A stretch of 64,000 bases of DNA from Bacteroidales bacterium (GTDB lineage Bacteria; Bacteroidota; Bacteroidia; Bacteroidales; G3-4614): positions 62,001 through 126,000 of the forward strand of contig JAFXDI010000009.1 of assembly GCA_017521245.1 (NCBI GenBank). The letters are read 5' to 3'. The notes beneath the pieces are model-generated. The model was not told the origin of the DNA. It did not search any database and saw nothing but the letters and a program-made list of their open reading frames with translations. The position numbers were made by a program, and so were the translations under genes. This document shows, in pieces, positions 1 through 64,000 of the stretch (position 1 is its first letter; each line of letters begins with the position of its first letter).

Positions 1-338
1 TGTTCGCTACAAGGCAGTTCCTCAAACTTTGATATTAATTTCTTTCTCAGAATCTCTACCTCATTCAAAAAGTTGATAACAAGCATAGGAGTTCCCTCAA
101 TAGAAGATTCCACTCTATCGGTAACATAAATATCACAACCTTTGTATGAGGCAGGAGCAACCGCTACACGAAGTTTTTGTGTGTTATCCTCTATTCGCAA
201 AAGAGCATCCGAGAAGATTAAATCTCCGTTGCAATCCATACCAGATGATATAATCTCCGCCTTTTCACCATTTGAGAGAGTAAACCTACCACCCTTCAAC
301 AAATTATATCTCCATACAAAAGAGAGTATATTTTCCAT
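1..338 (-). CDS. Partial hypothetical protein, possibly a divergent DUF2851 member
   Basis: An open minus-strand frame runs from an ATG at 338 off the left edge of the window (112 codons visible). It reads MENILSFVWRYNLLKGG at the start and ...FEELPCSE at the edge. The opening (short VWRYNLL segment, then a GEKAEII..G stretch, then F.DALLRI) follows the pattern of Bacteroidota DUF2851 proteins. The GNVEIH...HGHD core expected just after it is absent, so the family call is tentative. There is no signal peptide. It lies divergent from dapB across about 130 bases. Function unknown. Confidence 0.65.
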   Translation of the reverse strand, partial: MENILSFVWRYNLLKGGRFTLSNGEKAEIISSGMDCNGDLIFSDALLRIEDNTQKLRVAVAPASYKGCDIYVTDRVESSIEGTPMLVINFLNEVEILRKKLISKFEELPCSE

Positions 339-347
339 AAAAATTTG

Positions 348-355
348 TATCTTCG
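348..355 (+). promoter_or_regulatory. Candidate -7 promoter element for the dapB run
   Basis: TATCTTCG fits the Bacteroidota -7 element TAnnTTTG with one mismatch. It lies about 115 bases upstream of the dapB ATG in the gap shared with the divergent partial gene. The same TATCTTCG variant precedes the GH29 gene. No clear -33 element was assigned. Confidence 0.4.
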
Positions 356-468
356 CAAATGTTACAAATATAGTTACAAACAAGCGAGAAATATCAAGTT
401 TACTTGAATATTTATCAAAGCGAGTGCAGACTATATTCGTTGTTTTCAACAAATATAAAGAAAAAAAT

Positions 469-1182
469 ATGAAGATAGCACTAATAGGATATGGCAAAAT
501 GGGTAAGACCATTGAGCAGATTGCCATAGCAAGAGGTCACGAAATAGTGGCACGTATAGATATAAATAATCAAGATGATTTTAACTCACCCGAGTTTAAG
601 AGTGCCGATGTGGCAATAGAGTTCTCACAACCTCAGTCGGCAATAAACAACTATCGCAGAGCCTTTGCGGCAGGAGTAAAAGTAGTATCGGGAACAACAG
701 GTTGGTTAGAAAATATGCCCGAAGTAAAAGAGGCGTGTGAAAACGGAAGTACATTCTTTCACTCATCAAACTTCAGTCTTGGAGTAAATATATTCTTTGC
801 CATAAACAGATATTTGGCAAAGATAATGAACGGATTTACCAACTATGAAGTATCAATGGAGGAGACGCACCACATACACAAGTTGGATGCCCCAAGTGGA
901 ACAGCAATAACACTTGCCGAAGGGATAATTGAGAACATCACACGCAAGGATACATGGGTAGAGGGAGCAGAGCCAAAATCATCAGAGATAGGAATAACCT
1001 CAATCCGCCGAGATGAAGTACCCGGTATTCACACTATAAAATATGAGTCAGAAGTTGATACCATAACAATAACACACGATGCAAAGAGCAGAGCAGGATT
1101 TGCACTTGGAGCAGTAGTGGCGGCAGAGTTTATAAAAGATAAAACAGGCTTTATCACAATGCAAGATATGTTGAAATTTTAA
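469..1182 (+). CDS. dapB: 4-hydroxy-tetrahydrodipicolinate reductase
   Basis: DapB reduces 4-hydroxy-tetrahydrodipicolinate with NAD(P)H in the cytosolic diaminopimelate/lysine pathway, which supplies the peptidoglycan cross-linking residue. The 237-residue protein begins MKIALIGYGKMG, a Rossmann nucleotide-binding loop (residues 7-12). It has the SGTTGW segment near 74-79 and the signature HHIHKLDAPSGTA at 134-146, which holds the catalytic His and Lys. The frame is open further upstream to 142, but that extension resembles no DapB and overlaps the divergent gene and promoter, so the ATG at 469 is chosen. It lies 45 bases before lepB and probably heads the run that follows. Confidence 0.95.
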   Translation: MKIALIGYGKMGKTIEQIAIARGHEIVARIDINNQDDFNSPEFKSADVAIEFSQPQSAINNYRRAFAAGVKVVSGTTGWLENMPEVKEACENGSTFFHSSNFSLGVNIFFAINRYLAKIMNGFTNYEVSMEETHHIHKLDAPSGTAITLAEGIIENITRKDTWVEGAEPKSSEIGITSIRRDEVPGIHTIKYESEVDTITITHDAKSRAGFALGAVVAAEFIKDKTGFITMQDMLKF

Positions 1183-1227
1183 AAATATATTTTGAAAATA
1201 AATAGTAACAAAAACAAATTAAAATAG

Positions 1228-2664
1228 ATGTCGGAACAAGAAAAAAAGAGTAGATTTTCAGGCATAAAAAAATCGCGTTGGATACGCTTTACATTAGCCT
1301 CATTACTACTAACAGGTTTTACAATATGGTCGGGCAATTACCTCTTATTGTTATTGCTCATACTATTTGTAGATATATATCTAACTGAATATATACCATG
1401 GAGAGCATGGCGAAAAATCAAAAACCCAGCACTTCGCAAAGTATTTGAGTGGATTGATGCCATATTGTATGCTTTGGTAGCAGTATATTTGATAAACTCA
1501 TTTATATTTCAGAACTACAAGATTCCATCATCATCACTTGAGAAATCGTTGTTAGTAGGAGATTATTTGCTTGTAAGCAAATTAAGTTATGGACCGCGAG
1601 TACCCATGACACCCTTATCGTTCCCATTGGCACAACACACCTTGCCAGTACTAAATTGTAAATCGTACATTGACAACCCACAATTAGATTACAAACGATT
1701 AAAAGGAACAGGCGAGATAAAACGCGGAGATATAGTGGTATTTAACTTCCCTGCAGGAGATACAGTCTTGAGTAAGGTCTCAAATCCCGATTACTACACA
1801 CTCTCTCACATATATGGCAAGGAGAATATCAAAAATAACCAACGAGTATACGGAGAGATACTCTATCGCCCCGTAGATAGAAGAGAGAACTATGTAAAAC
1901 GATGCGTAGGAATGCCAGGAGATACATTTGAGATACGTAATAATCAGATATATATCAACTCTGTTGCAGTCAAAAATCCCAAACATTTGCAGTATAACTA
2001 TTACGTAATGTTATCTGCCCCTGACAAACGATTGTCAAAAAAACATTTCGAAGATTTGGGAGTCTCTGAAGATGATCGTATGCTAATACAAAACTCATAT
2101 CAGTATGGCGATTTACTCTCATTCTTAGGCTTTAAAACAAACGAGCAGGGAACATACAACCCAGTATATCGTATGCCATTAACACAAGAAGCAAAAGCAA
2201 AATTAGAGGCAATGTCAATAGTGTCGCAAATAATACAAGAGCCGGGCGAAATGATGGGAGGCGATGTATATCCATTAGGATATTACGGATGGACAAGAGA
2301 AAATTACGGACCATTATGGATACCACAACGAGGCAAAACATTAGAACTTACCCTCGAGAACTGGCCTATCTACGAAAGAGTAATACGCAACTATGAGGGC
2401 AATGATACTGAGGTGAAAGATGGCAAAATATATGTAAATGGCGAGGAGACAACACAATACACCTTTAAAATGGATTACTACTATATGTTGGGCGACAACA
2501 GAGACAACTCTGCCGATAGCCGTTATTGGGGATTTGTACCCGAAGATCACATAGTAGGAAAACCACTCTTTGTATGGTTGTCACTTGATCCCGACAAATC
2601 GTTCTTTAACGGAGGAATCCGATTTAACAGGCTCTTCCGCTCCGTAGAGACCTTATCAGAATAG
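1228..2664 (+). CDS. lepB: Signal peptidase I, long Bacteroidales form
   Basis: This inner-membrane serine protease cleaves signal peptides from exported proteins. At 478 residues it is much longer than typical LepB. It has N-terminal hydrophobic segments (about residues 19-50 and 75-95). The serine box is IPSSSLEKSLLVGD, where the nucleophile is the Ser before Leu (usually SM). The RGDIVVFNFP box follows, then the general-base Lys in YVKRCVGMPGDTFEI. A large insert of roughly 150 residues precedes the last box, LGDNRDNSADSRYWGFVP. The start at 1228 gives a basic N-terminus before the first membrane segment. It sits 45 bases after dapB and 2 bases before the WbqC-like gene. Confidence 0.93.
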   Translation: MSEQEKKSRFSGIKKSRWIRFTLASLLLTGFTIWSGNYLLLLLLILFVDIYLTEYIPWRAWRKIKNPALRKVFEWIDAILYALVAVYLINSFIFQNYKIPSSSLEKSLLVGDYLLVSKLSYGPRVPMTPLSFPLAQHTLPVLNCKSYIDNPQLDYKRLKGTGEIKRGDIVVFNFPAGDTVLSKVSNPDYYTLSHIYGKENIKNNQRVYGEILYRPVDRRENYVKRCVGMPGDTFEIRNNQIYINSVAVKNPKHLQYNYYVMLSAPDKRLSKKHFEDLGVSEDDRMLIQNSYQYGDLLSFLGFKTNEQGTYNPVYRMPLTQEAKAKLEAMSIVSQIIQEPGEMMGGDVYPLGYYGWTRENYGPLWIPQRGKTLELTLENWPIYERVIRNYEGNDTEVKDGKIYVNGEETTQYTFKMDYYYMLGDNRDNSADSRYWGFVPEDHIVGKPLFVWLSLDPDKSFFNGGIRFNRLFRSVETLSE

Positions 2665-2666
2665 AG

Positions 2667-3287
2667 ATGGTAATATTAACTCCTTCATATTTAGCCCCCA
2701 TATCATATTACAGGCAGTTAAACAACTCGCCTGTAATAGTTGAGGCGTGTTGCAATTATCAAAAGCAGAGTTACCGTAACCGATGCAAAATTGCAACAGA
2801 GGCAGGAGTTATGACCTTGTCAATTCCGGTTGAAAAACCATCAGGAAAGGTACTGACACGCGATGTATCTATATCCTCTCACGACAACTGGCAACATCTG
2901 CATTGGATGGCAATCTTTTCGGCATATCAATCATCGCCATACTTTGAGTACTACTCTGATGAGTTACGCCCATTCTATGAGCCAAACCGATACAAATACC
3001 TATACGACTTCAATATTGAGTTGCAAAACACCATCTGCTCACTATTGAATATAACCCCTAAGATAGAGTATAGCACAGAGTATATACAGCCCCAAGAAGG
3101 AGATATTGATTTACGCGAAAAGATACACCCCAAACACCCTATCTTTGAACAAGAAAAGTTATTACCATACTACCAAGTATTTTCAGAGAGACATGGATTT
3201 ATCCCAGACCTTTCAATATTAGACCTGCTGTTTAATATGGGCCCCGAGAGCATATTCCTATTGCTCCCCACCCCAAAAGAGATATAG
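2667..3287 (+). CDS. WbqC-like family protein
   Basis: The 206-residue protein matches the WbqC-like family (PF08889): an early TPSYLAPISYY segment, a YRNRCKI patch, the conserved DNWQHLHW...AY..SPYF.YY core and a C-terminal SILDLLFNMG. WbqC-like proteins occur in surface-polysaccharide clusters and in Bacteroidota beside lepB. The biochemical role is not established. There is no signal peptide or membrane segment. The start lies 2 bases after lepB and the stop 4 bases before the MFS gene, so it is co-transcribed with both. Confidence 0.8.
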   Translation: MVILTPSYLAPISYYRQLNNSPVIVEACCNYQKQSYRNRCKIATEAGVMTLSIPVEKPSGKVLTRDVSISSHDNWQHLHWMAIFSAYQSSPYFEYYSDELRPFYEPNRYKYLYDFNIELQNTICSLLNITPKIEYSTEYIQPQEGDIDLREKIHPKHPIFEQEKLLPYYQVFSERHGFIPDLSILDLLFNMGPESIFLLLPTPKEI

Positions 3288-3291
3288 TGAG

Positions 3292-4479
3292 ATGGAAAAA
3301 GAGAGGCTCTTCAACAGAAACTTTTTATTAGTATTGGCAGGAAACTTTTTGTTGTTTTTTGCCTTTTTTACAATACTCCCGGTGTTGCCACTTTATATGC
3401 AGCAAGAGTACAATGCAACCCATACACAGATAGGAGTAGTGTTGTCGCTCTACACAATAACAGCGTTGATAATACGACCCTTTGCAGGATTTATGTTAGA
3501 TTCGCTCCCACGCCGACCAATGCAGTTAATCTTTTATGGAGCATTTGCCCTACTGTTCTGTACCTATATAATACCGGGGAATATAATAACATTTGCAGTA
3601 ATCAGAGCACTGCACGGATTAATATTTGGATTTATAACCGTAGCCAACAGTACCGTAGCAATAGATGTACTGCACACATCACGCCGTAACGAGGGTATAG
3701 GATATTACGGAATAAGCAACAATCTTGGAATGGCATTAGGACCAACAATCTCATTTGCCACCTATAACTTCTTTGGGAGTTATGAGGCACTCTTCTTATC
3801 TGCCTTTGTAGCATGTACATTAGGCTTTATAATGGTATTAATGGTGAGAATGTCAAAGAGAGTACCCGCACCAAAAACAATAAGTACCTCGCCTGTATCA
3901 CTCGATAGATTCTTCCTAATAAAAGGAACACACGAGAGTGTAACCTTTATGCTACTATCGTTTAGTTACGGAATACTGTCAACCTATTTGGCGGTATATG
4001 CACGAGATGAAGTAGGAATAGAAAACAGCACAGGGCCATTCTTCCTTCTTATGGCATTAGGGTTAATAAGTGCTCGTATAAGCAACGGACCGCACTTGCG
4101 AAAAGGCAGAGTAATACAACTTATCACAACAGGAATGTTAGGACTATTCATAGGATATGCAATGTTTATATTTCTCACAGCGCCAATAGCCTTTTACGCT
4201 TCGGCATTTGTGTTAGGATTTTCGTATGGAATGATATGTCCGCCAGTACAAACAATGTTTGTAAACCTTGCACCTCACGAACGCCGAAGCACAGCAAACT
4301 CAACCTATCTAACCTCTTGGGATGTAGGAGTAGGCATAGGAGTAGTAGTGGGCGGAGCAATAGCCGATGTACATAGTTATCGAGCAGCATATATGCTTGG
4401 GGTAGTATTAGTAGCCATTGCCCTTGTACAGTTCCGCAAAGTAGCAGCCCCATATTTTATAAAAAACAGATTGAGATAA
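3292..4479 (+). CDS. MFS transporter, drug/sugar efflux type
   Basis: A 395-residue integral membrane protein with about 12 hydrophobic helices. The loop-2 region ends GFMLDSLPRRPMQ, a degenerate form of the MFS motif A between helices 2 and 3, and the central loop near residues 185-205 is basic. It resembles the arabinose-efflux-permease-like branch of the major facilitator superfamily, proton-driven exporters of small molecules. Substrate cannot be told. It is 4 bases downstream of the WbqC-like gene and 10 bases upstream of the acyltransferase. Confidence 0.85.
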   Translation: MEKERLFNRNFLLVLAGNFLLFFAFFTILPVLPLYMQQEYNATHTQIGVVLSLYTITALIIRPFAGFMLDSLPRRPMQLIFYGAFALLFCTYIIPGNIITFAVIRALHGLIFGFITVANSTVAIDVLHTSRRNEGIGYYGISNNLGMALGPTISFATYNFFGSYEALFLSAFVACTLGFIMVLMVRMSKRVPAPKTISTSPVSLDRFFLIKGTHESVTFMLLSFSYGILSTYLAVYARDEVGIENSTGPFFLLMALGLISARISNGPHLRKGRVIQLITTGMLGLFIGYAMFIFLTAPIAFYASAFVLGFSYGMICPPVQTMFVNLAPHERRSTANSTYLTSWDVGVGIGVVVGGAIADVHSYRAAYMLGVVLVAIALVQFRKVAAPYFIKNRLR

Positions 4480-4489
4480 ATATCAGACA

Positions 4490-5500
4490 ATGAAGCAAAC
4501 ATTACCCACCCTTTCCAACCATGTACAGCAACGACTGCTGTGGATTGATTATATGAAGGCAATAGGTATGTATCTTATTGTTTTAGGTCATTTCTTTCCA
4601 ATCGGGCATAAATTCATATATGTTTTTAGTGTACCCCTTTTCTTTATTATATCAGGATTTTTAAGCAAACGAGAGAATAAACAAAAAGAGTTCTGGAAAA
4701 AACTATGGTACAATCTTGCTCAGCCCATGATAATAATAACACTATTAGCATATAGTGTTCGTTCGGTGGGCGATATAGTTTTAGGACGTTACAATATAGA
4801 AGGATTAGTAAAACTCCCTATAAGTCTTCTATTAGGAATGTGGAATATATTGAAAGAGTGTTGGTTTATATACACGCTTATCCTAATTAAGATAGTTTTT
4901 CAATATACACGAGGATATATAACAGATTTAGTAGTAACCCTCTTGTCCCTGTTAATATCGTGGATTATATATAGAGAGGAATTTGTTATTTTTGGATATA
5001 ATATATTACAAAATCCCTCCTCATCAATCAACCTGTTTTGTTGTTATCCATTCTTTATAATAGGATTCTATATAGCAAAATATAAGAGAGAATTATCAAC
5101 ATATAGAATCACACCAATAACTATAATATATTTTCTTGCAAGTTTAGTATGCGTATATATTTGTTACATATATAACGATGATGTGAGAATGTACACCTCA
5201 TATTTTGGCGATAATATATTCTTATATCTATTAGGAGGAGTAAGCGGAACAGCAATGATATACATTATATGTAAATATATCGAAAAATACAATTTCAAGT
5301 GGTTAAAAACCATATCGGTAGGCTCAATAATAATATTAGGATTTCATATATTCTTCATACAAATTTCCCGCAAAATATTTACCGAATCATCAATTCTCGA
5401 TTATCTATTGTCGCTCATAATTATATTGCTGTTTGTCCCAATAATAACCTTTACGCAAAAATATATGCCTCTGCTTATTGGAAAATATAGAACAAAATAA
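4490..5500 (+). CDS. Membrane acyltransferase, acyltransferase-3 family
   Basis: A 336-residue polytopic membrane protein opening with RLLWIDYMKAIGMYLIVLGH, the typical start of acyltransferase-3 (PF01757) proteins, with the conserved His in LGH. The FSVPLFFIISGFLSKRE segment follows, and about ten hydrophobic helices span the rest. Such enzymes O-acylate surface glycans or lipids from the cytoplasmic side. The acceptor here is unknown. It ends the run that starts at dapB; a separate promoter precedes the next gene. Confidence 0.85.
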   Translation: MKQTLPTLSNHVQQRLLWIDYMKAIGMYLIVLGHFFPIGHKFIYVFSVPLFFIISGFLSKRENKQKEFWKKLWYNLAQPMIIITLLAYSVRSVGDIVLGRYNIEGLVKLPISLLLGMWNILKECWFIYTLILIKIVFQYTRGYITDLVVTLLSLLISWIIYREEFVIFGYNILQNPSSSINLFCCYPFFIIGFYIAKYKRELSTYRITPITIIYFLASLVCVYICYIYNDDVRMYTSYFGDNIFLYLLGGVSGTAMIYIICKYIEKYNFKWLKTISVGSIIILGFHIFFIQISRKIFTESSILDYLLSLIIILLFVPIITFTQKYMPLLIGKYRTK

Positions 5501-5595
5501 GATATATAAGATTGTTAAAGAAGTTGTCTCAAATAATAAATAACAATTATTTTTAAAAATAGTTCAAAAAAATAGTTAATAACCAATAAAATAAA

Positions 5596-5603
5596 TACCT
5601 TTG
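5596..5603 (+). promoter_or_regulatory. -7 promoter element of nagA
   Basis: TACCTTTG is an exact match to TAnnTTTG, about 83 bases upstream of the nagA ATG in an AT-rich gap. The resulting leader would be about 75 bases long. Confidence 0.65.
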
Positions 5604-5686
5604 CAATTGAGGAATGTAATAATGGATGCTTGTTGCACCACTTCATATGCATAAACAGTTAAAACACAATAATTAACAAAAACATT

Positions 5687-6850
5687 ATGCTTAAGCAAAT
5701 TATTAATGCTAAAATTCTAACACCTCAAGGATGGTTAAAAGATGGTTCAGTTATCATACGTGATAACAAGATTCTTGAGGTAACAAACTGCGACCTTGCT
5801 GTAATAGGAGCAGAAGTAATAGACGCAAAAGGTATGTATGTAGTACCAGGTGGTGTAGAGATTCACATTCATGGAGGTGGCGGTTGCGACTTTATGGAAG
5901 GAACAGAAGAGGCATTCCGCGGAGCAATTCAGGCACACATGAAGCACGGAACAACAAGTATCTTCCCCACTTTGTCATCATCAACAGTACCAATGATTGA
6001 GGCAGCAGCCGAGACCTGTACCAAACTTATGGCAGAACCCAATAGCCCGGTGCTTGGACTTCACCTTGAGGGACACTATCTAAATATGGCAATGGCAGGC
6101 GGACAATTACCGGAGAATATCAAAAACCCTGATCCAAACGAGTACATACCACTTGTAGAAAAATGGCACTGTATAAAACGTTGGGACGCAGCACCTGAGT
6201 TACCAGGAGCAATGCAATTTGGTAAATATATCACATCAAAAGGCATACTTGCATCAGTAGCGCACACACAAGCAGAGTATGACGATATACATGCAGCACG
6301 CAAGAACGGATATACACACGCAACACACTTTTATAATGCAATGCCCGGATTTCACAAACGTCGTGAGTATAAATACGAGGGAACAGTAGAGAGTATATAC
6401 CTTCACGAAGATATGACAGTAGAGGTTGTTGCCGATGGAATTCACGTACCCCCAACAATATTACGACTAATACACCATATCAAAGGAGTAGAGCGAGCAT
6501 GTGTAATCACCGATGCCCTAGCATGTGCAGCAAGTGATAGTACAACAGCATTTGATCCACGCGTAATCATAGAAGATGGCGTATGTAAACTTGCCGACCG
6601 CACAGCACTTGCAGGATCAGTAGCAACAATGGACCGACTTATCCGCACATTAGTTCAGAAAGCAGAGATACCATTAGAAGATGCAATACGAATGGCATCA
6701 GAGACACCTGCTAAGATTATGAACGTATACGATCGTAAAGGCTCATTGCAAAAAGATAAAGATGCCGACATTATGATTCTCGATGATGATTTGAACATAC
6801 GCGCAGTATGGGCAATGGGTAACCTTGTAGAGGGAACATATAATCTTTAA
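5687..6850 (+). CDS. nagA: N-acetylglucosamine-6-phosphate deacetylase
   Basis: NagA removes acetate from GlcNAc-6-phosphate, giving glucosamine-6-phosphate for glycolysis or cell-wall synthesis. The 387-residue length is normal. It shows the amidohydrolase metal site EIHIHGGGGCDF, the HGTTS segment, the metal-ligand Glu in LGLHLEGHYLN, His residues in SVAHT and THATHFYNAMPGF, DGIHVPP and the catalytic Asp in VITDA. It has its own promoter and is followed by a hairpin cluster. nagB is not in the window. The many GlcNAc-releasing glycosidases encoded nearby (GH20 twice, GH84) make this their likely metabolic outlet. Confidence 0.96.
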   Translation: MLKQIINAKILTPQGWLKDGSVIIRDNKILEVTNCDLAVIGAEVIDAKGMYVVPGGVEIHIHGGGGCDFMEGTEEAFRGAIQAHMKHGTTSIFPTLSSSTVPMIEAAAETCTKLMAEPNSPVLGLHLEGHYLNMAMAGGQLPENIKNPDPNEYIPLVEKWHCIKRWDAAPELPGAMQFGKYITSKGILASVAHTQAEYDDIHAARKNGYTHATHFYNAMPGFHKRREYKYEGTVESIYLHEDMTVEVVADGIHVPPTILRLIHHIKGVERACVITDALACAASDSTTAFDPRVIIEDGVCKLADRTALAGSVATMDRLIRTLVQKAEIPLEDAIRMASETPAKIMNVYDRKGSLQKDKDADIMILDDDLNIRAVWAMGNLVEGTYNL

Positions 6851-6854
6851 AAGA

Positions 6855-6911
6855 GTTGTGGATCTTGCCACAACAAAGTTGTTATTTGTCGGCTTCGCCG
6901 CCCCTTCGGGG
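6855..6911. repeat. Cluster of three small hairpins after nagA
   Basis: Three stem-loops follow the nagA stop: GTTGTGG/CCACAAC (6855-6861 with 6868-6874), CGGC-TTC-GCCG (6890-6900) and CCCC-TTC-GGGG (6901-6911). The last two abut and are the most GC-rich bases in this neighbourhood. The first hairpin may help end nagA transcription, although no good T-run follows. A diverged relative of 6885-6925 lies at about 13228-13276. Confidence 0.5.
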
Positions 6912-7009
6912 GTAGATATTAGTTTTTAGCAAAAAAAAGAGTGTGCATTAATAAACCTAATATTACAACTCACAATATATAAATTCGTCACCTCTGATAC
7001 ACAAATAAT

Positions 7010-7043
7010 AATCCCTTTTGAAACTTAGACTTCAAAAGGGATT
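7010..7043. terminator. Bidirectional intrinsic terminator
   Basis: A perfect 13-bp stem, AATCCCTTTTGAA paired with TTCAAAAGGGATT around an 8-base loop. T-rich tracts lie on both sides. It sits between the convergent nagA and DUF4294 genes and can serve either. Confidence 0.8.
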
Positions 7044-7076
7044 ATTTATTTCTAACAATTAAAAACTAACAATACC

Positions 7077-7703
7077 TTAAAGCATTCCGCTCTCAACCAG
7101 AATGCAGACGCGTTCAATAATGCGGTCTTTCTCTTTCTTATTAGGCTCGTAGTCATCTTTCAGGTTCAGCCCAAACATTCTACCAAAAGTTTGCCAGAAT
7201 CCAGCCCTGAAACCACCCAAGAAAGCCTTTAAAATATGGTGTGAGTTTTGATTACACTCTCTGTCAATCAACAATATAAGCATCTTAGCCTGAGAGTAAG
7301 TAAACTCTTTAAGAACAGGTTTATATTCATTGAAAATATCTTTCTCCATCTGTTTGAAGTGAGCAGCACGTTCCTCCTCAGGAATAGTCTGCACATACTC
7401 GTAAGTCTCAATAAGAGCAGCCCTGACCATCTTAGCGTATGGCAAAGTCTTCTTCACATCCCTAACAGTTTTCCAATAGAACTTCTCATCCTTTTTGTTC
7501 TTGAACTTATACTCAGGCATACAAAAAACAGGTCTTATATTAATCATAATCACCGTGTCGCCTGTTTCAATAATAGCAAGATAAGGATCACTAAATATAG
7601 GGTACCTGTCGAGATAAGGGTTAGTGCTTCCATCGGCTTTTACATTAGTCGATAGAAGAAAAAAACCAATAATACCAATTATGTAAGCAATACACTTTCT
7701 CAT
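7077..7703 (-). CDS. Exported DUF4294 protein
   Basis: The 208-residue protein starts with a signal peptide (MRKCIAYIIGIIGFFLLSTNVKA). It then matches DUF4294, a Bacteroidota-restricted family: FKNKKDEKFYWKTVRDVKKTLPYAK, then FTYSQAKMLILLIDREC, then LGGFRAGFWQTFGRMFG.NLK. The function of the family is unknown; the conserved residues and export suggest a periplasmic or outer-membrane-facing role. ATG at 7703 is the only start that keeps the signal peptide. It stands alone on the minus strand, divergent from the radical SAM gene, with a strong terminator downstream. Confidence 0.88.
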   Translation of the reverse strand: MRKCIAYIIGIIGFFLLSTNVKADGSTNPYLDRYPIFSDPYLAIIETGDTVIMINIRPVFCMPEYKFKNKKDEKFYWKTVRDVKKTLPYAKMVRAALIETYEYVQTIPEEERAAHFKQMEKDIFNEYKPVLKEFTYSQAKMLILLIDRECNQNSHHILKAFLGGFRAGFWQTFGRMFGLNLKDDYEPNKKEKDRIIERVCILVESGML

Positions 7704-7763
7704 TTGCGGTGTAAAGGTAATAGATATTTAGATATAAAAAGATACAAAATCCCAAATATTAGT

Positions 7764-7771
7764 TAATTTTG
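7764..7771 (+). promoter_or_regulatory. -7 promoter element of the radical SAM gene
   Basis: TAATTTTG fits TAnnTTTG and lies 22 bases before the ATG at 7793. It overlaps the only upstream alternative start codon (TTG at 7769), which argues against that start. Confidence 0.6.
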
Positions 7772-7792
7772 CAACAAAATAACCATATAAGA

Positions 7793-8572
7793 ATGTCAAC
7801 AAAACTATTTGAAGATATAATATTTGGCCCAGTCCGTAGCCGTCGTTTAGGAATATCATTAGGAGTAAACCTCTTGCCTACATACGGAAAAATATGCTCA
7901 TTTGATTGCATATATTGTGAGTGTGGATATAACAGCGAACGGCGAGGGGACAAAGCCCTTCACACACGCACCCAAGTTCGTGAAGCACTACAACAACGCC
8001 TTTCGGCAATGAAAGAGGCAGGGGAGGAGTTAAACGTAATAACCTTTGCAGGAAACGGAGAGCCAACCCTTAATCCTGAGTTCGAAGAGATAATATCCGA
8101 CACAATAGAGTTACGCAACCATTACTACCCTGAGGTAAAAATATCGGTACTCTCAAACGGAACACGAGTTACAGATGATTCAGTATTTAGAGCATTGAAC
8201 AGGGTAGATAACAACATTCTCAAACTCGATTCCGCAATAGAGAGAACATTTAAAATCATAAATGCACCAAATAACACCACCCTTTCGGTACGCCAACACA
8301 TTGAGGGATTAAAACGATTTAACGGAAACTTCATTCTACAAACAATGTTCCTACGAGGCACACACAACGGAGAGGAGATAGACAATACAACCCCAGAGGA
8401 GTTATCGGTATGGATTGAAGCAGTAAAAGAGGTCAACCCAAAAATGATAATGATATATACAATTGACCGCGACACTCCTGAAAAGAATCTACAAAAAATC
8501 TCCCCAGAAGAGATGAATAAAATAGCCAATAGATTAGAAACACTCGGTTATAAAGTATCAGTCTCTTGCTAA
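7793..8572 (+). CDS. Radical SAM protein, COG0731-like
   Basis: The 259-residue protein opens with FGPVRSRRLGISLGVNL and holds the radical SAM cluster motif CSFDCIYC (C-x3-C-x2-C) near residues 40-47. The glycine-rich SAM segment FAGNGEPTLNPEF and a later SVLSNGT strand follow. The PV.SRRLG.SLGVN opening is typical of the COG0731 group, annotated broadly as Fe-S oxidoreductases; the substrate is not known in bacteria. The ATG at 7793 is preferred because the earlier in-frame TTG falls inside the promoter. An LRR gene follows after 54 bases. Confidence 0.88.
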   Translation: MSTKLFEDIIFGPVRSRRLGISLGVNLLPTYGKICSFDCIYCECGYNSERRGDKALHTRTQVREALQQRLSAMKEAGEELNVITFAGNGEPTLNPEFEEIISDTIELRNHYYPEVKISVLSNGTRVTDDSVFRALNRVDNNILKLDSAIERTFKIINAPNNTTLSVRQHIEGLKRFNGNFILQTMFLRGTHNGEEIDNTTPEELSVWIEAVKEVNPKMIMIYTIDRDTPEKNLQKISPEEMNKIANRLETLGYKVSVSC

Positions 8573-8626
8573 CGCAGAGCAAGTAGAGAGAGTAATAGAT
8601 TTATAGTTGAAAACTGAAGAATAATT

Positions 8627-9322
8627 ATGGCAGAATTTGAAATTATCAATGGCGCAGGTATTATTCCCGAAGCAACAACTATAATAAAAGATTGTGCTTT
8701 TAAGGGTTGTGAGTCACTTAAGAATATAATCATTCCAGAATACGTAACATATATTGGAGACTGGGCCCTTTCAGGTTGTGAGTCACTTGAGAGTATAACT
8801 ATACCTAAGTCGGTAACAAAGATTGGAGATTTTGTCCTCAAAGGATGTACAGGCCTGACAGAGATTAAAGTTTCAGAGGAGAATCCTCTATATGACTCGC
8901 GAGAAGGATGTAATGCAATAATAGAAACGGCAACTAACAAACTAATTGCAGGATGTAAATCTACCACTATCCCTAACTCCGTAACAGAGATTGGTGAGGG
9001 AGCTTTCTCAGGATGCAAGTCACTAAAAAATATAATCATACCTAAGGGAGTAAGATCTATTGAGTGGAATGCATTCAAGGATTGTATAAGTTTAACCACA
9101 ATAACTATACCCACCTCGGTAACTAAAATCGGGTGGTGTAGTTTCTCAGGTTGTACAAGTCTAACCACAATCACTATCCCCAACTCGGTAAGAGAGATTG
9201 GCGAATATGCCTTCTCAGGTTGCCACTCACTCAACACAATTTATGTAACAAAAGGAGATAGCGAAAGAGTTAAAAGAATGTTACCCAAAGAGTTGCATAA
9301 GTTTGTAACAGAGAAGGAATAG
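8627..9322 (+). CDS. BspA-type leucine-rich repeat protein (LRR_5), intact copy
   Basis: The 231-residue protein is almost entirely 23-residue repeats of the form FxGCxSLxxIxIPxSVTxIG, as in treponemal/BspA-like LRR proteins that mediate protein binding. About seven units are visible, interrupted near residues 85-110 by a SEENPLYDSREGCNAII segment that is a usual variant in this family. There is no signal peptide, membrane segment or sorting domain, so the product appears cytoplasmic, unlike surface BspA. It ends ...ELHKFVTEKE. A frameshifted paralogue with nearly the same first and last residues lies inverted at 20402-20703. Confidence 0.9.
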   Translation: MAEFEIINGAGIIPEATTIIKDCAFKGCESLKNIIIPEYVTYIGDWALSGCESLESITIPKSVTKIGDFVLKGCTGLTEIKVSEENPLYDSREGCNAIIETATNKLIAGCKSTTIPNSVTEIGEGAFSGCKSLKNIIIPKGVRSIEWNAFKDCISLTTITIPTSVTKIGWCSFSGCTSLTTITIPNSVREIGEYAFSGCHSLNTIYVTKGDSERVKRMLPKELHKFVTEKE

Positions 9323-9829
9323 CAGTCAGCTATCAGCTATTAGTTATCAGATGTCTGTTTTCAGTTATTAGTATTTAGCTAACAAGTCATCAGTTAAAAT
9401 AAGTTACTTCGGTAATCCCGTTTCTTTATTTATAGAGGTCTGAAAGCATTTTAAAGTAACCTAAGTTAGGATTGACATTTAGTCAATTCTAATTACAAAG
9501 TAATTACCTAAAAATGCCCCATACTGCGGTCGGATTAGCATTCAGTTAATCCTATTTGCTTAAGCAAATACCTTGTATGCGTCACTACTTGCTCAAGTTA
9601 CCCTTTTCAGCGGACGTGGCAGGCCTACTCCGTCGCACAGAGCACTGTGCTCCCCAGACTACAGCACAAATTGACATTTAGTCAATTTTATTTGCGTTGC
9701 AAATGCTTTGTCTGCATCCCTACTTGTTGATAACTGATAACTTACAAATCTGTGAGTAAGCGAACACAATACCAAATTTATTTGAGTATTGTTGAGCGAG
9801 AACAGATTCAACAAACGAATATTTGTTAA
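9323..9829. repeat. Non-coding gap packed with short hairpin repeats
   Basis: No coding frame is supported in these 507 bases. They hold a repeat family of paired hairpins with copies at 9469-9515, 9532-9596 and 9669-9726. The best two share ATT..CATT.AGT.AAT, then TATTTGC...GCAAAT, then CTACTTG. A short palindrome (GAGCACTGTGCTC, near 9640) lies in a GC-rich patch. The left copy of the inverted repeat flanking GH84 occupies 9754-9826. Several TATCAG/TTATTAG words recur near 9325-9390. Confidence 0.6.
9754..9826 (+). repeat. Left copy of a 73-bp inverted repeat flanking the GH84 gene
   Basis: It begins GAGTAAGCGAACACAATACC and ends ACGAATATTTGTT, and contains an internal stem ACAATAC/GTATTGT. 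Its reverse complement recurs at 13319-13390 with roughly four-fifths of positions matching by eye. It starts three bases beyond the 3' end of the GH84 gene. Confidence 0.7.
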
Positions 9830-12800
9830 CTAATACTTCACAACCTTATAAACTTTTGCGGGTGTTACCACCAAATATACTCCGGTGCTGTTTACTGGTA
9901 ATGATATTGATCCATTTAGGTTACCTTGCCACACTGCAATACCCGATGCGTTGTAGATTGTTACTGCTCCCTCTACTCCGTTTATTTGCAGGTTATCTCC
10001 TTCAAAGAAGATTGCAGTTTCGGGAGTAATATTATCCTCTACTCCTGTTAAATCGTGGTCGCCAACGTATGGTGTTCCTTTTACTACAATATCATATATA
10101 TCTGGTTTGTTTACTGCATTCCACTCAAACTTTAAGAGCGAAATGTTTTTATATCCTTTTACATTCAACTCTGTTAAAGGTTGGCTCAAATAACCCATAT
10201 CATACCACTCTCCGTTGGCTTTTATTGATATTGAGGGTAACTCTTCTTCGCTACTCTCATATTTTGAGTTGTGGTATATCTCTATTGTTTCAAAATCGAG
10301 GTTTTCAGTAAACTCATACTCTAACCATCCCTCCTCCATTGCTTGGTATGATGTTGCAAGAGAGCGGTCGTCAAGGGCTGTTGTGTAGGCGTTTTTGTTA
10401 TCCTTGGCAACGGCTATCTCTTTGCCTTCATACACCTTTATTTTTACTACTTTAAGCCAATTGTTACCGGTTGCACTATTTAATTTAAATTGTACATATC
10501 GAGCAACATTGCTTCCTGTTACAGAGAATGTTTTATCTACTATATCGGCAGATGTGAAGGTCTGCAAGTTTACCCATTGTCCTCCATTGTTAGAGATTTG
10601 CAACACGCAATCGCCTGACGGTTGGTCGTTGCTATCGAACGTAACTTCTATTTTATATATTCCTTTTGAAGCTCCTAAATCTACTCTTATATAATCTCCT
10701 GCTTCTTGGGCTCTATTACTCCAGAAGAAACTATCATTACTGTAATTTACAACATTTGCTACTCCATTATTATCATATTGTGGAATATTTGTCTCTGCTC
10801 CAATTGGTGTTAAGATTCCTGATTTTGGGATATTGATTGTTATAGAACTTACGCCTATAGGTTTTGTTACATCTCGGCTTACATTGCGTATTCTGATGTA
10901 TGCCAGCTCTATTGGAGTTGTTCCGTTAGGGGTAAATTCATACCACTCTTTTCCGTTTACCGAATACTCGTAATAGAACTCGCTTGGGAGAGTGTTTGAT
11001 GATACCGACACTGTTACTTCGTTCTTTCTATTCATATTTATTCCAACATATTCGCCAGTTGTCAAACTTACGTTACTTAAATTTTGTAATGTTATTGCCT
11101 CTGTTGTTGTTGACAAACTTACATTATAGGGTAAATATGTTAGATTATGAATTATCTCAGGAGTACGTGAACGCTCGGGCAATGTTGGTGCATAATTGGG
11201 ATATTTTGTCATGATAAAATCTACAAAAGGCTCCATATTCTGTTGTGCTGGATGCACCTCAAAGTATCGTGCCGAAGCCTCAGAACCTGTTCCCTCCACT
11301 GTGTATGCAATGAATGCTGAGTCTTTATGCAATTTTGAATACTCTCCCGCTATGTTTGCATAATCTGTCCAACGACTTAATGCTCCGGGAGATTTCATCC
11401 ATGTTAATGCTCCATTTATGATATTTGACATTGATGCGAGTTTTCTACTCCAATATTTTATGTCTTCAAACATAAGAGTCTCATCTTTTACATCGCTTGT
11501 CTCCATTGCCTCCAACGCTTTGCAAGCGTCATAAATCTCTTTTGTTTTTGTTATCAACTGGTTTGTTGATGATGGTAAATTATTATTACTATATGAATCT
11601 TTGAATGAGTTATAAAGATTTACCATTTCGGCCGGCTCTTGTGTTGCATCAGTATTCAAACAGAATGTTTTAAAGGCAGATGCCAAATCGGGTTTATCGG
11701 GGAACAGATACGCAAAGCAGTCTTCCCAATTCTGTTGAGAGTTAAATGATGCAGTGTTCCAGCAGTAGTCTGCTCCGCCAAATAAAAATACTTTTGATGC
11801 CGATGCCTCTTGCATGGTATTGAATACTACACCTCCTAAGGCCGTCATTGGTGCATTCTGGGCGGTATATCTATAATTCATATGATTCATATATAGTCTA
11901 TCATCATAATTGTCATTACAGTTGTTATTCCACCAGAAGAGAGGATTACGATTAATAACCTGCTTCATAGTTTTGCAATTTGAGTCGGTAATATTCGACC
12001 ACACATCACTTCCTGTAAATGCAACTACTATATCTGGATCTACATCATAGAGGTCAATTAATGAGCCTACGGTATGTGCTATTGAGTATGCTGTGGGTAC
12101 AAAAAACAGGGGCGAAACTTTTTGATCAGATGTTGCAGTGGCAGTATTGTATTTTGCTTTAAGTCTTGCTTGTACCTGAGCAGGAAGATATGCCGTCATT
12201 TCAGAACTTGGTACAAAGGTCATATCATCAATGAAGACACCAAATCCTCTTACTCCAAGTTGGTACATACGGTCAAATTTATCCATTATCTTCTCTATTC
12301 CTGGATTCATCTCTGACGGAGAATTAAATCCCATTCCTCCATGTAATCCGGGGTGAATAGCCCATACAAAATTCACATTACACTCTTTTGCTTTGGTTGT
12401 AATTGTAACAAAGTCCTGTTGTGTAAGGAGTCCTTTTTTTCGTTCTTCATCAGTAAGAGTAGTTGGATAATCTTCATACCATGAGCCTGCGTGATACGGA
12501 TCGGCTTTAGGCCCGTAGATGAATGTATTGAGTTTGTACAACTTAAAGAAATCTAACATCGACAATATTTGGTCAACCGTAAATGGCATTCCGTAAAATC
12601 CTTCTACTAAACCTCTATATTGTGTATATGCGTAATCTTCTATTGTAACAGGGTTTAGAGTTTTGTCGCTGTTAAGCATTTGTCGTAGGGTTGATATTCC
12701 ATAGAATACCGAATTATTTGCATCTCCAAGTATAACAATGTTTCCATCACTTGTTACATGTAATAGATATGGATCATATTTGTTTGATGCCGATGAGAAT

Positions 12801-13117
12801 ACACTACGTGATAGACCTCGTTGTGTTGCGTATGTATCAGCCTCTTTACCCGAACCGTTAACTCCTACATAGAGATATTTATTTGATGACAAGTAACGTG
12901 AAAATGCAGGTGATATACCTTTTGCTTTTAAAGCCTCAGAGATAAATGTTTTTACATTCTCCGGAACTCCCTCTTCAAGAACTACATTTACTCTATTTGT
13001 AAGTGTTACCTCTCCACTTCCCATTGTAATTTTTTGGGGTTTGGGATAGATTGTATAATTCGCAAATGTGTTTGTAACTATAAATACTAAAAACAGTAGT
13101 GTAATTAATTTTTTCAT
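9830..13117 (-). CDS. GH84 beta-N-acetylglucosaminidase with F5/8 domains and T9SS-like tail
   Basis: The enzyme hydrolyses beta-linked GlcNAc (O-GlcNAcase/hyaluronidase-like family 84). The 1095-residue product has a signal peptide (MKKLITLLFLVFIVTNTFA), a GH20b-like N-domain to about residue 160, and a catalytic barrel with GLVEGFYGMPF near 169-179. The catalytic Asp pair GVFIDD is at 297-298. A helical region follows, then discoidin-like segments, and a final NASGIAVWQGNL...LPVNSTGVYLVV.PAKVYKVVKY resembling a T9SS type A sorting domain. The frame extends 20 codons upstream, but those overlap the promoter and hide the signal peptide, so the ATG at 13117 is used. Inverted repeats flank the gene. 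Confidence 0.93.
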   Translation of the reverse strand: MKKLITLLFLVFIVTNTFANYTIYPKPQKITMGSGEVTLTNRVNVVLEEGVPENVKTFISEALKAKGISPAFSRYLSSNKYLYVGVNGSGKEADTYATQRGLSRSVFSSASNKYDPYLLHVTSDGNIVILGDANNSVFYGISTLRQMLNSDKTLNPVTIEDYAYTQYRGLVEGFYGMPFTVDQILSMLDFFKLYKLNTFIYGPKADPYHAGSWYEDYPTTLTDEERKKGLLTQQDFVTITTKAKECNVNFVWAIHPGLHGGMGFNSPSEMNPGIEKIMDKFDRMYQLGVRGFGVFIDDMTFVPSSEMTAYLPAQVQARLKAKYNTATATSDQKVSPLFFVPTAYSIAHTVGSLIDLYDVDPDIVVAFTGSDVWSNITDSNCKTMKQVINRNPLFWWNNNCNDNYDDRLYMNHMNYRYTAQNAPMTALGGVVFNTMQEASASKVFLFGGADYCWNTASFNSQQNWEDCFAYLFPDKPDLASAFKTFCLNTDATQEPAEMVNLYNSFKDSYSNNNLPSSTNQLITKTKEIYDACKALEAMETSDVKDETLMFEDIKYWSRKLASMSNIINGALTWMKSPGALSRWTDYANIAGEYSKLHKDSAFIAYTVEGTGSEASARYFEVHPAQQNMEPFVDFIMTKYPNYAPTLPERSRTPEIIHNLTYLPYNVSLSTTTEAITLQNLSNVSLTTGEYVGINMNRKNEVTVSVSSNTLPSEFYYEYSVNGKEWYEFTPNGTTPIELAYIRIRNVSRDVTKPIGVSSITINIPKSGILTPIGAETNIPQYDNNGVANVVNYSNDSFFWSNRAQEAGDYIRVDLGASKGIYKIEVTFDSNDQPSGDCVLQISNNGGQWVNLQTFTSADIVDKTFSVTGSNVARYVQFKLNSATGNNWLKVVKIKVYEGKEIAVAKDNKNAYTTALDDRSLATSYQAMEEGWLEYEFTENLDFETIEIYHNSKYESSEEELPSISIKANGEWYDMGYLSQPLTELNVKGYKNISLLKFEWNAVNKPDIYDIVVKGTPYVGDHDLTGVEDNITPETAIFFEGDNLQINGVEGAVTIYNASGIAVWQGNLNGSISLPVNSTGVYLVVTPAKVYKVVKY

Positions 13118-13174
13118 ATTGTAAGTGTTTTTGTTTTTAACTGTTTGGGAGATAAAAAAATACCTCTGCTTTCG

Positions 13175-13182
13175 CAAAGGTA
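13175..13182 (-). promoter_or_regulatory. -7 promoter element of the GH84 gene
   Basis: The minus strand reads TACCTTTG, an exact TAnnTTTG match, about 58 bases upstream of the chosen ATG. This supports the shorter start at 13117. Confidence 0.65.
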
Positions 13183-13318
13183 AAAAATATTTTAAATATT
13201 ATACTGTTTTTGTGTGATTATTATCAGTTGTCGGTTTCGTAACCTCCACCTCCTCTATGGGTAGTTGTTAGTTTCTAGTTGTTAGATGCTTGTTGTCTGC
13301 GCTCAATCGCAAAATTAA

Positions 13319-13390
13319 TAAACATTCGTTTCTTGATTTTGCTCCCGTTCAACAATACTCAATCAAGATTGGTATTGTATTCGCTTACTC
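13319..13390 (-). repeat. Right copy of the inverted repeat flanking the GH84 gene
   Basis: Read on the minus strand it begins GAGTAAGCGAATACAATACC and runs parallel to the copy at 9754-9826, including the ACAATAC/GTATTGT stem. It lies about 30 bases beyond the 3' end of proB. Both copies therefore sit just downstream of minus-strand genes, but in opposite orientations. Confidence 0.7.
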
Positions 13391-13419
13391 GCAAAAGTTC
13401 AAATTTTTAATTTAACAAA

Positions 13420-14502
13420 CTATTCCAAATAGAGATAGTCGTAATGTATTAATGCTCGTCCGCCTTTGTTTCCTGCCAATGAGCGAGCCTTTGTGCTATC
13501 GCACGATACTTTTCCTACTCCTATTGACTCTCCCTCTGTTGTTACTATTTTTACTATATCATCTTTTTCAAACTCACCCTCTACCGATACTACTCCTATT
13601 GGCAACAGACTTACTGCCTCTTCAGATAATAGTTTTGCCTTTGCCTTTTCGTTTATCACTAACGAGCCTTTTGCATAACCGTCAGAGTGAGCTATCCATT
13701 TTTTTACACTCGAAATCTCTTTGTTTGAGGGGGTAAAGGTAGTATAGATTACATCGCTTTTAGGGTTAAGCAAGTCAGGTAAGATATTTTCGCGAGTTCC
13801 GTTTGCAATAATAACGGTTATACCCTCCTTTGCAACTTTTCGGGCAATGTTGGTTTTGGTTATCATTCCTCCTCGCCCAAACGATGATTTTTTTGTTTGA
13901 ATAAATTTTGAGAGGTCTTTGTCGGCAGCAGTTATCTCTCTTATTACGGTAGTGCCTTCATCGGCAGGGTTTCCATTGTATATGCCATCAATGTTGCTCA
14001 ATATTATGAGTGCCTCCATATCCATCATTGTGGCTATGAGTCCCGAGAGTTCGTCGTTATCGGTAAACATCAACTCGGTTACAGCAACGGTGTCGTTTTC
14101 GTTTACAATGGGTATTACCTTGTTCTCAAGCATCACCTCGATACACTGCTTTTGGTTTAGATATAGACGGCGTGTTGAGAAACACTCCTTCATTGTAAGT
14201 ACCTGTCCGCAACTTATTCCATGTTTGCTGAACAACTCGTAGTAGTTGTTCAGGAGTTTTACCTGCCCCACTGCCGAGAACAACTGACGCGACTTTACTG
14301 CATCAATTTTTTTGTCGAGGTGCAACTCGCCTCGCCCCGATGCAACTGCTCCCGATGATACAACTATTACCTCAACACCATTGTGGTGTAGTTGCGCAAT
14401 TTGTGCCACAAGCGAAGCCATACGCTCTTTGTCAAGCATACCATCTTTGCCTGTAAGCACATTACTGCCAATTTTTATTGCTATGCGTTTAAATCGGTAC
14501 AT
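13420..14502 (-). CDS. proB: Glutamate 5-kinase
   Basis: ProB phosphorylates glutamate, the first step of proline synthesis. The 360-residue protein starts with KRIAIKIGSNVLT and has SSGAVASG, NENDTVA and FTDNDELSGLIA, all amino-acid-kinase signatures. An SSFGRGGM loop follows, and a C-terminal PUA domain from about residue 275 (KGSLVINEKAKAKLL). proA is not adjacent. It lies 15 bases after the acyl-CoA synthetase gene on the same strand, so it is probably the last gene of that operon. Proline feedback inhibition is usual for the family. Confidence 0.95.
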   Translation of the reverse strand: MYRFKRIAIKIGSNVLTGKDGMLDKERMASLVAQIAQLHHNGVEVIVVSSGAVASGRGELHLDKKIDAVKSRQLFSAVGQVKLLNNYYELFSKHGISCGQVLTMKECFSTRRLYLNQKQCIEVMLENKVIPIVNENDTVAVTELMFTDNDELSGLIATMMDMEALIILSNIDGIYNGNPADEGTTVIREITAADKDLSKFIQTKKSSFGRGGMITKTNIARKVAKEGITVIIANGTRENILPDLLNPKSDVIYTTFTPSNKEISSVKKWIAHSDGYAKGSLVINEKAKAKLLSEEAVSLLPIGVVSVEGEFEKDDIVKIVTTEGESIGVGKVSCDSTKARSLAGNKGGRALIHYDYLYLE

Positions 14503-14517
14503 CGCACAATGTTATAT

Positions 14518-16164
14518 CTATTTCTTACGAATTTCGTAGCGTTTAATCTTACCGCTTATTGTTTTGGGCAACTCATCTACAAACTCTACCACGCGAGGAT
14601 ACTTGTAGGGTGCTGTGGTACGTTTTACGTGATCTTGAATCTCTTTTACAAGTTCTGCTCCCGCCTTGCTCTTGTACTCTTTTGATAGAACTATTGTTGC
14701 CTTAACCACTTGTCCACGAACCTCATCGGGCACTCCTGTTATGGCACACTCTACAACAGCAGGGTGTGTCATCAAGGCACTCTCTACCTCAAATGGTCCA
14801 ATGCGGTAACCTGATGATTTGATTACATCATCGGCACGTCCAACAAACCAGAAGTATCCGTCTTCATCACGCCAAGCAACATCACCTGTGTAATATATTC
14901 CATCGTGGTGAGCCTCTTCAGTTAGTTCGGGGTTACGATAGTAGCCCATAAACAATCCAAGGGGTTTGCCTTTGTCGGTACGAATTACAAGTTGTCCTTG
15001 CTCTCCGTCCTCTGCCCAGCGTCCGTCAGAAGTTAAAAGGTCAATATCATACTGAGGGTTGCGAACTCCCATTGAACCCGGTTTTGGAGTTATCCAAGGG
15101 TAAGTTGCAACGGTTAGGGTTGTCTCAGTTTGTCCAAATCCCTCCATAAGTTTTATACCTGTTAAACGGTAGAACTCATCATAAACTTTGGGATTTAATG
15201 CCTCTCCTGCTATTGTGCAATATTTCAATGATGAAATATCATATTTTGTAAGATCCTCTTTGATAAAGAAACGGAACACTGTTGGTGGGGCACAGAACGA
15301 GGTGATTTTGTATTTGCTTATCATCTTAAGCACATCATCTCCTTCGAACTTCTCAAAGTCGTATGTAAATACTGTTGCTCCTGCAATCCATTGTCCGTAT
15401 AGTTTTCCCCACACGGCTTTTCCCCAGCCTGTATCGGCAAGTGTAAGGTGTAGGCTATCCTCTTTAAGGTTGTGCCAATATGAGCCTGTTATTATGTGTG
15501 CCAATGGATAGGTGAAGTCATGGATAACCATTTTTGGGTTACCTGTTGTTCCAGAGGTAAAGTACATTAATGATATATCATCGTTTTTATTGGGGTTTTG
15601 AGGTTTTACAAATGGTGCAGCCTCCTCAATTCCTTTGTGGAAATCTTCCCAGCCTTCGGGTACTTTTGGACCTATTGAGATACATTTCTCCAACGATGGA
15701 GATTTCTCTATTGAGTTGTTTATGTGGTTGATAACTATATCATCGCCTACTGCAACTATTGCTTTAATATCGGCTGCATTGCAACGATATATTATATCTT
15801 TTTCGGTTAATAGGTGTGTTGCAGGTATTACTACTGCTCCAAGTTTGTGAAGTGCTACTATTGAGAACCAAAACTCATAACGACGTTTTAAGATAAGCAT
15901 AACCATATCGCCATGACCTATGCCTAACGAACTGAAATATGATGCAGTTTTGTCGCTCTCGCGTTTCATATCGGCAAAGGTAAAATCGATATGTTCGCCT
16001 TCGCTACTCACCCATGTCATTGCTATTTTGTTAGGCTCTTTCTCTGCCCACGCATCAACTATATCGTATCCAAAGTTAAAGTTCTCAGGGACATTAACTT
16101 TGTAATTTTTCATAAAGTCCTCTTGTGATGAGAACGATGTCTGTTTTAAAAATCTTTCTAACAT
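14518..16164 (-). CDS. Acyl-CoA synthetase, AMP-forming (medium-chain/acetyl type)
   Basis: The 548-residue adenylate-forming enzyme would activate a carboxylic acid to its CoA ester with ATP. It shows the P-loop YFTSGTTGNPKMV, the GFGQTET adenine-site motif, YYTGDVAWRDEDGYFWFVGRADD, the hinge and SGYRIGPFEVES, and the catalytic Lys in KTISGKIKR near the end. The sequence style is that of the medium-chain acyl-CoA ligase-like group found in Bacteroides; the acid substrate cannot be fixed. It lies 24 bases downstream of an XRE-cupin regulator, which is a common pairing, and 15 bases upstream of proB. Confidence 0.9.
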   Translation of the reverse strand: MLERFLKQTSFSSQEDFMKNYKVNVPENFNFGYDIVDAWAEKEPNKIAMTWVSSEGEHIDFTFADMKRESDKTASYFSSLGIGHGDMVMLILKRRYEFWFSIVALHKLGAVVIPATHLLTEKDIIYRCNAADIKAIVAVGDDIVINHINNSIEKSPSLEKCISIGPKVPEGWEDFHKGIEEAAPFVKPQNPNKNDDISLMYFTSGTTGNPKMVIHDFTYPLAHIITGSYWHNLKEDSLHLTLADTGWGKAVWGKLYGQWIAGATVFTYDFEKFEGDDVLKMISKYKITSFCAPPTVFRFFIKEDLTKYDISSLKYCTIAGEALNPKVYDEFYRLTGIKLMEGFGQTETTLTVATYPWITPKPGSMGVRNPQYDIDLLTSDGRWAEDGEQGQLVIRTDKGKPLGLFMGYYRNPELTEEAHHDGIYYTGDVAWRDEDGYFWFVGRADDVIKSSGYRIGPFEVESALMTHPAVVECAITGVPDEVRGQVVKATIVLSKEYKSKAGAELVKEIQDHVKRTTAPYKYPRVVEFVDELPKTISGKIKRYEIRKK

Positions 16165-16188
16165 ATTTCAAGTGGGATGTTCCCTTTT

Positions 16189-16743
16189 TTACATTATTAT
16201 TGCAAGGAATTTTACAGGTTTGCCGTCCAATGCTTTCATTCCGTGTGGACGTTGTGCATCAAAATATATGCTATCTCCCTCGTTTAGAATTATCTCTTTA
16301 CCTGCTATCTTTAGCATTAAACGACCTTCAATTACCATATTGAACTCTTGACCTGAGTGAGTGTTCTCATGTATAGGTGTATCATCACTTTTGGGTTCAA
16401 CGGTTACAATAAAGGGATCGGCTTTACGATTACGGAAACCTGCTCCCAACGATTGATATTTATATGCTTTTGTACGCTCTACTGCTGCTCCCTGTCCTTT
16501 GCGTGTTAAAAAATAACTGCTCATGTGAGGCTCATCACCAAACATAAGAACTGATAAATCAACTCCACAACTTTGACTGATTTTATGTAATACACTTACG
16601 GGAATATCTACTCTACCCGATTCGTAGTTAATATATTCACTCTCTTCAATACCACTCATCTGTGCCATTTCTGCTGGAGTAATATCCAAGGCATCGCGTA
16701 AACCTTTTAACCTTGTGGTTATTTGTATTAATTGATCGTTCAT
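16189..16743 (-). CDS. XRE-family regulator with C-terminal cupin
   Basis: The 184-residue protein has an N-terminal helix-turn-helix of the XRE type (about residues 10-65: LRDALDITPAEMAQMSGIEESEYINYESG). A cupin-2 barrel follows (about 110-180) with HENTHSGQEFNMVIEGRLML and GDSIYFDAQRPHGMKAL, which supply likely metal or ligand contacts. Such regulators sense small molecules through the cupin. The acyl-CoA synthetase gene begins 24 bases downstream, so the likely target is its own operon. Confidence 0.9.
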   Translation of the reverse strand: MNDQLIQITTRLKGLRDALDITPAEMAQMSGIEESEYINYESGRVDIPVSVLHKISQSCGVDLSVLMFGDEPHMSSYFLTRKGQGAAVERTKAYKYQSLGAGFRNRKADPFIVTVEPKSDDTPIHENTHSGQEFNMVIEGRLMLKIAGKEIILNEGDSIYFDAQRPHGMKALDGKPVKFLAIIM

Positions 16744-16771
16744 AATATGAAACTGTTATGTTTTGAAGTCG

Positions 16772-16779
16772 CAAATTTA
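16772..16779 (-). promoter_or_regulatory. -7 promoter element of the XRE-cupin/acyl-CoA synthetase/proB operon
   Basis: The minus strand reads TAAATTTG, fitting TAnnTTTG, about 29 bases before the regulator's ATG at 16743. Confidence 0.55.
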
Positions 16780-16855
16780 TAAAAAATAAGCGAATATGTT
16801 ACATTTTATTCTTTATATAGATTTTAATTTTATTAATTATTTAGAAAATATTTTT

Positions 16856-17149
16856 CTATTTTTTACAATTATTTCGCTCTCTGATATAATTCTTCAGATT
16901 TTTTATGCCTGATACCCCAAGAATGGTAAGTCCTGTATATTGTGTTGTTTTTGCCAATCCAAAAAAGACAAACCATAGTACCCCTTTTGTGGCAGCACTT
17001 ATGGGAAGTGCCATTTGAGCAAACGAAATTATGTAGAAAGGTATGCACAATGCCAATATTATCATCCCTGTTTTAGGTGATAATCGTTTTAAGTTGGCAA
17101 CTACTCTTGAAAATAGTTTTTTTATGTTCTCCTTTATGCGTTTAAACAT
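16856..17149 (-). CDS. Small two-helix membrane protein
   Basis: Not recognised. The 97-residue product has a basic N-terminus (MFKRIKENIKKLFSRVVANLKRL), then two hydrophobic helices at about residues 31-48 and 54-80, and a basic tail ending ERNNCKK. The frame continues to a TTG at 17176, but that codon is inside a TATCTTTG promoter, so the ATG at 17149 is the likely start, with GAGGT upstream. It stands alone between two promoters. It could be an inner-membrane accessory protein; nothing in the context fixes its role. Confidence 0.6.
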   Translation of the reverse strand: MFKRIKENIKKLFSRVVANLKRLSPKTGMIILALCIPFYIISFAQMALPISAATKGVLWFVFFGLAKTTQYTGLTILGVSGIKNLKNYIRERNNCKK

Positions 17150-17173
17150 TATTGCTTTACCTCTGAAAGTATG

Positions 17174-17181
17174 CAAAGATA
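17174..17181 (-). promoter_or_regulatory. -7 promoter element of the small membrane protein gene
   Basis: The minus strand reads TATCTTTG, an exact match, 25 bases before the ATG at 17149. It is only about 35 bases from the opposite-facing GH29 promoter. Confidence 0.6.
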
Positions 17182-17214
17182 ATTACTACATCGTTATTAT
17201 TCAAAAAAATTATT

Positions 17215-17222
17215 TATCTTCG
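17215..17222 (+). promoter_or_regulatory. Candidate -7 promoter element of the GH29 gene
   Basis: TATCTTCG, one mismatch from TAnnTTTG, 32 bases before the ATG at 17254. The same variant precedes dapB. Confidence 0.5.
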
Positions 17223-17253
17223 CAATATTGTGAGTTATATTAAAAAACAAGTT

Positions 17254-19122
17254 ATGAAATATTTTATATCATTTTTAGCAATTGTATCTGCAATTATAGT
17301 GTCATCGTGTAAAAGTTCTGTGCAACCTCCTGCTCCCTTATACCCTATCCCTAACGAAAGACAATTATCATATATGCACAACCCCCATGCGGCATTTATC
17401 CACTATGGTATGAATACTTATACTAACAAAGAGTGGGGCGATGGACATGAGAAGGTTACATTGTTTAACCCTTCAGATACTGTTGATACCGACCAATGGG
17501 CAAGAGTATTAAAGGAGTGTGGTTTTGACCGTATTGTTTTTACGGGTAAGCATCACGATGGTTTCTGTTTATGGCCATCGAAAGCTAACAAAGTTAATCC
17601 GCACACTATTGCACAATCGCCATACCTTAATGGCAATGGGGATTTTTTTGAGCAACTATCGGTATCGTGTACAAAATATGGTATTGATATGGGTGTTTAT
17701 CTTTCGCCATGGGATGCCTACGAAGAACACGTGGGTGGTAACTACACTTCAGAGTTATACAACGATTTTTATGTTACTCAGCTCAACGAGGTTTTAAGTA
17801 AATATGGCAGATATAATGAGAAACTTGGACGCAGGGAGATTGTTGAGATTTGGTTAGATGGTGCAACTGGCTCTAATAATCCTCCTGTTTATGATTTTAA
17901 TAGGTTTGTTGATGTTATGCGAAAGTATCAGCCTACCGCCTATATTTGGATTGATGCTTTGCGTGCCTTTAAAAGTTGTGCAATGGGCGACACCTGCAAG
18001 GTTGATGGCGCATGGGCTATGAATGAAAAAGGACAGGCTCCCGACCCTTGTTGGCACAAAATGGATACTTGCGGTGTTACTACTGATGATTGTAAAAACC
18101 GTCCCGAAGGGGAGTTCTTCTTCCTGCTTGAGGCAGATGTATCTATTCGTAATGGGTGGTTTTATGGTGATGGTGGAGGTGTGAAATCGGCTACCGACCT
18201 ATTTAAGGAGCGTTATATGAAATCTATTGGACGTGGTACTCCGCTTATATTAAATATTCCGCCAGACAAAAACGGTAGGATTACTGATGAGTATATCGCT
18301 ATCTTGAAAAAATATAAAGAGTATATCGACACCACTTTTGATAATAATATTATTCCTTCAAATACAACCGCAAGTGCTACCGAAGTGAGAGGTAACTGCA
18401 ATACCTACGCAGCCAATAAGAGTATTGATAATGATTACGATACCTATTGGACAATGAACGACAGTTCTACAACAGGTAGTATTACTCTTAATTTTGGAGA
18501 GAGTGTAAAATTTGATATTGTGCAGTTTCAGGAGTATATCCCATTAGGACAACGTGTTGCCGAGTGGAGTGTGGATGTTAAAACCAATGATGGTTGGCAA
18601 GAGTATGCCAAAGGCTCTACAATAGGTTATAAGCGAATTGTTCAGGGTAGTGTGGTTGAGGCAGAGGCTGTAAGATTAAATATCACCTCTTCTCTTGCTG
18701 TTCCGCTAATAAACGAGTTTTCGGTGTTCCTCTCTCACGAAGATTTAAGAGAGGAGAGTTCATTGGTAGATAATGGCAGTGGCAAGTTTATTATTGAACC
18801 TGACTTTATATCAGTGAAAGAGACCGATGGAGAGGTTTCTGTTAAAGTTAAACTTTTGAATGGTGGGGAGCAAGAGTGTTCGGTTTATATTGCAACACTC
18901 CCCGGCTCGGGTGTTCAAGGGAAAGTTTATGAAGACCGCACTGCAACTCTTATATTTCCAGTAGGAGTTACCGAACAGGAGTTTAAAGTAAACATTATAA
19001 ACAACCAAAATAATGAAGGCGATAAAGATTTCTTTATACAACTTTCAAATGCTACGGGTAAAGGTGTAACAATTGGAGAGAAATCGACTGTTAGAATTTT
19101 GGTTGATGATGATGAGAGTTAA
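17254..19122 (+). CDS. GH29 alpha-L-fucosidase lipoprotein with F5/8 and Calx-beta-like domains
   Basis: The 622-residue lipoprotein (lipobox Cys at residue 19) would remove alpha-linked fucose from glycans at the cell surface or in the periplasm. The family-29 barrel spans about residues 35-365, with FIHYGMNTY, FTGKHHDGFCLWPS and the nucleophile Asp202 in EIWLDGATG. The overall style is nearer the 1,3/1,4-specific GH29-B branch. A discoidin/F5-8C-like module follows at about 370-500, and a Calx-beta-like module at about 510-620 ending STVRILVDDDES. The ATG at 17254 gives a proper lipoprotein signal; an upstream extension does not. Gly, Val and Ile codons here look richer in T-ending forms than in the GH20 genes downstream. 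Confidence 0.92.
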   Translation: MKYFISFLAIVSAIIVSSCKSSVQPPAPLYPIPNERQLSYMHNPHAAFIHYGMNTYTNKEWGDGHEKVTLFNPSDTVDTDQWARVLKECGFDRIVFTGKHHDGFCLWPSKANKVNPHTIAQSPYLNGNGDFFEQLSVSCTKYGIDMGVYLSPWDAYEEHVGGNYTSELYNDFYVTQLNEVLSKYGRYNEKLGRREIVEIWLDGATGSNNPPVYDFNRFVDVMRKYQPTAYIWIDALRAFKSCAMGDTCKVDGAWAMNEKGQAPDPCWHKMDTCGVTTDDCKNRPEGEFFFLLEADVSIRNGWFYGDGGGVKSATDLFKERYMKSIGRGTPLILNIPPDKNGRITDEYIAILKKYKEYIDTTFDNNIIPSNTTASATEVRGNCNTYAANKSIDNDYDTYWTMNDSSTTGSITLNFGESVKFDIVQFQEYIPLGQRVAEWSVDVKTNDGWQEYAKGSTIGYKRIVQGSVVEAEAVRLNITSSLAVPLINEFSVFLSHEDLREESSLVDNGSGKFIIEPDFISVKETDGEVSVKVKLLNGGEQECSVYIATLPGSGVQGKVYEDRTATLIFPVGVTEQEFKVNIINNQNNEGDKDFFIQLSNATGKGVTIGEKSTVRILVDDDES

Positions 19123-19184
19123 AATATAGAACCTCTATTTTCGCCAATTATTCAAGTTATCGGCATAATAACACTCTTGAGTAT

Positions 19185-19206
19185 CTCTCCCCTGAAAGGG
19201 GGAGAG
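19185..19206. terminator. Bidirectional terminator between convergent genes
   Basis: CTCTCCCC pairs with GGGGAGAG around a short loop, followed by TATTTAT on the plus strand. It lies between the GH29 gene and the minus-strand nucleoside phosphorylase gene. Downstream to 19259 nothing else is seen. Confidence 0.7.
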
Positions 19207-19259
19207 TATTTATGGCATTTATTGTTCGCTTATACTTTGTAGTGCTGTATCAGGGAGTA

Positions 19260-20135
19260 TTAGATTCTATCCAATACCTTTTCAATTAGCGAAGGCATAC
19301 CGCTTTTGTAGTTGGTGTTTGCCGAGTGTGTTGCTCGCCCTGCAATGATATTGCATACTGTTGCGGCTTTATGTCCCATCAAAAGAGCTAAACCGGCAAG
19401 AGCAGCACCCTCCATCTCGTAGTTTGTAATTCGTTCATTACCATAACGGAAACTCTGAATCTTTGCGTTTAACTCAGCATCGGCAAGAGGTAAACGTAAA
19501 TATCTGCCTTGCGGACCATAAAAGCCATTTGCCGATATTGTTACACCCTCCTGCATATCGCCTTGGTTTAGACGTGCTACAAGTTCAGAGTTGGCACTAA
19601 CAATATAGGGCGAGGCGTGTTGAGGATTCCATCCCACTGCTTTACAAAATTTATCTTCAAAGTCGAGGTCGCACACACTATCCCTACCAGCATAAAAGTT
19701 TAATACTCCATCAAATCCCATAGAGCGTACCGAGATTAGGTTTGTTCCTAACTCAATATCGGGTTGTAATCCGCCTGATGTGCCTATGCGAACAATGGTA
19801 AGACTCTTCTTCTCCTCCTTTACTGTGCGTGTGGCAAAATCAACATTTACCAAAGCATCCAACTCACTCATTACAATATCTATATTGTCTCCACCTATAC
19901 CATGCGACATTGCTGTTATTCTCTTTCCCTTATAACTACCAGTAATAGTATGAAACTCTCTACTTGAGATATTACACTCAATAGTATCAAAAAACTCTGC
20001 TACCATATCTACTCGAGCAGGATCGCCCATCATAATTATTTTATCTGCTAACTGCTCAGGGAGAAGATGAAGATGAAACACTGTACCATCGGCATTTATA
20101 ATAAATTCCGACTCGGGGATGCGTCTGTTTTCCAT
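19260..20135 (-). CDS. Nucleoside phosphorylase, uridine phosphorylase-like
   Basis: The 291-residue enzyme belongs to the PNP/UDP phosphorylase superfamily, which cleaves nucleosides with phosphate to base and (deoxy)ribose-1-phosphate. Visible signatures are IIMMGDPARVDMVAEFFD, HGIGGDNIDIVMSEL, IVRIGTSGGLQPDIELG near the middle, and NYEMEGAALAGLALLMGHKAATVC near the end. The family fits uridine phosphorylase best, but a purine substrate cannot be excluded. The ATG at 20135 is used; the three-codon extension would start at a TTG. It is a single-gene unit sharing a convergent terminator with the GH29 gene. Confidence 0.9.
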   Translation of the reverse strand: MENRRIPESEFIINADGTVFHLHLLPEQLADKIIMMGDPARVDMVAEFFDTIECNISSREFHTITGSYKGKRITAMSHGIGGDNIDIVMSELDALVNVDFATRTVKEEKKSLTIVRIGTSGGLQPDIELGTNLISVRSMGFDGVLNFYAGRDSVCDLDFEDKFCKAVGWNPQHASPYIVSANSELVARLNQGDMQEGVTISANGFYGPQGRYLRLPLADAELNAKIQSFRYGNERITNYEMEGAALAGLALLMGHKAATVCNIIAGRATHSANTNYKSGMPSLIEKVLDRI

Positions 20136-20242
20136 AATATGCAACTAATATATATTATTTGCTAAAGTAACTATTTTTTTTGGTTAAAAATAAAAATAGA
20201 CTATTTTTTTAAGTTACTATTTGCAGTTTTATAAAAAAGTAT

Positions 20243-20250
20243 TACCTTTG
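20243..20250 (+). promoter_or_regulatory. -7 promoter element of tRNA-Leu
   Basis: TACCTTTG, exact match, 15 bases before the mature tRNA 5' end. Confidence 0.7.
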
Positions 20251-20264
20251 CATCGTTTTACCAC

Positions 20265-20348
20265 GCCCAGATGGCGGAATCGGTAGACGCGCTGGTCTCA
20301 AACACCAGTGGATTCACTTCCATGCCGGTTCGACCCCGGCTCTGGGTA
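20265..20348 (+). tRNA. tRNA-Leu (anticodon CAA)
   Basis: A complete class II tRNA of 84 bases. The acceptor stem is GCCCAGA/TCTGGGT. The anticodon stem CTGGT/ACCAG encloses loop CTCAAAC with anticodon CAA, reading UUG. A long variable arm (TGGATTCACTTCCA region) and a T-arm GCCGGTTCGACCCCGGC follow. The discriminator is A and no 3' CCA is encoded. It has its own promoter and an intrinsic terminator immediately after it. The broken LRR gene lies just downstream on the opposite strand. Confidence 0.96.
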
Positions 20349-20350
20349 CT

Positions 20351-20384
20351 ACGGAGAGAGTTGAAAAACTTTCTCCGTTTTTTT
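20351..20384 (+). terminator. Intrinsic terminator of tRNA-Leu
   Basis: A 12-bp stem (ACGGAGAGAGTT with AACTTTCTCCGT, one G-T pair) around a GAAA loop, followed by seven Ts. Confidence 0.85.
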
Positions 20385-20401
20385 ATTCCAGCAACTAACA
20401 G

Positions 20402-20703
20402 CTATTCCAATTCTTTTACAAACTTATGCAACTCTTCAGGTAACATCCCTTTAACTCTATCGCTATCCCCTTTTGTTACATAAATTGAGTTAAGAGAGGA
20501 GTAATCACAGAAAGCATTCTCTTCAATCGAAGTCACAGAGTTGGGGATAGTGATTGATGTTAAATTTTTCCAGACAGAGAAAGCTCCATCTCCAATACAT
20601 GTTAACGAAGAATTAACTCATAGTCGTTGAAGTTTCCATATACAATTTCTGCTGTTCTTTCAGGGATCGTAGCAACGCCATTGATAATTTCATATTTTGT
20701 CAT
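20402..20703 (-). pseudogene. Frameshifted, shortened BspA-type LRR gene
   Basis: The minus strand from the ATG at 20703 reads MTKYEIINGVATIPE..., parallel to MAEFEIINGAGIIPE of the intact LRR protein at 8627, but stops after 33 codons. In another frame it continues LTCIGDGAFSVWKNLTSITIPNSVTSIEENAF and ends NSIYVTKGDSDRVKGMLPEELHKF, close to the intact protein's C-terminus, with the stop at 20404-20402. The reading frame is broken near 20600, and the middle repeats are missing compared with the 231-residue paralogue. The copy is inverted relative to the intact gene. Confidence 0.85.
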
Positions 20704-21183
20704 GATTACTTTTTTTATTAGGATTTGTAATAAGTTAATGATAAGAAATTTATAAACCTATTTGTATTAGGTTCGCAATGTAAAAGTATGATATTTTCTA
20801 TGAGCTCCCTTTATAATCGAGCGAGGATATTGGTTGAGTAACCGATAAACATTTTCCCCTGTTATTGAGAGAAAGAGATATTAATGAGTATTCGATTGGT
20901 TTAAAAGTCAGTTTGATTTTGTTTATTGCTCAAGACTTAAGCAATGCTACGCTGCAAGTGTAATCTCTAATTTATAAATATGCAAATAAAATAGATTTTG
21001 TTCTTTATAAATAAATTTTGTAATGTTATTTGAGCCTTAACAAGGCTTTTAAACTTCCAACAACAAAGGTTTGCTTGTTAATCCGATTACCCTAATAAGA
21101 TCAATTAGTCCAAAAAACTTAGTAACCTTAGCCCCCCTAAAGACCTAAGAGCCCCTAAAGTCTTTAACTTCTTACCAACAAAA
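20704..21183. other. Gap without genes
   Basis: About 480 AT-rich bases in which no coding frame is supported. A small hairpin AGCCTT-AAC-AAGGCT followed by TTTT lies at 21033-21050 and could be a plus-strand terminator, although no plus-strand gene precedes it. A short C/A-rich stretch near 21135-21170 repeats CCTAAAG. The stretch may be further decay around the broken LRR gene. Confidence 0.45.
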
Positions 21184-21210
21184 AAAGGAGCATCATTGCA
21201 ATGCTCCTTT
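21184..21210 (-). terminator. Intrinsic terminator of the GH2 gene
   Basis: AAAGGAGCAT pairs perfectly with ATGCTCCTTT around a 7-base loop. On the minus strand a T-run (complement of the As at about 21177-21186) follows the stem. It lies 23 bases beyond the GH2 stop. Confidence 0.8.
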
Positions 21211-21232
21211 GATAATATAACCCTTCCACTTC

Positions 21233-24418
<3,186 letters not shown>

Positions 24419-24565
24419 TTATATATCAACAAATTATTAATTTCAAATTTTAAATTATTCCACAAAAATTTGATATTTTGAGGTTCCTCTTTTATTGAAA
24501 GAATAAACTCCTATGTAAGTTGCAAAAATACTGATAATAAAACTCATATCCAAATCATTAGCACT

Positions 24566-24609
24566 TTTTTTACCCATAAATTTTATGAAAATTTGATATA
24601 GGTAAAAAA
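24566..24609. promoter_or_regulatory. Spaced dyad, copy 1
   Basis: TTTTTTACC (24566-24574) and GGTAAAAAA (24601-24609) are perfect 9-base inverted arms separated by 26 bases. The near-palindrome CATAAATTTTATG lies inside. A second dyad with the same arms and spacing lies about 102 bases downstream. A regulator binding site is the simplest reading. Confidence 0.5.
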
Positions 24610-24669
24610 CACTTCCTGTTCATATAATTTAATCTCTATATATTAGGAGATGAAATATTTATTTTGTAT

Positions 24670-24709
24670 TTTTACCCAAAATTTGACTATTTATTAAGTT
24701 GCGGTAAAA
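24670..24709. promoter_or_regulatory. Spaced dyad, copy 2
   Basis: TTTTACC (24670-24676) and GGTAAAA (24703-24709) are separated by 26 bases, exactly as in copy 1, with different bases between. It ends 44 bases before the GH20 ATG. Confidence 0.5.
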
Positions 24710-24752
24710 CGGAGTAATTAAAAATAATATATAAACTAATCACATTTAACTT

Positions 24753-27101
24753 ATGAAAAAAATCTCAACATTAGTTGCACTATGTATTTCAGTAGTGTTG
24801 TTTGCGGCGGTATCGTGCAAACCTTCAGTAGAGGAATATACAATTATTCCAATGCCTAATAACCTTGAGCCCAAATGTGGAACATTTGAGTTACCAAACA
24901 ATGTTGTAATTGGATATTATGGAGATATAGATTCTGCAACTGAAAAGGTTATCGATAATTTTGCATCAATGCTTGCAAACGTAACAGGCTATACTGTTAC
25001 AACAGAAAAAGATGCAGCAGATGCTACAATAAGTTTCACTTTAGATAGTACATTAGAGAAAGAGGCATATACCCTTGACATATCAAAAAACAAAGTTGAG
25101 ATAAAGGGAAGTGCATCAAACGGAATGTTCTATGCCATTCAAACACTAAAACAGTTGTTTCCTGCACAAATCTACGGCAAAACACTTGCCCAAGGAGTAG
25201 AGTGGAGTGCAAAATGTGCATCAATAGTAGATGCTCCACGTATGCCATATCGTGGGAATCACTTAGACGTAGCACGTCATATGTTCTCAGTAGAGGAGGT
25301 AAAAGAGTTCTTAGATTTGATGGCAATGCACAAAATGAATGTCTTCCACTGGCATATAACCGATGACCAAGGCTGGCGTATGGAGAGCAAAACATATCCT
25401 CGCCTGACAGAGGTTGGAGCATACCGTAATGGAACAATCATAGGCCGTCCCGATACAAACGAGTATGATAATATACGTTACGGAGGTTTTTACACTCGTG
25501 ACGAGATTAAAGATATTATCAACTATGCAGCAGAGCGTCAAATAACAATAATCCCTGAGGTGGATATGCCGGGACACATGGTAGCCGCAGTTGCATCATA
25601 CCCACATCTTGGATGTTTCAACAAACAATGCGAGGTTATGAAAACATGGGGAGTAAGTCGCGATGTTTTGTGTATGGGAAAAGAGAGCACCTTTGAGTTT
25701 GTTAAAGATATTCTAACAGAGGTAATGGAACTATTTCCATCAGAATATATCCACATTGGAGGAGATGAGTGTCCAAAAGAGGCATGGGAAAAATGTCCAC
25801 GCTGTCAAGCAAGAATAAAAGCAGAGGGCATTGTAGGAGATTCAATCCACTCAGCAGAGGTTTTCCTACAATCATACTTTAATAAACGCATCGAAAAATT
25901 CTTAAACGACAACGGTCGCAAGATGATAGGATGGGATGAAATATTAGAGGGCGAACTATCACAAAGTGCAACAGTAATGTCATGGCGAGGAGTAGTAGGA
26001 GGTTTGCAGGCTGCACGTCAAGGACACGATGTAATTATGACACCCAATACTCACCTATATTTCGACTACTATCAATCATTAGACACAGAGCGTGAACCTC
26101 TTGCAATTGGAGGAAATATTCCAGTAGAGATGGTATATAACTACAACCCAGTAGATACATCATTAACAGCCGAAGAGGGAGCACGAATAAAAGGAGTTCA
26201 GGCAAATATCTGGACAGAGTACATAAAAGACTTTGACTATCTGCAATATATGTTGCTTCCCCGATTAGATGCATTAAGTGAAGTTGCATGGACAAATTTA
26301 GAGAACAAAGATTGGGCAAGTTTCTTGAAACGTCTTGATAAGAATGTTCAAGTATATGTTCAGAACGGAAACAACTTTGCGAAACATATCTTAGAGGTAG
26401 CAATGTCGTACGATGTAAATATGCAAGATAACACAATCGACATAACACTTCGTACACAAGGAAATGCACCAATCTATTACACATTAGACGGAACAGAGCC
26501 AACAACAGAGAGCACAGTATATAAAGATGTAATCAAGTTGGGAGAGACAGCAACACTTAAAACTTTCTCAGACAGAGAGGGATTAGAGAAGAGTGTATAT
26601 GAGTGTACTTTTGATTTTAACAAAGCAACAGCAAGCAAAATAACATTAGATGAGCCAATCTGTGCCAAATATGTTTATGATGGACCAAGAACACTTGTTG
26701 ACGGATTAACAGGAACACATGCATTCAACACCGGTCGTTGGATAGCCTTTGAGACAAAAGACCTTGTAGCAAATCTTGATCTTGGTAAAGTAGAAGAGAT
26801 TTCAGAGGTATCAGTTGGTCAACTTTGCGACCTCTCAAACTGGATTTTCCCGGCAGCAAGCTATAAAGTAGAGGTTTCTGCCGATGGCGAGAACTTCACA
26901 ACCGTAAGCGACCAAACATTTGCAATCCCAACAGGATACGAGGGATACAAACAAGAGCGTCAAATGCTTGAAGCAAAATTTGAGCCGGTAAAAGCACAAT
27001 ATATAAAAATCAAGGCAGAGAGCGTTAAAGTTGGACCAGAGTGGCATGACGGAAAAAATCTACCACTATTCCTCTTTGTTGATGAGATTGTGGTAAAATA
27101 A
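24753..27101 (+). CDS. GH20 beta-N-acetylhexosaminidase lipoprotein (first of a tandem pair)
   Basis: The 782-residue lipoprotein (lipobox Cys22) releases terminal beta-GlcNAc or GalNAc. It has a GH20b domain (about 28-160), and a catalytic barrel with YRGNHLDVARH and WHITDDQGWR. The catalytic Asp338-Glu339 pair is in HIGGDECPKEAW. A chitobiase-C-like segment (PIYYTLDGTEPTTES) lies near 570, and an F5/8 type C domain covers about the last 140 residues. It is followed 12 bases later by a second GH20 gene, from which it differs throughout, so the two probably split substrates. It is the first gene of the plus-strand glycan run. Confidence 0.95.
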   Translation: MKKISTLVALCISVVLFAAVSCKPSVEEYTIIPMPNNLEPKCGTFELPNNVVIGYYGDIDSATEKVIDNFASMLANVTGYTVTTEKDAADATISFTLDSTLEKEAYTLDISKNKVEIKGSASNGMFYAIQTLKQLFPAQIYGKTLAQGVEWSAKCASIVDAPRMPYRGNHLDVARHMFSVEEVKEFLDLMAMHKMNVFHWHITDDQGWRMESKTYPRLTEVGAYRNGTIIGRPDTNEYDNIRYGGFYTRDEIKDIINYAAERQITIIPEVDMPGHMVAAVASYPHLGCFNKQCEVMKTWGVSRDVLCMGKESTFEFVKDILTEVMELFPSEYIHIGGDECPKEAWEKCPRCQARIKAEGIVGDSIHSAEVFLQSYFNKRIEKFLNDNGRKMIGWDEILEGELSQSATVMSWRGVVGGLQAARQGHDVIMTPNTHLYFDYYQSLDTEREPLAIGGNIPVEMVYNYNPVDTSLTAEEGARIKGVQANIWTEYIKDFDYLQYMLLPRLDALSEVAWTNLENKDWASFLKRLDKNVQVYVQNGNNFAKHILEVAMSYDVNMQDNTIDITLRTQGNAPIYYTLDGTEPTTESTVYKDVIKLGETATLKTFSDREGLEKSVYECTFDFNKATASKITLDEPICAKYVYDGPRTLVDGLTGTHAFNTGRWIAFETKDLVANLDLGKVEEISEVSVGQLCDLSNWIFPAASYKVEVSADGENFTTVSDQTFAIPTGYEGYKQERQMLEAKFEPVKAQYIKIKAESVKVGPEWHDGKNLPLFLFVDEIVVK

Positions 27102-27113
27102 CAGAGTTTAAGA

Positions 27114-29363
27114 ATGGCAAGCATAAAAAAAATATTCCTTCTTTTTGTTGTTGCAACCCTTGTATGGAGTTGCAGCAACAAAAATGCAAAGGTAGCCGAG
27201 TTGCTAATACCCCAACCAGTACAAACAGAAGTAAAATCAGGAAGTTTCAACTATGAAACCCCCTCAGTATATTTTACCAATGTATCCGATACTGACAAAA
27301 GCAATCTGTTGGAGTTGATAAAAGGAATATATCCTGAGGCAACAGAAGCAACAAAAGAAGATGCGAGTGGAGTAATAAGAATCAGCCAAACCAACGATTC
27401 AACACTAACCTCTGAGAGTTACAGGTTGAACATAGCAAGAAAATCAATAGATATTGAAGCTGTCGATTTTGGAGGTCTTATCTATGCCATTCAAACAGTA
27501 GCACAATTACAATATCTTGCTCAGGATGGAATTCCCTGTATGCAAATAACCGATACACCACGCTTTGCATATCGTGGATTGCACTTGGATGTATCACGCC
27601 ACTTCTTCAGTGTCGAGTTTATCAAAAAGCAATTAGACGTACTTTCATTCTACAAAATGAATCGTCTTCATTGGCACCTAACCGATGGAGCAGGGTGGAG
27701 AATAGAGATAAAACAGTATCCACGCCTAACAACATTTGCCGCATGGCGTCCATACAATAACTGGAAAGAGTTCTGGTTTGGCGAGAGATTATATTGCGAC
27801 CAGAACGATGAAAAAGCAAAAGGAGGCTACTACACACAAGAGGATATAAAAGAGGTAATAGCATACGCACAAAAACTAAACATTACCATAATCCCCGAGA
27901 TTGAGATACCGGGACACAGTGATGAAGTTCTTGCAGCATATCCCGAGTACTCATGTAAAGGCAAGCCCTATACAAGTGGCGAAATGTGTATAGGAAACGA
28001 AAACACCTATACATTCCTAACAAACATCCTATCGGAAGTTTGCGAACTATTCCCATCAGAGTATATCCATATAGGAGGAGATGAAGCAGACCACAAGAAC
28101 TGGAAAGAGTGCAAAAAGTGCCAAAACCTAATCCACAAACAAGGCCTTAAGGACGAGCATGAGTTACAAAGTCATTTAATTAAACGCATTGAGAGTTTCT
28201 TAAACTCAAAAGGCAAACAGATGATAGGTTGGGACGAGATAATTGACGGAGGACTATCACCCAATGCAACAGTAATGGCATGGCGTGGAGAGGCAGGAGG
28301 AATCAAGGCCGCTCAAATGGGACACGATGCAATTATGACACCGGGCAACTGGCTATACTTTGATGCTTATCAGGATAACCCTGCAACAGAGCCGGAGGCA
28401 ATAGGCGGTTACTTACCATTGAGTCGGGTATATAGTTATGAGCCGGTTCCCGATTCATTAACAGTAGAGGAGAAATCTCACATAATAGGAGTTCAGGCAA
28501 ACCTATGGACAGAGTACATCCAAACCGAAGACCATGCAGAGTATATGATATATCCTCGTTTACTTGCCCTGTCAGAGTTGTGTTGGAGTAAAGCGGAAGC
28601 AAAAAATTGGGATAGATTCTTACCTGCTGCAAACAAACACTTAGATATCTTAAAGGCAAAAGGAATAAACGCACATCAAATCTCTAACAGCGTAATAGCC
28701 ACAGAGGTAGTGGATATGGAGAAACAGACCATAGAGCTATCGTTCCGTTGCGACAAGATGCCGGTTGAAATCAGATACACTCAAGATGGAACAGAGCCAA
28801 CAATGGAGTCAACACTGTACCAAATGCCAATATCGGTTAAAGACTCAGCAACAGTAAAGGTTGCAATATTCCAAAACGGAGAGCGTATAACAGAGGTACA
28901 AACATTTACCCCATTATACCACAAGGCAATAGGTAAAAAGGTATCATACAACATCCCCCATTGCAGTCATTATGTAGCAAAAGGAGAAGCAACCCTCACA
29001 GACGGATACAACGGCGGAGCATCTTATGGCGATGGCAGTTGGCAAGGATTTAACAAAGATGTTGATGTAGTTCTTGATATGGGAGAGGTAACACCTATAA
29101 AAGAGATAGAGGTAAACTTTATGCAGCAGGCAGGTCCATGGATATGGTTTCCCGAGTATGTTGATATATATATGTCAGAAGATGCTGAAACCTGGCGTAA
29201 AGTAAAACATATCAAAAACGATGTCCCACGCGACACAGAGGGAATGCTAATCAAGAACTTTGGATTTGTTGGAGATGAGAGTTGCCGATATATTCGTTAC
29301 ACCGCTCATCAACTACCCAAAGATGGAGCATATATGTTCATTGATGAGATAAAGATAAAATAA
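27114..29363 (+). CDS. GH20 beta-N-acetylhexosaminidase lipoprotein (second of the pair)
   Basis: The 749-residue lipoprotein (lipobox Cys20) has the same plan as its neighbour: GH20b domain, barrel with YRGLHLDVSRHFF and WHLTDGAGWR, and the catalytic pair Asp323-Glu324 in HIGGDEADHKNW. A chitobiase-C-like RYTQDGTEPTMEST segment and a C-terminal F5/8-type domain follow. An insertion NNWKEFWFGERLYCDQ near residue 215-230 is absent from the first copy and may shape the substrate pocket. The start 12 bases after the first GH20 gene indicates co-transcription. Terminal GlcNAc/GalNAc of N- or O-glycans is the likely target. Confidence 0.95.
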   Translation: MASIKKIFLLFVVATLVWSCSNKNAKVAELLIPQPVQTEVKSGSFNYETPSVYFTNVSDTDKSNLLELIKGIYPEATEATKEDASGVIRISQTNDSTLTSESYRLNIARKSIDIEAVDFGGLIYAIQTVAQLQYLAQDGIPCMQITDTPRFAYRGLHLDVSRHFFSVEFIKKQLDVLSFYKMNRLHWHLTDGAGWRIEIKQYPRLTTFAAWRPYNNWKEFWFGERLYCDQNDEKAKGGYYTQEDIKEVIAYAQKLNITIIPEIEIPGHSDEVLAAYPEYSCKGKPYTSGEMCIGNENTYTFLTNILSEVCELFPSEYIHIGGDEADHKNWKECKKCQNLIHKQGLKDEHELQSHLIKRIESFLNSKGKQMIGWDEIIDGGLSPNATVMAWRGEAGGIKAAQMGHDAIMTPGNWLYFDAYQDNPATEPEAIGGYLPLSRVYSYEPVPDSLTVEEKSHIIGVQANLWTEYIQTEDHAEYMIYPRLLALSELCWSKAEAKNWDRFLPAANKHLDILKAKGINAHQISNSVIATEVVDMEKQTIELSFRCDKMPVEIRYTQDGTEPTMESTLYQMPISVKDSATVKVAIFQNGERITEVQTFTPLYHKAIGKKVSYNIPHCSHYVAKGEATLTDGYNGGASYGDGSWQGFNKDVDVVLDMGEVTPIKEIEVNFMQQAGPWIWFPEYVDIYMSEDAETWRKVKHIKNDVPRDTEGMLIKNFGFVGDESCRYIRYTAHQLPKDGAYMFIDEIKIK

Positions 29364-29374
29364 CAGATATAAAT

Positions 29375-29410
29375 GGAGGAAACCCTTTTGTAGGGTATTT
29401 CTCCTGTTTT
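29375..29410 (+). terminator. Probable intrinsic terminator or attenuator after the GH20 pair
   Basis: GGAGGAAACCC can pair with GGGTATTTCTCC (imperfect), followed by TGTTTTAATTT. It may reduce read-through into the transporter/GH130/GH92 genes rather than end the run completely. Confidence 0.55.
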
Positions 29411-29428
29411 AATTTATAGAATAAAAAA

Positions 29429-30733
29429 ATGGAAGAAGGAAAAGTAAAAAATCCCATAACATGGGTACCATCGGTATATTTTGCAATGGGTATGCCGTTT
29501 GTAGCGTTATCGTTGGTTGCGGTAATTATGTTTGCTGATCTTGGAATAGATGCAGCATCAATAACATTCTGGACATCATTAATAATATTGCCATATTCAT
29601 TAAAACCAATATGGAGTCCATTGCTTGAGATATGGGGAACAAAAAAAGGAGTAGTGGTAGCAACCCAAATGTTGTCGGGATTGTGTTTCGGATTTATAGC
29701 CTTTATGTTGCCTATCCCCAATTTCTTTGCATTCACAATAGCCATGATGGCGGTAATAGCATTCAGTGGAGCAACACACGATATAGCAACAGACGGAATC
29801 TATCTGACAGCACTCGATAAAGAAACCCAAGCACGATATATAGGTTGGCAAGGAGCATTCTACAATTTAGCAAAAGTACTTGCAAACGGAGGAATGGTAG
29901 CACTTGCAGGAGTTTTGATGACAATGTTCAAAGAGAACAACCCTGAAACAGCCCCAATGTATGCGTGGATGATAATAATGGGCTTGATAGCATTGTTGTT
30001 GTGCGGACTATCAATATACCACTATTTTGTATTACCCAAAGGAGCAAAATCGCACGATGCTCCCACCTCAACATACGGAGCAATAATGTCTTTTGTAGAG
30101 GTATTCAAAACCTTCTTCACAAAAAAATATGTATGGCTCTATATCCTGTTCATAATCTGCTACCGCTTAACCGAAGGCTTTGCAGTTAAAATGGTACCAT
30201 TGTTCCTAAAAGCATCAATAGCAGATGGAGGATTGGGAATGAGCAACGAATCAATAGGATTGATTTACGGAACACTCGGAACAATCGCCTTTATCATAGG
30301 CTCAATAGCAGGAGGATACTATATAGCAGCATTTGGATTAAGAAAAGTACTATTCTCATTAGTATGTATCTTTAATATTCCATTTGTAATATATTACATA
30401 TTTGCCCTGTTACAACCCGAGAACATATATATAATAGGAAGCGGATTAGTATTAGAGTACTTCTGCTACGGATTTGGATTTGTTGGATTGACACTATTTA
30501 TGATGCAACAAGTAGCACCCGGAAAACACACAATGGCACACTATGCCTTTGCATCGGGAATTATGAATCTTGGATTTATGATACCGGGAATGGTCAGCGG
30601 ATGGATATACGAGCAAGTAGGATATGAGAAATTCTTCTTTATCGCATTGTTAGTATCAATACCAGCATTCTTATTAGCATGGTTTGTACCATTCACACAC
30701 CCCGATAAAGAACCAGAGAAAGTAGAAGAATAA
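29429..30733 (+). CDS. AmpG-like MFS transporter of the glycan locus
   Basis: A 434-residue inner-membrane protein with about 12 helices. It begins NPITWVPSVYFAMGMPFVALS and contains GATHDIATDGIYLTALDKETQARYIGWQGAFYNLAK, the loop pattern of the AmpG/SLC33-like branch of the major facilitator superfamily, known for muropeptide and oligosaccharide import. Lying directly before the GH130 and GH92 genes, it most likely imports a mannose-GlcNAc disaccharide or small N-glycan core fragment for phosphorolysis in the cytosol. That substrate is an inference from position. Spacing to GH130 is 48 bases. Confidence 0.85.
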   Translation: MEEGKVKNPITWVPSVYFAMGMPFVALSLVAVIMFADLGIDAASITFWTSLIILPYSLKPIWSPLLEIWGTKKGVVVATQMLSGLCFGFIAFMLPIPNFFAFTIAMMAVIAFSGATHDIATDGIYLTALDKETQARYIGWQGAFYNLAKVLANGGMVALAGVLMTMFKENNPETAPMYAWMIIMGLIALLLCGLSIYHYFVLPKGAKSHDAPTSTYGAIMSFVEVFKTFFTKKYVWLYILFIICYRLTEGFAVKMVPLFLKASIADGGLGMSNESIGLIYGTLGTIAFIIGSIAGGYYIAAFGLRKVLFSLVCIFNIPFVIYYIFALLQPENIYIIGSGLVLEYFCYGFGFVGLTLFMMQQVAPGKHTMAHYAFASGIMNLGFMIPGMVSGWIYEQVGYEKFFFIALLVSIPAFLLAWFVPFTHPDKEPEKVEE

Positions 30734-30781
30734 TAGATAATATAACAGAATAAATTATTAACTTATAAATAAAAAATCATT

Positions 30782-31756
30782 ATGGGAAAAGTAGAAATGC
30801 CATGGGAAGATCGTCCCGAAGGATGTAAAGATGTGATGTGGAGATATTCAAAAAATCCGGTAATTGATCGTTACCACATACCCTCATCAAACAGTATATT
30901 CAATAGTGCCGTAGTACCTTACGGAGATGGATTTGCAGGAGTATTCCGTTGCGATAACAAAGCAGTTCAAATGAACATCTTTGCAGGATTCAGTAAAGAC
31001 GGAATCAACTGGGAGATAAACCACGAACCAATCAAGTTCAAAGCCGGAAACACTGAAATGATTGAGTCGGAGTACAAATACGATCCACGCGTAACTTGGA
31101 TTGAAGACAGATATTGGATTACATGGTGTAACGGATACCATGGGCCAACAATCGGAATCGGATATACATTCGACTTCAAAGAGTTCTATCAATGCGAAAA
31201 CGCATTCTTGCCATTCAACCGTAACGGAGTATTGTTCCCACAAAAAATCAATGGCAAATATGCAATGTTAAGCCGTCCAAGTGATAACGGACACACACCA
31301 TTTGGAGATATATATATCAGTTTCTCACCCGATATGAAATACTGGGGCGAGCATCGATGTGTAATGAAAGTAACACCATTCCCTGAGAGTGCATGGCAAT
31401 GTACAAAAATAGGAGCAGGCTCAGTACCCTTCTTAACAGATGAAGGATGGTTGATGTTCTATCACGGAGTAATCACAACATGTAACGGATTCCGTTACTC
31501 AATGGGAGCAGCAATCCTTGACAAAGAGGATCCAACAAAAGTGTTGTATCGTACAAGAGATTACATCTTGGCACCAGCAGCACCATACGAAACACAAGGC
31601 GATGTACCTAACGTAGTATTCCCATGTGCAGCACTCTTTGACAAAGAGAAAGACCAAGTAGCAGTATATTACGGATGTGCCGACACAGTAACAGGAATGG
31701 CATTCGGAAAAATCAGCGAGGTAATAGAATTCGTTAAAAAAACAAACATACTATAA
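30782..31756 (+). CDS. GH130 beta-mannoside phosphorylase, probably Man-beta-1,4-GlcNAc specific
   Basis: The 324-residue cytosolic enzyme (no signal peptide) fits GH130. It has N-terminal [10 protein letters not shown] and GVFRCDNK, the catalytic Asp101 in [40 protein letters not shown] and MFYHGV. Length and motifs match the group containing the Bacteroides mannosyl-N-acetylglucosamine phosphorylase, which uses phosphate to split Man-beta-1,4-GlcNAc into mannose-1-phosphate and GlcNAc. The flanking transporter and GH92 alpha-mannosidase support that substrate over mannosyl-glucose. It is followed 14 bases later by GH92. Confidence 0.9.
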
Positions 31757-31770
31757 TATATAAATAAGGT

Positions 31771-34032
31771 ATGAAAATATATAGTTATCTGTGTGCTGCC
31801 ATGATGCTTTTAGCATCGGCAGCCGTAGAGGCTAAAACTGCCGCCGATTATGTAAATCCATTTATCGGAACAACCAACTTTGGAACAACCAATCCCGGAG
31901 CAGTTTCACCCGGAGGATTTATGTCTGTTGTCCCCTTCAATGTAATGGGTTCAGCCGATAATAAATACGACAAAGATGCTCGTTGGTGGTCAACACCATA
32001 CGAATACCACAACTCATTCTTTACAGGCTTTTCGCATGTAAATTTGAGTGGAGTAGGATGTCCTGAGTTAGGCTCACTATTGTTAATGCCAACAACAGGC
32101 GATCTTATAGTTGATTACAAAGAGTATGGCAGTGCTTACAAAAACGAACAAGCCACACCAGGTTACTACTCAAACGAGTTAACCAAGTATGGTATAAAAT
32201 GCGAAGTATCGGCAACACCCCGAACAAGCATAGCGCGATTTACCTTCCCTGCGGGACAAAGTAACATACTTATGAACTTGGGCGAAGGACTAACAAACGA
32301 GTCGGGAGCAACAGTTCGCCGAGTAAGTGCAACAGAGATTGAGGGAAGCAAACTAATGGGAACATTCTGTTACACACCCCAAGCAGTCTTTCCAATATAC
32401 TTTGTAATGCGAGTAAGCAAAGCCCCTGAGAGTTACGGCTTTTGGAAGATGCAACGCAACAAAACAGGCGTTGAGGGAGAGTGGGACGTAGATAACGGAA
32501 AGTACAAACTATATCCCAAATACTCACGCGTAATGTCGGGTGATGATATAGGAAACTGGTACATATTCAACACAACCGAAGGAGAGCAAATCGAAGTTCA
32601 AATAGGAATTTCGTTTGTAAGTTGCGAGAATGCACGAGAGAATCTCGATGCCGAGCAACAAGGTTTCAACTTTGACAAAGTGCGTACCGATGCCTACAAC
32701 ACATGGAACAACTATCTGTCAACAGCCACCGTTGAGGGCGGAACAGAAGACCAAAAAACAGTCTTTTATACAGCCCTTTACCACTCATTGATACACCCCA
32801 ACATCTTGCAAGATGTAAATGGAGAGTATCCGGCAATGGAGAGTGGCGAGAATCTGAAAACCACAACAAACCGTTATACAGTATTCTCATTATGGGATAC
32901 CTTCCGTAACGTACACCAACTACAATCGTTGCTCTATCCCGAGCGACAATTAGATATGGTACGCAGTATGGTAGATATGTATAAAGAGAGTGGATGGTTA
33001 CCACGATGGGAGTTGTACGGACGCGAAACATACGTAATGTCAGGCGATCCGGCAATACCGGTAATAGTAGATACATGGCTACGAGGATTAAAAGATTTTG
33101 ATATAGAGAGTGCATACGAAGCAATGATAAAATCGGCAACCACACCGGGAAAAGATAACCCATTGCGTCCCGACTGCGATCCCTATAACGAAAAAGGGTA
33201 TATCCCATTCGGAATCTTTGCAGCCGACCTTTCGGGCGACAACTCAGTATCACGCTCATTGGAATACTATGTAGCAGACTATGCACTATCGCAACTTGCA
33301 AAAGATTTAGGTAAAAAAGAGGATGCAGAGTACTACTACAACCGCTCATTAGGATACAAAAAATACTATTGCAAAGAGTTTGGAACACTACGTCCCATAA
33401 CAGCCGATGGCAAATTCCTCACACCCTTCAATCCAAAACAGGGAGAGAATTTTGAGCCTTCACCCGGTTTTCACGAAGGAACAGCATGGAACTACACCTT
33501 CTATGTACCACACGATATAGCAGGACTATCAAAATTGATGGGAGGCAAAAAGAAATTTGTAAACAAATTGCAGATGGTATTTGATGAAAAACTATACGAT
33601 CCGGCAAACGAGCCAAACATCGCATACCCCTATATCTTCTCGGCATTCAAAGGCGAAGAGTGGAGAACAGACAAAGAGGTAAAACGACTCCTTGCCGAGC
33701 ACTTCACCAACACCCCTGACGGAATACCGGGCAACGATGACACAGGAACAATGTCGGCGTGGGCAGTATTCAATATGATGGGATTCTACCCCGATTGTCC
33801 TGCAAAAGCAGAATATACTGCTGTTGCACCAACATTCGATAAGATAACACTCACATTGGATACCACATATTACAAAAACAACAAAGTAGTTATCACAACC
33901 GAAAAGTGTTCGCCCGATGCCAATACAATCAGTTGCATAAAGATTGACGGCAAAAAGATAAGCGGAAGAAAACTAACACATGAGCAGATAGTTAATGCAA
34001 AAGAGATAAAATTTGTATTGATTAAAAAGTAG
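31771..34032 (+). CDS. GH92 alpha-mannosidase, exported
   Basis: The 753-residue enzyme has a signal peptide (MKIYSYLCAAMMLLASAAVEA) and then the GH92 signatures: YVNPFIGTTNFGTTNPGAVSPGG, FFTGFSHVNLSGVGCPELG, FSLWDTFRNVHQL, SGWLPRWELYG with the conserved Glu, SGDPAIPVIVD and GIPGNDDTGTMSAWAVFNMMGFYPDCPA. GH92 enzymes are calcium-dependent exo-alpha-mannosidases that trim high-mannose or core N-glycans in the periplasm or at the surface. The linkage preference cannot be read here. It is the last gene of the plus-strand glycan run, with a strong terminator just after. Confidence 0.95.
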   Translation: MKIYSYLCAAMMLLASAAVEAKTAADYVNPFIGTTNFGTTNPGAVSPGGFMSVVPFNVMGSADNKYDKDARWWSTPYEYHNSFFTGFSHVNLSGVGCPELGSLLLMPTTGDLIVDYKEYGSAYKNEQATPGYYSNELTKYGIKCEVSATPRTSIARFTFPAGQSNILMNLGEGLTNESGATVRRVSATEIEGSKLMGTFCYTPQAVFPIYFVMRVSKAPESYGFWKMQRNKTGVEGEWDVDNGKYKLYPKYSRVMSGDDIGNWYIFNTTEGEQIEVQIGISFVSCENARENLDAEQQGFNFDKVRTDAYNTWNNYLSTATVEGGTEDQKTVFYTALYHSLIHPNILQDVNGEYPAMESGENLKTTTNRYTVFSLWDTFRNVHQLQSLLYPERQLDMVRSMVDMYKESGWLPRWELYGRETYVMSGDPAIPVIVDTWLRGLKDFDIESAYEAMIKSATTPGKDNPLRPDCDPYNEKGYIPFGIFAADLSGDNSVSRSLEYYVADYALSQLAKDLGKKEDAEYYYNRSLGYKKYYCKEFGTLRPITADGKFLTPFNPKQGENFEPSPGFHEGTAWNYTFYVPHDIAGLSKLMGGKKKFVNKLQMVFDEKLYDPANEPNIAYPYIFSAFKGEEWRTDKEVKRLLAEHFTNTPDGIPGNDDTGTMSAWAVFNMMGFYPDCPAKAEYTAVAPTFDKITLTLDTTYYKNNKVVITTEKCSPDANTISCIKIDGKKISGRKLTHEQIVNAKEIKFVLIKK

Positions 34033-34056
34033 AAACACAAAAACATATCAATATTG

Positions 34057-34085
34057 GGAGCGGAGAGAAAATATCTTTCCGCTCC
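34057..34085 (+). terminator. Intrinsic terminator after GH92
   Basis: GGAGCGGA pairs with TCCGCTCC, followed by TTGTTTG. It closes the glycan run before the proS promoter. Confidence 0.7.
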
Positions 34086-34111
34086 TTGTTTGTAATATGA
34101 GCAGATTGTTG

Positions 34112-34119
34112 TAATTTTG
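34112..34119 (+). promoter_or_regulatory. -7 promoter element of proS
   Basis: TAATTTTG fits TAnnTTTG, 43 bases before the ATG, with TTTG at 34089-34092 near the expected -33 position. Confidence 0.65.
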
Positions 34120-34162
34120 TGCATTGTAATAAAAGCACGAAAAAGAAACAGACTATATAATT

Positions 34163-35641
34163 ATGGCAGAACTTAAAAATCTTACAAAAAGAGGCGAGAA
34201 CTATTCGCAATGGTACAACGAACTTGTTGTTAAAGCCGACTTGGCAGAGCAATCTGCAGTGCGTGGTTGTATGGTTATCAAACCTTACGGATACGCAATA
34301 TGGGAGAAGATGCAACGTCAATTGGATGATATGTTCAAAGAGACAGGTCACGTAAATGCATATTTCCCATTGTTAATCCCCAAATCATTCTTAAGCAAAG
34401 AGGCAGAACACGTTGAGGGATTTGCAAAAGAGTGTGCCGTTGTAACTCACTATCGCCTGAAAAACTCTGATAACGGACAAGGCGTAACAGTCGATCCTGC
34501 TGCAAAATTGGAGGAGGAGTTGATAATTCGCCCCACATCAGAGACAATTATATGGAACACATATAAAAACTGGATACAATCATATCGCGACCTTCCAATT
34601 CTTTGTAACCAATGGGCAAACGTAATGCGTTGGGAGATGCGTACTCGCTTGTTCCTTCGTACAGCCGAGTTCTTGTGGCAAGAGGGACACACTGCGCACG
34701 CAACAAAAGATGAAGCAGAGGCAGAGGCAGTAAAAATGTTGAATGTATATTCTACATTTGCTGAAAAGTATATGGCTATGCCGGTAATAAAAGGAGTAAA
34801 ATCGGAGAGCGAGAAATTTGCAGGAGCAGTAAATACATACACTATTGAGGCATTGATGCAGGATGGTAAAGCATTGCAATCGGGAACATCACACTTCCTT
34901 GGACAAAACTTTGCAAAAGCATTCGAGGTTCAATTCTTAGATAAAGACAACTCTCTTTCATACGTTTGGGCAACATCATGGGGAGTATCAACACGTTTGA
35001 TGGGAGCATTAATAATGTCGCACTCTGATGACAACGGACTTGTGTTACCTCCAAAATTGGCACCTATACAAGTAGTAATTGTTCCTATCTATCGAGGCGA
35101 GGAGCAACTTGCTCAAATTGATGCAAAAGTTGAAGGAATTGTTTCGGCACTAAAAGCAAAAGGAATATCAGTAAAATATGATAACACTGACAACAAACGT
35201 CCGGGATTTAAATTTGCCGACTATGAGTTGAAGGGAGTACCTGTTCGTTTGGTAATGGGAGGCAGGGACCTAGAAAATAATACCATAGAGGTTATGCGTA
35301 GAGATACTCTCGAAAAAGAGACTCGCACTTGCGATGGTATTGTAGAGTACGTAGAGCAACTACTCGAAGATATTCAAAACAACATCTTTGAGAAAGCACG
35401 TAAATTCCGCGATGCAAGTATTCGTGAGGTTAACACATACGAAGAGTTTAAAGAGGAGATAGAGAAAGGCGGATTTATATATGCTCACTGGGATGGAACA
35501 GCAGAGACAGAGGCTCTTATCAAAGAGGAGACAAAAGCAACAATCCGTTGTATCCCAGAGGATATGGAGGCAACACCGGGAGTATGTATGGTAACAGGCA
35601 AACCATCAGCACGCCGAGTTCTATTTGCACGTTCATACTAA
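34163..35641 (+). CDS. proS: Prolyl-tRNA synthetase, archaeal/eukaryotic-like type
   Basis: The 492-residue class II synthetase charges tRNA-Pro. It lacks the bacterial YbaK insertion domain and is of the shorter archaeal/eukaryotic type usual in Bacteroidota. Motifs include [18 protein letters not shown] (motif 1 region), IRPTSET, motif 2 [24 protein letters not shown], an anticodon-binding domain from about residue 300 and a C-terminal zinc-binding-like domain with little Cys left, ending [11 protein letters not shown]. It is a single-gene unit with its own promoter and terminator. Confidence 0.96.
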
Positions 35642-35664
35642 TACTATAAAAACATATAGTTATC

Positions 35665-35700
35665 AAAGGAGATCAAATAAAATTGGTCTCCTTTATTTTT
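35665..35700 (+). terminator. Intrinsic terminator of proS
   Basis: AAAGGAGATC pairs with GGTCTCCTTT (one G-T pair), then ATTTTTATGTTTTT. The rest of the gap to 35889 holds only the promoter of the next gene. Confidence 0.8.
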
Positions 35701-35827
35701 ATGTTTTTAAACATATTTCCCTGTAAATATCTAATATTCAAGCGTATACATTAATAATTGCAGTAACTTTTAAAATTATTTGACAAATTTTTTTATCGCA
35801 ACTTGCTAATAATCAAAAGAAAATGCT

Positions 35828-35835
35828 TACCTTTG
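35828..35835 (+). promoter_or_regulatory. -7 promoter element of the M23 peptidase gene
   Basis: TACCTTTG, exact match, 55 bases before the ATG at 35890. Confidence 0.65.
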
Positions 35836-35889
35836 GTGCGATTTTGGGAAAATATTTACTAAAATAACTAATATAAGCAAAGATTAAAG

Positions 35890-36777
35890 ATGATAAAAAG
35901 CGTAAAAATAGTGATGCTTATTCTAATTGTTGCGGTAATGCACGTTGGCTTGTCATATGCACAACCAACACGCCTTAATGCACAAGAGCATCATGCTTTA
36001 ATGCAACAAAATCTTATTGCTTATAATAAACTGATACCACAAATAATGAATGTTGTGGATTCATCACTTGTATTAAATCAACTACTTAATAAGGAGAGTG
36101 ATTTAGATGCAATGATGGCAGATGGTTGGGATGAACAATGGTTAGAGACATACTCAACCAAGAACCCCAAAGATACCTTTGCAATAGATGTAAAAGATCA
36201 CTGCATCCCGGTACCCGGGCATGTAACATCGGCATACGGATGGCGATGGGGACGAATGCACAAAGGAATAGACCTAAAACTCTATGTAGGCGATACAGTA
36301 CGTGCAGCATTTACAGGAAAGATAAGCACCACAGCATATCAGGCAAGAGGATACGGATATTATGTAAAAATACGCCATATTAACGGGTTAGAGACCGTAT
36401 ATGGTCACCTGTCAAGAATACTTGTAAAACCCAATCAAATAGTTAAAGCAGGAGAGCCAATCGCATTAGGCGGAAACACAGGACGTTCAACAGGACCTCA
36501 CCTACACTTTGAAACCAAGTTGATGGGAATGACAATAAACCCTGCTGAGATTTTCGACTTCAAAAATCAAGTTGCACATACCGACACCTATATGTTCTAT
36601 AAAAAGAAACAACAAAACAGTGCGGTTAATAGTTATGCAACACACCGTATAAAATCGGGCGAGTCGTTATCAACAATAGCCCGAAAATATCGCACAACAG
36701 TTACACAGTTGTGTCGCTTAAATGGCATAAAATCAAATAAGATATTACGAGTAGGAAGTGTCATAAGAGTAAGATAA
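35890..36777 (+). CDS. Secreted M23 metallopeptidase with LysM
   Basis: The 295-residue protein has a signal peptide (ending GLSYA near residue 24), a helical linker, then an M23/LytM peptidase domain at about residues 105-220. Its zinc ligands are in GRMHKGIDL and GPHLHFE, with the extra His in YGHLS. A single LysM module closes the protein (HRIKSGESLSTIARKYRTTVTQLCRLNGI). It would bind and cut, or regulate cutting of, peptidoglycan peptides in the periplasm. The zinc ligands look intact, so it is probably active. It is a single-gene unit. Confidence 0.92.
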   Translation: MIKSVKIVMLILIVAVMHVGLSYAQPTRLNAQEHHALMQQNLIAYNKLIPQIMNVVDSSLVLNQLLNKESDLDAMMADGWDEQWLETYSTKNPKDTFAIDVKDHCIPVPGHVTSAYGWRWGRMHKGIDLKLYVGDTVRAAFTGKISTTAYQARGYGYYVKIRHINGLETVYGHLSRILVKPNQIVKAGEPIALGGNTGRSTGPHLHFETKLMGMTINPAEIFDFKNQVAHTDTYMFYKKKQQNSAVNSYATHRIKSGESLSTIARKYRTTVTQLCRLNGIKSNKILRVGSVIRVR

Positions 36778-36802
36778 AAACCAAGAATACAATATAACGA
36801 AA

Positions 36803-36828
36803 AGAGATTGTGCACAATCTCTTTTTTT
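36803..36828 (+). terminator. Intrinsic terminator of the M23 peptidase gene
   Basis: The palindrome AGAGATTG-TGCA-CAATCTCT is followed by a run of Ts. Confidence 0.85.
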
Positions 36829-36864
36829 TATCCTCAAAAAATTGAGATTTTATATAAAAGTATC

Positions 36865-36872
36865 TATCTTTG
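36865..36872 (+). promoter_or_regulatory. -7 promoter element of phoH-purC
   Basis: TATCTTTG, exact match, 35 bases before the phoH ATG at 36907. It rules out the longer open frame starting at 36808. Confidence 0.65.
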
Positions 36873-36906
36873 TTTACGTAAAAAACAGCAATCCCGATAT
36901 TATATA

Positions 36907-37884
36907 ATGATAGAGAAGAACATAATAATAGAAGATGTTGATCCGGTTGTCTTTTATGGGACAAACAACGACAATTTACACTTCATTAAAACTCTGTACC
37001 CCAAACTGCATATCATAGCACGAGGCAATGTTATGAAGGTAATAGGAGAGGAGAAAGATATTATTCAGTTCGAAAAGAGCATATCATTAATAATAAAGTA
37101 TTGCTCAGAGTATAACCGTTTAGACGGAACAATAATAGGAGCAATAGTAAATGGCGGAACACCACTTGAAATAAAGCAAGAGCATCTTATAATACATGGC
37201 ATAAACGGAAAGCAGATTGTAGGGCGAACCGAAAACCAACAGAAGCTGGTAAAGTGTTTTGAGAAGAACGATTTAGTCTTTGCGCTTGGCCCTGCAGGAA
37301 CAGGAAAAACATACGTTGCCATAGCACTTGCTGTTCGTGCATTAAAAAACAAGGAGGTAAGAAAGATAATATTAAGTCGCCCGGCGGTAGAGGCAGGAGA
37401 GAAACTCGGATTCCTCCCCGGAGATATGAAGGAGAAAATAGATCCCTATCTACAACCCTTGTATGATGCCCTGCAAGATATGATACCCGCTGTTAAACTC
37501 CGCGAGATGATGGAGAATAACACAATTCAAATAGCACCACTTGCCTTTATGCGTGGTAGAACGCTAAACGATGCAGTAGTTATATTAGACGAAGCACAAA
37601 ACACAACAGTTCCCCAAATAAAGATGTTTCTGACACGTTTGGGAAGTAACGCCAAGATGGTAATAACAGGCGATATGAGTCAGATTGACCTCCCTTCAAG
37701 TCAAACATCGGGATTGGTGCAGGCAATAGATATATTGCGAGATATAAAGGGCATAGGATATGTCCGATTTGACAAGAGCGATATTGTGCGACACAGGTTG
37801 GTACAAGCAATTGTTGAGGCATACGAGGCATACGACAAAAAGCAAAAAGATAAACGAGAGAAGAAGGATAAAAAAGATAATTAA
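36907..37884 (+). CDS. PhoH-like ATPase
   Basis: The 325-residue cytosolic ATPase has an N-terminal KH-like region, Walker A GPAGTGKTYVA, Walker B VVILDEAQN and the PhoH signature LSRPAVEAGEKLGFLPGD. A sensor-like VITGDMSQIDLP follows. The C-terminus is a run of Lys/Glu/Asp. PhoH-like proteins are linked to RNA metabolism and ribosome maturation; the exact role in Bacteroidota is open. The ATG at 36907 is chosen because the open frame upstream contains the promoter and the previous terminator. purC starts 18 bases later, so both are probably one transcript. Confidence 0.92.
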   Translation: MIEKNIIIEDVDPVVFYGTNNDNLHFIKTLYPKLHIIARGNVMKVIGEEKDIIQFEKSISLIIKYCSEYNRLDGTIIGAIVNGGTPLEIKQEHLIIHGINGKQIVGRTENQQKLVKCFEKNDLVFALGPAGTGKTYVAIALAVRALKNKEVRKIILSRPAVEAGEKLGFLPGDMKEKIDPYLQPLYDALQDMIPAVKLREMMENNTIQIAPLAFMRGRTLNDAVVILDEAQNTTVPQIKMFLTRLGSNAKMVITGDMSQIDLPSSQTSGLVQAIDILRDIKGIGYVRFDKSDIVRHRLVQAIVEAYEAYDKKQKDKREKKDKKDN

Positions 37885-37902
37885 TAAAAACATATAAAGA
37901 CA

Positions 37903-38853
37903 ATGGAAAAGGCTTTAGTAAGAACCGATTTTGAGTTCGAAGGACAAAAGAGTGTATATCATGGAAAAGTACGTGATGTTTATAACATTAACGATGAGTT
38001 GTTGATAATGGTAGCAACCGACCGTATATCAGCATTCGATGTAATACTACCAAAAGGAATACCCTTTAAAGGAGAAGTTCTAAACAAAATAGCAGCAAAA
38101 TTCTTGGATGCAACATCAGATATAGTACCCAACTGGAAACTTGCAACACCCGATCCAATGGTAACCGTAGGATTACAATGCGAGGGTTTCAGAGTAGAGA
38201 TGATTATTCGCGGATACTTAACCGGAAGTGCATGGAGAGAGTATGCAGCAGGATGTCGTGAGATATGCGGAGTAAAACTACCGGAGGGAATGAGAGAGAA
38301 CGAAAAATTCCCCACACCAATTATCACTCCAACCACTAAAGCAGATGAAGGACACGATGAAAATATCTCAAAAGAGGAGATAATCTCGCAAGGCATAGTA
38401 AGCAAAGAGGACTATGAGTTGATGGAGAAATACACCTATGCACTATTTGAGAGAGGAACACAAATAGCAAAAGAGAAAGGCTTAATACTTGTAGATACAA
38501 AATATGAGTTTGGTAAACGCGATGGTAAAGTATATCTGATAGATGAGATTCACACACCCGACTCATCACGTTACTTCTATGCCGAAGGATACGAAGAGCG
38601 TTTTGAAAAAGGCGAGCCACAAAAACAACTATCAAAAGAGTTTGTACGTCAATGGCTGATTGAGAATGGATTTATGGGCAAAGAGGGACAAACAGTACCC
38701 GAGATGACCGAAGAGTACGTAAATAGCGTTTCAGAGCGTTACATTGAACTTTATGAGCATATAACAGGCGAGAAGTTCACTCGCACCGAGAGTGATGATA
38801 TAAACGCTCGTATCGAGAAGAATATCACAGCTTACCTAAAAGAGCGTAAATAA
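37903..38853 (+). CDS. purC: SAICAR synthetase
   Basis: PurC joins aspartate to CAIR in de novo purine synthesis. The 316-residue length fits the longer, yeast-like form common in Bacteroidota. Motifs are [50 protein letters not shown], and LVDTKYEFG followed by [14 protein letters not shown]. Its start lies 18 bases after phoH, and a terminator follows. Confidence 0.96.
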
Positions 38854-38869
38854 CAGACAATACAAAAGG

Positions 38870-38898
38870 AGAGTGGGAGGTAAAACCTCTCACTCTTT
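38870..38898 (+). terminator. Intrinsic terminator of phoH-purC
   Basis: A 12-bp stem AGAGTGGGAGGT/ACCTCTCACTCT (one G-T pair) with an AAA loop, followed by TTAAATTAT. Confidence 0.75.
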
Positions 38899-38927
38899 AA
38901 ATTATATTCCCAAACGAACAACTAATT

Positions 38928-39671
38928 ATGTCGCAAAAGAGAGTAGAGAAGTTAACACCATACAATAGTGGCGAAAAGAAAGGGATGCAGATAGCAAAGA
39001 TGTTTAATGCCATTGCATCGCGATATGACATTATGAACCGACTAATATCTCTCGGACAAGACAAACGTTGGCGACGTAAGGCGATATCAATCCTAAAACC
39101 GCAATCCCCTGCAACTATCCTCGATATAGCAACAGGAACAGGCGATATGGCAATAAAGATACACTCAATGCTATCGCCATGCAAGGTAACAGGATGCGAC
39201 ATATCAGAGGGAATGTTAGAGGTTGCCCGAAAAAAGGTTCTTGATTTAGGCTTAGCAAGTGAGATAGAGTTCTCGCTCGGCGACTGTATCTCGCTCCCCT
39301 TTGAAGACAACAGTTTCGATGCCGTAACAATCTCCTTTGGAATACGCAATGTAGAGGATATAGAGCGAGGAATATCGGAGATAAACCGAGTATTAAAACC
39401 CTCAGGGACATTAGTTATATTAGAACTTTCAGTCCCCGAAAACAAATTCTACAAGTTCTTTTATAAGATATATACAAAACTCTTTATACCTACATTAGGC
39501 AAGATAATAACAGGCGAGCGAAGTGCATACGACTACCTGCGTAAATCAGTAGCGGTAGTACCACAAGGCAAAGCAATGACCGATATTATGAGTGGAGTAG
39601 GTATGACAAATTGCCGTTACACCTATATGACCTTTGGAGCCTGTGCCATCTATTCGGCAATGAAGCAGTAG
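38928..39671 (+). CDS. ubiE: Demethylmenaquinone methyltransferase (UbiE/MenG)
   Basis: This SAM-dependent methyltransferase performs the last step of menaquinone synthesis. The 247-residue protein has FNAIASRYDIMNRLISLGQDKRWRR at the start, the SAM loop ILDIATGTGDMAI, VTGCDISEGML, and the family signature FDAVTISFGIRNVEDIERGISEINRVLKPSG. Menaquinone would serve NDH-2, encoded further along in this window, and anaerobic respiration. The gene follows purC after a terminator; no clear separate promoter was found in the 30-base gap. Confidence 0.94.
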   Translation: MSQKRVEKLTPYNSGEKKGMQIAKMFNAIASRYDIMNRLISLGQDKRWRRKAISILKPQSPATILDIATGTGDMAIKIHSMLSPCKVTGCDISEGMLEVARKKVLDLGLASEIEFSLGDCISLPFEDNSFDAVTISFGIRNVEDIERGISEINRVLKPSGTLVILELSVPENKFYKFFYKIYTKLFIPTLGKIITGERSAYDYLRKSVAVVPQGKAMTDIMSGVGMTNCRYTYMTFGACAIYSAMKQ

Positions 39672-39755
39672 TCAGTTATCGGCTTTAAGTTAATAATAAA
39701 ACATCGTTATCTTAGTCACCCTAGTAATCTTATTAATCCTAGAGATTTCCAACTC

Positions 39756-40256
39756 TTACTCCTCCCAAATATTTTCAATCTCGGCAACGTACATATAGTG
39801 GAGGTCGCCATCTTTATACCATTTGGGGAGAATTGATTTATCAATAAAACACTCCTCGGTTAGTAGAGATTTATATAACTTACGGCATTTAAAAACCAGA
39901 CGAGCCTCCTCAAAAGCAACGCATCCCTCAGCAGGAGCGTATGGAGTAATACCGGCCTCCTTTGCTTTGTCGGTATCTCTGCCCGATTTAGTACCGCACA
40001 ACGTGAGAGCCTTTCGGTACCCCTCGTTAAAGAACGAAAGAGTAAATACTTCACTCTCCTCAATAAACTCAAAAGTATAGCGTTGAGGTCTTATAAAAAT
40101 TGTAACAACGGGCTTACCCCACAAGAAACCCATACAACCCCAGCTTGCAGTCATAGTGTTGTATTTGTCAATATTACCGGCAGTAATTAAGGTCCAGTCT
40201 TTACCAATAAGATTGATAATATTCTCGTTAAGGTTATCAACCGAAATCTCTTTCAT
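39756..40256 (-). CDS. Flavin reductase-like protein
   Basis: The 166-residue protein fits the flavin reductase-like split-barrel family: DWTLITAGNIDKYNTMTASWGCMGFLWGKPVVTIFIRPQRYTFEFIE is a typical FMN-contact region, and FTLSFFNEGYRKAL follows. Such proteins reduce or bind FMN and occur widely in anaerobes with unknown partners. Lacking a companion monooxygenase here, the role is uncertain. It lies 45 bases beyond the coiled-coil gene on the same strand and may end that transcript. Confidence 0.85.
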   Translation of the reverse strand: MKEISVDNLNENIINLIGKDWTLITAGNIDKYNTMTASWGCMGFLWGKPVVTIFIRPQRYTFEFIEESEVFTLSFFNEGYRKALTLCGTKSGRDTDKAKEAGITPYAPAEGCVAFEEARLVFKCRKLYKSLLTEECFIDKSILPKWYKDGDLHYMYVAEIENIWEE

Positions 40257-40301
40257 AGTTCAAAGTGAGTTAATATAAAACAAATCGATAAAGGAACAAT
40301 C

Positions 40302-42044
40302 CTAATCCCACAATTTCATTTGGGCAGGATCTTCAAAAGGAATATCAATAGCGCTCTTCTCCTCCTCTGATTTCTGCTCCTTTTCGCGTTCACGTTTAGT
40401 TCTCTCTCTAATCTCCTCCTCAGTCTCAGGCTCCATCACAACCATCCAGTCGTCCTCAACAAAATCAAACAGACCTTCATCTTTCTTAGGCATAGAGTTA
40501 CGTAACTTCTCAACTTCGTTAGTCAGAGCAACAACATTCATTCTTGCAATCTCAGCATCTTTTCGTGCCTTCTCGCTCTTCTTCTCCTCCTCTTTAAGTT
40601 TTTCGGTAAGTTCCTCTATCTGTTTTGCAGCCTTTTTGTTCTCGGCAATCCTTTCGCGTTTAACCTGTATCTTCTCAATCTTCTCATTGGCTTCGGTAAT
40701 GATGTTCTCTTTGTTCTGAAGTTCAATTTTAAGTTCAGTTATCTCGGCACTAAGTTCCTCAACCTTATCGTTAGTCCCTTCAGGGAATTTTTTAAGGTTT
40801 TCAATCTCCTTATCTTTATTCTCAATCTCTTTGACTGCCTCGTTCAATTTTATTTGAAGTTCCGAAGTTTTATTATCTGCCATCTCAAGTTTCTCTCTTA
40901 GGTCTCTCATTTGGCTAACTAAGTTATCCGATGGCATATTGTTATTATTCTCAGCCTCTTCGAGTTTCAGTTTTGTAAGAGCAAGGTCGGCGTTGAGTTG
41001 TTCAATCTGTTTATGTAATTCTCCCTCCGACTCCTCATAAATTTTATCCTTATATTGAGTTAACTCCGATTGAAGAGCCTGATATTTTCTTGTAACCTCT
41101 ATCAATCTTTGAGTAAGAACCTCATCTCCACCTTCAGGAATCTCCTCTTTGCTATTAAGCGACTCTTGAAGTGCCTCAATACGAGCCTGTAAAGTCTTCT
41201 CTCTTTCAACCGCTTGAAGAACAAGTTCCTCCTTCACGTGTAGAGTAGTCTCAAACGACTCAACCACCTCTTTTATGTGGTCATCACTTGCCAAAAGGCG
41301 TTGCTCCATCTCTCCGTTCTCGGTTTCAAGAGCAATAATTTTATTCTTAAGCGACTCAATAAATTCACTCTCTGAGAATCCTTCGCTTTGTCCCATTAGA
41401 TTGTTGTTAACCTCTAACTGTTTGTAATGTTCAACCTCCAATTTAAGTTGCTCATTGCTCTCTTCAAGTTGATTTTTTGTTTTAGTTATTTGGCGAAGAT
41501 TATTATTTGATTCAATACGAGCATTCTCCGATTTGGCAAAATCTTTCTCCACCTTTGCAAACTTCTCTTCAAGATCTCTAACCTTATCGTTTAAGGCACG
41601 TTTCTGACGCTCTGCACTCAAATATCTGTTTTTGTAGTCCTCCTCGCGTTGCGAAGCAAGTTTAAGTTTCTCTTCAAGTTCAACAACAAGATCCATATTA
41701 TCATCGCCCTCAATAAAGAGAGGAGAACCATCGCTTTTTTCGGCTTTCAAGAGCAGGTATTTGATATATTCGCAGAATGTAGGGCGTAAACTCTCCTTAA
41801 TCTCCAGCTTCTCAGCCTCTCGGTCTATTGTTTTGAGAATAACTTCGGGGAGAGGTTTGTTTACAATATCAGTAATCTGCTCCAAAATAGCATCAGGAAT
41901 ATCCACCTCGCTAATCGCTTTATCAAAATCGTTGTTAGGAGTAACCTCTTTAATATTCTTGTGAGCAGGTTTCTCAGTTGAGTTTTGAGTCCCCTGATCC
42001 GATGAAAATATTGAAAGTAGTGATTTCTTGAAGTTTAGTTTCAT
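40302..42044 (-). CDS. Long coiled-coil protein of unknown function
   Basis: Not recognised beyond its architecture. The 580-residue product has a folded-looking N-terminus (residues 1-110) including DIPDAILEQITDIVNKPLPEV and ending in SDGSPLFIEGDDN. About 400 residues of nearly continuous Glu/Lys/Leu-rich coiled coil follow. Near the end is a short conserved-looking acidic stretch, FDFVEDDWMVVMEPETEEE, and the tail is DIPFEDPAQMKLWD. No signal peptide or membrane segment is seen. It starts 29 bases after the receiver/PPDK-like gene and is almost certainly co-transcribed with it, suggesting a structural or scaffolding partner. Confidence 0.75.
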   Translation of the reverse strand: MKLNFKKSLLSIFSSDQGTQNSTEKPAHKNIKEVTPNNDFDKAISEVDIPDAILEQITDIVNKPLPEVILKTIDREAEKLEIKESLRPTFCEYIKYLLLKAEKSDGSPLFIEGDDNMDLVVELEEKLKLASQREEDYKNRYLSAERQKRALNDKVRDLEEKFAKVEKDFAKSENARIESNNNLRQITKTKNQLEESNEQLKLEVEHYKQLEVNNNLMGQSEGFSESEFIESLKNKIIALETENGEMEQRLLASDDHIKEVVESFETTLHVKEELVLQAVEREKTLQARIEALQESLNSKEEIPEGGDEVLTQRLIEVTRKYQALQSELTQYKDKIYEESEGELHKQIEQLNADLALTKLKLEEAENNNNMPSDNLVSQMRDLREKLEMADNKTSELQIKLNEAVKEIENKDKEIENLKKFPEGTNDKVEELSAEITELKIELQNKENIITEANEKIEKIQVKRERIAENKKAAKQIEELTEKLKEEEKKSEKARKDAEIARMNVVALTNEVEKLRNSMPKKDEGLFDFVEDDWMVVMEPETEEEIRERTKREREKEQKSEEEKSAIDIPFEDPAQMKLWD

Positions 42045-42073
42045 TATAATAAAAAATTATATATTGTTTTATG

Positions 42074-45061
42074 TTACTCTTCTGTATGTGGTTTTATAAT
42101 AATACCAACATTTTTCTTTCCGTTTATCTTAATAACAAGAGGAGCCGATAGTTCAACCACTCTAATATATTCACTCTCGTGTTGAGCGGGAAGAGAATCC
42201 AAGAACCTTTTGTCATATTTACACTCGCAACTCGATGGATCTATTGTAAAGTATCCAACTCCAAACGAAGTAAGGTTCTGGAAGAAGTGAGTTCCCTGAC
42301 TTGGCTCAATCCAAAAATCTTTAATAGCAGTCTCAACAATAGCCTTTGCAGCCGAAATATGAGGCCACTTAATGGGAATACCAAGAGCCGTATCACTTGA
42401 GCCCCATCTGCCGGGTCCAACTAAAACATAGTTCATCTTCTCCTCAAGGAATTTTTTATTAATCTTCTCAATCTCGCGAGCAATATAAGAGTTAGCAAAA
42501 TACCCAAACACGTTGTCTTTAACATAAACAACATGTCTTACCCCCTCATCAACGCCATGGCCTAATGCCGAGGTACTCTTTATCAGAATATCCTCATCCC
42601 TGACATTATCAATCTCATCCTCACGCATCTCCTTCATATCAACAATGGGGCGTATTTGCAACCAATAAACCTCGCCATTATTGTTCTCTCCACCCTTTAG
42701 ATTACCGGCAAACTCAATCTCAACAGGGCGTCCCATCTCATCCTTGCCATAGGTAAGCATCATGCTTAAGATTTTAGCGAGGGGGAACATATCGTGTTTT
42801 AGAATGTTGGCAAAGGTAACAACCTTTCGACCTTCATCGTAATATCCATCACGAATAACTTGGTCCATATAATCGTATGTCGATACCATACCATATAGAG
42901 CCTTATCGCTATCGGCATCGGCAATAGATAGTTTCTGAATATTAAACCCATCATCAATAGAGAACGATTTATCTCTCTTCTCCATATCAAGAGCGTAGAA
43001 ACGAGTTTGAGTATCACTCAAGGCCATCTCCATTGTACTGGTTTGTAAAATAGAGTTAGGATGCTTAGGCGAGAAGCGTAAACTTCTGCCACCATCAACA
43101 ATATATTTACCCAACCCCACAGCAACATCAACAACGCCATCTTCAGGTTTCTCGTCGTTAATGGGGTAGTAGTTAAGCGAACGACCAACACCCGAGAACG
43201 AAGGATAGAAACGCTTATCATACATTGTGCCCACCACCTCTTGAAGAATAATAGCCATCTTCTCTTGGTCAATAATATTTGAAGTAGCCTCCATATAAGC
43301 TTTACTATCGGAGTAATATACCGAAGCATACACACCCTTAATAGCATCTTTTAGCATATTCAGCATTACCATTTTATCCTCATTATATGGAATCATATAA
43401 GTAGAATAGATACCGGCAAAGGGTTGGTAATGAGAGTCCTCCAAAAGGCTCGAAGATCGAACAGCAATAGGATTTTCAATAACATCAAATAGAGCTAAAA
43501 AGTCATTATCAAGGTGTTCGGGGAGTTTAGCCTTTAAGAAGTGTTCCAATATCTCCTCATCAGGAATATCACTCAGAGCAACCGAGTATAGGAAGTTCTC
43601 CTCCATAAACTCATCGAATATGTCTGTACTCAAAACAACAGTCTTTGGAACAGCAACCCTGACGCCGTCGCAATTAGCAAGTTCGGGGTGGCGTTTTATA
43701 ATAGCATCAACAAAAGCCAAACCTCTGCCTTTACCGCCCAAAGAGCCTTGTCCAATACGAGCAAAGTTTGAGTATTTATCAAAGCGAGTACGTTCAAAGA
43801 TAGCAACAACACCGCTATTCTTCATTTTACGATATTCAACAATAGCCTCAAAGATAATATTCTTAATCTCGTCGGCATTATCGCACGAACGTACAGTCTT
43901 TTGTCGCAAGAGTTCGGCAAGAGGGAACATAGCACGAGAGTATAACCAACTTGAAATATGGTTACGGCTTGCGTGATAAAGTACCGACTCATCAGGAATA
44001 TCAAAAATCTGGTCCTGTAAATCCTTAAGGTCTTTAACCGTAGCAACCACCTCGCCGGTAATGGGGCGAATAAACTCAAAGTCACCATATCCAAAGTTCC
44101 TTAAAACGGCATATTTTAAGTCAACAGGTAAGGTTTTAGAGTTTTTGTATAGGAACGCAGCATTATATTTTGCTGCTGCTTCGCTATTCTCAATATCTGA
44201 TGAGTCAATAATAATAGGCAGATCTTCATTATGGCATCTCAGGTACTCGCAAAACTTCAAACCTGCTTTACTATCCTTTTCTCCATTACGGGTAAACGAA
44301 ACATCTGTAACAACGCCCAGAACATTGCTACTGTATTTGTCGTATATCTCAACAGCCTCTTCGTATGTACGAGCCAAAACAATCTTTGGTCTGCCTCGCA
44401 TACGTAGCATCTGTTCGTGTCGGTTAAGAGCCTCGGTCGAGAATATCTGAGACTGTTTAAGGACCACTTTGTAGAGGATAGGTAGAATTGAAGAGTAGAA
44501 ACGTATAGAGTCTTCAACAACAATAATAACCTGTACGCCAACCGAAGCAACATCCTCTTCAAGATTCATATTGTCCTCCATCAACTTAACAATAGCAAGA
44601 AGAAGGTCGGCATTACCAAGCCAACTGAAAGTGTAATCAACAGCACTCAAATCCTCTTTTGCCAATCTGCGGGAAACCTCGTGAGAGAATGGAGTTAAAA
44701 GAACTAACGGAATATTCTGGTGGCTCTTTTTTAAGCGTTTAATCTTTTTGAATACGTTGGCATCCTGCATAGCAGGCATAACAATAATAAGATCGTAGTT
44801 CTTTTCCTGCAACTCTTTCTCTGCCTGCTCAAAGGTATAAGCCTCTGTAACGCGAGGAGGAGAAGTCAAGTTAAGAGACATATATTCCATAAATATATGC
44901 TCCTCAATACGTCCATCCTCTTCCAATATAAAGGCATCATATCTGCTTGCAATCAGCAAAACATTGAAAACACGTTTTTGCATAAGATTTGCAAACGAAG
45001 TATCCTTCATATAGAACGCACTGATACTCTGTCCTTTATTGTTTTCACCTATCGCATCCAT
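42074..45061 (-). CDS. Receiver-like plus PPDK_N (PEP synthase-like ATP-grasp) protein
   Basis: A 995-residue cytosolic protein. Residues about 30-165 form a degenerate receiver-like fold (VFNVLLIASRYD...YDLIIVMPAM...IPLVLLTPF). About 175-330 form a second receiver-like domain with VIIVVEDS and a candidate phospho-acceptor Asp in GVVTDVSF. About 440-800 match the ATP-binding domain of pyruvate phosphate dikinase/PEP synthase, with GQGSLGGKGRGLAF and AVRSSSLLEDS..QPFAGIYSTY. The phosphohistidine swivel and PEP/pyruvate barrel are absent; instead a distinct C-terminus has VGPGRWGSSDTALGIPIKW. It is therefore not a complete PEP synthase. The substrate is unknown. A coiled-coil gene follows. Confidence 0.85.
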   Translation of the reverse strand: MDAIGENNKGQSISAFYMKDTSFANLMQKRVFNVLLIASRYDAFILEEDGRIEEHIFMEYMSLNLTSPPRVTEAYTFEQAEKELQEKNYDLIIVMPAMQDANVFKKIKRLKKSHQNIPLVLLTPFSHEVSRRLAKEDLSAVDYTFSWLGNADLLLAIVKLMEDNMNLEEDVASVGVQVIIVVEDSIRFYSSILPILYKVVLKQSQIFSTEALNRHEQMLRMRGRPKIVLARTYEEAVEIYDKYSSNVLGVVTDVSFTRNGEKDSKAGLKFCEYLRCHNEDLPIIIDSSDIENSEAAAKYNAAFLYKNSKTLPVDLKYAVLRNFGYGDFEFIRPITGEVVATVKDLKDLQDQIFDIPDESVLYHASRNHISSWLYSRAMFPLAELLRQKTVRSCDNADEIKNIIFEAIVEYRKMKNSGVVAIFERTRFDKYSNFARIGQGSLGGKGRGLAFVDAIIKRHPELANCDGVRVAVPKTVVLSTDIFDEFMEENFLYSVALSDIPDEEILEHFLKAKLPEHLDNDFLALFDVIENPIAVRSSSLLEDSHYQPFAGIYSTYMIPYNEDKMVMLNMLKDAIKGVYASVYYSDSKAYMEATSNIIDQEKMAIILQEVVGTMYDKRFYPSFSGVGRSLNYYPINDEKPEDGVVDVAVGLGKYIVDGGRSLRFSPKHPNSILQTSTMEMALSDTQTRFYALDMEKRDKSFSIDDGFNIQKLSIADADSDKALYGMVSTYDYMDQVIRDGYYDEGRKVVTFANILKHDMFPLAKILSMMLTYGKDEMGRPVEIEFAGNLKGGENNNGEVYWLQIRPIVDMKEMREDEIDNVRDEDILIKSTSALGHGVDEGVRHVVYVKDNVFGYFANSYIAREIEKINKKFLEEKMNYVLVGPGRWGSSDTALGIPIKWPHISAAKAIVETAIKDFWIEPSQGTHFFQNLTSFGVGYFTIDPSSCECKYDKRFLDSLPAQHESEYIRVVELSAPLVIKINGKKNVGIIIKPHTEE

Positions 45062-45090
45062 TAATGAAAAAAGATAAAATTTTCAATTTT

Positions 45091-45098
45091 CAAATATA
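45091..45098 (-). promoter_or_regulatory. -7 promoter element of the receiver/PPDK-like operon
   Basis: The minus strand reads TATATTTG, exact match, about 30 bases before the ATG at 45061. Confidence 0.6.
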
Positions 45099-45172
45099 AT
45101 AATTTTTAACCATTTATAAAAGAGGGAGAAAGCAATATATTTTCGCAATTATTTTTATCCTAAGATGGGGAT

Positions 45173-45208
45173 AAAAAAAGAGAAGAGGTACCCGAGTACC
45201 CCTTCTCT
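45173..45208 (-). terminator. Intrinsic terminator of korAB
   Basis: AGAGAAGAGGTAC pairs with GTACCCCTTCTCT (one mismatch) around a CCGA loop, with a run of Ts next on the minus strand. It sits just beyond the korB stop. Confidence 0.85.
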
Positions 45209-45229
45209 AAAAATATCTGTAAAAAGTAT

Positions 45230-46234
45230 CTATTTAACCTCCCAAGTCTCTTCGCTAAGAAGAAGGTTGCGTAGAGTTTTACCGGGTTTCTTATCTCTAA
45301 TCTCCTCCATTTGACGTTTAACCTCTTCGTCATAGCAAGGAGCCTCTGCCGAGCGGATAACACCCACTGCAAGAGGAAGTTCGTGACCATCCATCATTGC
45401 AAGTCGAAGATGCAAGAAGTTGTCTTGAGTAGTCTCATCGTGAACTAAAATGTCATCTAAAGTAACACCATTCTCACCAATTGTCACAACCTTTAAGTTA
45501 AGACCATCAAGAACCAAACCTTTATCCATATTCTTACCAAACAACATCTTCTCACCATGTTTAAGGTGAATAGTGCGTTCAGCTCTAAACTCTTTGTCGG
45601 CAACATGTTTGTGAATTTGGTCATTAAAAATCACACAGTTTTGTAAAACTTCAACAACCGAAGCACCCTTATGTTTAGCTGCTGCAACCATAACCTCTTT
45701 TGCGGTAACAAGATCAACATCAATAGTACGAGCAAAGAAGTTTCCTCTTGCACCAAAAGTAAGTTCAGCAGGGATAAAAGGATCTTCAACAGTTCCGTAG
45801 GGCGAAGATTTAGTTACCGCACCTCTGTTACTTGTAGGAGAGTATTGTCCCTTAGTCAAACCATATATCTTGTTATTCAAAAGAATAATATTAAGGTTAA
45901 CATTACGGCGAATTTCGTGAATAAAGTGGTTACCACCAATAGCAAGACAGTCACCATCACCGGTAATTTGCCAAACTGTCAAATCGGGATTTGCAGTCTT
46001 AACACCAGTAGCAATAGCACCGGAGCGTCCGTGAATAGTATGAAAGCCATAAGTGCCCATATAGTAGGGAAGGCGTGAAGAACAACCAATTCCCGATATT
46101 ACTGCAATTTTGTGAGGAGGAATACCCACCTCTGCCATTGCCTTTTGTAGAGTATTTACCACAGCGTGGTCGCCACAACCGGGACACCAACGCACATATT
46201 GGTCGCTCTTAAAATCTTTTGCTGTATATTCCAT
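45230..46234 (-). CDS. korB: 2-oxoglutarate:ferredoxin oxidoreductase, beta subunit
   Basis: KorB is the thiamine-diphosphate-binding subunit that works with KorA to convert a 2-oxoacid, CoA and ferredoxin into acyl-CoA, CO2 and reduced ferredoxin. The 334-residue protein has RWCPGCGDHAVVNTLQKAM, GIGCSSRLPYY, HGRSGAIATGVK and the ThDP motif ITGDGDCLAIGGNHFIHE...NIILLNNKIYGLTKGQ. The 2-oxoglutarate assignment rests on closeness to Bacteroidota KorB; other 2-oxoacids are possible. It lies 12 bases after korA. Confidence 0.92.
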   Translation of the reverse strand: MEYTAKDFKSDQYVRWCPGCGDHAVVNTLQKAMAEVGIPPHKIAVISGIGCSSRLPYYMGTYGFHTIHGRSGAIATGVKTANPDLTVWQITGDGDCLAIGGNHFIHEIRRNVNLNIILLNNKIYGLTKGQYSPTSNRGAVTKSSPYGTVEDPFIPAELTFGARGNFFARTIDVDLVTAKEVMVAAAKHKGASVVEVLQNCVIFNDQIHKHVADKEFRAERTIHLKHGEKMLFGKNMDKGLVLDGLNLKVVTIGENGVTLDDILVHDETTQDNFLHLRLAMMDGHELPLAVGVIRSAEAPCYDEEVKRQMEEIRDKKPGKTLRNLLLSEETWEVK

Positions 46235-46246
46235 AGTTATATCCTC

Positions 46247-48088
46247 CTATAAGTTTTTAAGAAAATCAACAAGTTCTTCAACCATAAAAGGCTGACCTTG
46301 TACTTTATTAAATTTCTTAACTTGTAATCCCTCTATTTTTGAAACAAGGTGAGTAGCAAATTGTCCATTATTCAACTCGCATACCACCACGTTTTTGTAT
46401 CTCTTGATAACCTCTTCAGTATTAGCAGGAAGAGGGTTAATGTAGCGGAAGTGAGCAAGAGCCGTTTTTTTACCCATAGCGTTCAACTCCTCAACTGCGG
46501 TAACAAGGTGTCCGTAAGTACCACCCCAACCAATAACCAAAGTATCGGCACTCTCATCGCCCTCAACTTTAAGAGGCTCAATGCAATTAGCAATATACTC
46601 TATCTTGTTTTTACGAATATCAACCATCTTTTGGTGATTAGCAGGGTCAGTTGAAATAGCACTTGTGCTGGCATCTTTCTCCAAACCGCCTAAACGGTGC
46701 ATAAATCCCTCCATACCGGGTATAGCCCAGTAGCGAACAAAAGATTCTGCGTCACGTTTATAAGGTTTCCAACCCTCCTCTAACATTTCAGGTTTAACAT
46801 AGTTAGGTTTGATTTCGGGGAAGTCGTTATCCTCAGGAATACGCCATGCAGCCGAACCGTTTGCAATAAAGGCATCTGTTAATAGAATAACTGGAGTCAT
46901 ATGCTCCACTGCAATCTTGGCAGCGTTGAAAGCCATATCAAAGCAATCTGTTGGTGTAGATGCTGCAAGAACTACCGCAGGAGACTCTCCGTTACGACCA
47001 TAAAGAGCCTGAAGCAAGTCTGTCTGCTCAGTTTTGGTAGGTAGTCCTGTTGAAGGACCACCACGTTGAACATCAATAACCACCAATGGGATTTCTGCCA
47101 TAACAGCCAAACCAATAGCCTCGCTCTTCAAAGCCAAACCGGGACCCGAAGTAGAAGTAGCAGCCAAATTACCGGCAAACGAAGCACCTATTGCAGTACA
47201 AACACCGGCAATCTCATCCTCTGCCTGAACAACCTTAACACCCAAATCTTTACGTTTAGCAAGTTCGTGCAAAATATCGGTAGCAGGAGTAATAGGATAA
47301 CTACCCAAGAATAGGGGAAGTCCCGATTTCTCCGAAGCCATGATTAAGCCAAGAGCAGTAGCACGATTACCATTAATGTCGGTATAGATACCAGGTTTTT
47401 GAGATTTGCTCTCAATGCGGTATGTCGATACCGAAGCATGTATATTATTACCATAATCATAACCAGCGGTCAAAACCTTTAGGTTAGCCTCAAGAATGGT
47501 AGGTTTCTTGCCAAATTTATTTGTAAGAAGTTTTGAAGCTTGCTCAATAGGACGGTCAAATAACCAGCAAATCAAACCGAGAGCAAACATATTTTTGCAT
47601 CTCATAATAGATTTATTATCCATACCACTATCGGCAAGAGAGGCAGCAACCATCGAAGATAGAGCAACAGGAACAATCTGTACAGTTGCCGCTGCACCAA
47701 TCTCAGCGAAAGGATCATCGGTAGTAAAAGCAGCCTTATCTAAATCGCTTTTAGCGAAAGAATCAGTGTCATAAATAACAATACCATCGCTCTTTAAAAA
47801 CTTAAAGTTAGTTTTAAGAGCGGCAGGGTTCATAGCCACTAAAACATCAGCTTTATCACCGGGTGTGTGAACACCGTTACCAATGTGTACTTGAAAACCA
47901 GATACACCACCAAGAGTTCCTTGAGGTGCTCTAATTTCGGCAGGATAGTCGGGGAATGTAGATATTTCGTTACCAATTGCGGCAGAAATATTAGAGAGGA
48001 TGTTTCCTGCAAGTTGCATACCATCTCCCGAGTCTCCCGAGAAACGGACAACCACCTTCTCTACATTTTTTACTCTTGTTTCTGACAT
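46247..48088 (-). CDS. korA: 2-oxoglutarate:ferredoxin oxidoreductase, fused gamma-alpha subunit
   Basis: The 613-residue protein joins an N-terminal gamma domain (about 1-185: VVRFSGDSGDGMQLAGNILS, FPDYPAEIRAPQGTLGGVSGFQVHIG) to an alpha pyrimidine-binding domain (from about 200: LGSYPITPATDILHELA, QAEDEIAGVCTAIGASFAG, TSTSGPGLALKSEAIGLA, DVQRGGPSTGLPTKTEQ) and a C-terminal domain II. This fused layout is usual in Bacteroidota, where the enzyme feeds anaerobic 2-oxoacid and reductive TCA chemistry. It is the first gene of the korAB unit. A weak promoter-like TTACTTTG (minus strand, 48184-48191) lies about 100 bases upstream. Confidence 0.94.
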   Translation of the reverse strand: MSETRVKNVEKVVVRFSGDSGDGMQLAGNILSNISAAIGNEISTFPDYPAEIRAPQGTLGGVSGFQVHIGNGVHTPGDKADVLVAMNPAALKTNFKFLKSDGIVIYDTDSFAKSDLDKAAFTTDDPFAEIGAAATVQIVPVALSSMVAASLADSGMDNKSIMRCKNMFALGLICWLFDRPIEQASKLLTNKFGKKPTILEANLKVLTAGYDYGNNIHASVSTYRIESKSQKPGIYTDINGNRATALGLIMASEKSGLPLFLGSYPITPATDILHELAKRKDLGVKVVQAEDEIAGVCTAIGASFAGNLAATSTSGPGLALKSEAIGLAVMAEIPLVVIDVQRGGPSTGLPTKTEQTDLLQALYGRNGESPAVVLAASTPTDCFDMAFNAAKIAVEHMTPVILLTDAFIANGSAAWRIPEDNDFPEIKPNYVKPEMLEEGWKPYKRDAESFVRYWAIPGMEGFMHRLGGLEKDASTSAISTDPANHQKMVDIRKNKIEYIANCIEPLKVEGDESADTLVIGWGGTYGHLVTAVEELNAMGKKTALAHFRYINPLPANTEEVIKRYKNVVVCELNNGQFATHLVSKIEGLQVKKFNKVQGQPFMVEELVDFLKNL

Positions 48089-48274
48089 AATATTCAGTTT
48101 TTATTAAAAATCAAGTTGAAATAATTATTAAGCCAACAACTGTTTTGCTTATCACTTAATAATGTCAATCTTTATTAAGGATGCAAAGTAATAAAAAAAT
48201 AGAGTAAAAAGCAACTCTAAAAGATTAGATTGTGTTAAAAGTTCAACTCTTAAAAAAAATAAGATATAAAAAAA

Positions 48275-48296
48275 GCGAAAAGATTTCTCTTCTCGC
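48275..48296 (-). terminator. Intrinsic terminator of the ftsX-aroK operon
   Basis: GCGAAAAG pairs with CTTCTCGC (one mismatch) around a 6-base loop. On the minus strand a run of seven Ts follows. It lies beyond the T9SS-tail remnant at the end of the operon. Confidence 0.65.
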
Positions 48297-48329
48297 TCAC
48301 AATTGTTATATGTATGAGTAAATAAATAA

Positions 48330-48401
48330 CTACTCACAAATAACCTTCACAACCTCATTGTTTACCTTAACCATTATCACTCCTTTAAGGGTTGTGGGGT
48401 G
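48330..48401 (-). pseudogene. Remnant of a T9SS-like C-terminal tail
   Basis: The minus strand reads PTTLKGVIMVKVNNEVVK, then VICE and a stop, identical in protein to the last 22 or so residues of the propeller protein encoded at 54183-55382. The DNA matches over about 66 bases, with mostly silent differences. No start or upstream domain is attached: the remnant begins directly after the aroK stop, in a different frame. It looks like the leftover 3' end of a lost paralogue. Confidence 0.8.
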
Positions 48402-48406
48402 AGGAA

Positions 48407-48925
48407 TTAAATCATTTCAAGCACCCTCTTGGCAGTATTTAATGCTCCCTCTTTGGTTGAGAGGGGATCAGCATCAATAATTATATTGGCTTTATTGTAG
48501 AAAGGTTCACGTTTTGGCAAAGAGTTTTCTATAAACTCTTTTAGTTGGTCTTCATTTTTATACTTCAATAGAGGTCTGGTGGATTTATATATCTTCAATC
48601 GTTCCAATAACTCGCCTCTACTGCAATTCAAATATATAACCTTGCCATTGGTTTTCATATACTCCATATTGTCAAAAAAGCAAGGAGTACCGCCACCAGT
48701 AGCAATAACACCACCAATATTCTCGGTAACTTCACGTAGGGTGTTGCGTTCCATCTCTCTAAACGCAGATTCTCCCTTTTGAGCAAAAATCTCGTTTACC
48801 GATAATCCCTCTTTCTCTTCAATATATTGGTCAAGGTCGGTAAACTTCACTCCTGCCATCTCTTTAAGCAGAGAGCCAAGAGTTGTTTTCCCCGAACACA
48901 TATATCCAATTAAGTATATTACCAT
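48407..48925 (-). CDS. aroK: Shikimate kinase
   Basis: AroK phosphorylates shikimate in aromatic amino-acid synthesis. The 172-residue protein has the P-loop GYMCSGKTTLG, FTDLDQYIE, the shikimate-contact FREMERNTL, IATGGGTPC and the lid Arg in STRPLL. The ATG at 48925 is preferred over the GTG one codon upstream. It is the last gene of the minus-strand operon that starts with ftsX, 18 bases after the exosortase-like gene. Confidence 0.94.
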   Translation of the reverse strand: MVIYLIGYMCSGKTTLGSLLKEMAGVKFTDLDQYIEEKEGLSVNEIFAQKGESAFREMERNTLREVTENIGGVIATGGGTPCFFDNMEYMKTNGKVIYLNCSRGELLERLKIYKSTRPLLKYKNEDQLKEFIENSLPKREPFYNKANIIIDADPLSTKEGALNTAKRVLEMI

Positions 48926-48943
48926 CACTTTTAATTAGGAATT

Positions 48944-49648
48944 TTATGCCTGCTTTTCAAGTTTATCAACCCTTTTCCAGCACTCAATTCTGTATTTCTC
49001 AGCATATCTCTTTTCCCAGAATAGCCAGATAAAAAATACAAATACACTCATTGCCATACCGGAGTAGTCGTGAGCGGCAACAAATATCTCTTTATTTTCG
49101 CACATAGTAGTCAAGTTAACAATTGACAATCTAAAGCAGTTTATAATAAAGAAAAGGATAAGAGCAGTGGGTATATACCATATCTTAGGTTTAGTAGGAC
49201 CAGGTATAAGAAGCATCAATAAGAGAATAATCATCATCTCTCTATTACCAGCACAGGTGGGAAAAATTCTTACACCGCCTAAATATTTACCCTCATCGCT
49301 ACGGATAATAACAGACTCTCTATCTCTCTCAATGTTTTGCATATAAACATATCTATTAAAGAACTCTACACCGTCAGCAGTTCTAAGAGATATCCATTGG
49401 TTGTAATCCGAGAAATCAACAAACTCCATAATAGGCTCAGGATCATACTCTCCGTCCCAGCCAGTATAGAATGCAAAATTGTCGCTACCTCCCCACCAAA
49501 TAATCCTGACAAAACCAAAGATTAAGAAGAATAGGATAAGACCTATAAAACCATTAGTTCTTTCACTTCCCAAACTCTTCCAAACCTTATCGGGGCATCT
49601 TTTTTTGAGAAAGCCGAGTATGCGTTGATATGGTTTAAACCCTTTCAT
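48944..49648 (-). CDS. Exosortase/archaeosortase-family membrane protein
   Basis: The 234-residue protein has a hydrophobic helix at about 33-52, then an extracytoplasmic loop (53-130). Further helices at about 136-150, 156-175 and 196-212 follow. The exosortase catalytic residues all appear at family spacing: Cys132 in FPTCAGNREMM, Arg173 in NCFRLSIV, and His193 in AAHDYSGMAMS. Exosortases are cysteine transpeptidases that process C-terminally tagged exported proteins, often with polysaccharide export. No PEP-CTERM-like partner was found in the window. It is placed between folK (5 bases before) and aroK (18 bases after), so it is part of that operon. Confidence 0.78.
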   Translation of the reverse strand: MKGFKPYQRILGFLKKRCPDKVWKSLGSERTNGFIGLILFFLIFGFVRIIWWGGSDNFAFYTGWDGEYDPEPIMEFVDFSDYNQWISLRTADGVEFFNRYVYMQNIERDRESVIIRSDEGKYLGGVRIFPTCAGNREMMIILLLMLLIPGPTKPKIWYIPTALILFFIINCFRLSIVNLTTMCENKEIFVAAHDYSGMAMSVFVFFIWLFWEKRYAEKYRIECWKRVDKLEKQA

Positions 49649-49653
49649 ATATA

Positions 49654-50109
49654 TTATAATTTTATATTTTTAATAGCCATCCCTAATACCGGGTGAATAA
49701 TTTCTGGAGCAATTTCACGTAGAGGAACAATCACAAACTCTCTTAAGTGCATTTTAGGATGAGGAAGCGTTAACAACTCATCGTTTGAGATAATATCATC
49801 AAACAACAGAATATCAATATCTATAACCCTATCCTCATACCCCGTTGAGTTAATATCTCTTTTTCTCCCTAATTCATCTTCAATTTTGTGAACAATAACA
49901 GAAACCTCAGATGCAGAGAGTTGGGTTTTAACCTCCACCGCCACATTAATAAACTTGTTTTTAGAGATAAAACCCCAAGGCTCAGTTTCGTATTTACTTG
50001 AGATATTTGTTACCTCTCCTATTCGTTTATCTATCTCGCAGATAGCACAATCTATAAAGTGCTCTCTATCACCCAAATTTGAGCCTAACGACAGATAAAC
50101 AACACTCAC
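49654..50109 (-). CDS. folK: HPPK, 6-hydroxymethyl-dihydropterin pyrophosphokinase
   Basis: FolK transfers pyrophosphate to hydroxymethyl-dihydropterin in folate synthesis. Motifs are VYLSLGSNLGDRE near the start, TEPWGF, the D-rich RVIDIDILLFDD, and LPHPKMHLREFVIVPL. The open frame extends to a TTG at 50139 inside queA, but a GTG at 50109 gives the normal family start, has GGAGGAG just upstream, and leaves 19 bases after queA. That GTG is chosen, giving 151 residues. Confidence 0.88.
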   Translation of the reverse strand: MSVVYLSLGSNLGDREHFIDCAICEIDKRIGEVTNISSKYETEPWGFISKNKFINVAVEVKTQLSASEVSVIVHKIEDELGRKRDINSTGYEDRVIDIDILLFDDIISNDELLTLPHPKMHLREFVIVPLREIAPEIIHPVLGMAIKNIKL

Positions 50110-50128
50110 GCCCTTCTCCTCCAATAAA

Positions 50129-51181
50129 TTAGTCAACAATCAACATAGCATCACCGTATGCTCCAAAGCGATATTCCTCTTTAACAGCCTCATGGTATGC
50201 AGCCATAGTGTTGTCGTAACCACCAAACGAAGCAGTCATCATAAGCATTGTCGATAGAGGAAGGTGAAAGTTTGTAAGCATAGCGTTAGCAATAGAGAAG
50301 TCGTAAGGAGGGAAAATAAATTTGTTAGTCCAACCCTCAAACTCGTTAATGTGAGTTCCGGTACAAACAGCAGTCTCAATAGCACGCATAGTTGAAGTAC
50401 CAATAACACAAACCTTACGTTCAGCATCCTTAACAGCATTAACTGTTTTAGCAAACTCATCGGTAATAATCATTGGTTCTGAATCCATTTTATGTTTTGT
50501 CAAGTCCTCAACATCAATATCTTTAAAACTTCCCAAACCTATGTGAAGAGTTAAGAAAGCAGTATCAATACCTCTAATCTCCAATCTCTTCATCATCTCT
50601 CTGCTAAAGTGTAAACCGGCAGCAGGAGCAACAACCGCCCCCTCGTTTTTAGCAAAAATAGTCTGGTATCTCTCAGCATCTTCAGGCTCAGGTTTGCGTT
50701 TAATATACTCAGGCAGCGGAGTCTCACCAAGAGCCAGAAGAGAACTCTTAAACTCCTCGTGTTCTCCGTCATATAAAAAACGAAGAGTTCTACCGCGAGA
50801 CGTAGTATTATCAATAACCTCTGCCACTACCGAGTCATCATCTCCAAAATACAATTTATTACCAATACGTATTTTTCGGGCAGGGTCAACCAGTACATCC
50901 CAAAGGCGATTAGTCCTATTTAATTCTCTAAGCAGAAACACCTCAATTTGTGCCCCAGTCTTCTCTTTGTTTCCATAAAGGCGAGCAGGGAAAACTTGAG
51001 TATCATTAAAAACAAATAGGTCTCCCTCATCAAAGAACTTTATAATATCTTTAAAAACAAGATGCTCAATCTCACCAGTTTTGCGGTGAAGAACCATCAT
51101 ACGAGACTCATCGCGATGATTTGTAGGATATTGAGCAATCAACTCCTCGGGTAATTTGAATTTAAATTTTGAAAGTTTCAT
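50129..51181 (-). CDS. queA: S-adenosylmethionine:tRNA ribosyltransferase-isomerase
   Basis: QueA builds the cyclopentenediol ring of queuosine on tRNA, using SAM. The 350-residue protein shows [68 protein letters not shown] and the C-terminal [19 protein letters not shown]. The length is normal. It lies 23 bases after truB in the operon. Confidence 0.95.
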
Positions 51182-51204
51182 ATCTATATGTAGTTTAAAA
51201 TTTC

Positions 51205-51945
51205 CTATTTTCTAACAATGTTTATATCCTTCGGAGCAATACCTCTCTCCACAATATCAGGAATCTGATCAACCGAGAAACAATCCTCTAATCTAACTGT
51301 TCCAACACGGGTTCTAATCAACTCAGTAAGATGACCTCCGCTATCCAGAGCAATAGCAATATCTCTGGCAAGGGAGCGAATGTAGGTACCTTTACCACAA
51401 GCAACCCTTATTCTAATAGCATTTTGCGAGAACTCCAAAAGATCAATAGCATCAATACGAATAACCTTTGCTTTAAGTTCCACATCATCCCCCTTACGAG
51501 CAAGTTTATAAGCCCTCTCGCCATCAATCTTAACAGCCGAAAAAATGGGAGGCACCTGTTCAATGTTTCCAACGAATGAGGCCAATACCTCTTCAACCAT
51601 TTCGCGGGTGATATGCTCAGTAGCAAAGGTAGCATCTACCTCAGTCTCCAAATCAAACGAAGGCGTAGTAGCCCCCAAAGCAATAGTTGCAATATACTCT
51701 TTGTCCTCGCCTTGCAAACTCTCAATAAGTTTAGTAGCCTTACCGGTGCAAATGGTCATCACGCCAGTAGCAAGAGGATCAAGAGTACCTGCATGACCAA
51801 CCTTAAACTTCTTAATACCATAGTGTTGGTGAATATGACCTCTCAACTTCTTAACAAGTCTGAACGAAGTCCAATGAAGAGGCTTATTAAAATGCAGAAC
51901 CTCACCACCTATAAAGTCAAACTCTCTGTCAATCTCTTGTGTCAC
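51205..51945 (-). CDS. truB: tRNA pseudouridine-55 synthase
   Basis: TruB makes pseudouridine 55 in the T-loop of tRNAs. The 246-residue protein has [38 protein letters not shown] with the catalytic Asp, [20 protein letters not shown] and the later [12 protein letters not shown]. It is 7 bases downstream of uppP and 23 bases upstream of queA. Confidence 0.95.
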
Positions 51946-51952
51946 TATTATA

Positions 51953-52798
51953 TTAAATAAAAGAATATATTAAAGTAAATAATCCAGCGGCAAGGCAGTA
52001 GTAAGCAAAATATATAAGTTTACCTCTCTTAACCACAGATATCATCCATTTACAAGCAATACAGCCCGAGATAAAAGCAGCCAAGAATCCAATAATCAGA
52101 GCCGTAGGAGTAATGCCACCAAAAGCAACATCAATACCCTCTTTAACCATCTCAACACTCTCTAAAAGAGCCTCACCCAATATAGGCGGAATAACCATTA
52201 AGAATGAGAACTGAGCCATATTCTCTTTTTTGTTACCCAAAAGTAAACCGGTAGCAATAGTAGTACCTGAGCGAGAGAGACCGGGTAGCACAGCAACAGC
52301 TTGGCTCAAACCAATAATAAAGGCATCCTTAATAGAAATCTTATCTTTTTGTCGAGGTTTAGCGTAGTACGAAAAAGCCAAAAGAACGGCAGTAGCCAAT
52401 AAACAGCAACCTACAATTGTCAACCCCTCAAAAGCCGCCTCAACCGCATCTTTGAAGAAAATACCAACAATCCCAACAGGAATCATAGATGCTATAATGG
52501 CAATAATATATTGTTGTTGCGAGTTAAGAGTTAAACCACACCATTTAGATAAAGGTTCGCTATCCCCAGTGTGTGTTTTAAATAGTCCTTTAAAAAGCCA
52601 AACAATCTCTTTATATAATATAACAATAGTACTTAGAACCGTAGCAACGTGTAGCAATACAGTAAACGGCAGAATTTGCTCAGGGTCAGTAATATCAACA
52701 AAGTTTGATGCAATAGTTAAGTGACCGCTGCTACTAATGGGCAGATACTCTGTAAATCCCTGAATTAAACCTAAAATAAGAGCTTCAAGCCAACTCAT
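51953..52798 (-). CDS. uppP: Undecaprenyl-diphosphatase (UppP/BacA)
   Basis: UppP dephosphorylates undecaprenyl diphosphate, recycling the carrier for cell-wall and surface-glycan synthesis and giving bacitracin resistance when abundant. The 281-residue membrane protein has [22 protein letters not shown] at the start (the catalytic Glu and Ser region) and a second [19 protein letters not shown] motif with the essential Arg. About eight helices are seen. The ATG overlaps the stop of the DUF3098 gene in a TAATG junction, indicating translational coupling. Confidence 0.95.
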
Positions 52799-53100
52799 TA
52801 CTTATCTCCTTTCTTTTTATACATAATACCAAATATAATAGCAACAAAACCAATAAAAGAGATTGTTGGGCCTAACACAATACGACGCCAACTAAAAATA
52901 TCGGCATTGTAATTATCGGGAGTAGAACTCTCGCCACCCATAAGAGCAAACCCTAAAATAATAAGGGCAAACGAAATAGCAATAAGAATATAGTTTATCT
53001 TCTCTAAGGCAAACCCTTTAGAGTTGTTCTCATCCAAATTACTATTCAAACTATCAGAAGTTTTATTATTTGGCAATTTTGAAAAATTTTGAGTACTCAT
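52798..53100 (-). CDS. DUF3098 membrane protein
   Basis: The 100-residue protein has a polar, Asn/Ser-rich N-terminus (residues 1-30) and two helices at about 34-53 and 73-93, separated by a [24 protein letters not shown] loop. This matches DUF3098, a small Bacteroidota family usually encoded between ftsX and uppP. Function is unknown; the location suggests a cell-envelope or division link. It lies 14 bases after ftsX and overlaps uppP. Confidence 0.85.
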
Positions 53101-53114
53101 AATAAAATTAAAAT

Positions 53115-54002
53115 TTAAGAAGCGTGAAGTTCATCCTCATCCATTGAAATATATCTGTTAACAGCAAAGAAAGCCGAAACAGAAGATAGCACAATGCCGA
53201 GTAGAAGAACAACACCAAACACTTGAATTAAAGTCAAAAAATTTATCAATATAGCAAGATTTTCAAACTCGCTTACAATATAGTATGCACAACCCGAGAG
53301 CAAAATTGTAGCAATAACCGCAGCAATAACACCCTCAATAATATTTTTGATAATAAAAGGTCTTCTTATAAAAGAGGGAGTAGCACCAACAAGTTTCATA
53401 GTGCGAATAAGAAAACGCTTAGAGTATATCATCAAACGAATAGTGTTGCTGATAAGAGCAAACGAAATAACCATCAAAAGAGCCGAAATTGAGAGAAGAA
53501 TAATCTCGGCCTTACGCAAATTATCGTTAATAACCTGAATAACATCCTTTTGGCAAATAACCTCCGAAACAATATTACTATACTGTTTAATATCAGCCTC
53601 AATCCAAGCAAGCGAGTCGGTCGAAGCATATTCAGCCGAAAGTTTAACCTCTATCGAAGATTGCAAGGGGTTAAAACCTAAAAGATCTTCAGGATTCTCA
53701 CCAAGTTCAAGTTCCAACTCTTTAAGAGCATCATCCTTGGATATAAACTGAACAGCCTTAACATAAGGAGCCCTATCCAACTCTCTTTTAACATCCTCAA
53801 TACCACGTTTTGAAGCAGAATCTTTAATAACAATGGTAAAACCCATATTCTCTTTAATATGCTTAGTAAGTTGAGTGCCAATTATCGAAAGCGACACCAC
53901 AATACCCAAAAGAAACAACACAAGTGAAATACTAATAGTAGAAGTTACTTTAGCATTCCAGAACGATATTTTATGTTTATTTGACTTTTCTCCCATTATC
54001 AT
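53115..54002 (-). CDS. ftsX: Cell division protein FtsX
   Basis: FtsX is the permease half of the FtsEX complex that controls peptidoglycan hydrolases at the septum. The 295-residue protein has one N-terminal membrane helix (about 22-46) and an extracytoplasmic domain to about 168 (VIKDSASKRGIEDVKRELDRAPYVKAVQFISKDDAL). Three C-terminal helices follow, with RTMKLVGATPSFIRRPFI between them, the typical FtsX cytoplasmic loop. ftsE is not adjacent. It is the first gene of the eight-gene minus-strand operon ending at aroK. A second in-frame ATG lies two codons later. Confidence 0.94.
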   Translation of the reverse strand: MIMGEKSNKHKISFWNAKVTSTISISLVLFLLGIVVSLSIIGTQLTKHIKENMGFTIVIKDSASKRGIEDVKRELDRAPYVKAVQFISKDDALKELELELGENPEDLLGFNPLQSSIEVKLSAEYASTDSLAWIEADIKQYSNIVSEVICQKDVIQVINDNLRKAEIILLSISALLMVISFALISNTIRLMIYSKRFLIRTMKLVGATPSFIRRPFIIKNIIEGVIAAVIATILLSGCAYYIVSEFENLAILINFLTLIQVFGVVLLLGIVLSSVSAFFAVNRYISMDEDELHAS

Positions 54003-54125
54003 TAAATAGTTGTTGAGATAAATATTTTTATAAAAAGGGCATACTAACCCAAATTTTTTGCAAAAATAAAAAATAATTGCGTTTTTTCTTCAAAAAACCT
54101 CTAAAACTTTTACCACTTATGCACA

Positions 54126-54157
54126 TAAAAAAAAGAGGTAAAGCCAAAGACCTTACC
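54126..54157 (-). terminator. Intrinsic terminator of the propeller gene
   Basis: GGTAAAG pairs with CCTTACC (one mismatch) with a run of Ts next on the minus strand, just beyond the stop at 54183. Confidence 0.6.
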
Positions 54158-54182
54158 ACAATTCATATAGTTAAATTAGTAA

Positions 54183-55382
54183 TTACTCGCAAATAACCTT
54201 TACAACCTCATTGTTTACTTTAACCATTATCACTCCTTTAAGTGTTGTTGGCAATTGTATTTGAACCGAACTACTATTGTAAGTACCAGAAGTTATAACC
54301 TTACCTGTTATGTCATAAACCTCAACAGAGTTAATACCATCAGCATTCTCAATATATAGCACCCCATTTGAAACGTATGCTTTGGTGGTGCTCTTCTCTA
54401 TGGTGCTCTCCTCAATACCTGTTACGGCATCTTTTAGAATAATTCTTGTAAATGAGTTATTCTCAAATTTGCATATAGCATCATCACTCATTAATACCCA
54501 AACAATGTTGTTGTCGCAAACGATTGAGCGAGCCTCGTGGTAGCCATAACAGTTCCACCACTTAAAGTCCTTGCCATCATATCGTAACAAGTAGTGCGAT
54601 GATGTAAACCACACATTACCATCATCATCAATATCACTGCCAAAAAAATGAGCGGCAGGAATATTACTATCAGTGTCGTGCCAATAGCGAGTATGATTAT
54701 GGGTTGAAGTATCGTAGTAGTATATCGCATCCCTAACAGAATACCATATATTGTTGCTCTTATCAATAGTTATTGACGGAACAAGAGTTGTGCCTTCTAT
54801 AACACTTTCGCAATATGTATTACCGTTTTTATGACATAAAAGAGTATTGTACTCTCCGTAGATAAGAATCCATAGATTGTTATTGCTATCAAACTCCATA
54901 TCCATTATGGTGGGTTGCATAGTTGGAGAGTATGTATCAGGAGTATTATATCCAGCAGGGTATTCATTATATTGAGGTCCGGTATAATATCCACCAGCCG
55001 ACACCCATATTGAATCGTTACAATCAAAGGCAAAGGCATATCTCACATAATCATCTTTATAAACCCCTTTACGATAATATGTTTTACCATCTTGATAATA
55101 GTAAACACCTTTATTCTTTACCGAAAACCATAACTTATTACTTTTGTCAATAGCAATGGAGTGGATAACATCTTCTGTGTCAATTCCCAGCTCTCCACAC
55201 GCATTATATGCTTTATCCTCCTCCTTATTGTACTTTACAATGCCCTTACTCGTTGCTATCCAAAGGTGTATGCCATCATCAGCAATTCTGTTAAAATAGA
55301 CTGAGGTATCTAATGACTCTCCTCTTGTTGGCAACAATAAAAGAGTTGATATAATTAATAAAAGTAAAAATTTTATCTTCAT
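54183..55382 (-). CDS. Exported beta-propeller protein with T9SS-like tail
   Basis: The 399-residue protein has a signal peptide (ending PTRGES near residue 23). Repeated blades of the form DxSNNIWxSVxxxIYYY follow, typical of the two-component-regulator propeller repeats found in Bacteroidota sensors. No kinase or response domain follows. The last 70 residues (ENADGINSVEVYDITGKVITSGTY... ending VICE) fit a type A T9SS C-terminal domain. It is probably a surface binding protein; the ligand is unknown. Its 3' end has a decayed near-copy after aroK. Confidence 0.8.
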   Translation of the reverse strand: MKIKFLLLLIISTLLLLPTRGESLDTSVYFNRIADDGIHLWIATSKGIVKYNKEEDKAYNACGELGIDTEDVIHSIAIDKSNKLWFSVKNKGVYYYQDGKTYYRKGVYKDDYVRYAFAFDCNDSIWVSAGGYYTGPQYNEYPAGYNTPDTYSPTMQPTIMDMEFDSNNNLWILIYGEYNTLLCHKNGNTYCESVIEGTTLVPSITIDKSNNIWYSVRDAIYYYDTSTHNHTRYWHDTDSNIPAAHFFGSDIDDDGNVWFTSSHYLLRYDGKDFKWWNCYGYHEARSIVCDNNIVWVLMSDDAICKFENNSFTRIILKDAVTGIEESTIEKSTTKAYVSNGVLYIENADGINSVEVYDITGKVITSGTYNSSSVQIQLPTTLKGVIMVKVNNEVVKVICE

Positions 55383-55403
55383 TCTTTTGGGTGTTTATAA
55401 ATG

Positions 55404-55411
55404 CAAATATA
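55404..55411 (-). promoter_or_regulatory. -7 promoter element of the propeller gene
   Basis: The minus strand reads TATATTTG, exact match, 22 bases before the ATG at 55382. Confidence 0.6.
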
Positions 55412-55492
55412 GTTATATTCGGATTAGATTCCAATTATATTAAAAAAACAAGAATGAATGTAAAACTATTTCTTTGCTAACTTTAAAATTTT

Positions 55493-55500
55493 TATATTTG
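55493..55500 (+). promoter_or_regulatory. -7 promoter element of the NDH-2 gene
   Basis: TATATTTG, exact match, 49 bases before the ATG at 55549. Confidence 0.6.
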
Positions 55501-55548
55501 CAACACTTAAAATAAATCTTTTGTTTTTCTACATAAAAGAGGTTGTGT

Positions 55549-56904
55549 ATGAGTGTAAATATTCCACAGAGCAGTAAAAAGCGAGTTGTAATTGTAGGAG
55601 GAGGTTTTGGCGGACTATCTCTCGCAAAAAAACTTCGCAATTCAAATTTTCAGGTAGTATTGGTCGATAAAAATAACTATCATCAATTTCCACCACTCAT
55701 ATATCAAATAGCCTCATCGGGAATTGAGCCAAGCAGTATATCCTTCCCTTTTAGAAAGATATTTCAACGCCGTAAGGACTTCTATTTCAGAATGGCAGAG
55801 GTACGCTCAATATTCCCTGAACATAAAATAGTACAAACCTCAATAGGTAAAATATCGTACGATTATCTTGTGTTAGCAGCCGGAACAACAACAAACTTTT
55901 TCGGGAATAAATCTATCGAGGAGAATGCAATCCCCATGAAAAATGTAAGCGAGGCAATGGGATTGCAGAATGCCATATTATCAAACTTTGAAAGAGCATT
56001 AACCTGTTCAAATGAGGTTGAACGACAAGAACTCCTCAACATCGTGATTGTTGGAGGAGGAGCAACAGGCGTTGAGATAGCAGGAGCATTATCGGAGATG
56101 AAAAATTTTGTAGTTCCAAAAGATTACCCTGATTTGCCTAAAAGTCTTGTAAATATCTATCTGATTGAGGCAGGAGAGCGACTATTATCATCAATGAGTC
56201 GCGAGAGTTCATTAAGTGTCGAAGACTTTCTGCGAAGAATGGGAGTGAATGTGTTGCTCAACAAAATGGTAACAGAGTTTAAAGAGAATAAGGTCTATTT
56301 AAAAGACGGTAGCACAATAGCAACACGCACCTTTATATGGGTGAGTGGAGTGGCAGGGGTTAAAATAGACAATATGCCTAAGGAGTCTATTGGCAGAGGC
56401 AACAGAATAGAGGTTGATGCCTATAACCAAGTAAAGGGTATGAGCAATGTCTTTTGTATAGGCGACCAGTCCCTTATGCTTGAGGGTGACGAAAATTGGA
56501 CGGGAGGGCATCCTCAGTTGGCACAAGTAGCAATACAGCAGGGCAGTTTATTAGCCGCAAACCTCAAAAGAATGGAGGAGGGTAAGGCACTTAAACCATT
56601 TAAATATAAAAATTTAGGCACTATGGCAACCGTAGGGCGTAATCGTGCAGTTGCCGAGTTTAAGAAAATTAAAATGGCAGGTTTTGTAGCATGGGTAATG
56701 TGGTTGATAGTACATCTTCGCTCAATATTAGGAGTCAGAAATAAGATAATAGTATTCTACAATTGGGCAATAAACTATTTCACATACGGGCAGTCGCTTC
56801 GCCTAATTCTCTATCCCAAAAAAGCAAAAGAGGTAATGGACAGAGAGGAGCGTTTGGCTTCGTTACATTGGGGCGAGGATTTAAAAACTTTGCCCAAGGA
56901 TTAA
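55549..56904 (+). CDS. ndh: Type II NADH:quinone oxidoreductase
   Basis: NDH-2 passes electrons from NADH to menaquinone without pumping protons. The 451-residue flavoprotein has the FAD loop VVIVGGGFGGLSLAKKL, a second nucleotide loop IVIVGGGATGVEIAGALSE for NADH, and TFIWVSGVAG. The flavin-contact VFCIGDQSL and QVAIQQG follow, and the hydrophobic, amphipathic C-terminus (FVAWVMWLIVHLRSI) holds it at the inner membrane. The ATG at 55549 has AGAGG upstream. It is a single-gene unit with its own promoter. Confidence 0.92.
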   Translation: MSVNIPQSSKKRVVIVGGGFGGLSLAKKLRNSNFQVVLVDKNNYHQFPPLIYQIASSGIEPSSISFPFRKIFQRRKDFYFRMAEVRSIFPEHKIVQTSIGKISYDYLVLAAGTTTNFFGNKSIEENAIPMKNVSEAMGLQNAILSNFERALTCSNEVERQELLNIVIVGGGATGVEIAGALSEMKNFVVPKDYPDLPKSLVNIYLIEAGERLLSSMSRESSLSVEDFLRRMGVNVLLNKMVTEFKENKVYLKDGSTIATRTFIWVSGVAGVKIDNMPKESIGRGNRIEVDAYNQVKGMSNVFCIGDQSLMLEGDENWTGGHPQLAQVAIQQGSLLAANLKRMEEGKALKPFKYKNLGTMATVGRNRAVAEFKKIKMAGFVAWVMWLIVHLRSILGVRNKIIVFYNWAINYFTYGQSLRLILYPKKAKEVMDREERLASLHWGEDLKTLPKD

Positions 56905-56978
56905 ACCTTGTAGTTAAAATAGTGTTAAATACTATATTTTTAACCATTTATAATAGGTGTAATTCCGCAAAAAATAAC

Positions 56979-56986
56979 TACCTTTG
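56979..56986 (+). promoter_or_regulatory. -7 promoter element of metK
   Basis: TACCTTTG, exact match. It implies a leader of about 150 bases before the metK ATG, enough for the structured RNA elements described there. Confidence 0.7.
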
Positions 56987-56996
56987 CAGAAAATAG

Positions 56997-57024
56997 ACAA
57001 AAGGGTGAAGGTTTGCCCTTTTGT
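56997..57024 (+). other. Hairpin at the 5' end of the metK leader
   Basis: ACAAAAGGG pairs perfectly with CCCTTTTGT around a 10-base loop, followed by TTTG. It would form within the first bases of the transcript from the TACCTTTG promoter. It could protect the 5' end, end stray upstream transcripts, or be part of the switch. Confidence 0.55.
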
Positions 57025-57043
57025 TTTGTAAAATTTATGTATA

Positions 57044-57120
57044 ACGTGGAGAGATTTGACTGCTTGCAACCACTCGAAAAAATGCTAAAAATATTTATTG
57101 CTGCAAGACCGAAAATCTCC
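57044..57120 (+). promoter_or_regulatory. SAM-II-like riboswitch in the metK leader
   Basis: The leader reads GTGG-AGAGATTTGACTGC, then CTTGCAACCAC, then TCGAAAAAATGCTAAAA. Stem P1 is GTGG (57046-57049) with CCAC (57070-57073). The A-rich linker and GCTAAAA box are in the order and spacing of SAM-II (SAM_alpha) aptamers. A competing fold pairs CTTGCA (57063-57068) with TGCAAG (57102-57107) and GGAGA...ATTT with AAATCTCC (ending 57120), 20 bases before the metK ATG. This suggests ligand-dependent control of metK by its own product. The call is made from remembered consensus, not a search. Confidence 0.68.
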
Positions 57121-57140
57121 CAATTAAATCAATAAAAATA

Positions 57141-58424
57141 ATGGGTTATCTATTTACATCAGAATCGGTATCAGAGGGACATCCCGATAAGGTAGCAGAT
57201 CAAATATCAGACGCACTTCTTGACGAATTTTTGGCTCAAGATAAAAATTCAAAAGTAGCATGTGAAACATTAGTAACAACAGGTCAGGTTGTTATAGCAG
57301 GAGAGGTAAAATCAAATGCTTATATCGACTTGATGGATGTCGCACGCCGAGTTATAAACCGCATAGGATACACCAAGAGTGAGTATAACTTTGATGGAGA
57401 TTCATGTGGAGTATTCTCTGCAATACACGAGCAGAGTGCAGATATAAACAGAGGAGTAGAACGCAATAGCGACATAGAGCAAGGAGCAGGAGACCAAGGA
57501 ATGATGTTTGGTTATGCAAGTAACGAAACCGATAACTATATGCCCCTATCGTTAGACCTGTCACACAAATTGTTGATTGAACTTGCTGCAATACGCCGTG
57601 AGGGGAAAGAGATGAGATATCTTCGCCCCGATGCAAAGAGTCAAGTAACAATTGAGTACGACGATAACAACACCCCATTGCGAATAGATACAATAGTAGT
57701 ATCAACACAGCACGATGAGTTTGTAAAACCGGGGCAAACCATCACACAAGAGCAAGCCGATACTGAAATGTTGGCACAAATCCGCAAAGATGTTGCCGAA
57801 ATATTAATACCTCGAGTAGTAGCAACCTTGCCCGAGCGAGTAAAACTATTGTTCAAAGATGATTATAAACTGTATGTAAATCCCACAGGAAAATTTGTAA
57901 TTGGAGGTCCTCACGGAGATACAGGTTTAACTGGTCGTAAAATAATTGTTGATACCTACGGTGGTAAAGGAGCGCACGGAGGAGGAGCATTCTCAGGTAA
58001 AGATCCCTCAAAAGTTGACCGTTCGGCAGCATACGCAGCACGTCACATAGCAAAAAACCTTGTTGCGGCAGGAGTAGCCGATGAAGCATTAATACAACTA
58101 TCCTATGCCATAGGAGTAGCTGAGCCGATAAGCGTATATGTAAATACATACGGAACAGCAAAGAGTGGTTTAAAAGACTCTGAAATTGCGGCAAAAGTAA
58201 AAGAGATATTTGACCTTCGCCCATACGCAATAGAGGAGCGATTGAAATTGAGAAACCCCATATACGAAGAGACAGCAGCATACGGACACATGGGACGAGA
58301 GCCAAAGACCGTAGTCAAAAGATTTACCTCTCGCTATACACAAGAGATAGTACAAGAGGTAGAACTCTTCACATGGGAAAAACTCGATTACGTAGATAAA
58401 ATCAAAGAGCAATTTAATCTATAA
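57141..58424 (+). CDS. metK: S-adenosylmethionine synthetase
   Basis: MetK makes SAM from methionine and ATP in the cytosol. The 427-residue protein has [24 protein letters not shown] at the start, [11 protein letters not shown], the [12 protein letters not shown] loop, [24 protein letters not shown] and [19 protein letters not shown]. It is slightly longer than E. coli MetK, as usual in Bacteroidota. The leader carries a SAM-II-like element. SAM would also supply the UbiE, QueA and radical SAM enzymes in this window. Confidence 0.96.
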
Positions 58425-58453
58425 GGCAACACCCTGTTTTTGAGGGAAAGTAT

Positions 58454-60598
58454 ATGGATTGGAGTTTTATAACATCACAATTACCGTTAACAAACTCGGC
58501 ACTAATATTTTTTATAGTGTTGACCATAATTCTTTTTGCCCCAATTATATTAGACCGCTTACACATTCCACACATAATAGGACTAATATTCTCGGGAATG
58601 GTAATAGGTCCGCACGGATTTAATCTGCTCGAGTACGATGCAAGTTTCGAGATTTTTGGTAATGTAGGACTACTCTATTTAATGTTTCTTGTAGGGTTGG
58701 AGATGAGTATCTCCGACTTTAATAAGAACAAGAAACGGGGTATAAGTTATGGAATAATAACCTTTCTGATACCACTGCTTTCGGGTTTGGCAGTATCGCA
58801 CTATATACTGGGTTTGAACTGGATAGCATCAACATTGCTGTCAACCATATATGCTTCGCACACATTAATATCGTTCCCCATTGTAACCCGATATGGAGTA
58901 GCAAAATCCCGCTCTGTTTCAATAGCCATTGCAGGAACAGTAATTGCAGTTATAGTTGCATTGACAACAATGGCGGTGATAATAGGAATAGCCGAAGGTG
59001 GAGTAGGAGCCTTATATTGGATAAAGTTTGCAGCAGGAGTGATAATCTATGGAGCAGCCATAATATACATCTATCCTCGTCTTACACGTTGGTTTTTTAA
59101 GAAGTACAACGATAACGTATCTCAATTTATCTTTATCCTGTCGTTGGTTTTTGCTGCGGCATATCTTGCCCAATTGGTAGGCTTGGTAGGAATAATAGGA
59201 GCATTCTTCGCAGGAATTATCCTAACTCGTTACATACCTGCTGTATCGCCCTTGATGAATAGGTTAGAGTTTGTAGGAAACGCACTCTTTATCCCCTACT
59301 TTTTGATAGGAGTAGGAATGATGATAAACCTGCGAGGATTTACCTCATGGCATAGTATATGGGTAGCACTACTTATGACGGCAGTAGCCATAATATCAAA
59401 GTGGGTGGCGGCATATATAATGCAAAAAATCTTCCGATTGAACTCTTCCGAAGGTCGTATGCTATTCGGACTGAGCAGTGCAAAAGCGGCGGCAACATTG
59501 GCAGTAGTTCTTATAGGATATGAGATGCAACTCTTTGATGCCTCAATACTCAATGGAGCAATTTTGATGATATTAATCTCATGCACAATAAGTGCGTTGT
59601 TCACTGAACGTGCGGCAAAAGAGATAGCACTATCATCAATGAGCGAGGAGGAGAATCCCCAAACCGAGAAACTGCCACAAAAGATATTGGTCTCAGTCTC
59701 AAATCCCATGACGGCAGACCTCTTGGTAAATATGGCAATGGTGATGAAGAATCCAAAAGTAAAGCAACCGCTATACTTCTTGAATGTGGTAAATGAGGCA
59801 CGTCACGACAATCCTGCATCGGCCAAAATATCAAACAATCTGCTCACTCACGCATCAAAGATAGCGGCGGCAGCCGACATTCAGGTAGAGACAATCACCC
59901 GTTTCTCAATGAACGTAGCAAGTGGAATAGTTCATACCATGAAAGAGAAAGGCATATCAGAGTTGCTTATAGGTATTCACCATAAGGCAAACATAGCCGA
60001 CTCATTCTTTGGCTCAACAACCGAGGCAATACTTAAAGGAACAAACAAAACAGTACTTATTGCAAAGAGTATAATACCAACAAATACCCTTACCCGAATA
60101 ATAGTATATATACCCGAGAAAGCCGAATACGAAACAGGATTTGGAACGTGGGTAAGCCGAGTAGCAAACATGGCAACCCAATTGGGATGCAAAACCATAT
60201 TCTATGGTCATCACGATACCTTAGGGCAGATAAAGGGCAGACTAATACGCAAAAAACAGAACATCCGTGCTGAGTATCATATAATGGATAAGTGGAACGA
60301 TATATTAATGCTGACGGGAGTTGTCTTAGAGGACGACCTCTTTATCGTTGTATCGGCACGACAAGCATCGGTATCATACTCGCCCAACTTAGACAAATTG
60401 CCATCGTTCCTGTCAAAATATTTTGCCAATAATAACTTGGTAATATTGTACCCCGAGCAGTTTGGAGAGGTGGGGGATGTTACATACTTTAGTGATCCAT
60501 TGTCAATATCGGTGCATCAAAACCACGCCTATACAAATCGTATAAAGAAATATTTGACCTCACTCTTTAAGTCCTCTCGAGCAGGAGAGTTACAATAA
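58454..60598 (+). CDS. Kef-type cation:proton antiporter with C-terminal Usp-like domains
   Basis: The 714-residue protein has a CPA2-type antiporter domain of about 12 helices (residues 15-400), including LDRLHIPHIIGLIFSGMVIGPHGF and FLVGLEMS, then the exchanger core near VGLVGIIGAFFAGIILTR. About 310 cytosolic residues (PQKILVSVSNPMTADLLVNMA onward) follow and resemble two universal-stress-protein-like domains. It would exchange Na+ or K+ for H+. It lies 29 bases after metK and 10 bases before the protease gene. Confidence 0.88.
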   Translation: MDWSFITSQLPLTNSALIFFIVLTIILFAPIILDRLHIPHIIGLIFSGMVIGPHGFNLLEYDASFEIFGNVGLLYLMFLVGLEMSISDFNKNKKRGISYGIITFLIPLLSGLAVSHYILGLNWIASTLLSTIYASHTLISFPIVTRYGVAKSRSVSIAIAGTVIAVIVALTTMAVIIGIAEGGVGALYWIKFAAGVIIYGAAIIYIYPRLTRWFFKKYNDNVSQFIFILSLVFAAAYLAQLVGLVGIIGAFFAGIILTRYIPAVSPLMNRLEFVGNALFIPYFLIGVGMMINLRGFTSWHSIWVALLMTAVAIISKWVAAYIMQKIFRLNSSEGRMLFGLSSAKAAATLAVVLIGYEMQLFDASILNGAILMILISCTISALFTERAAKEIALSSMSEEENPQTEKLPQKILVSVSNPMTADLLVNMAMVMKNPKVKQPLYFLNVVNEARHDNPASAKISNNLLTHASKIAAAADIQVETITRFSMNVASGIVHTMKEKGISELLIGIHHKANIADSFFGSTTEAILKGTNKTVLIAKSIIPTNTLTRIIVYIPEKAEYETGFGTWVSRVANMATQLGCKTIFYGHHDTLGQIKGRLIRKKQNIRAEYHIMDKWNDILMLTGVVLEDDLFIVVSARQASVSYSPNLDKLPSFLSKYFANNNLVILYPEQFGEVGDVTYFSDPLSISVHQNHAYTNRIKKYLTSLFKSSRAGELQ

Positions 60599-60608
60599 AA
60601 CAGATACT

Positions 60609-63600
60609 ATGAAAAGAGGCGTTATAGTCATACTCCTTCTCTATTTACTAATAAATACCCTCCCCATATCGGCACAAACAGGGTACGGAGGAACACCTCC
60701 GAGTTGGAATATCCCAAAATCAAAACTAAAATCACAAGAGGAGTTAAAAACAAATATAATATCCAATCCCTTCACCATTGAGCAACTCTTAGAAGATGAA
60801 CTACTGAGCCAAGACCTGCCCGAAAGAGTAGGAATAAATCTTGCCACCCAACTATCACTAATTGAAGATGGCGAGTGGAGCAACATAGGGGGTGGCGAGA
60901 GAATATGCAGGCTAAAGATTGCATCACCCAAAGCAACGGCAATATCGGTATATTACACAAAGTTTAAGATACCTCAAGGGGCAAAACTCTATATATATAA
61001 CGCTGACCATACCCACTTGTTAGGAGCATATACCTCACAGACCAACCCCACAGGAGGCGAGTTTGTAACCGAGTTTGTAGCCGGAGACAATCTGATATTT
61101 GAGTATGTTCCATCAACATCACAAACAGAAGCACCGCAGATTGATATTGAAAAAATATGCTACGGATATAAAAACTTAAAGGTCTCAACCTCAGAGTTAA
61201 TAAGCTGTATGGTTGATATTATGTGTAGCGAGGGAGATATGTGGCAAAAAGAGAAAGACGGAGTAATAAAGATGGTAACTCCCATAGGAAACTACACATA
61301 CCTATGCTCGGCAACATTTTTGAATAACACCTCAGAAGACTTTACCCCATACATATACACCGCCTTTCACTGTTTAGAGGGAGACGGAAAGGTGGCCTCC
61401 GAGACAGAATTACAGCAGACACTCTTCTATTTTAACTATGAGGCAACAGAGTGCGGGAGCAGCGAAGTAAAAGAGACAAAGGCATTAACAGGTTGTCACT
61501 TTTTAGAGGGAAAGAGTTTAAATAGTCGTGAAGGATTAGACCAAGCACTGCTATTGTTACGTTCCAGCCTTCCCACATCATTAACTCCCTATTTTAACGG
61601 ATGGGATAGGGGAGTTACACCACCTAAGTCGGGAGTATCTATTCATCATCCAAAGGGAGCGGTTAAGAAAATATCAACATATATCTCGCCGGCAGTTAGT
61701 GACACTTGGCCAAGCATAGGAACAGGAGAGGGCGTAAACGGTTACTGGACAGTTGAATTTACATCCACAGCAAACGGATTTTCGGCAACCGAAGGAGGCT
61801 CATCAGGCTCACCCCTATTCAATCAGAACAAATTGGTAGTAGGCTCATTAACAGGCGGAAACTCTTCGTGTTCGCACCCCACAGGCTCAAACTATTATGG
61901 CAAGTTACAACGTTTCTGGAAATACATATCCCCCTATCTTGATCCAACCAATAGCGGAGCATTAACACTAAATGGTATTCGCAAAGGCGAAATAGTACCT
62001 GCACCAAGAGCATTAAACGCAAAACTTGTCAATGATGCAACAAAAGTAGAACTTACGTGGTTACCATTAGAAGAACAACCCTCAAACTATATAGTATATC
62101 GTAATGGCGAGATAATTGGGCACCCCACCTCAAATAGTTTTGTCGATGAGGGAGTCTATACAGGCAAGCACACCTATCAAGTGTCGGCATACTATTCTGA
62201 TAGTGATTATGAGACAGCCAAAAGCAATCAAACTATCATAGCAAAGCATCCGGTAGTAACCCCCAATATAAGCAATGTAGAACGAATATCAGAAGATGAT
62301 TTAGTATTAGACTGGACAATACCTCAAAGTGAACAAACAATATTCTGGGGCAATAAAAGAGCGGTGCGAAAATTAACCTTTAAGACCTCGCCCCCGCTAT
62401 ATTTAGGGCAAATGTGGAGTGAGTCTGACCTCTCGGGAATGGATGGTTATGTAATTAAACGAATTAAAACAAATTGCTTTCCTGATGTAAATTACACCCT
62501 TTATATCAGGCAAGGAGCAAACATATATACACAGCAACTCTCACCCTCAGCAACAGAAAATGAGACAGAGATAACACTTGACAAAGAGTTTGTTATAAAT
62601 AGCAAAGAGCCACTCTATTGCATGTTAAGAGTAAACTCTGGCTCGGGATATCTGATAATGACAGACGGAGATAATATAGTAGAGGGAAAAGGAAATGTAG
62701 TATCTATAAATGGCTATGATTGGCAGAGTGCCGACACAAAAGGGAACATCTCCATAAAAGCAGTCATCTCTCCACCCTCAGCAACGTTTAAGGGGGTAGA
62801 AGATGTATCTGACTTCAACCATATCGAGGTATATTCATCACAGCCCGTAACCTTTATTCCGCCCAAAGAGTATAACCTATATCGCAATAATGAGTTGGTA
62901 GCAACACTATCGGGAAAGGTCGCAAAATATACTGACCAGAACCTTATACAGGGTAAAAACTATGAGTATAAATTAGAGGCGGTATATACCGATGGAGAGA
63001 AACTTATAAGTAGACCCTATAATTTTTATTTAAGCGACAAGAGTTACACCGCACAAATAGAGGAGTTGATGGCAAATGGAGAGATACTTGCCCCCTCAAT
63101 GCGTAACCAATACAACTATGCAGTCACATGTTCAAACGATTTTGTAGATATAGAGGTTGTTGCTAAGAACAACGGAACAGTTATTATAGCAGGCGATGAG
63201 CAATCGCGTTATATAACAGATATATTGCCGGGCGGAAAATATACCGTTCCAATAACAATAATATCTGAGAGCAATGAGAGTCGTGCAGAGTATCAACTAA
63301 ATATATATAAGTTACCCCACGATGTAATCATAAAACGTTGGGATGATGTACTCGCAATAGTAAATAACCCCGAGAACAACGGAGCCTTAAATTTTGTTGA
63401 ATATGAGTGGTATATGAATGGCGAGAGGTTGCCCTATACAACACCCTATATATCACTGCCCAAAACAGCCAATGCCCAAGATCAGTTCTCGGTAAAGGTA
63501 AAAACAGAGGAGGGAATAGAGTTGGAAAGTTGTGAAATGAGTTTTGAACCAGCAGGAAGCAATCTAATCCTATATCCTGCAATCGTAGAGCAGGGCGGAA

Positions 63601-63797
63601 GCGTGACAATAAACATAACAACCCCTGAGCCATGCAATATAACCAGTACCCTTACAAATAGCACAGGACAAGTGCAACCGCTTACATTAAAAGCAGGAGA
63701 TAATGTAATAGAGGCACCCCGAACATCGGGAACCTATATAGTTAATATCCAGCTCTCAAATGGAGTGAATAAGAGTCTTAAATTTATGGTAAAATAG
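60609..63797 (+). CDS. Secreted trypsin-like serine protease with T9SS-like tail
   Basis: The 1062-residue protein has a signal peptide (ending LPISA near residue 22), a propeptide-like region to about 190, and a chymotrypsin-fold protease domain. The triad is His254 in YTAFHCLEG, Asp311 in REGLDQALLLL and Ser399 in ATEGGSSGSPLF, close in style to lysyl endopeptidases. Paired Cys residues suggest disulfides. Fibronectin-III-like modules follow, and the last 75 residues (NLILYPAIVEQGGSVTIN...GTYIVNIQLSNGVNKSLKFMVK) fit a type A T9SS sorting domain. It likely acts outside the cell on proteins. Confidence 0.9.
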   Translation: MKRGVIVILLLYLLINTLPISAQTGYGGTPPSWNIPKSKLKSQEELKTNIISNPFTIEQLLEDELLSQDLPERVGINLATQLSLIEDGEWSNIGGGERICRLKIASPKATAISVYYTKFKIPQGAKLYIYNADHTHLLGAYTSQTNPTGGEFVTEFVAGDNLIFEYVPSTSQTEAPQIDIEKICYGYKNLKVSTSELISCMVDIMCSEGDMWQKEKDGVIKMVTPIGNYTYLCSATFLNNTSEDFTPYIYTAFHCLEGDGKVASETELQQTLFYFNYEATECGSSEVKETKALTGCHFLEGKSLNSREGLDQALLLLRSSLPTSLTPYFNGWDRGVTPPKSGVSIHHPKGAVKKISTYISPAVSDTWPSIGTGEGVNGYWTVEFTSTANGFSATEGGSSGSPLFNQNKLVVGSLTGGNSSCSHPTGSNYYGKLQRFWKYISPYLDPTNSGALTLNGIRKGEIVPAPRALNAKLVNDATKVELTWLPLEEQPSNYIVYRNGEIIGHPTSNSFVDEGVYTGKHTYQVSAYYSDSDYETAKSNQTIIAKHPVVTPNISNVERISEDDLVLDWTIPQSEQTIFWGNKRAVRKLTFKTSPPLYLGQMWSESDLSGMDGYVIKRIKTNCFPDVNYTLYIRQGANIYTQQLSPSATENETEITLDKEFVINSKEPLYCMLRVNSGSGYLIMTDGDNIVEGKGNVVSINGYDWQSADTKGNISIKAVISPPSATFKGVEDVSDFNHIEVYSSQPVTFIPPKEYNLYRNNELVATLSGKVAKYTDQNLIQGKNYEYKLEAVYTDGEKLISRPYNFYLSDKSYTAQIEELMANGEILAPSMRNQYNYAVTCSNDFVDIEVVAKNNGTVIIAGDEQSRYITDILPGGKYTVPITIISESNESRAEYQLNIYKLPHDVIIKRWDDVLAIVNNPENNGALNFVEYEWYMNGERLPYTTPYISLPKTANAQDQFSVKVKTEEGIELESCEMSFEPAGSNLILYPAIVEQGGSVTINITTPEPCNITSTLTNSTGQVQPLTLKAGDNVIEAPRTSGTYIVNIQLSNGVNKSLKFMVK

Positions 63798-63803
63798 CAA
63801 TTT

Positions 63804-64000
63804 ATGAGAAGGCGTTTATTAACATTGATGCTGCTGATATCTTTTATATCACTCCTTTCGGCTCAGAATATACGAAACAATATTACGTTGGAACTGACAG
63901 GAGGAGCATCCCCATTTGCCTATAAAACCAATCTCGGCGACAGAAAAGGTATGGCAGGAACATCGGCAGCAATAAAATATCACTATAACCTTGACTGGAA
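63804..64000 (+). CDS. Partial outer-membrane beta-barrel-like protein
   Basis: The frame starts at an ATG 6 bases after the protease stop and runs off the right edge (65 codons). It opens with a signal peptide (MRRRLLTLMLLISFISLLSA), then QNIRNNITLELTGGASPFA and an alternating polar/hydrophobic pattern with aromatic residues (IKYHYNLDW). This suggests the first strands of an outer-membrane barrel, possibly a porin-family partner of the protease. The protein is cut, so the family cannot be fixed. Confidence 0.7.
   Translation, partial: MRRRLLTLMLLISFISLLSAQNIRNNITLELTGGASPFAYKTNLGDRKGMAGTSAAIKYHYNLDW

Follow-up and report, generated by a model that had tools for sequence, protein, structure and literature searches.

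The window, that is, the whole 64,000-nucleotide stretch of Bacteroidales DNA that was analyzed, carries a gene for a 995-residue protein (A) and, after a gap of exactly 29 bases on the same minus strand, a gene for a 580-residue coiled-coil protein (CC) (Table 1). A sequence-only reading of this DNA had described A as two receiver-like domains joined to a PEP-synthase-type ATP-grasp and had placed CC 29 bases behind it. We found the ORFs and the gap to be exactly as described, and Pfam assigned Response_reg and PPDK_N to A. Neither ORF is a chance one: A has orthologs that are 46-97% identical across Bacteroidales, and those of CC are found in a few families. Among the matches listed, the named genome whose A is closest is a Bacteroidales one from goat cecum (97%), followed by Coprobacter and Barnesiella genomes (68-69%). 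The window genome (2.09 Mb) encodes two glutamate dehydrogenases (GDHs) besides a single A and a single true PPDK.

Table 1. Features at the A locus (window coordinates)
Feature	Position	Strand	Basis or remark
A, 995 aa: REC1, REC2, linker, PPDK_N ATP-grasp, C-terminal domain	42074..45061	-	ORF, Pfam, conservation, model
REC1, Asp-less receiver, residues about 33-165	44567..44965	-	Pfam Response_reg, conservation, model
REC2, intact receiver, residues about 176-322	44096..44536	-	conservation, model
Linker, residues 323-418, conserved	43808..44095	-	conservation; weak DUF5752 match in paralog B
PPDK_N ATP-grasp, residues 440-818	42608..43744	-	Pfam E 6e-41; conservation; Foldseek to 5hv1
C-terminal domain, residues 820-995	42077..42604	-	conservation, model, Foldseek
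CC, 580-aa coiled-coil protein	40302..42044	-	ORF; few families (Barnesiella/Coprobacter/Muribaculaceae-type genomes)
CC C-terminal peptide QMKLWD	40305..40322	-	family consensus Q[ML]xL[FW]
Flavin-reductase-like gene	39756-40256	-	after CC
TATATTTG, promoter candidate upstream of A, no clear -33	45091..45098	-	read directly off sequence
Terminator-like hairpin with T run, 13-bp stem, between KorB and A	45179..45208	-	scan match only
KorB-like 2-oxoacid:ferredoxin oxidoreductase beta subunit	45230..46234	-	upstream neighbor of A; domain search
KorA-like 2-oxoacid:acceptor oxidoreductase alpha subunit	46247..48088	-	TIGR03710 above cut-off

Because the terminator-like hairpin stands between KorB and A, A and CC probably form a transcription unit of their own, apart from KorAB. 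TATATTTG matches the Bacteroidetes -7 consensus TAnnTTTG; a promoter scan gave matches that were no more frequent than in shuffles. The KorAB annotation is a subfamily-level match to 2-oxoacid oxidoreductases, with 2-oxoglutarate the likely product or substrate. The window also encodes an exosortase/archaeosortase-family protein at 48944-49648 (TIGR04178 above cut-off; weak XrtX).

Domains of protein A

The Response_reg match of A (E 8e-9) covered two stretches, and Foldseek matched its receivers to PleD. We aligned two sets of sequences, one of 33 sequences of A and its paralog B and the other of 77 A sequences. In both, a nearly invariant methionine (Met95) takes the place of the phospho-Asp in REC1, and no Lys is conserved after beta5. 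REC1 is a receiver fold without the phospho-Asp, that is, an Asp-less receiver (ALR). REC2 has the acidic pair, the phospho-Asp, the Ser/Thr and the Lys of a receiver: E183, D253, S287 and K306 are invariant in the 33 sequences, with D184 nearly so, and all of these are invariant in the 77. In the AlphaFold2 model of A (mean pLDDT 85, pTM 0.75) these residues are placed as in active receivers: E183/D184 follow beta1, D253 and S287 lie at the ends of beta3 and beta4, respectively, and K306 comes directly behind beta5. In one B protein (L083), residues 503-569 of the linker between receivers and ATP-grasp gave a weak match to DUF5752 (E 0.009).

The active-site Lys, Arg, Glu, Gln and Arg of PPDK_N are all present in A. 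K444, R535, E541, D542, E783 and Q802 are identical across the four architectures compared, and R804 is invariant in A and replaced by Lys in B. R535 aligns with R117 of 5fbs, and Foldseek matched the fold of the ATP-grasp to AMPPNP-bound rifampin phosphotransferase (5hv1, E 3e-11). The contacts on which the sequence-only reading had staked an ATP-driven phosphorylation, perhaps of CC, are therefore kept in the orthologs, and because they are kept an ATP-driven reaction is plausible; the other part of that proposal, CC as a conserved partner, did not stand (see below). Neither the PEP-utilizer (phosphohistidine) domain nor the PEP/pyruvate TIM-barrel gave a Pfam match in A even at E <= 1, in agreement with the earlier view that A lacks both, and about 175 residues follow the ATP-grasp.

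These last residues, which carry GPGRWGSSDTALGIP, had been called a conserved-looking C-terminus of A's own. They are indeed strongly conserved, with GPGRWG at 882-887, D890, W899, E910, S921/G923 and H925-F926-F927; H925, which lies in an [ST]HFF motif, did not vary among any of the sequences compared. Folded alone, the domain gave a confident model (pLDDT 87, pTM 0.87). Pfam found nothing in the last 175 residues, and Foldseek of the model returned no PDB match below E 1e-3 (TM at most 0.33). To judge from this model, the domain is one without a solved structural relative. The string GPGRWG...LGIP had prompted us to consider a degenerate phosphohistidine domain; Foldseek gave this no support, and with no PDB match below E 1e-3 the domain is therefore not a recognizable phosphohistidine domain.

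Distribution of the family and of the coiled-coil protein

A or its paralog B occurred in 104 of the 119 sampled Bacteroidales genomes (~87%), a count that includes one genome with a receiver-level match only (E 2.9e-4); both were absent from the remaining 15. A or B was also present in 2 of the genomes sampled from a different family within the class, and these proteins extend to other Bacteroidota. In the plasmid search for relatives outside Bacteroidota, full-length A gave PPDK_N-level matches only, while the C-terminal domain gave matches in Bacteroidota only; the best 80 matches listed in the genome-wide scan with A were all from Bacteroidales.

The core of the family is the ATP-grasp with the C-terminal domain, which also occurs alone (about 580 aa). 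In A the core stands behind two receivers. In B, often encoded in tandem with A, it is preceded by two receivers and, before them, a GAF-like part, where GAF-like is our own reading of the similarity among B sequences and not a Pfam call. A more distant branch, marked by GPGRWGSRGDIKLGV and SFGTHFFQD, joins the core to a C-terminal nucleotidyltransferase (NTP_transf_2; about 1060 aa). Its members at L198 (3996-7175), L202, L204, L205, L208 and L212 lie beside an archaeal-type GDH, and several of these loci have a metallophosphoesterase gene nearby. At two other loci (L090, 7944-9666, and L098, genes 6 and 7), a stand-alone GAF-like plus nucleotidyltransferase protein and then a calcineurin-like phosphoesterase are encoded between B and A.

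CC is far less widespread. It occurred, in one copy each, in 17 of the 247 genomes of the order, limited to a few families, and A is mostly encoded without a CC gene behind it. The sequence-only reading had treated A and CC as a pair, with CC as a possible acceptor of an ATP-driven phosphorylation, and had named conservation of the two-gene order across Bacteroidales as a check. A tight order is seen where CC occurs, as in most of these genomes it starts 8-35 bases behind A, which suggests co-expression there; in one genome (G610) the two are near each other with one ORF between. In contrast to the 104 of 119 genomes with A or B, however, 17 of 247 is a narrow distribution, and outside the genus the identity of CC falls to about 18-27%. 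Moreover, two genomes (G606 and G701; completeness 99% and 95%) have retained CC, the motif at its C-terminus included, but not A, which is found nowhere in either genome. Where A would lie by synteny, between CC and GDH (L239 and L240), they have only short unrelated ORFs, whereas the sister genome G218 has A there (L069). The two-gene order is thus not conserved across the order, CC was ruled out as a conserved partner of A on its distribution and on the two A-less genomes, and a phosphorylation of CC by A is very improbable. The comparison of G606 and G701 with G218 amounts to a natural loss of A that left CC and GDH in place.

CC ends in a peptide that resembles the bacterial sliding-clamp-binding motif QL[SD]LF. 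Although CC sequences diverge to about 20% identity, all 26 of the CC C-termini listed fit Q[ML]xL[FW], 20 fit Q[LM][SDT]L[FW] and 4 fit the strict QL[SD]LF. The pattern was found in the last 10 residues of 21 of 1337 ORFs, 19 of them CC. A QL[SD]LF-type peptide thus stands at an exposed end of CC, Coprobacter-type proteins excepted: the shorter homologs at L101 and L232, outside the list of 26, have lost the Q[ML]xL[FW] peptide. The peptides QGALFD, QLSLYD and QLRLPF occur in Y-family polymerases of this group. Among the neighbors of CC, which are mixed genes (miaA-like and others), we found no coherent replication clue. CC is a companion of A in certain lineages only. Because of its terminal peptide it may have a role of its own, possibly one related to the sliding clamp, and it is a candidate for DnaN binding.

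Association with glutamate dehydrogenase

When the neighbors in 41 Bacteroidales loci were clustered, the commonest neighbor of A and B was a 445-residue protein (18 genes in 15 loci) that NCBIfam names glutamate dehydrogenase. Across the 119 Bacteroidales genomes, 49 of 143 A/B genes lay within 3.5 kb of a GDH gene, where about 0.7 would be expected on random gene order without correction for shared ancestry. GDH directly adjoins the family member in 15 of the 41 Bacteroidales loci and, in other Bacteroidota, in 14 of 20 loci. The conserved partner of A and B is therefore GDH, and the link is strong. It is not visible from the window, because both GDH genes of the window genome lie on other contigs and neither adjoins A. 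Genomes of the 119 that lack A still carry GDH, and so GDH can do without A.

The association also distinguishes between paralogs. With A and B, and likewise GDH1 and GDH2, split by identity thresholds rather than trees (GDH1 being the closer GDH class), A was found with GDH1 20 times and with GDH2 twice, and B with GDH2 22 times and with GDH1 5 times. The Fisher test gave p = 4e-7, which is a guide only since the test takes the loci as independent though they are not. In four of the five B:GDH1 cases the genes are about 3 kb apart with A between them. Six genomes (G221, G236, G278, G282, G285 and G302) have both matched pairs, at two separate loci each, and the nucleotidyltransferase branch sits beside a third GDH, the archaeal-type one.

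The arrangement of GDH differs between clades (upstream and divergent, downstream and co-directional, or upstream and co-directional). These differences argue against one frozen event and are hard to explain by gene-order inertia alone. One might still suppose that this gene order has simply been inherited, that it means nothing for function and that A is unrelated to GDH. Most sampled A genes of Bacteroidales do lack a GDH alongside, and the divergent upstream arrangement is common in named Bacteroidales genomes; however, the link is common to at least three arrangements or orientations, to four architectures and to several classes, and the paralogs are matched at separate loci of the same genome. 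We therefore consider mere inheritance improbable.

KorA/KorB-like genes lie near A or B in 6 of the 41 loci, the window included, and the likely 2-oxoglutarate of the KorAB next to A here is what GDH uses. A could be a metabolic ATP-grasp kinase or ligase acting on glutamate, 2-oxoglutarate or a related acid from GDH and KorAB, with the C-terminal domain holding the substrate and the receivers only tuning the reaction. The intact ATP-grasp and the conserved extra domain with its many invariant polar residues are consistent with such an enzyme, as are the scores against A of PPDK_N enzymes from other pathways, namely rifampin phosphotransferase and the prodigiosin ligase PigC. On the other hand, pairing with individual GDH paralogs, the archaeal-type one included, and the receivers, GAF-like part and nucleotidyltransferase to which the core is fused look like control and not like a pathway step, and clustering of the 41 loci showed no further conserved pathway gene. 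A metabolic role is on balance unlikely.

Proposed role and known systems

The reading that we favor, and think somewhat better than even, is that A is a signal-controlled partner of one GDH paralog. A would represent the founding type of a family of ATP-using proteins in Bacteroidota, each dedicated to one GDH paralog at the 2-oxoglutarate/glutamate node. A signal would set whether D253 of REC2 is phosphorylated, and the Asp-less REC1 would serve as an adaptor or dimerization domain; the state of REC2 would switch the ATP-grasp; and the ATP-grasp and C-terminal domain would modify or otherwise control the cognate GDH. The link to GDH would then be regulatory, with ATP hydrolyzed, GDH as the acceptor and the invariant H925 taking part as a candidate phosphate carrier or catalytic residue. 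Regulatory parts recur across the family: the intact REC2, the GAF-like extension of B and a histidine kinase beside A in three loci.

These kinases, of PAS/HisKA_3 type, adjoin two-receiver members in other Bacteroidota (L199, L203 and L211) and are candidate cognate kinases. No histidine kinase was found in the window neighborhood examined.

That A modifies GDH covalently is a more tentative proposal. Against a GDH regulator of this kind counts the absence from the family of the phosphohistidine domain, which is normally the route of PPDK_N enzymes. A has no phosphoryl-acceptor domain of any known type and is paired with GDH, and B carries Lys for Arg804; these observations could instead point to a non-catalytic or regulatory ATP/AMP sensor that acts allosterically on bound GDH, its ATP-grasp serving as an energy sensor. 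This is quite unlikely, however, as all architectures strictly retain H925 and the remaining active-site residues of the ATP-grasp, which would be needless for pure binding. Returning to GDH modification, it is possible, if doubtful, that the family represents an unrecognized post-translational control of GDH in Bacteroidota, in which each member would phosphorylate or, in the nucleotidyltransferase branch, nucleotidylate its own GDH paralog and phosphoesterases would reverse the modification.

In gut Bacteroidales, GDH is one of the main routes by which ammonia enters amino acids, and its control there is poorly described in the literature that we searched. With A or B in most sampled Bacteroidales and each paralog tied to its own GDH, the family is a testable candidate for this control. 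The pairing suggests a new way of controlling nitrogen uptake in gut Bacteroidales. It would also provide an output for a receiver/dikinase combination that only domain surveys had recorded, and our analysis draws attention to a conserved domain for which no related structure has been solved.

The architecture of A is already known. Response regulators that combine REC with pyruvate phosphate dikinase have been listed as a "Bacteroides-like combination" (Galperin et al. 2018, PMC5847659), and Asp-less receivers with PPDK effectors have been recorded (PMC4395418), which fits REC1. These proteins resemble A in joining one or more receivers to a PPDK-type domain; the parts of the two papers that we consulted report the combination only and not the C-terminal domain, a GDH link or a function. 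Nor was a function or GDH link for the family found in the open papers searched, a scope outside which most subscription journals lie, and this agrees with the earlier remark that no function is described. The GDH pairing and the analysis of the C-terminal domain appear to be new.

A shares the PPDK_N fold and active-site residues with PEP synthase, pyruvate phosphate dikinase and rifampin phosphotransferase (5hv1). Unlike these, it has no swivelling phosphohistidine, PEP/pyruvate or rifampin domain, and its C-terminal domain is different. HpeI of Rhodococcus (9goj), a separate PPDK_N-type subunit, likewise has the fold without the full dikinase set; unlike A, it has no receivers and no reported GPGRWG/HFF domain, and it belongs to a pathway of its own.

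PleD-type regulators, which Foldseek matched, resemble A in having tandem receivers, one of them without the phospho-Asp, before an enzymatic output. PleD is phosphorylated on its first receiver and has GGDEF as its output, whereas in A the second receiver is intact and the output is an ATP-grasp. The control of glutamine synthetase by GlnE/GlnD, which works through nucleotidylylation, is comparable by analogy only, as dedicated covalent control of a nitrogen-assimilation enzyme. The A family differs in its link to GDH rather than glutamine synthetase, in its ATP-grasp and receivers, in the absence of a nucleotidyltransferase from the window A and in that the modification here is a proposed one; as with GlnE/GlnD, however, one branch of the family has a nucleotidyltransferase domain with a phosphoesterase gene nearby.
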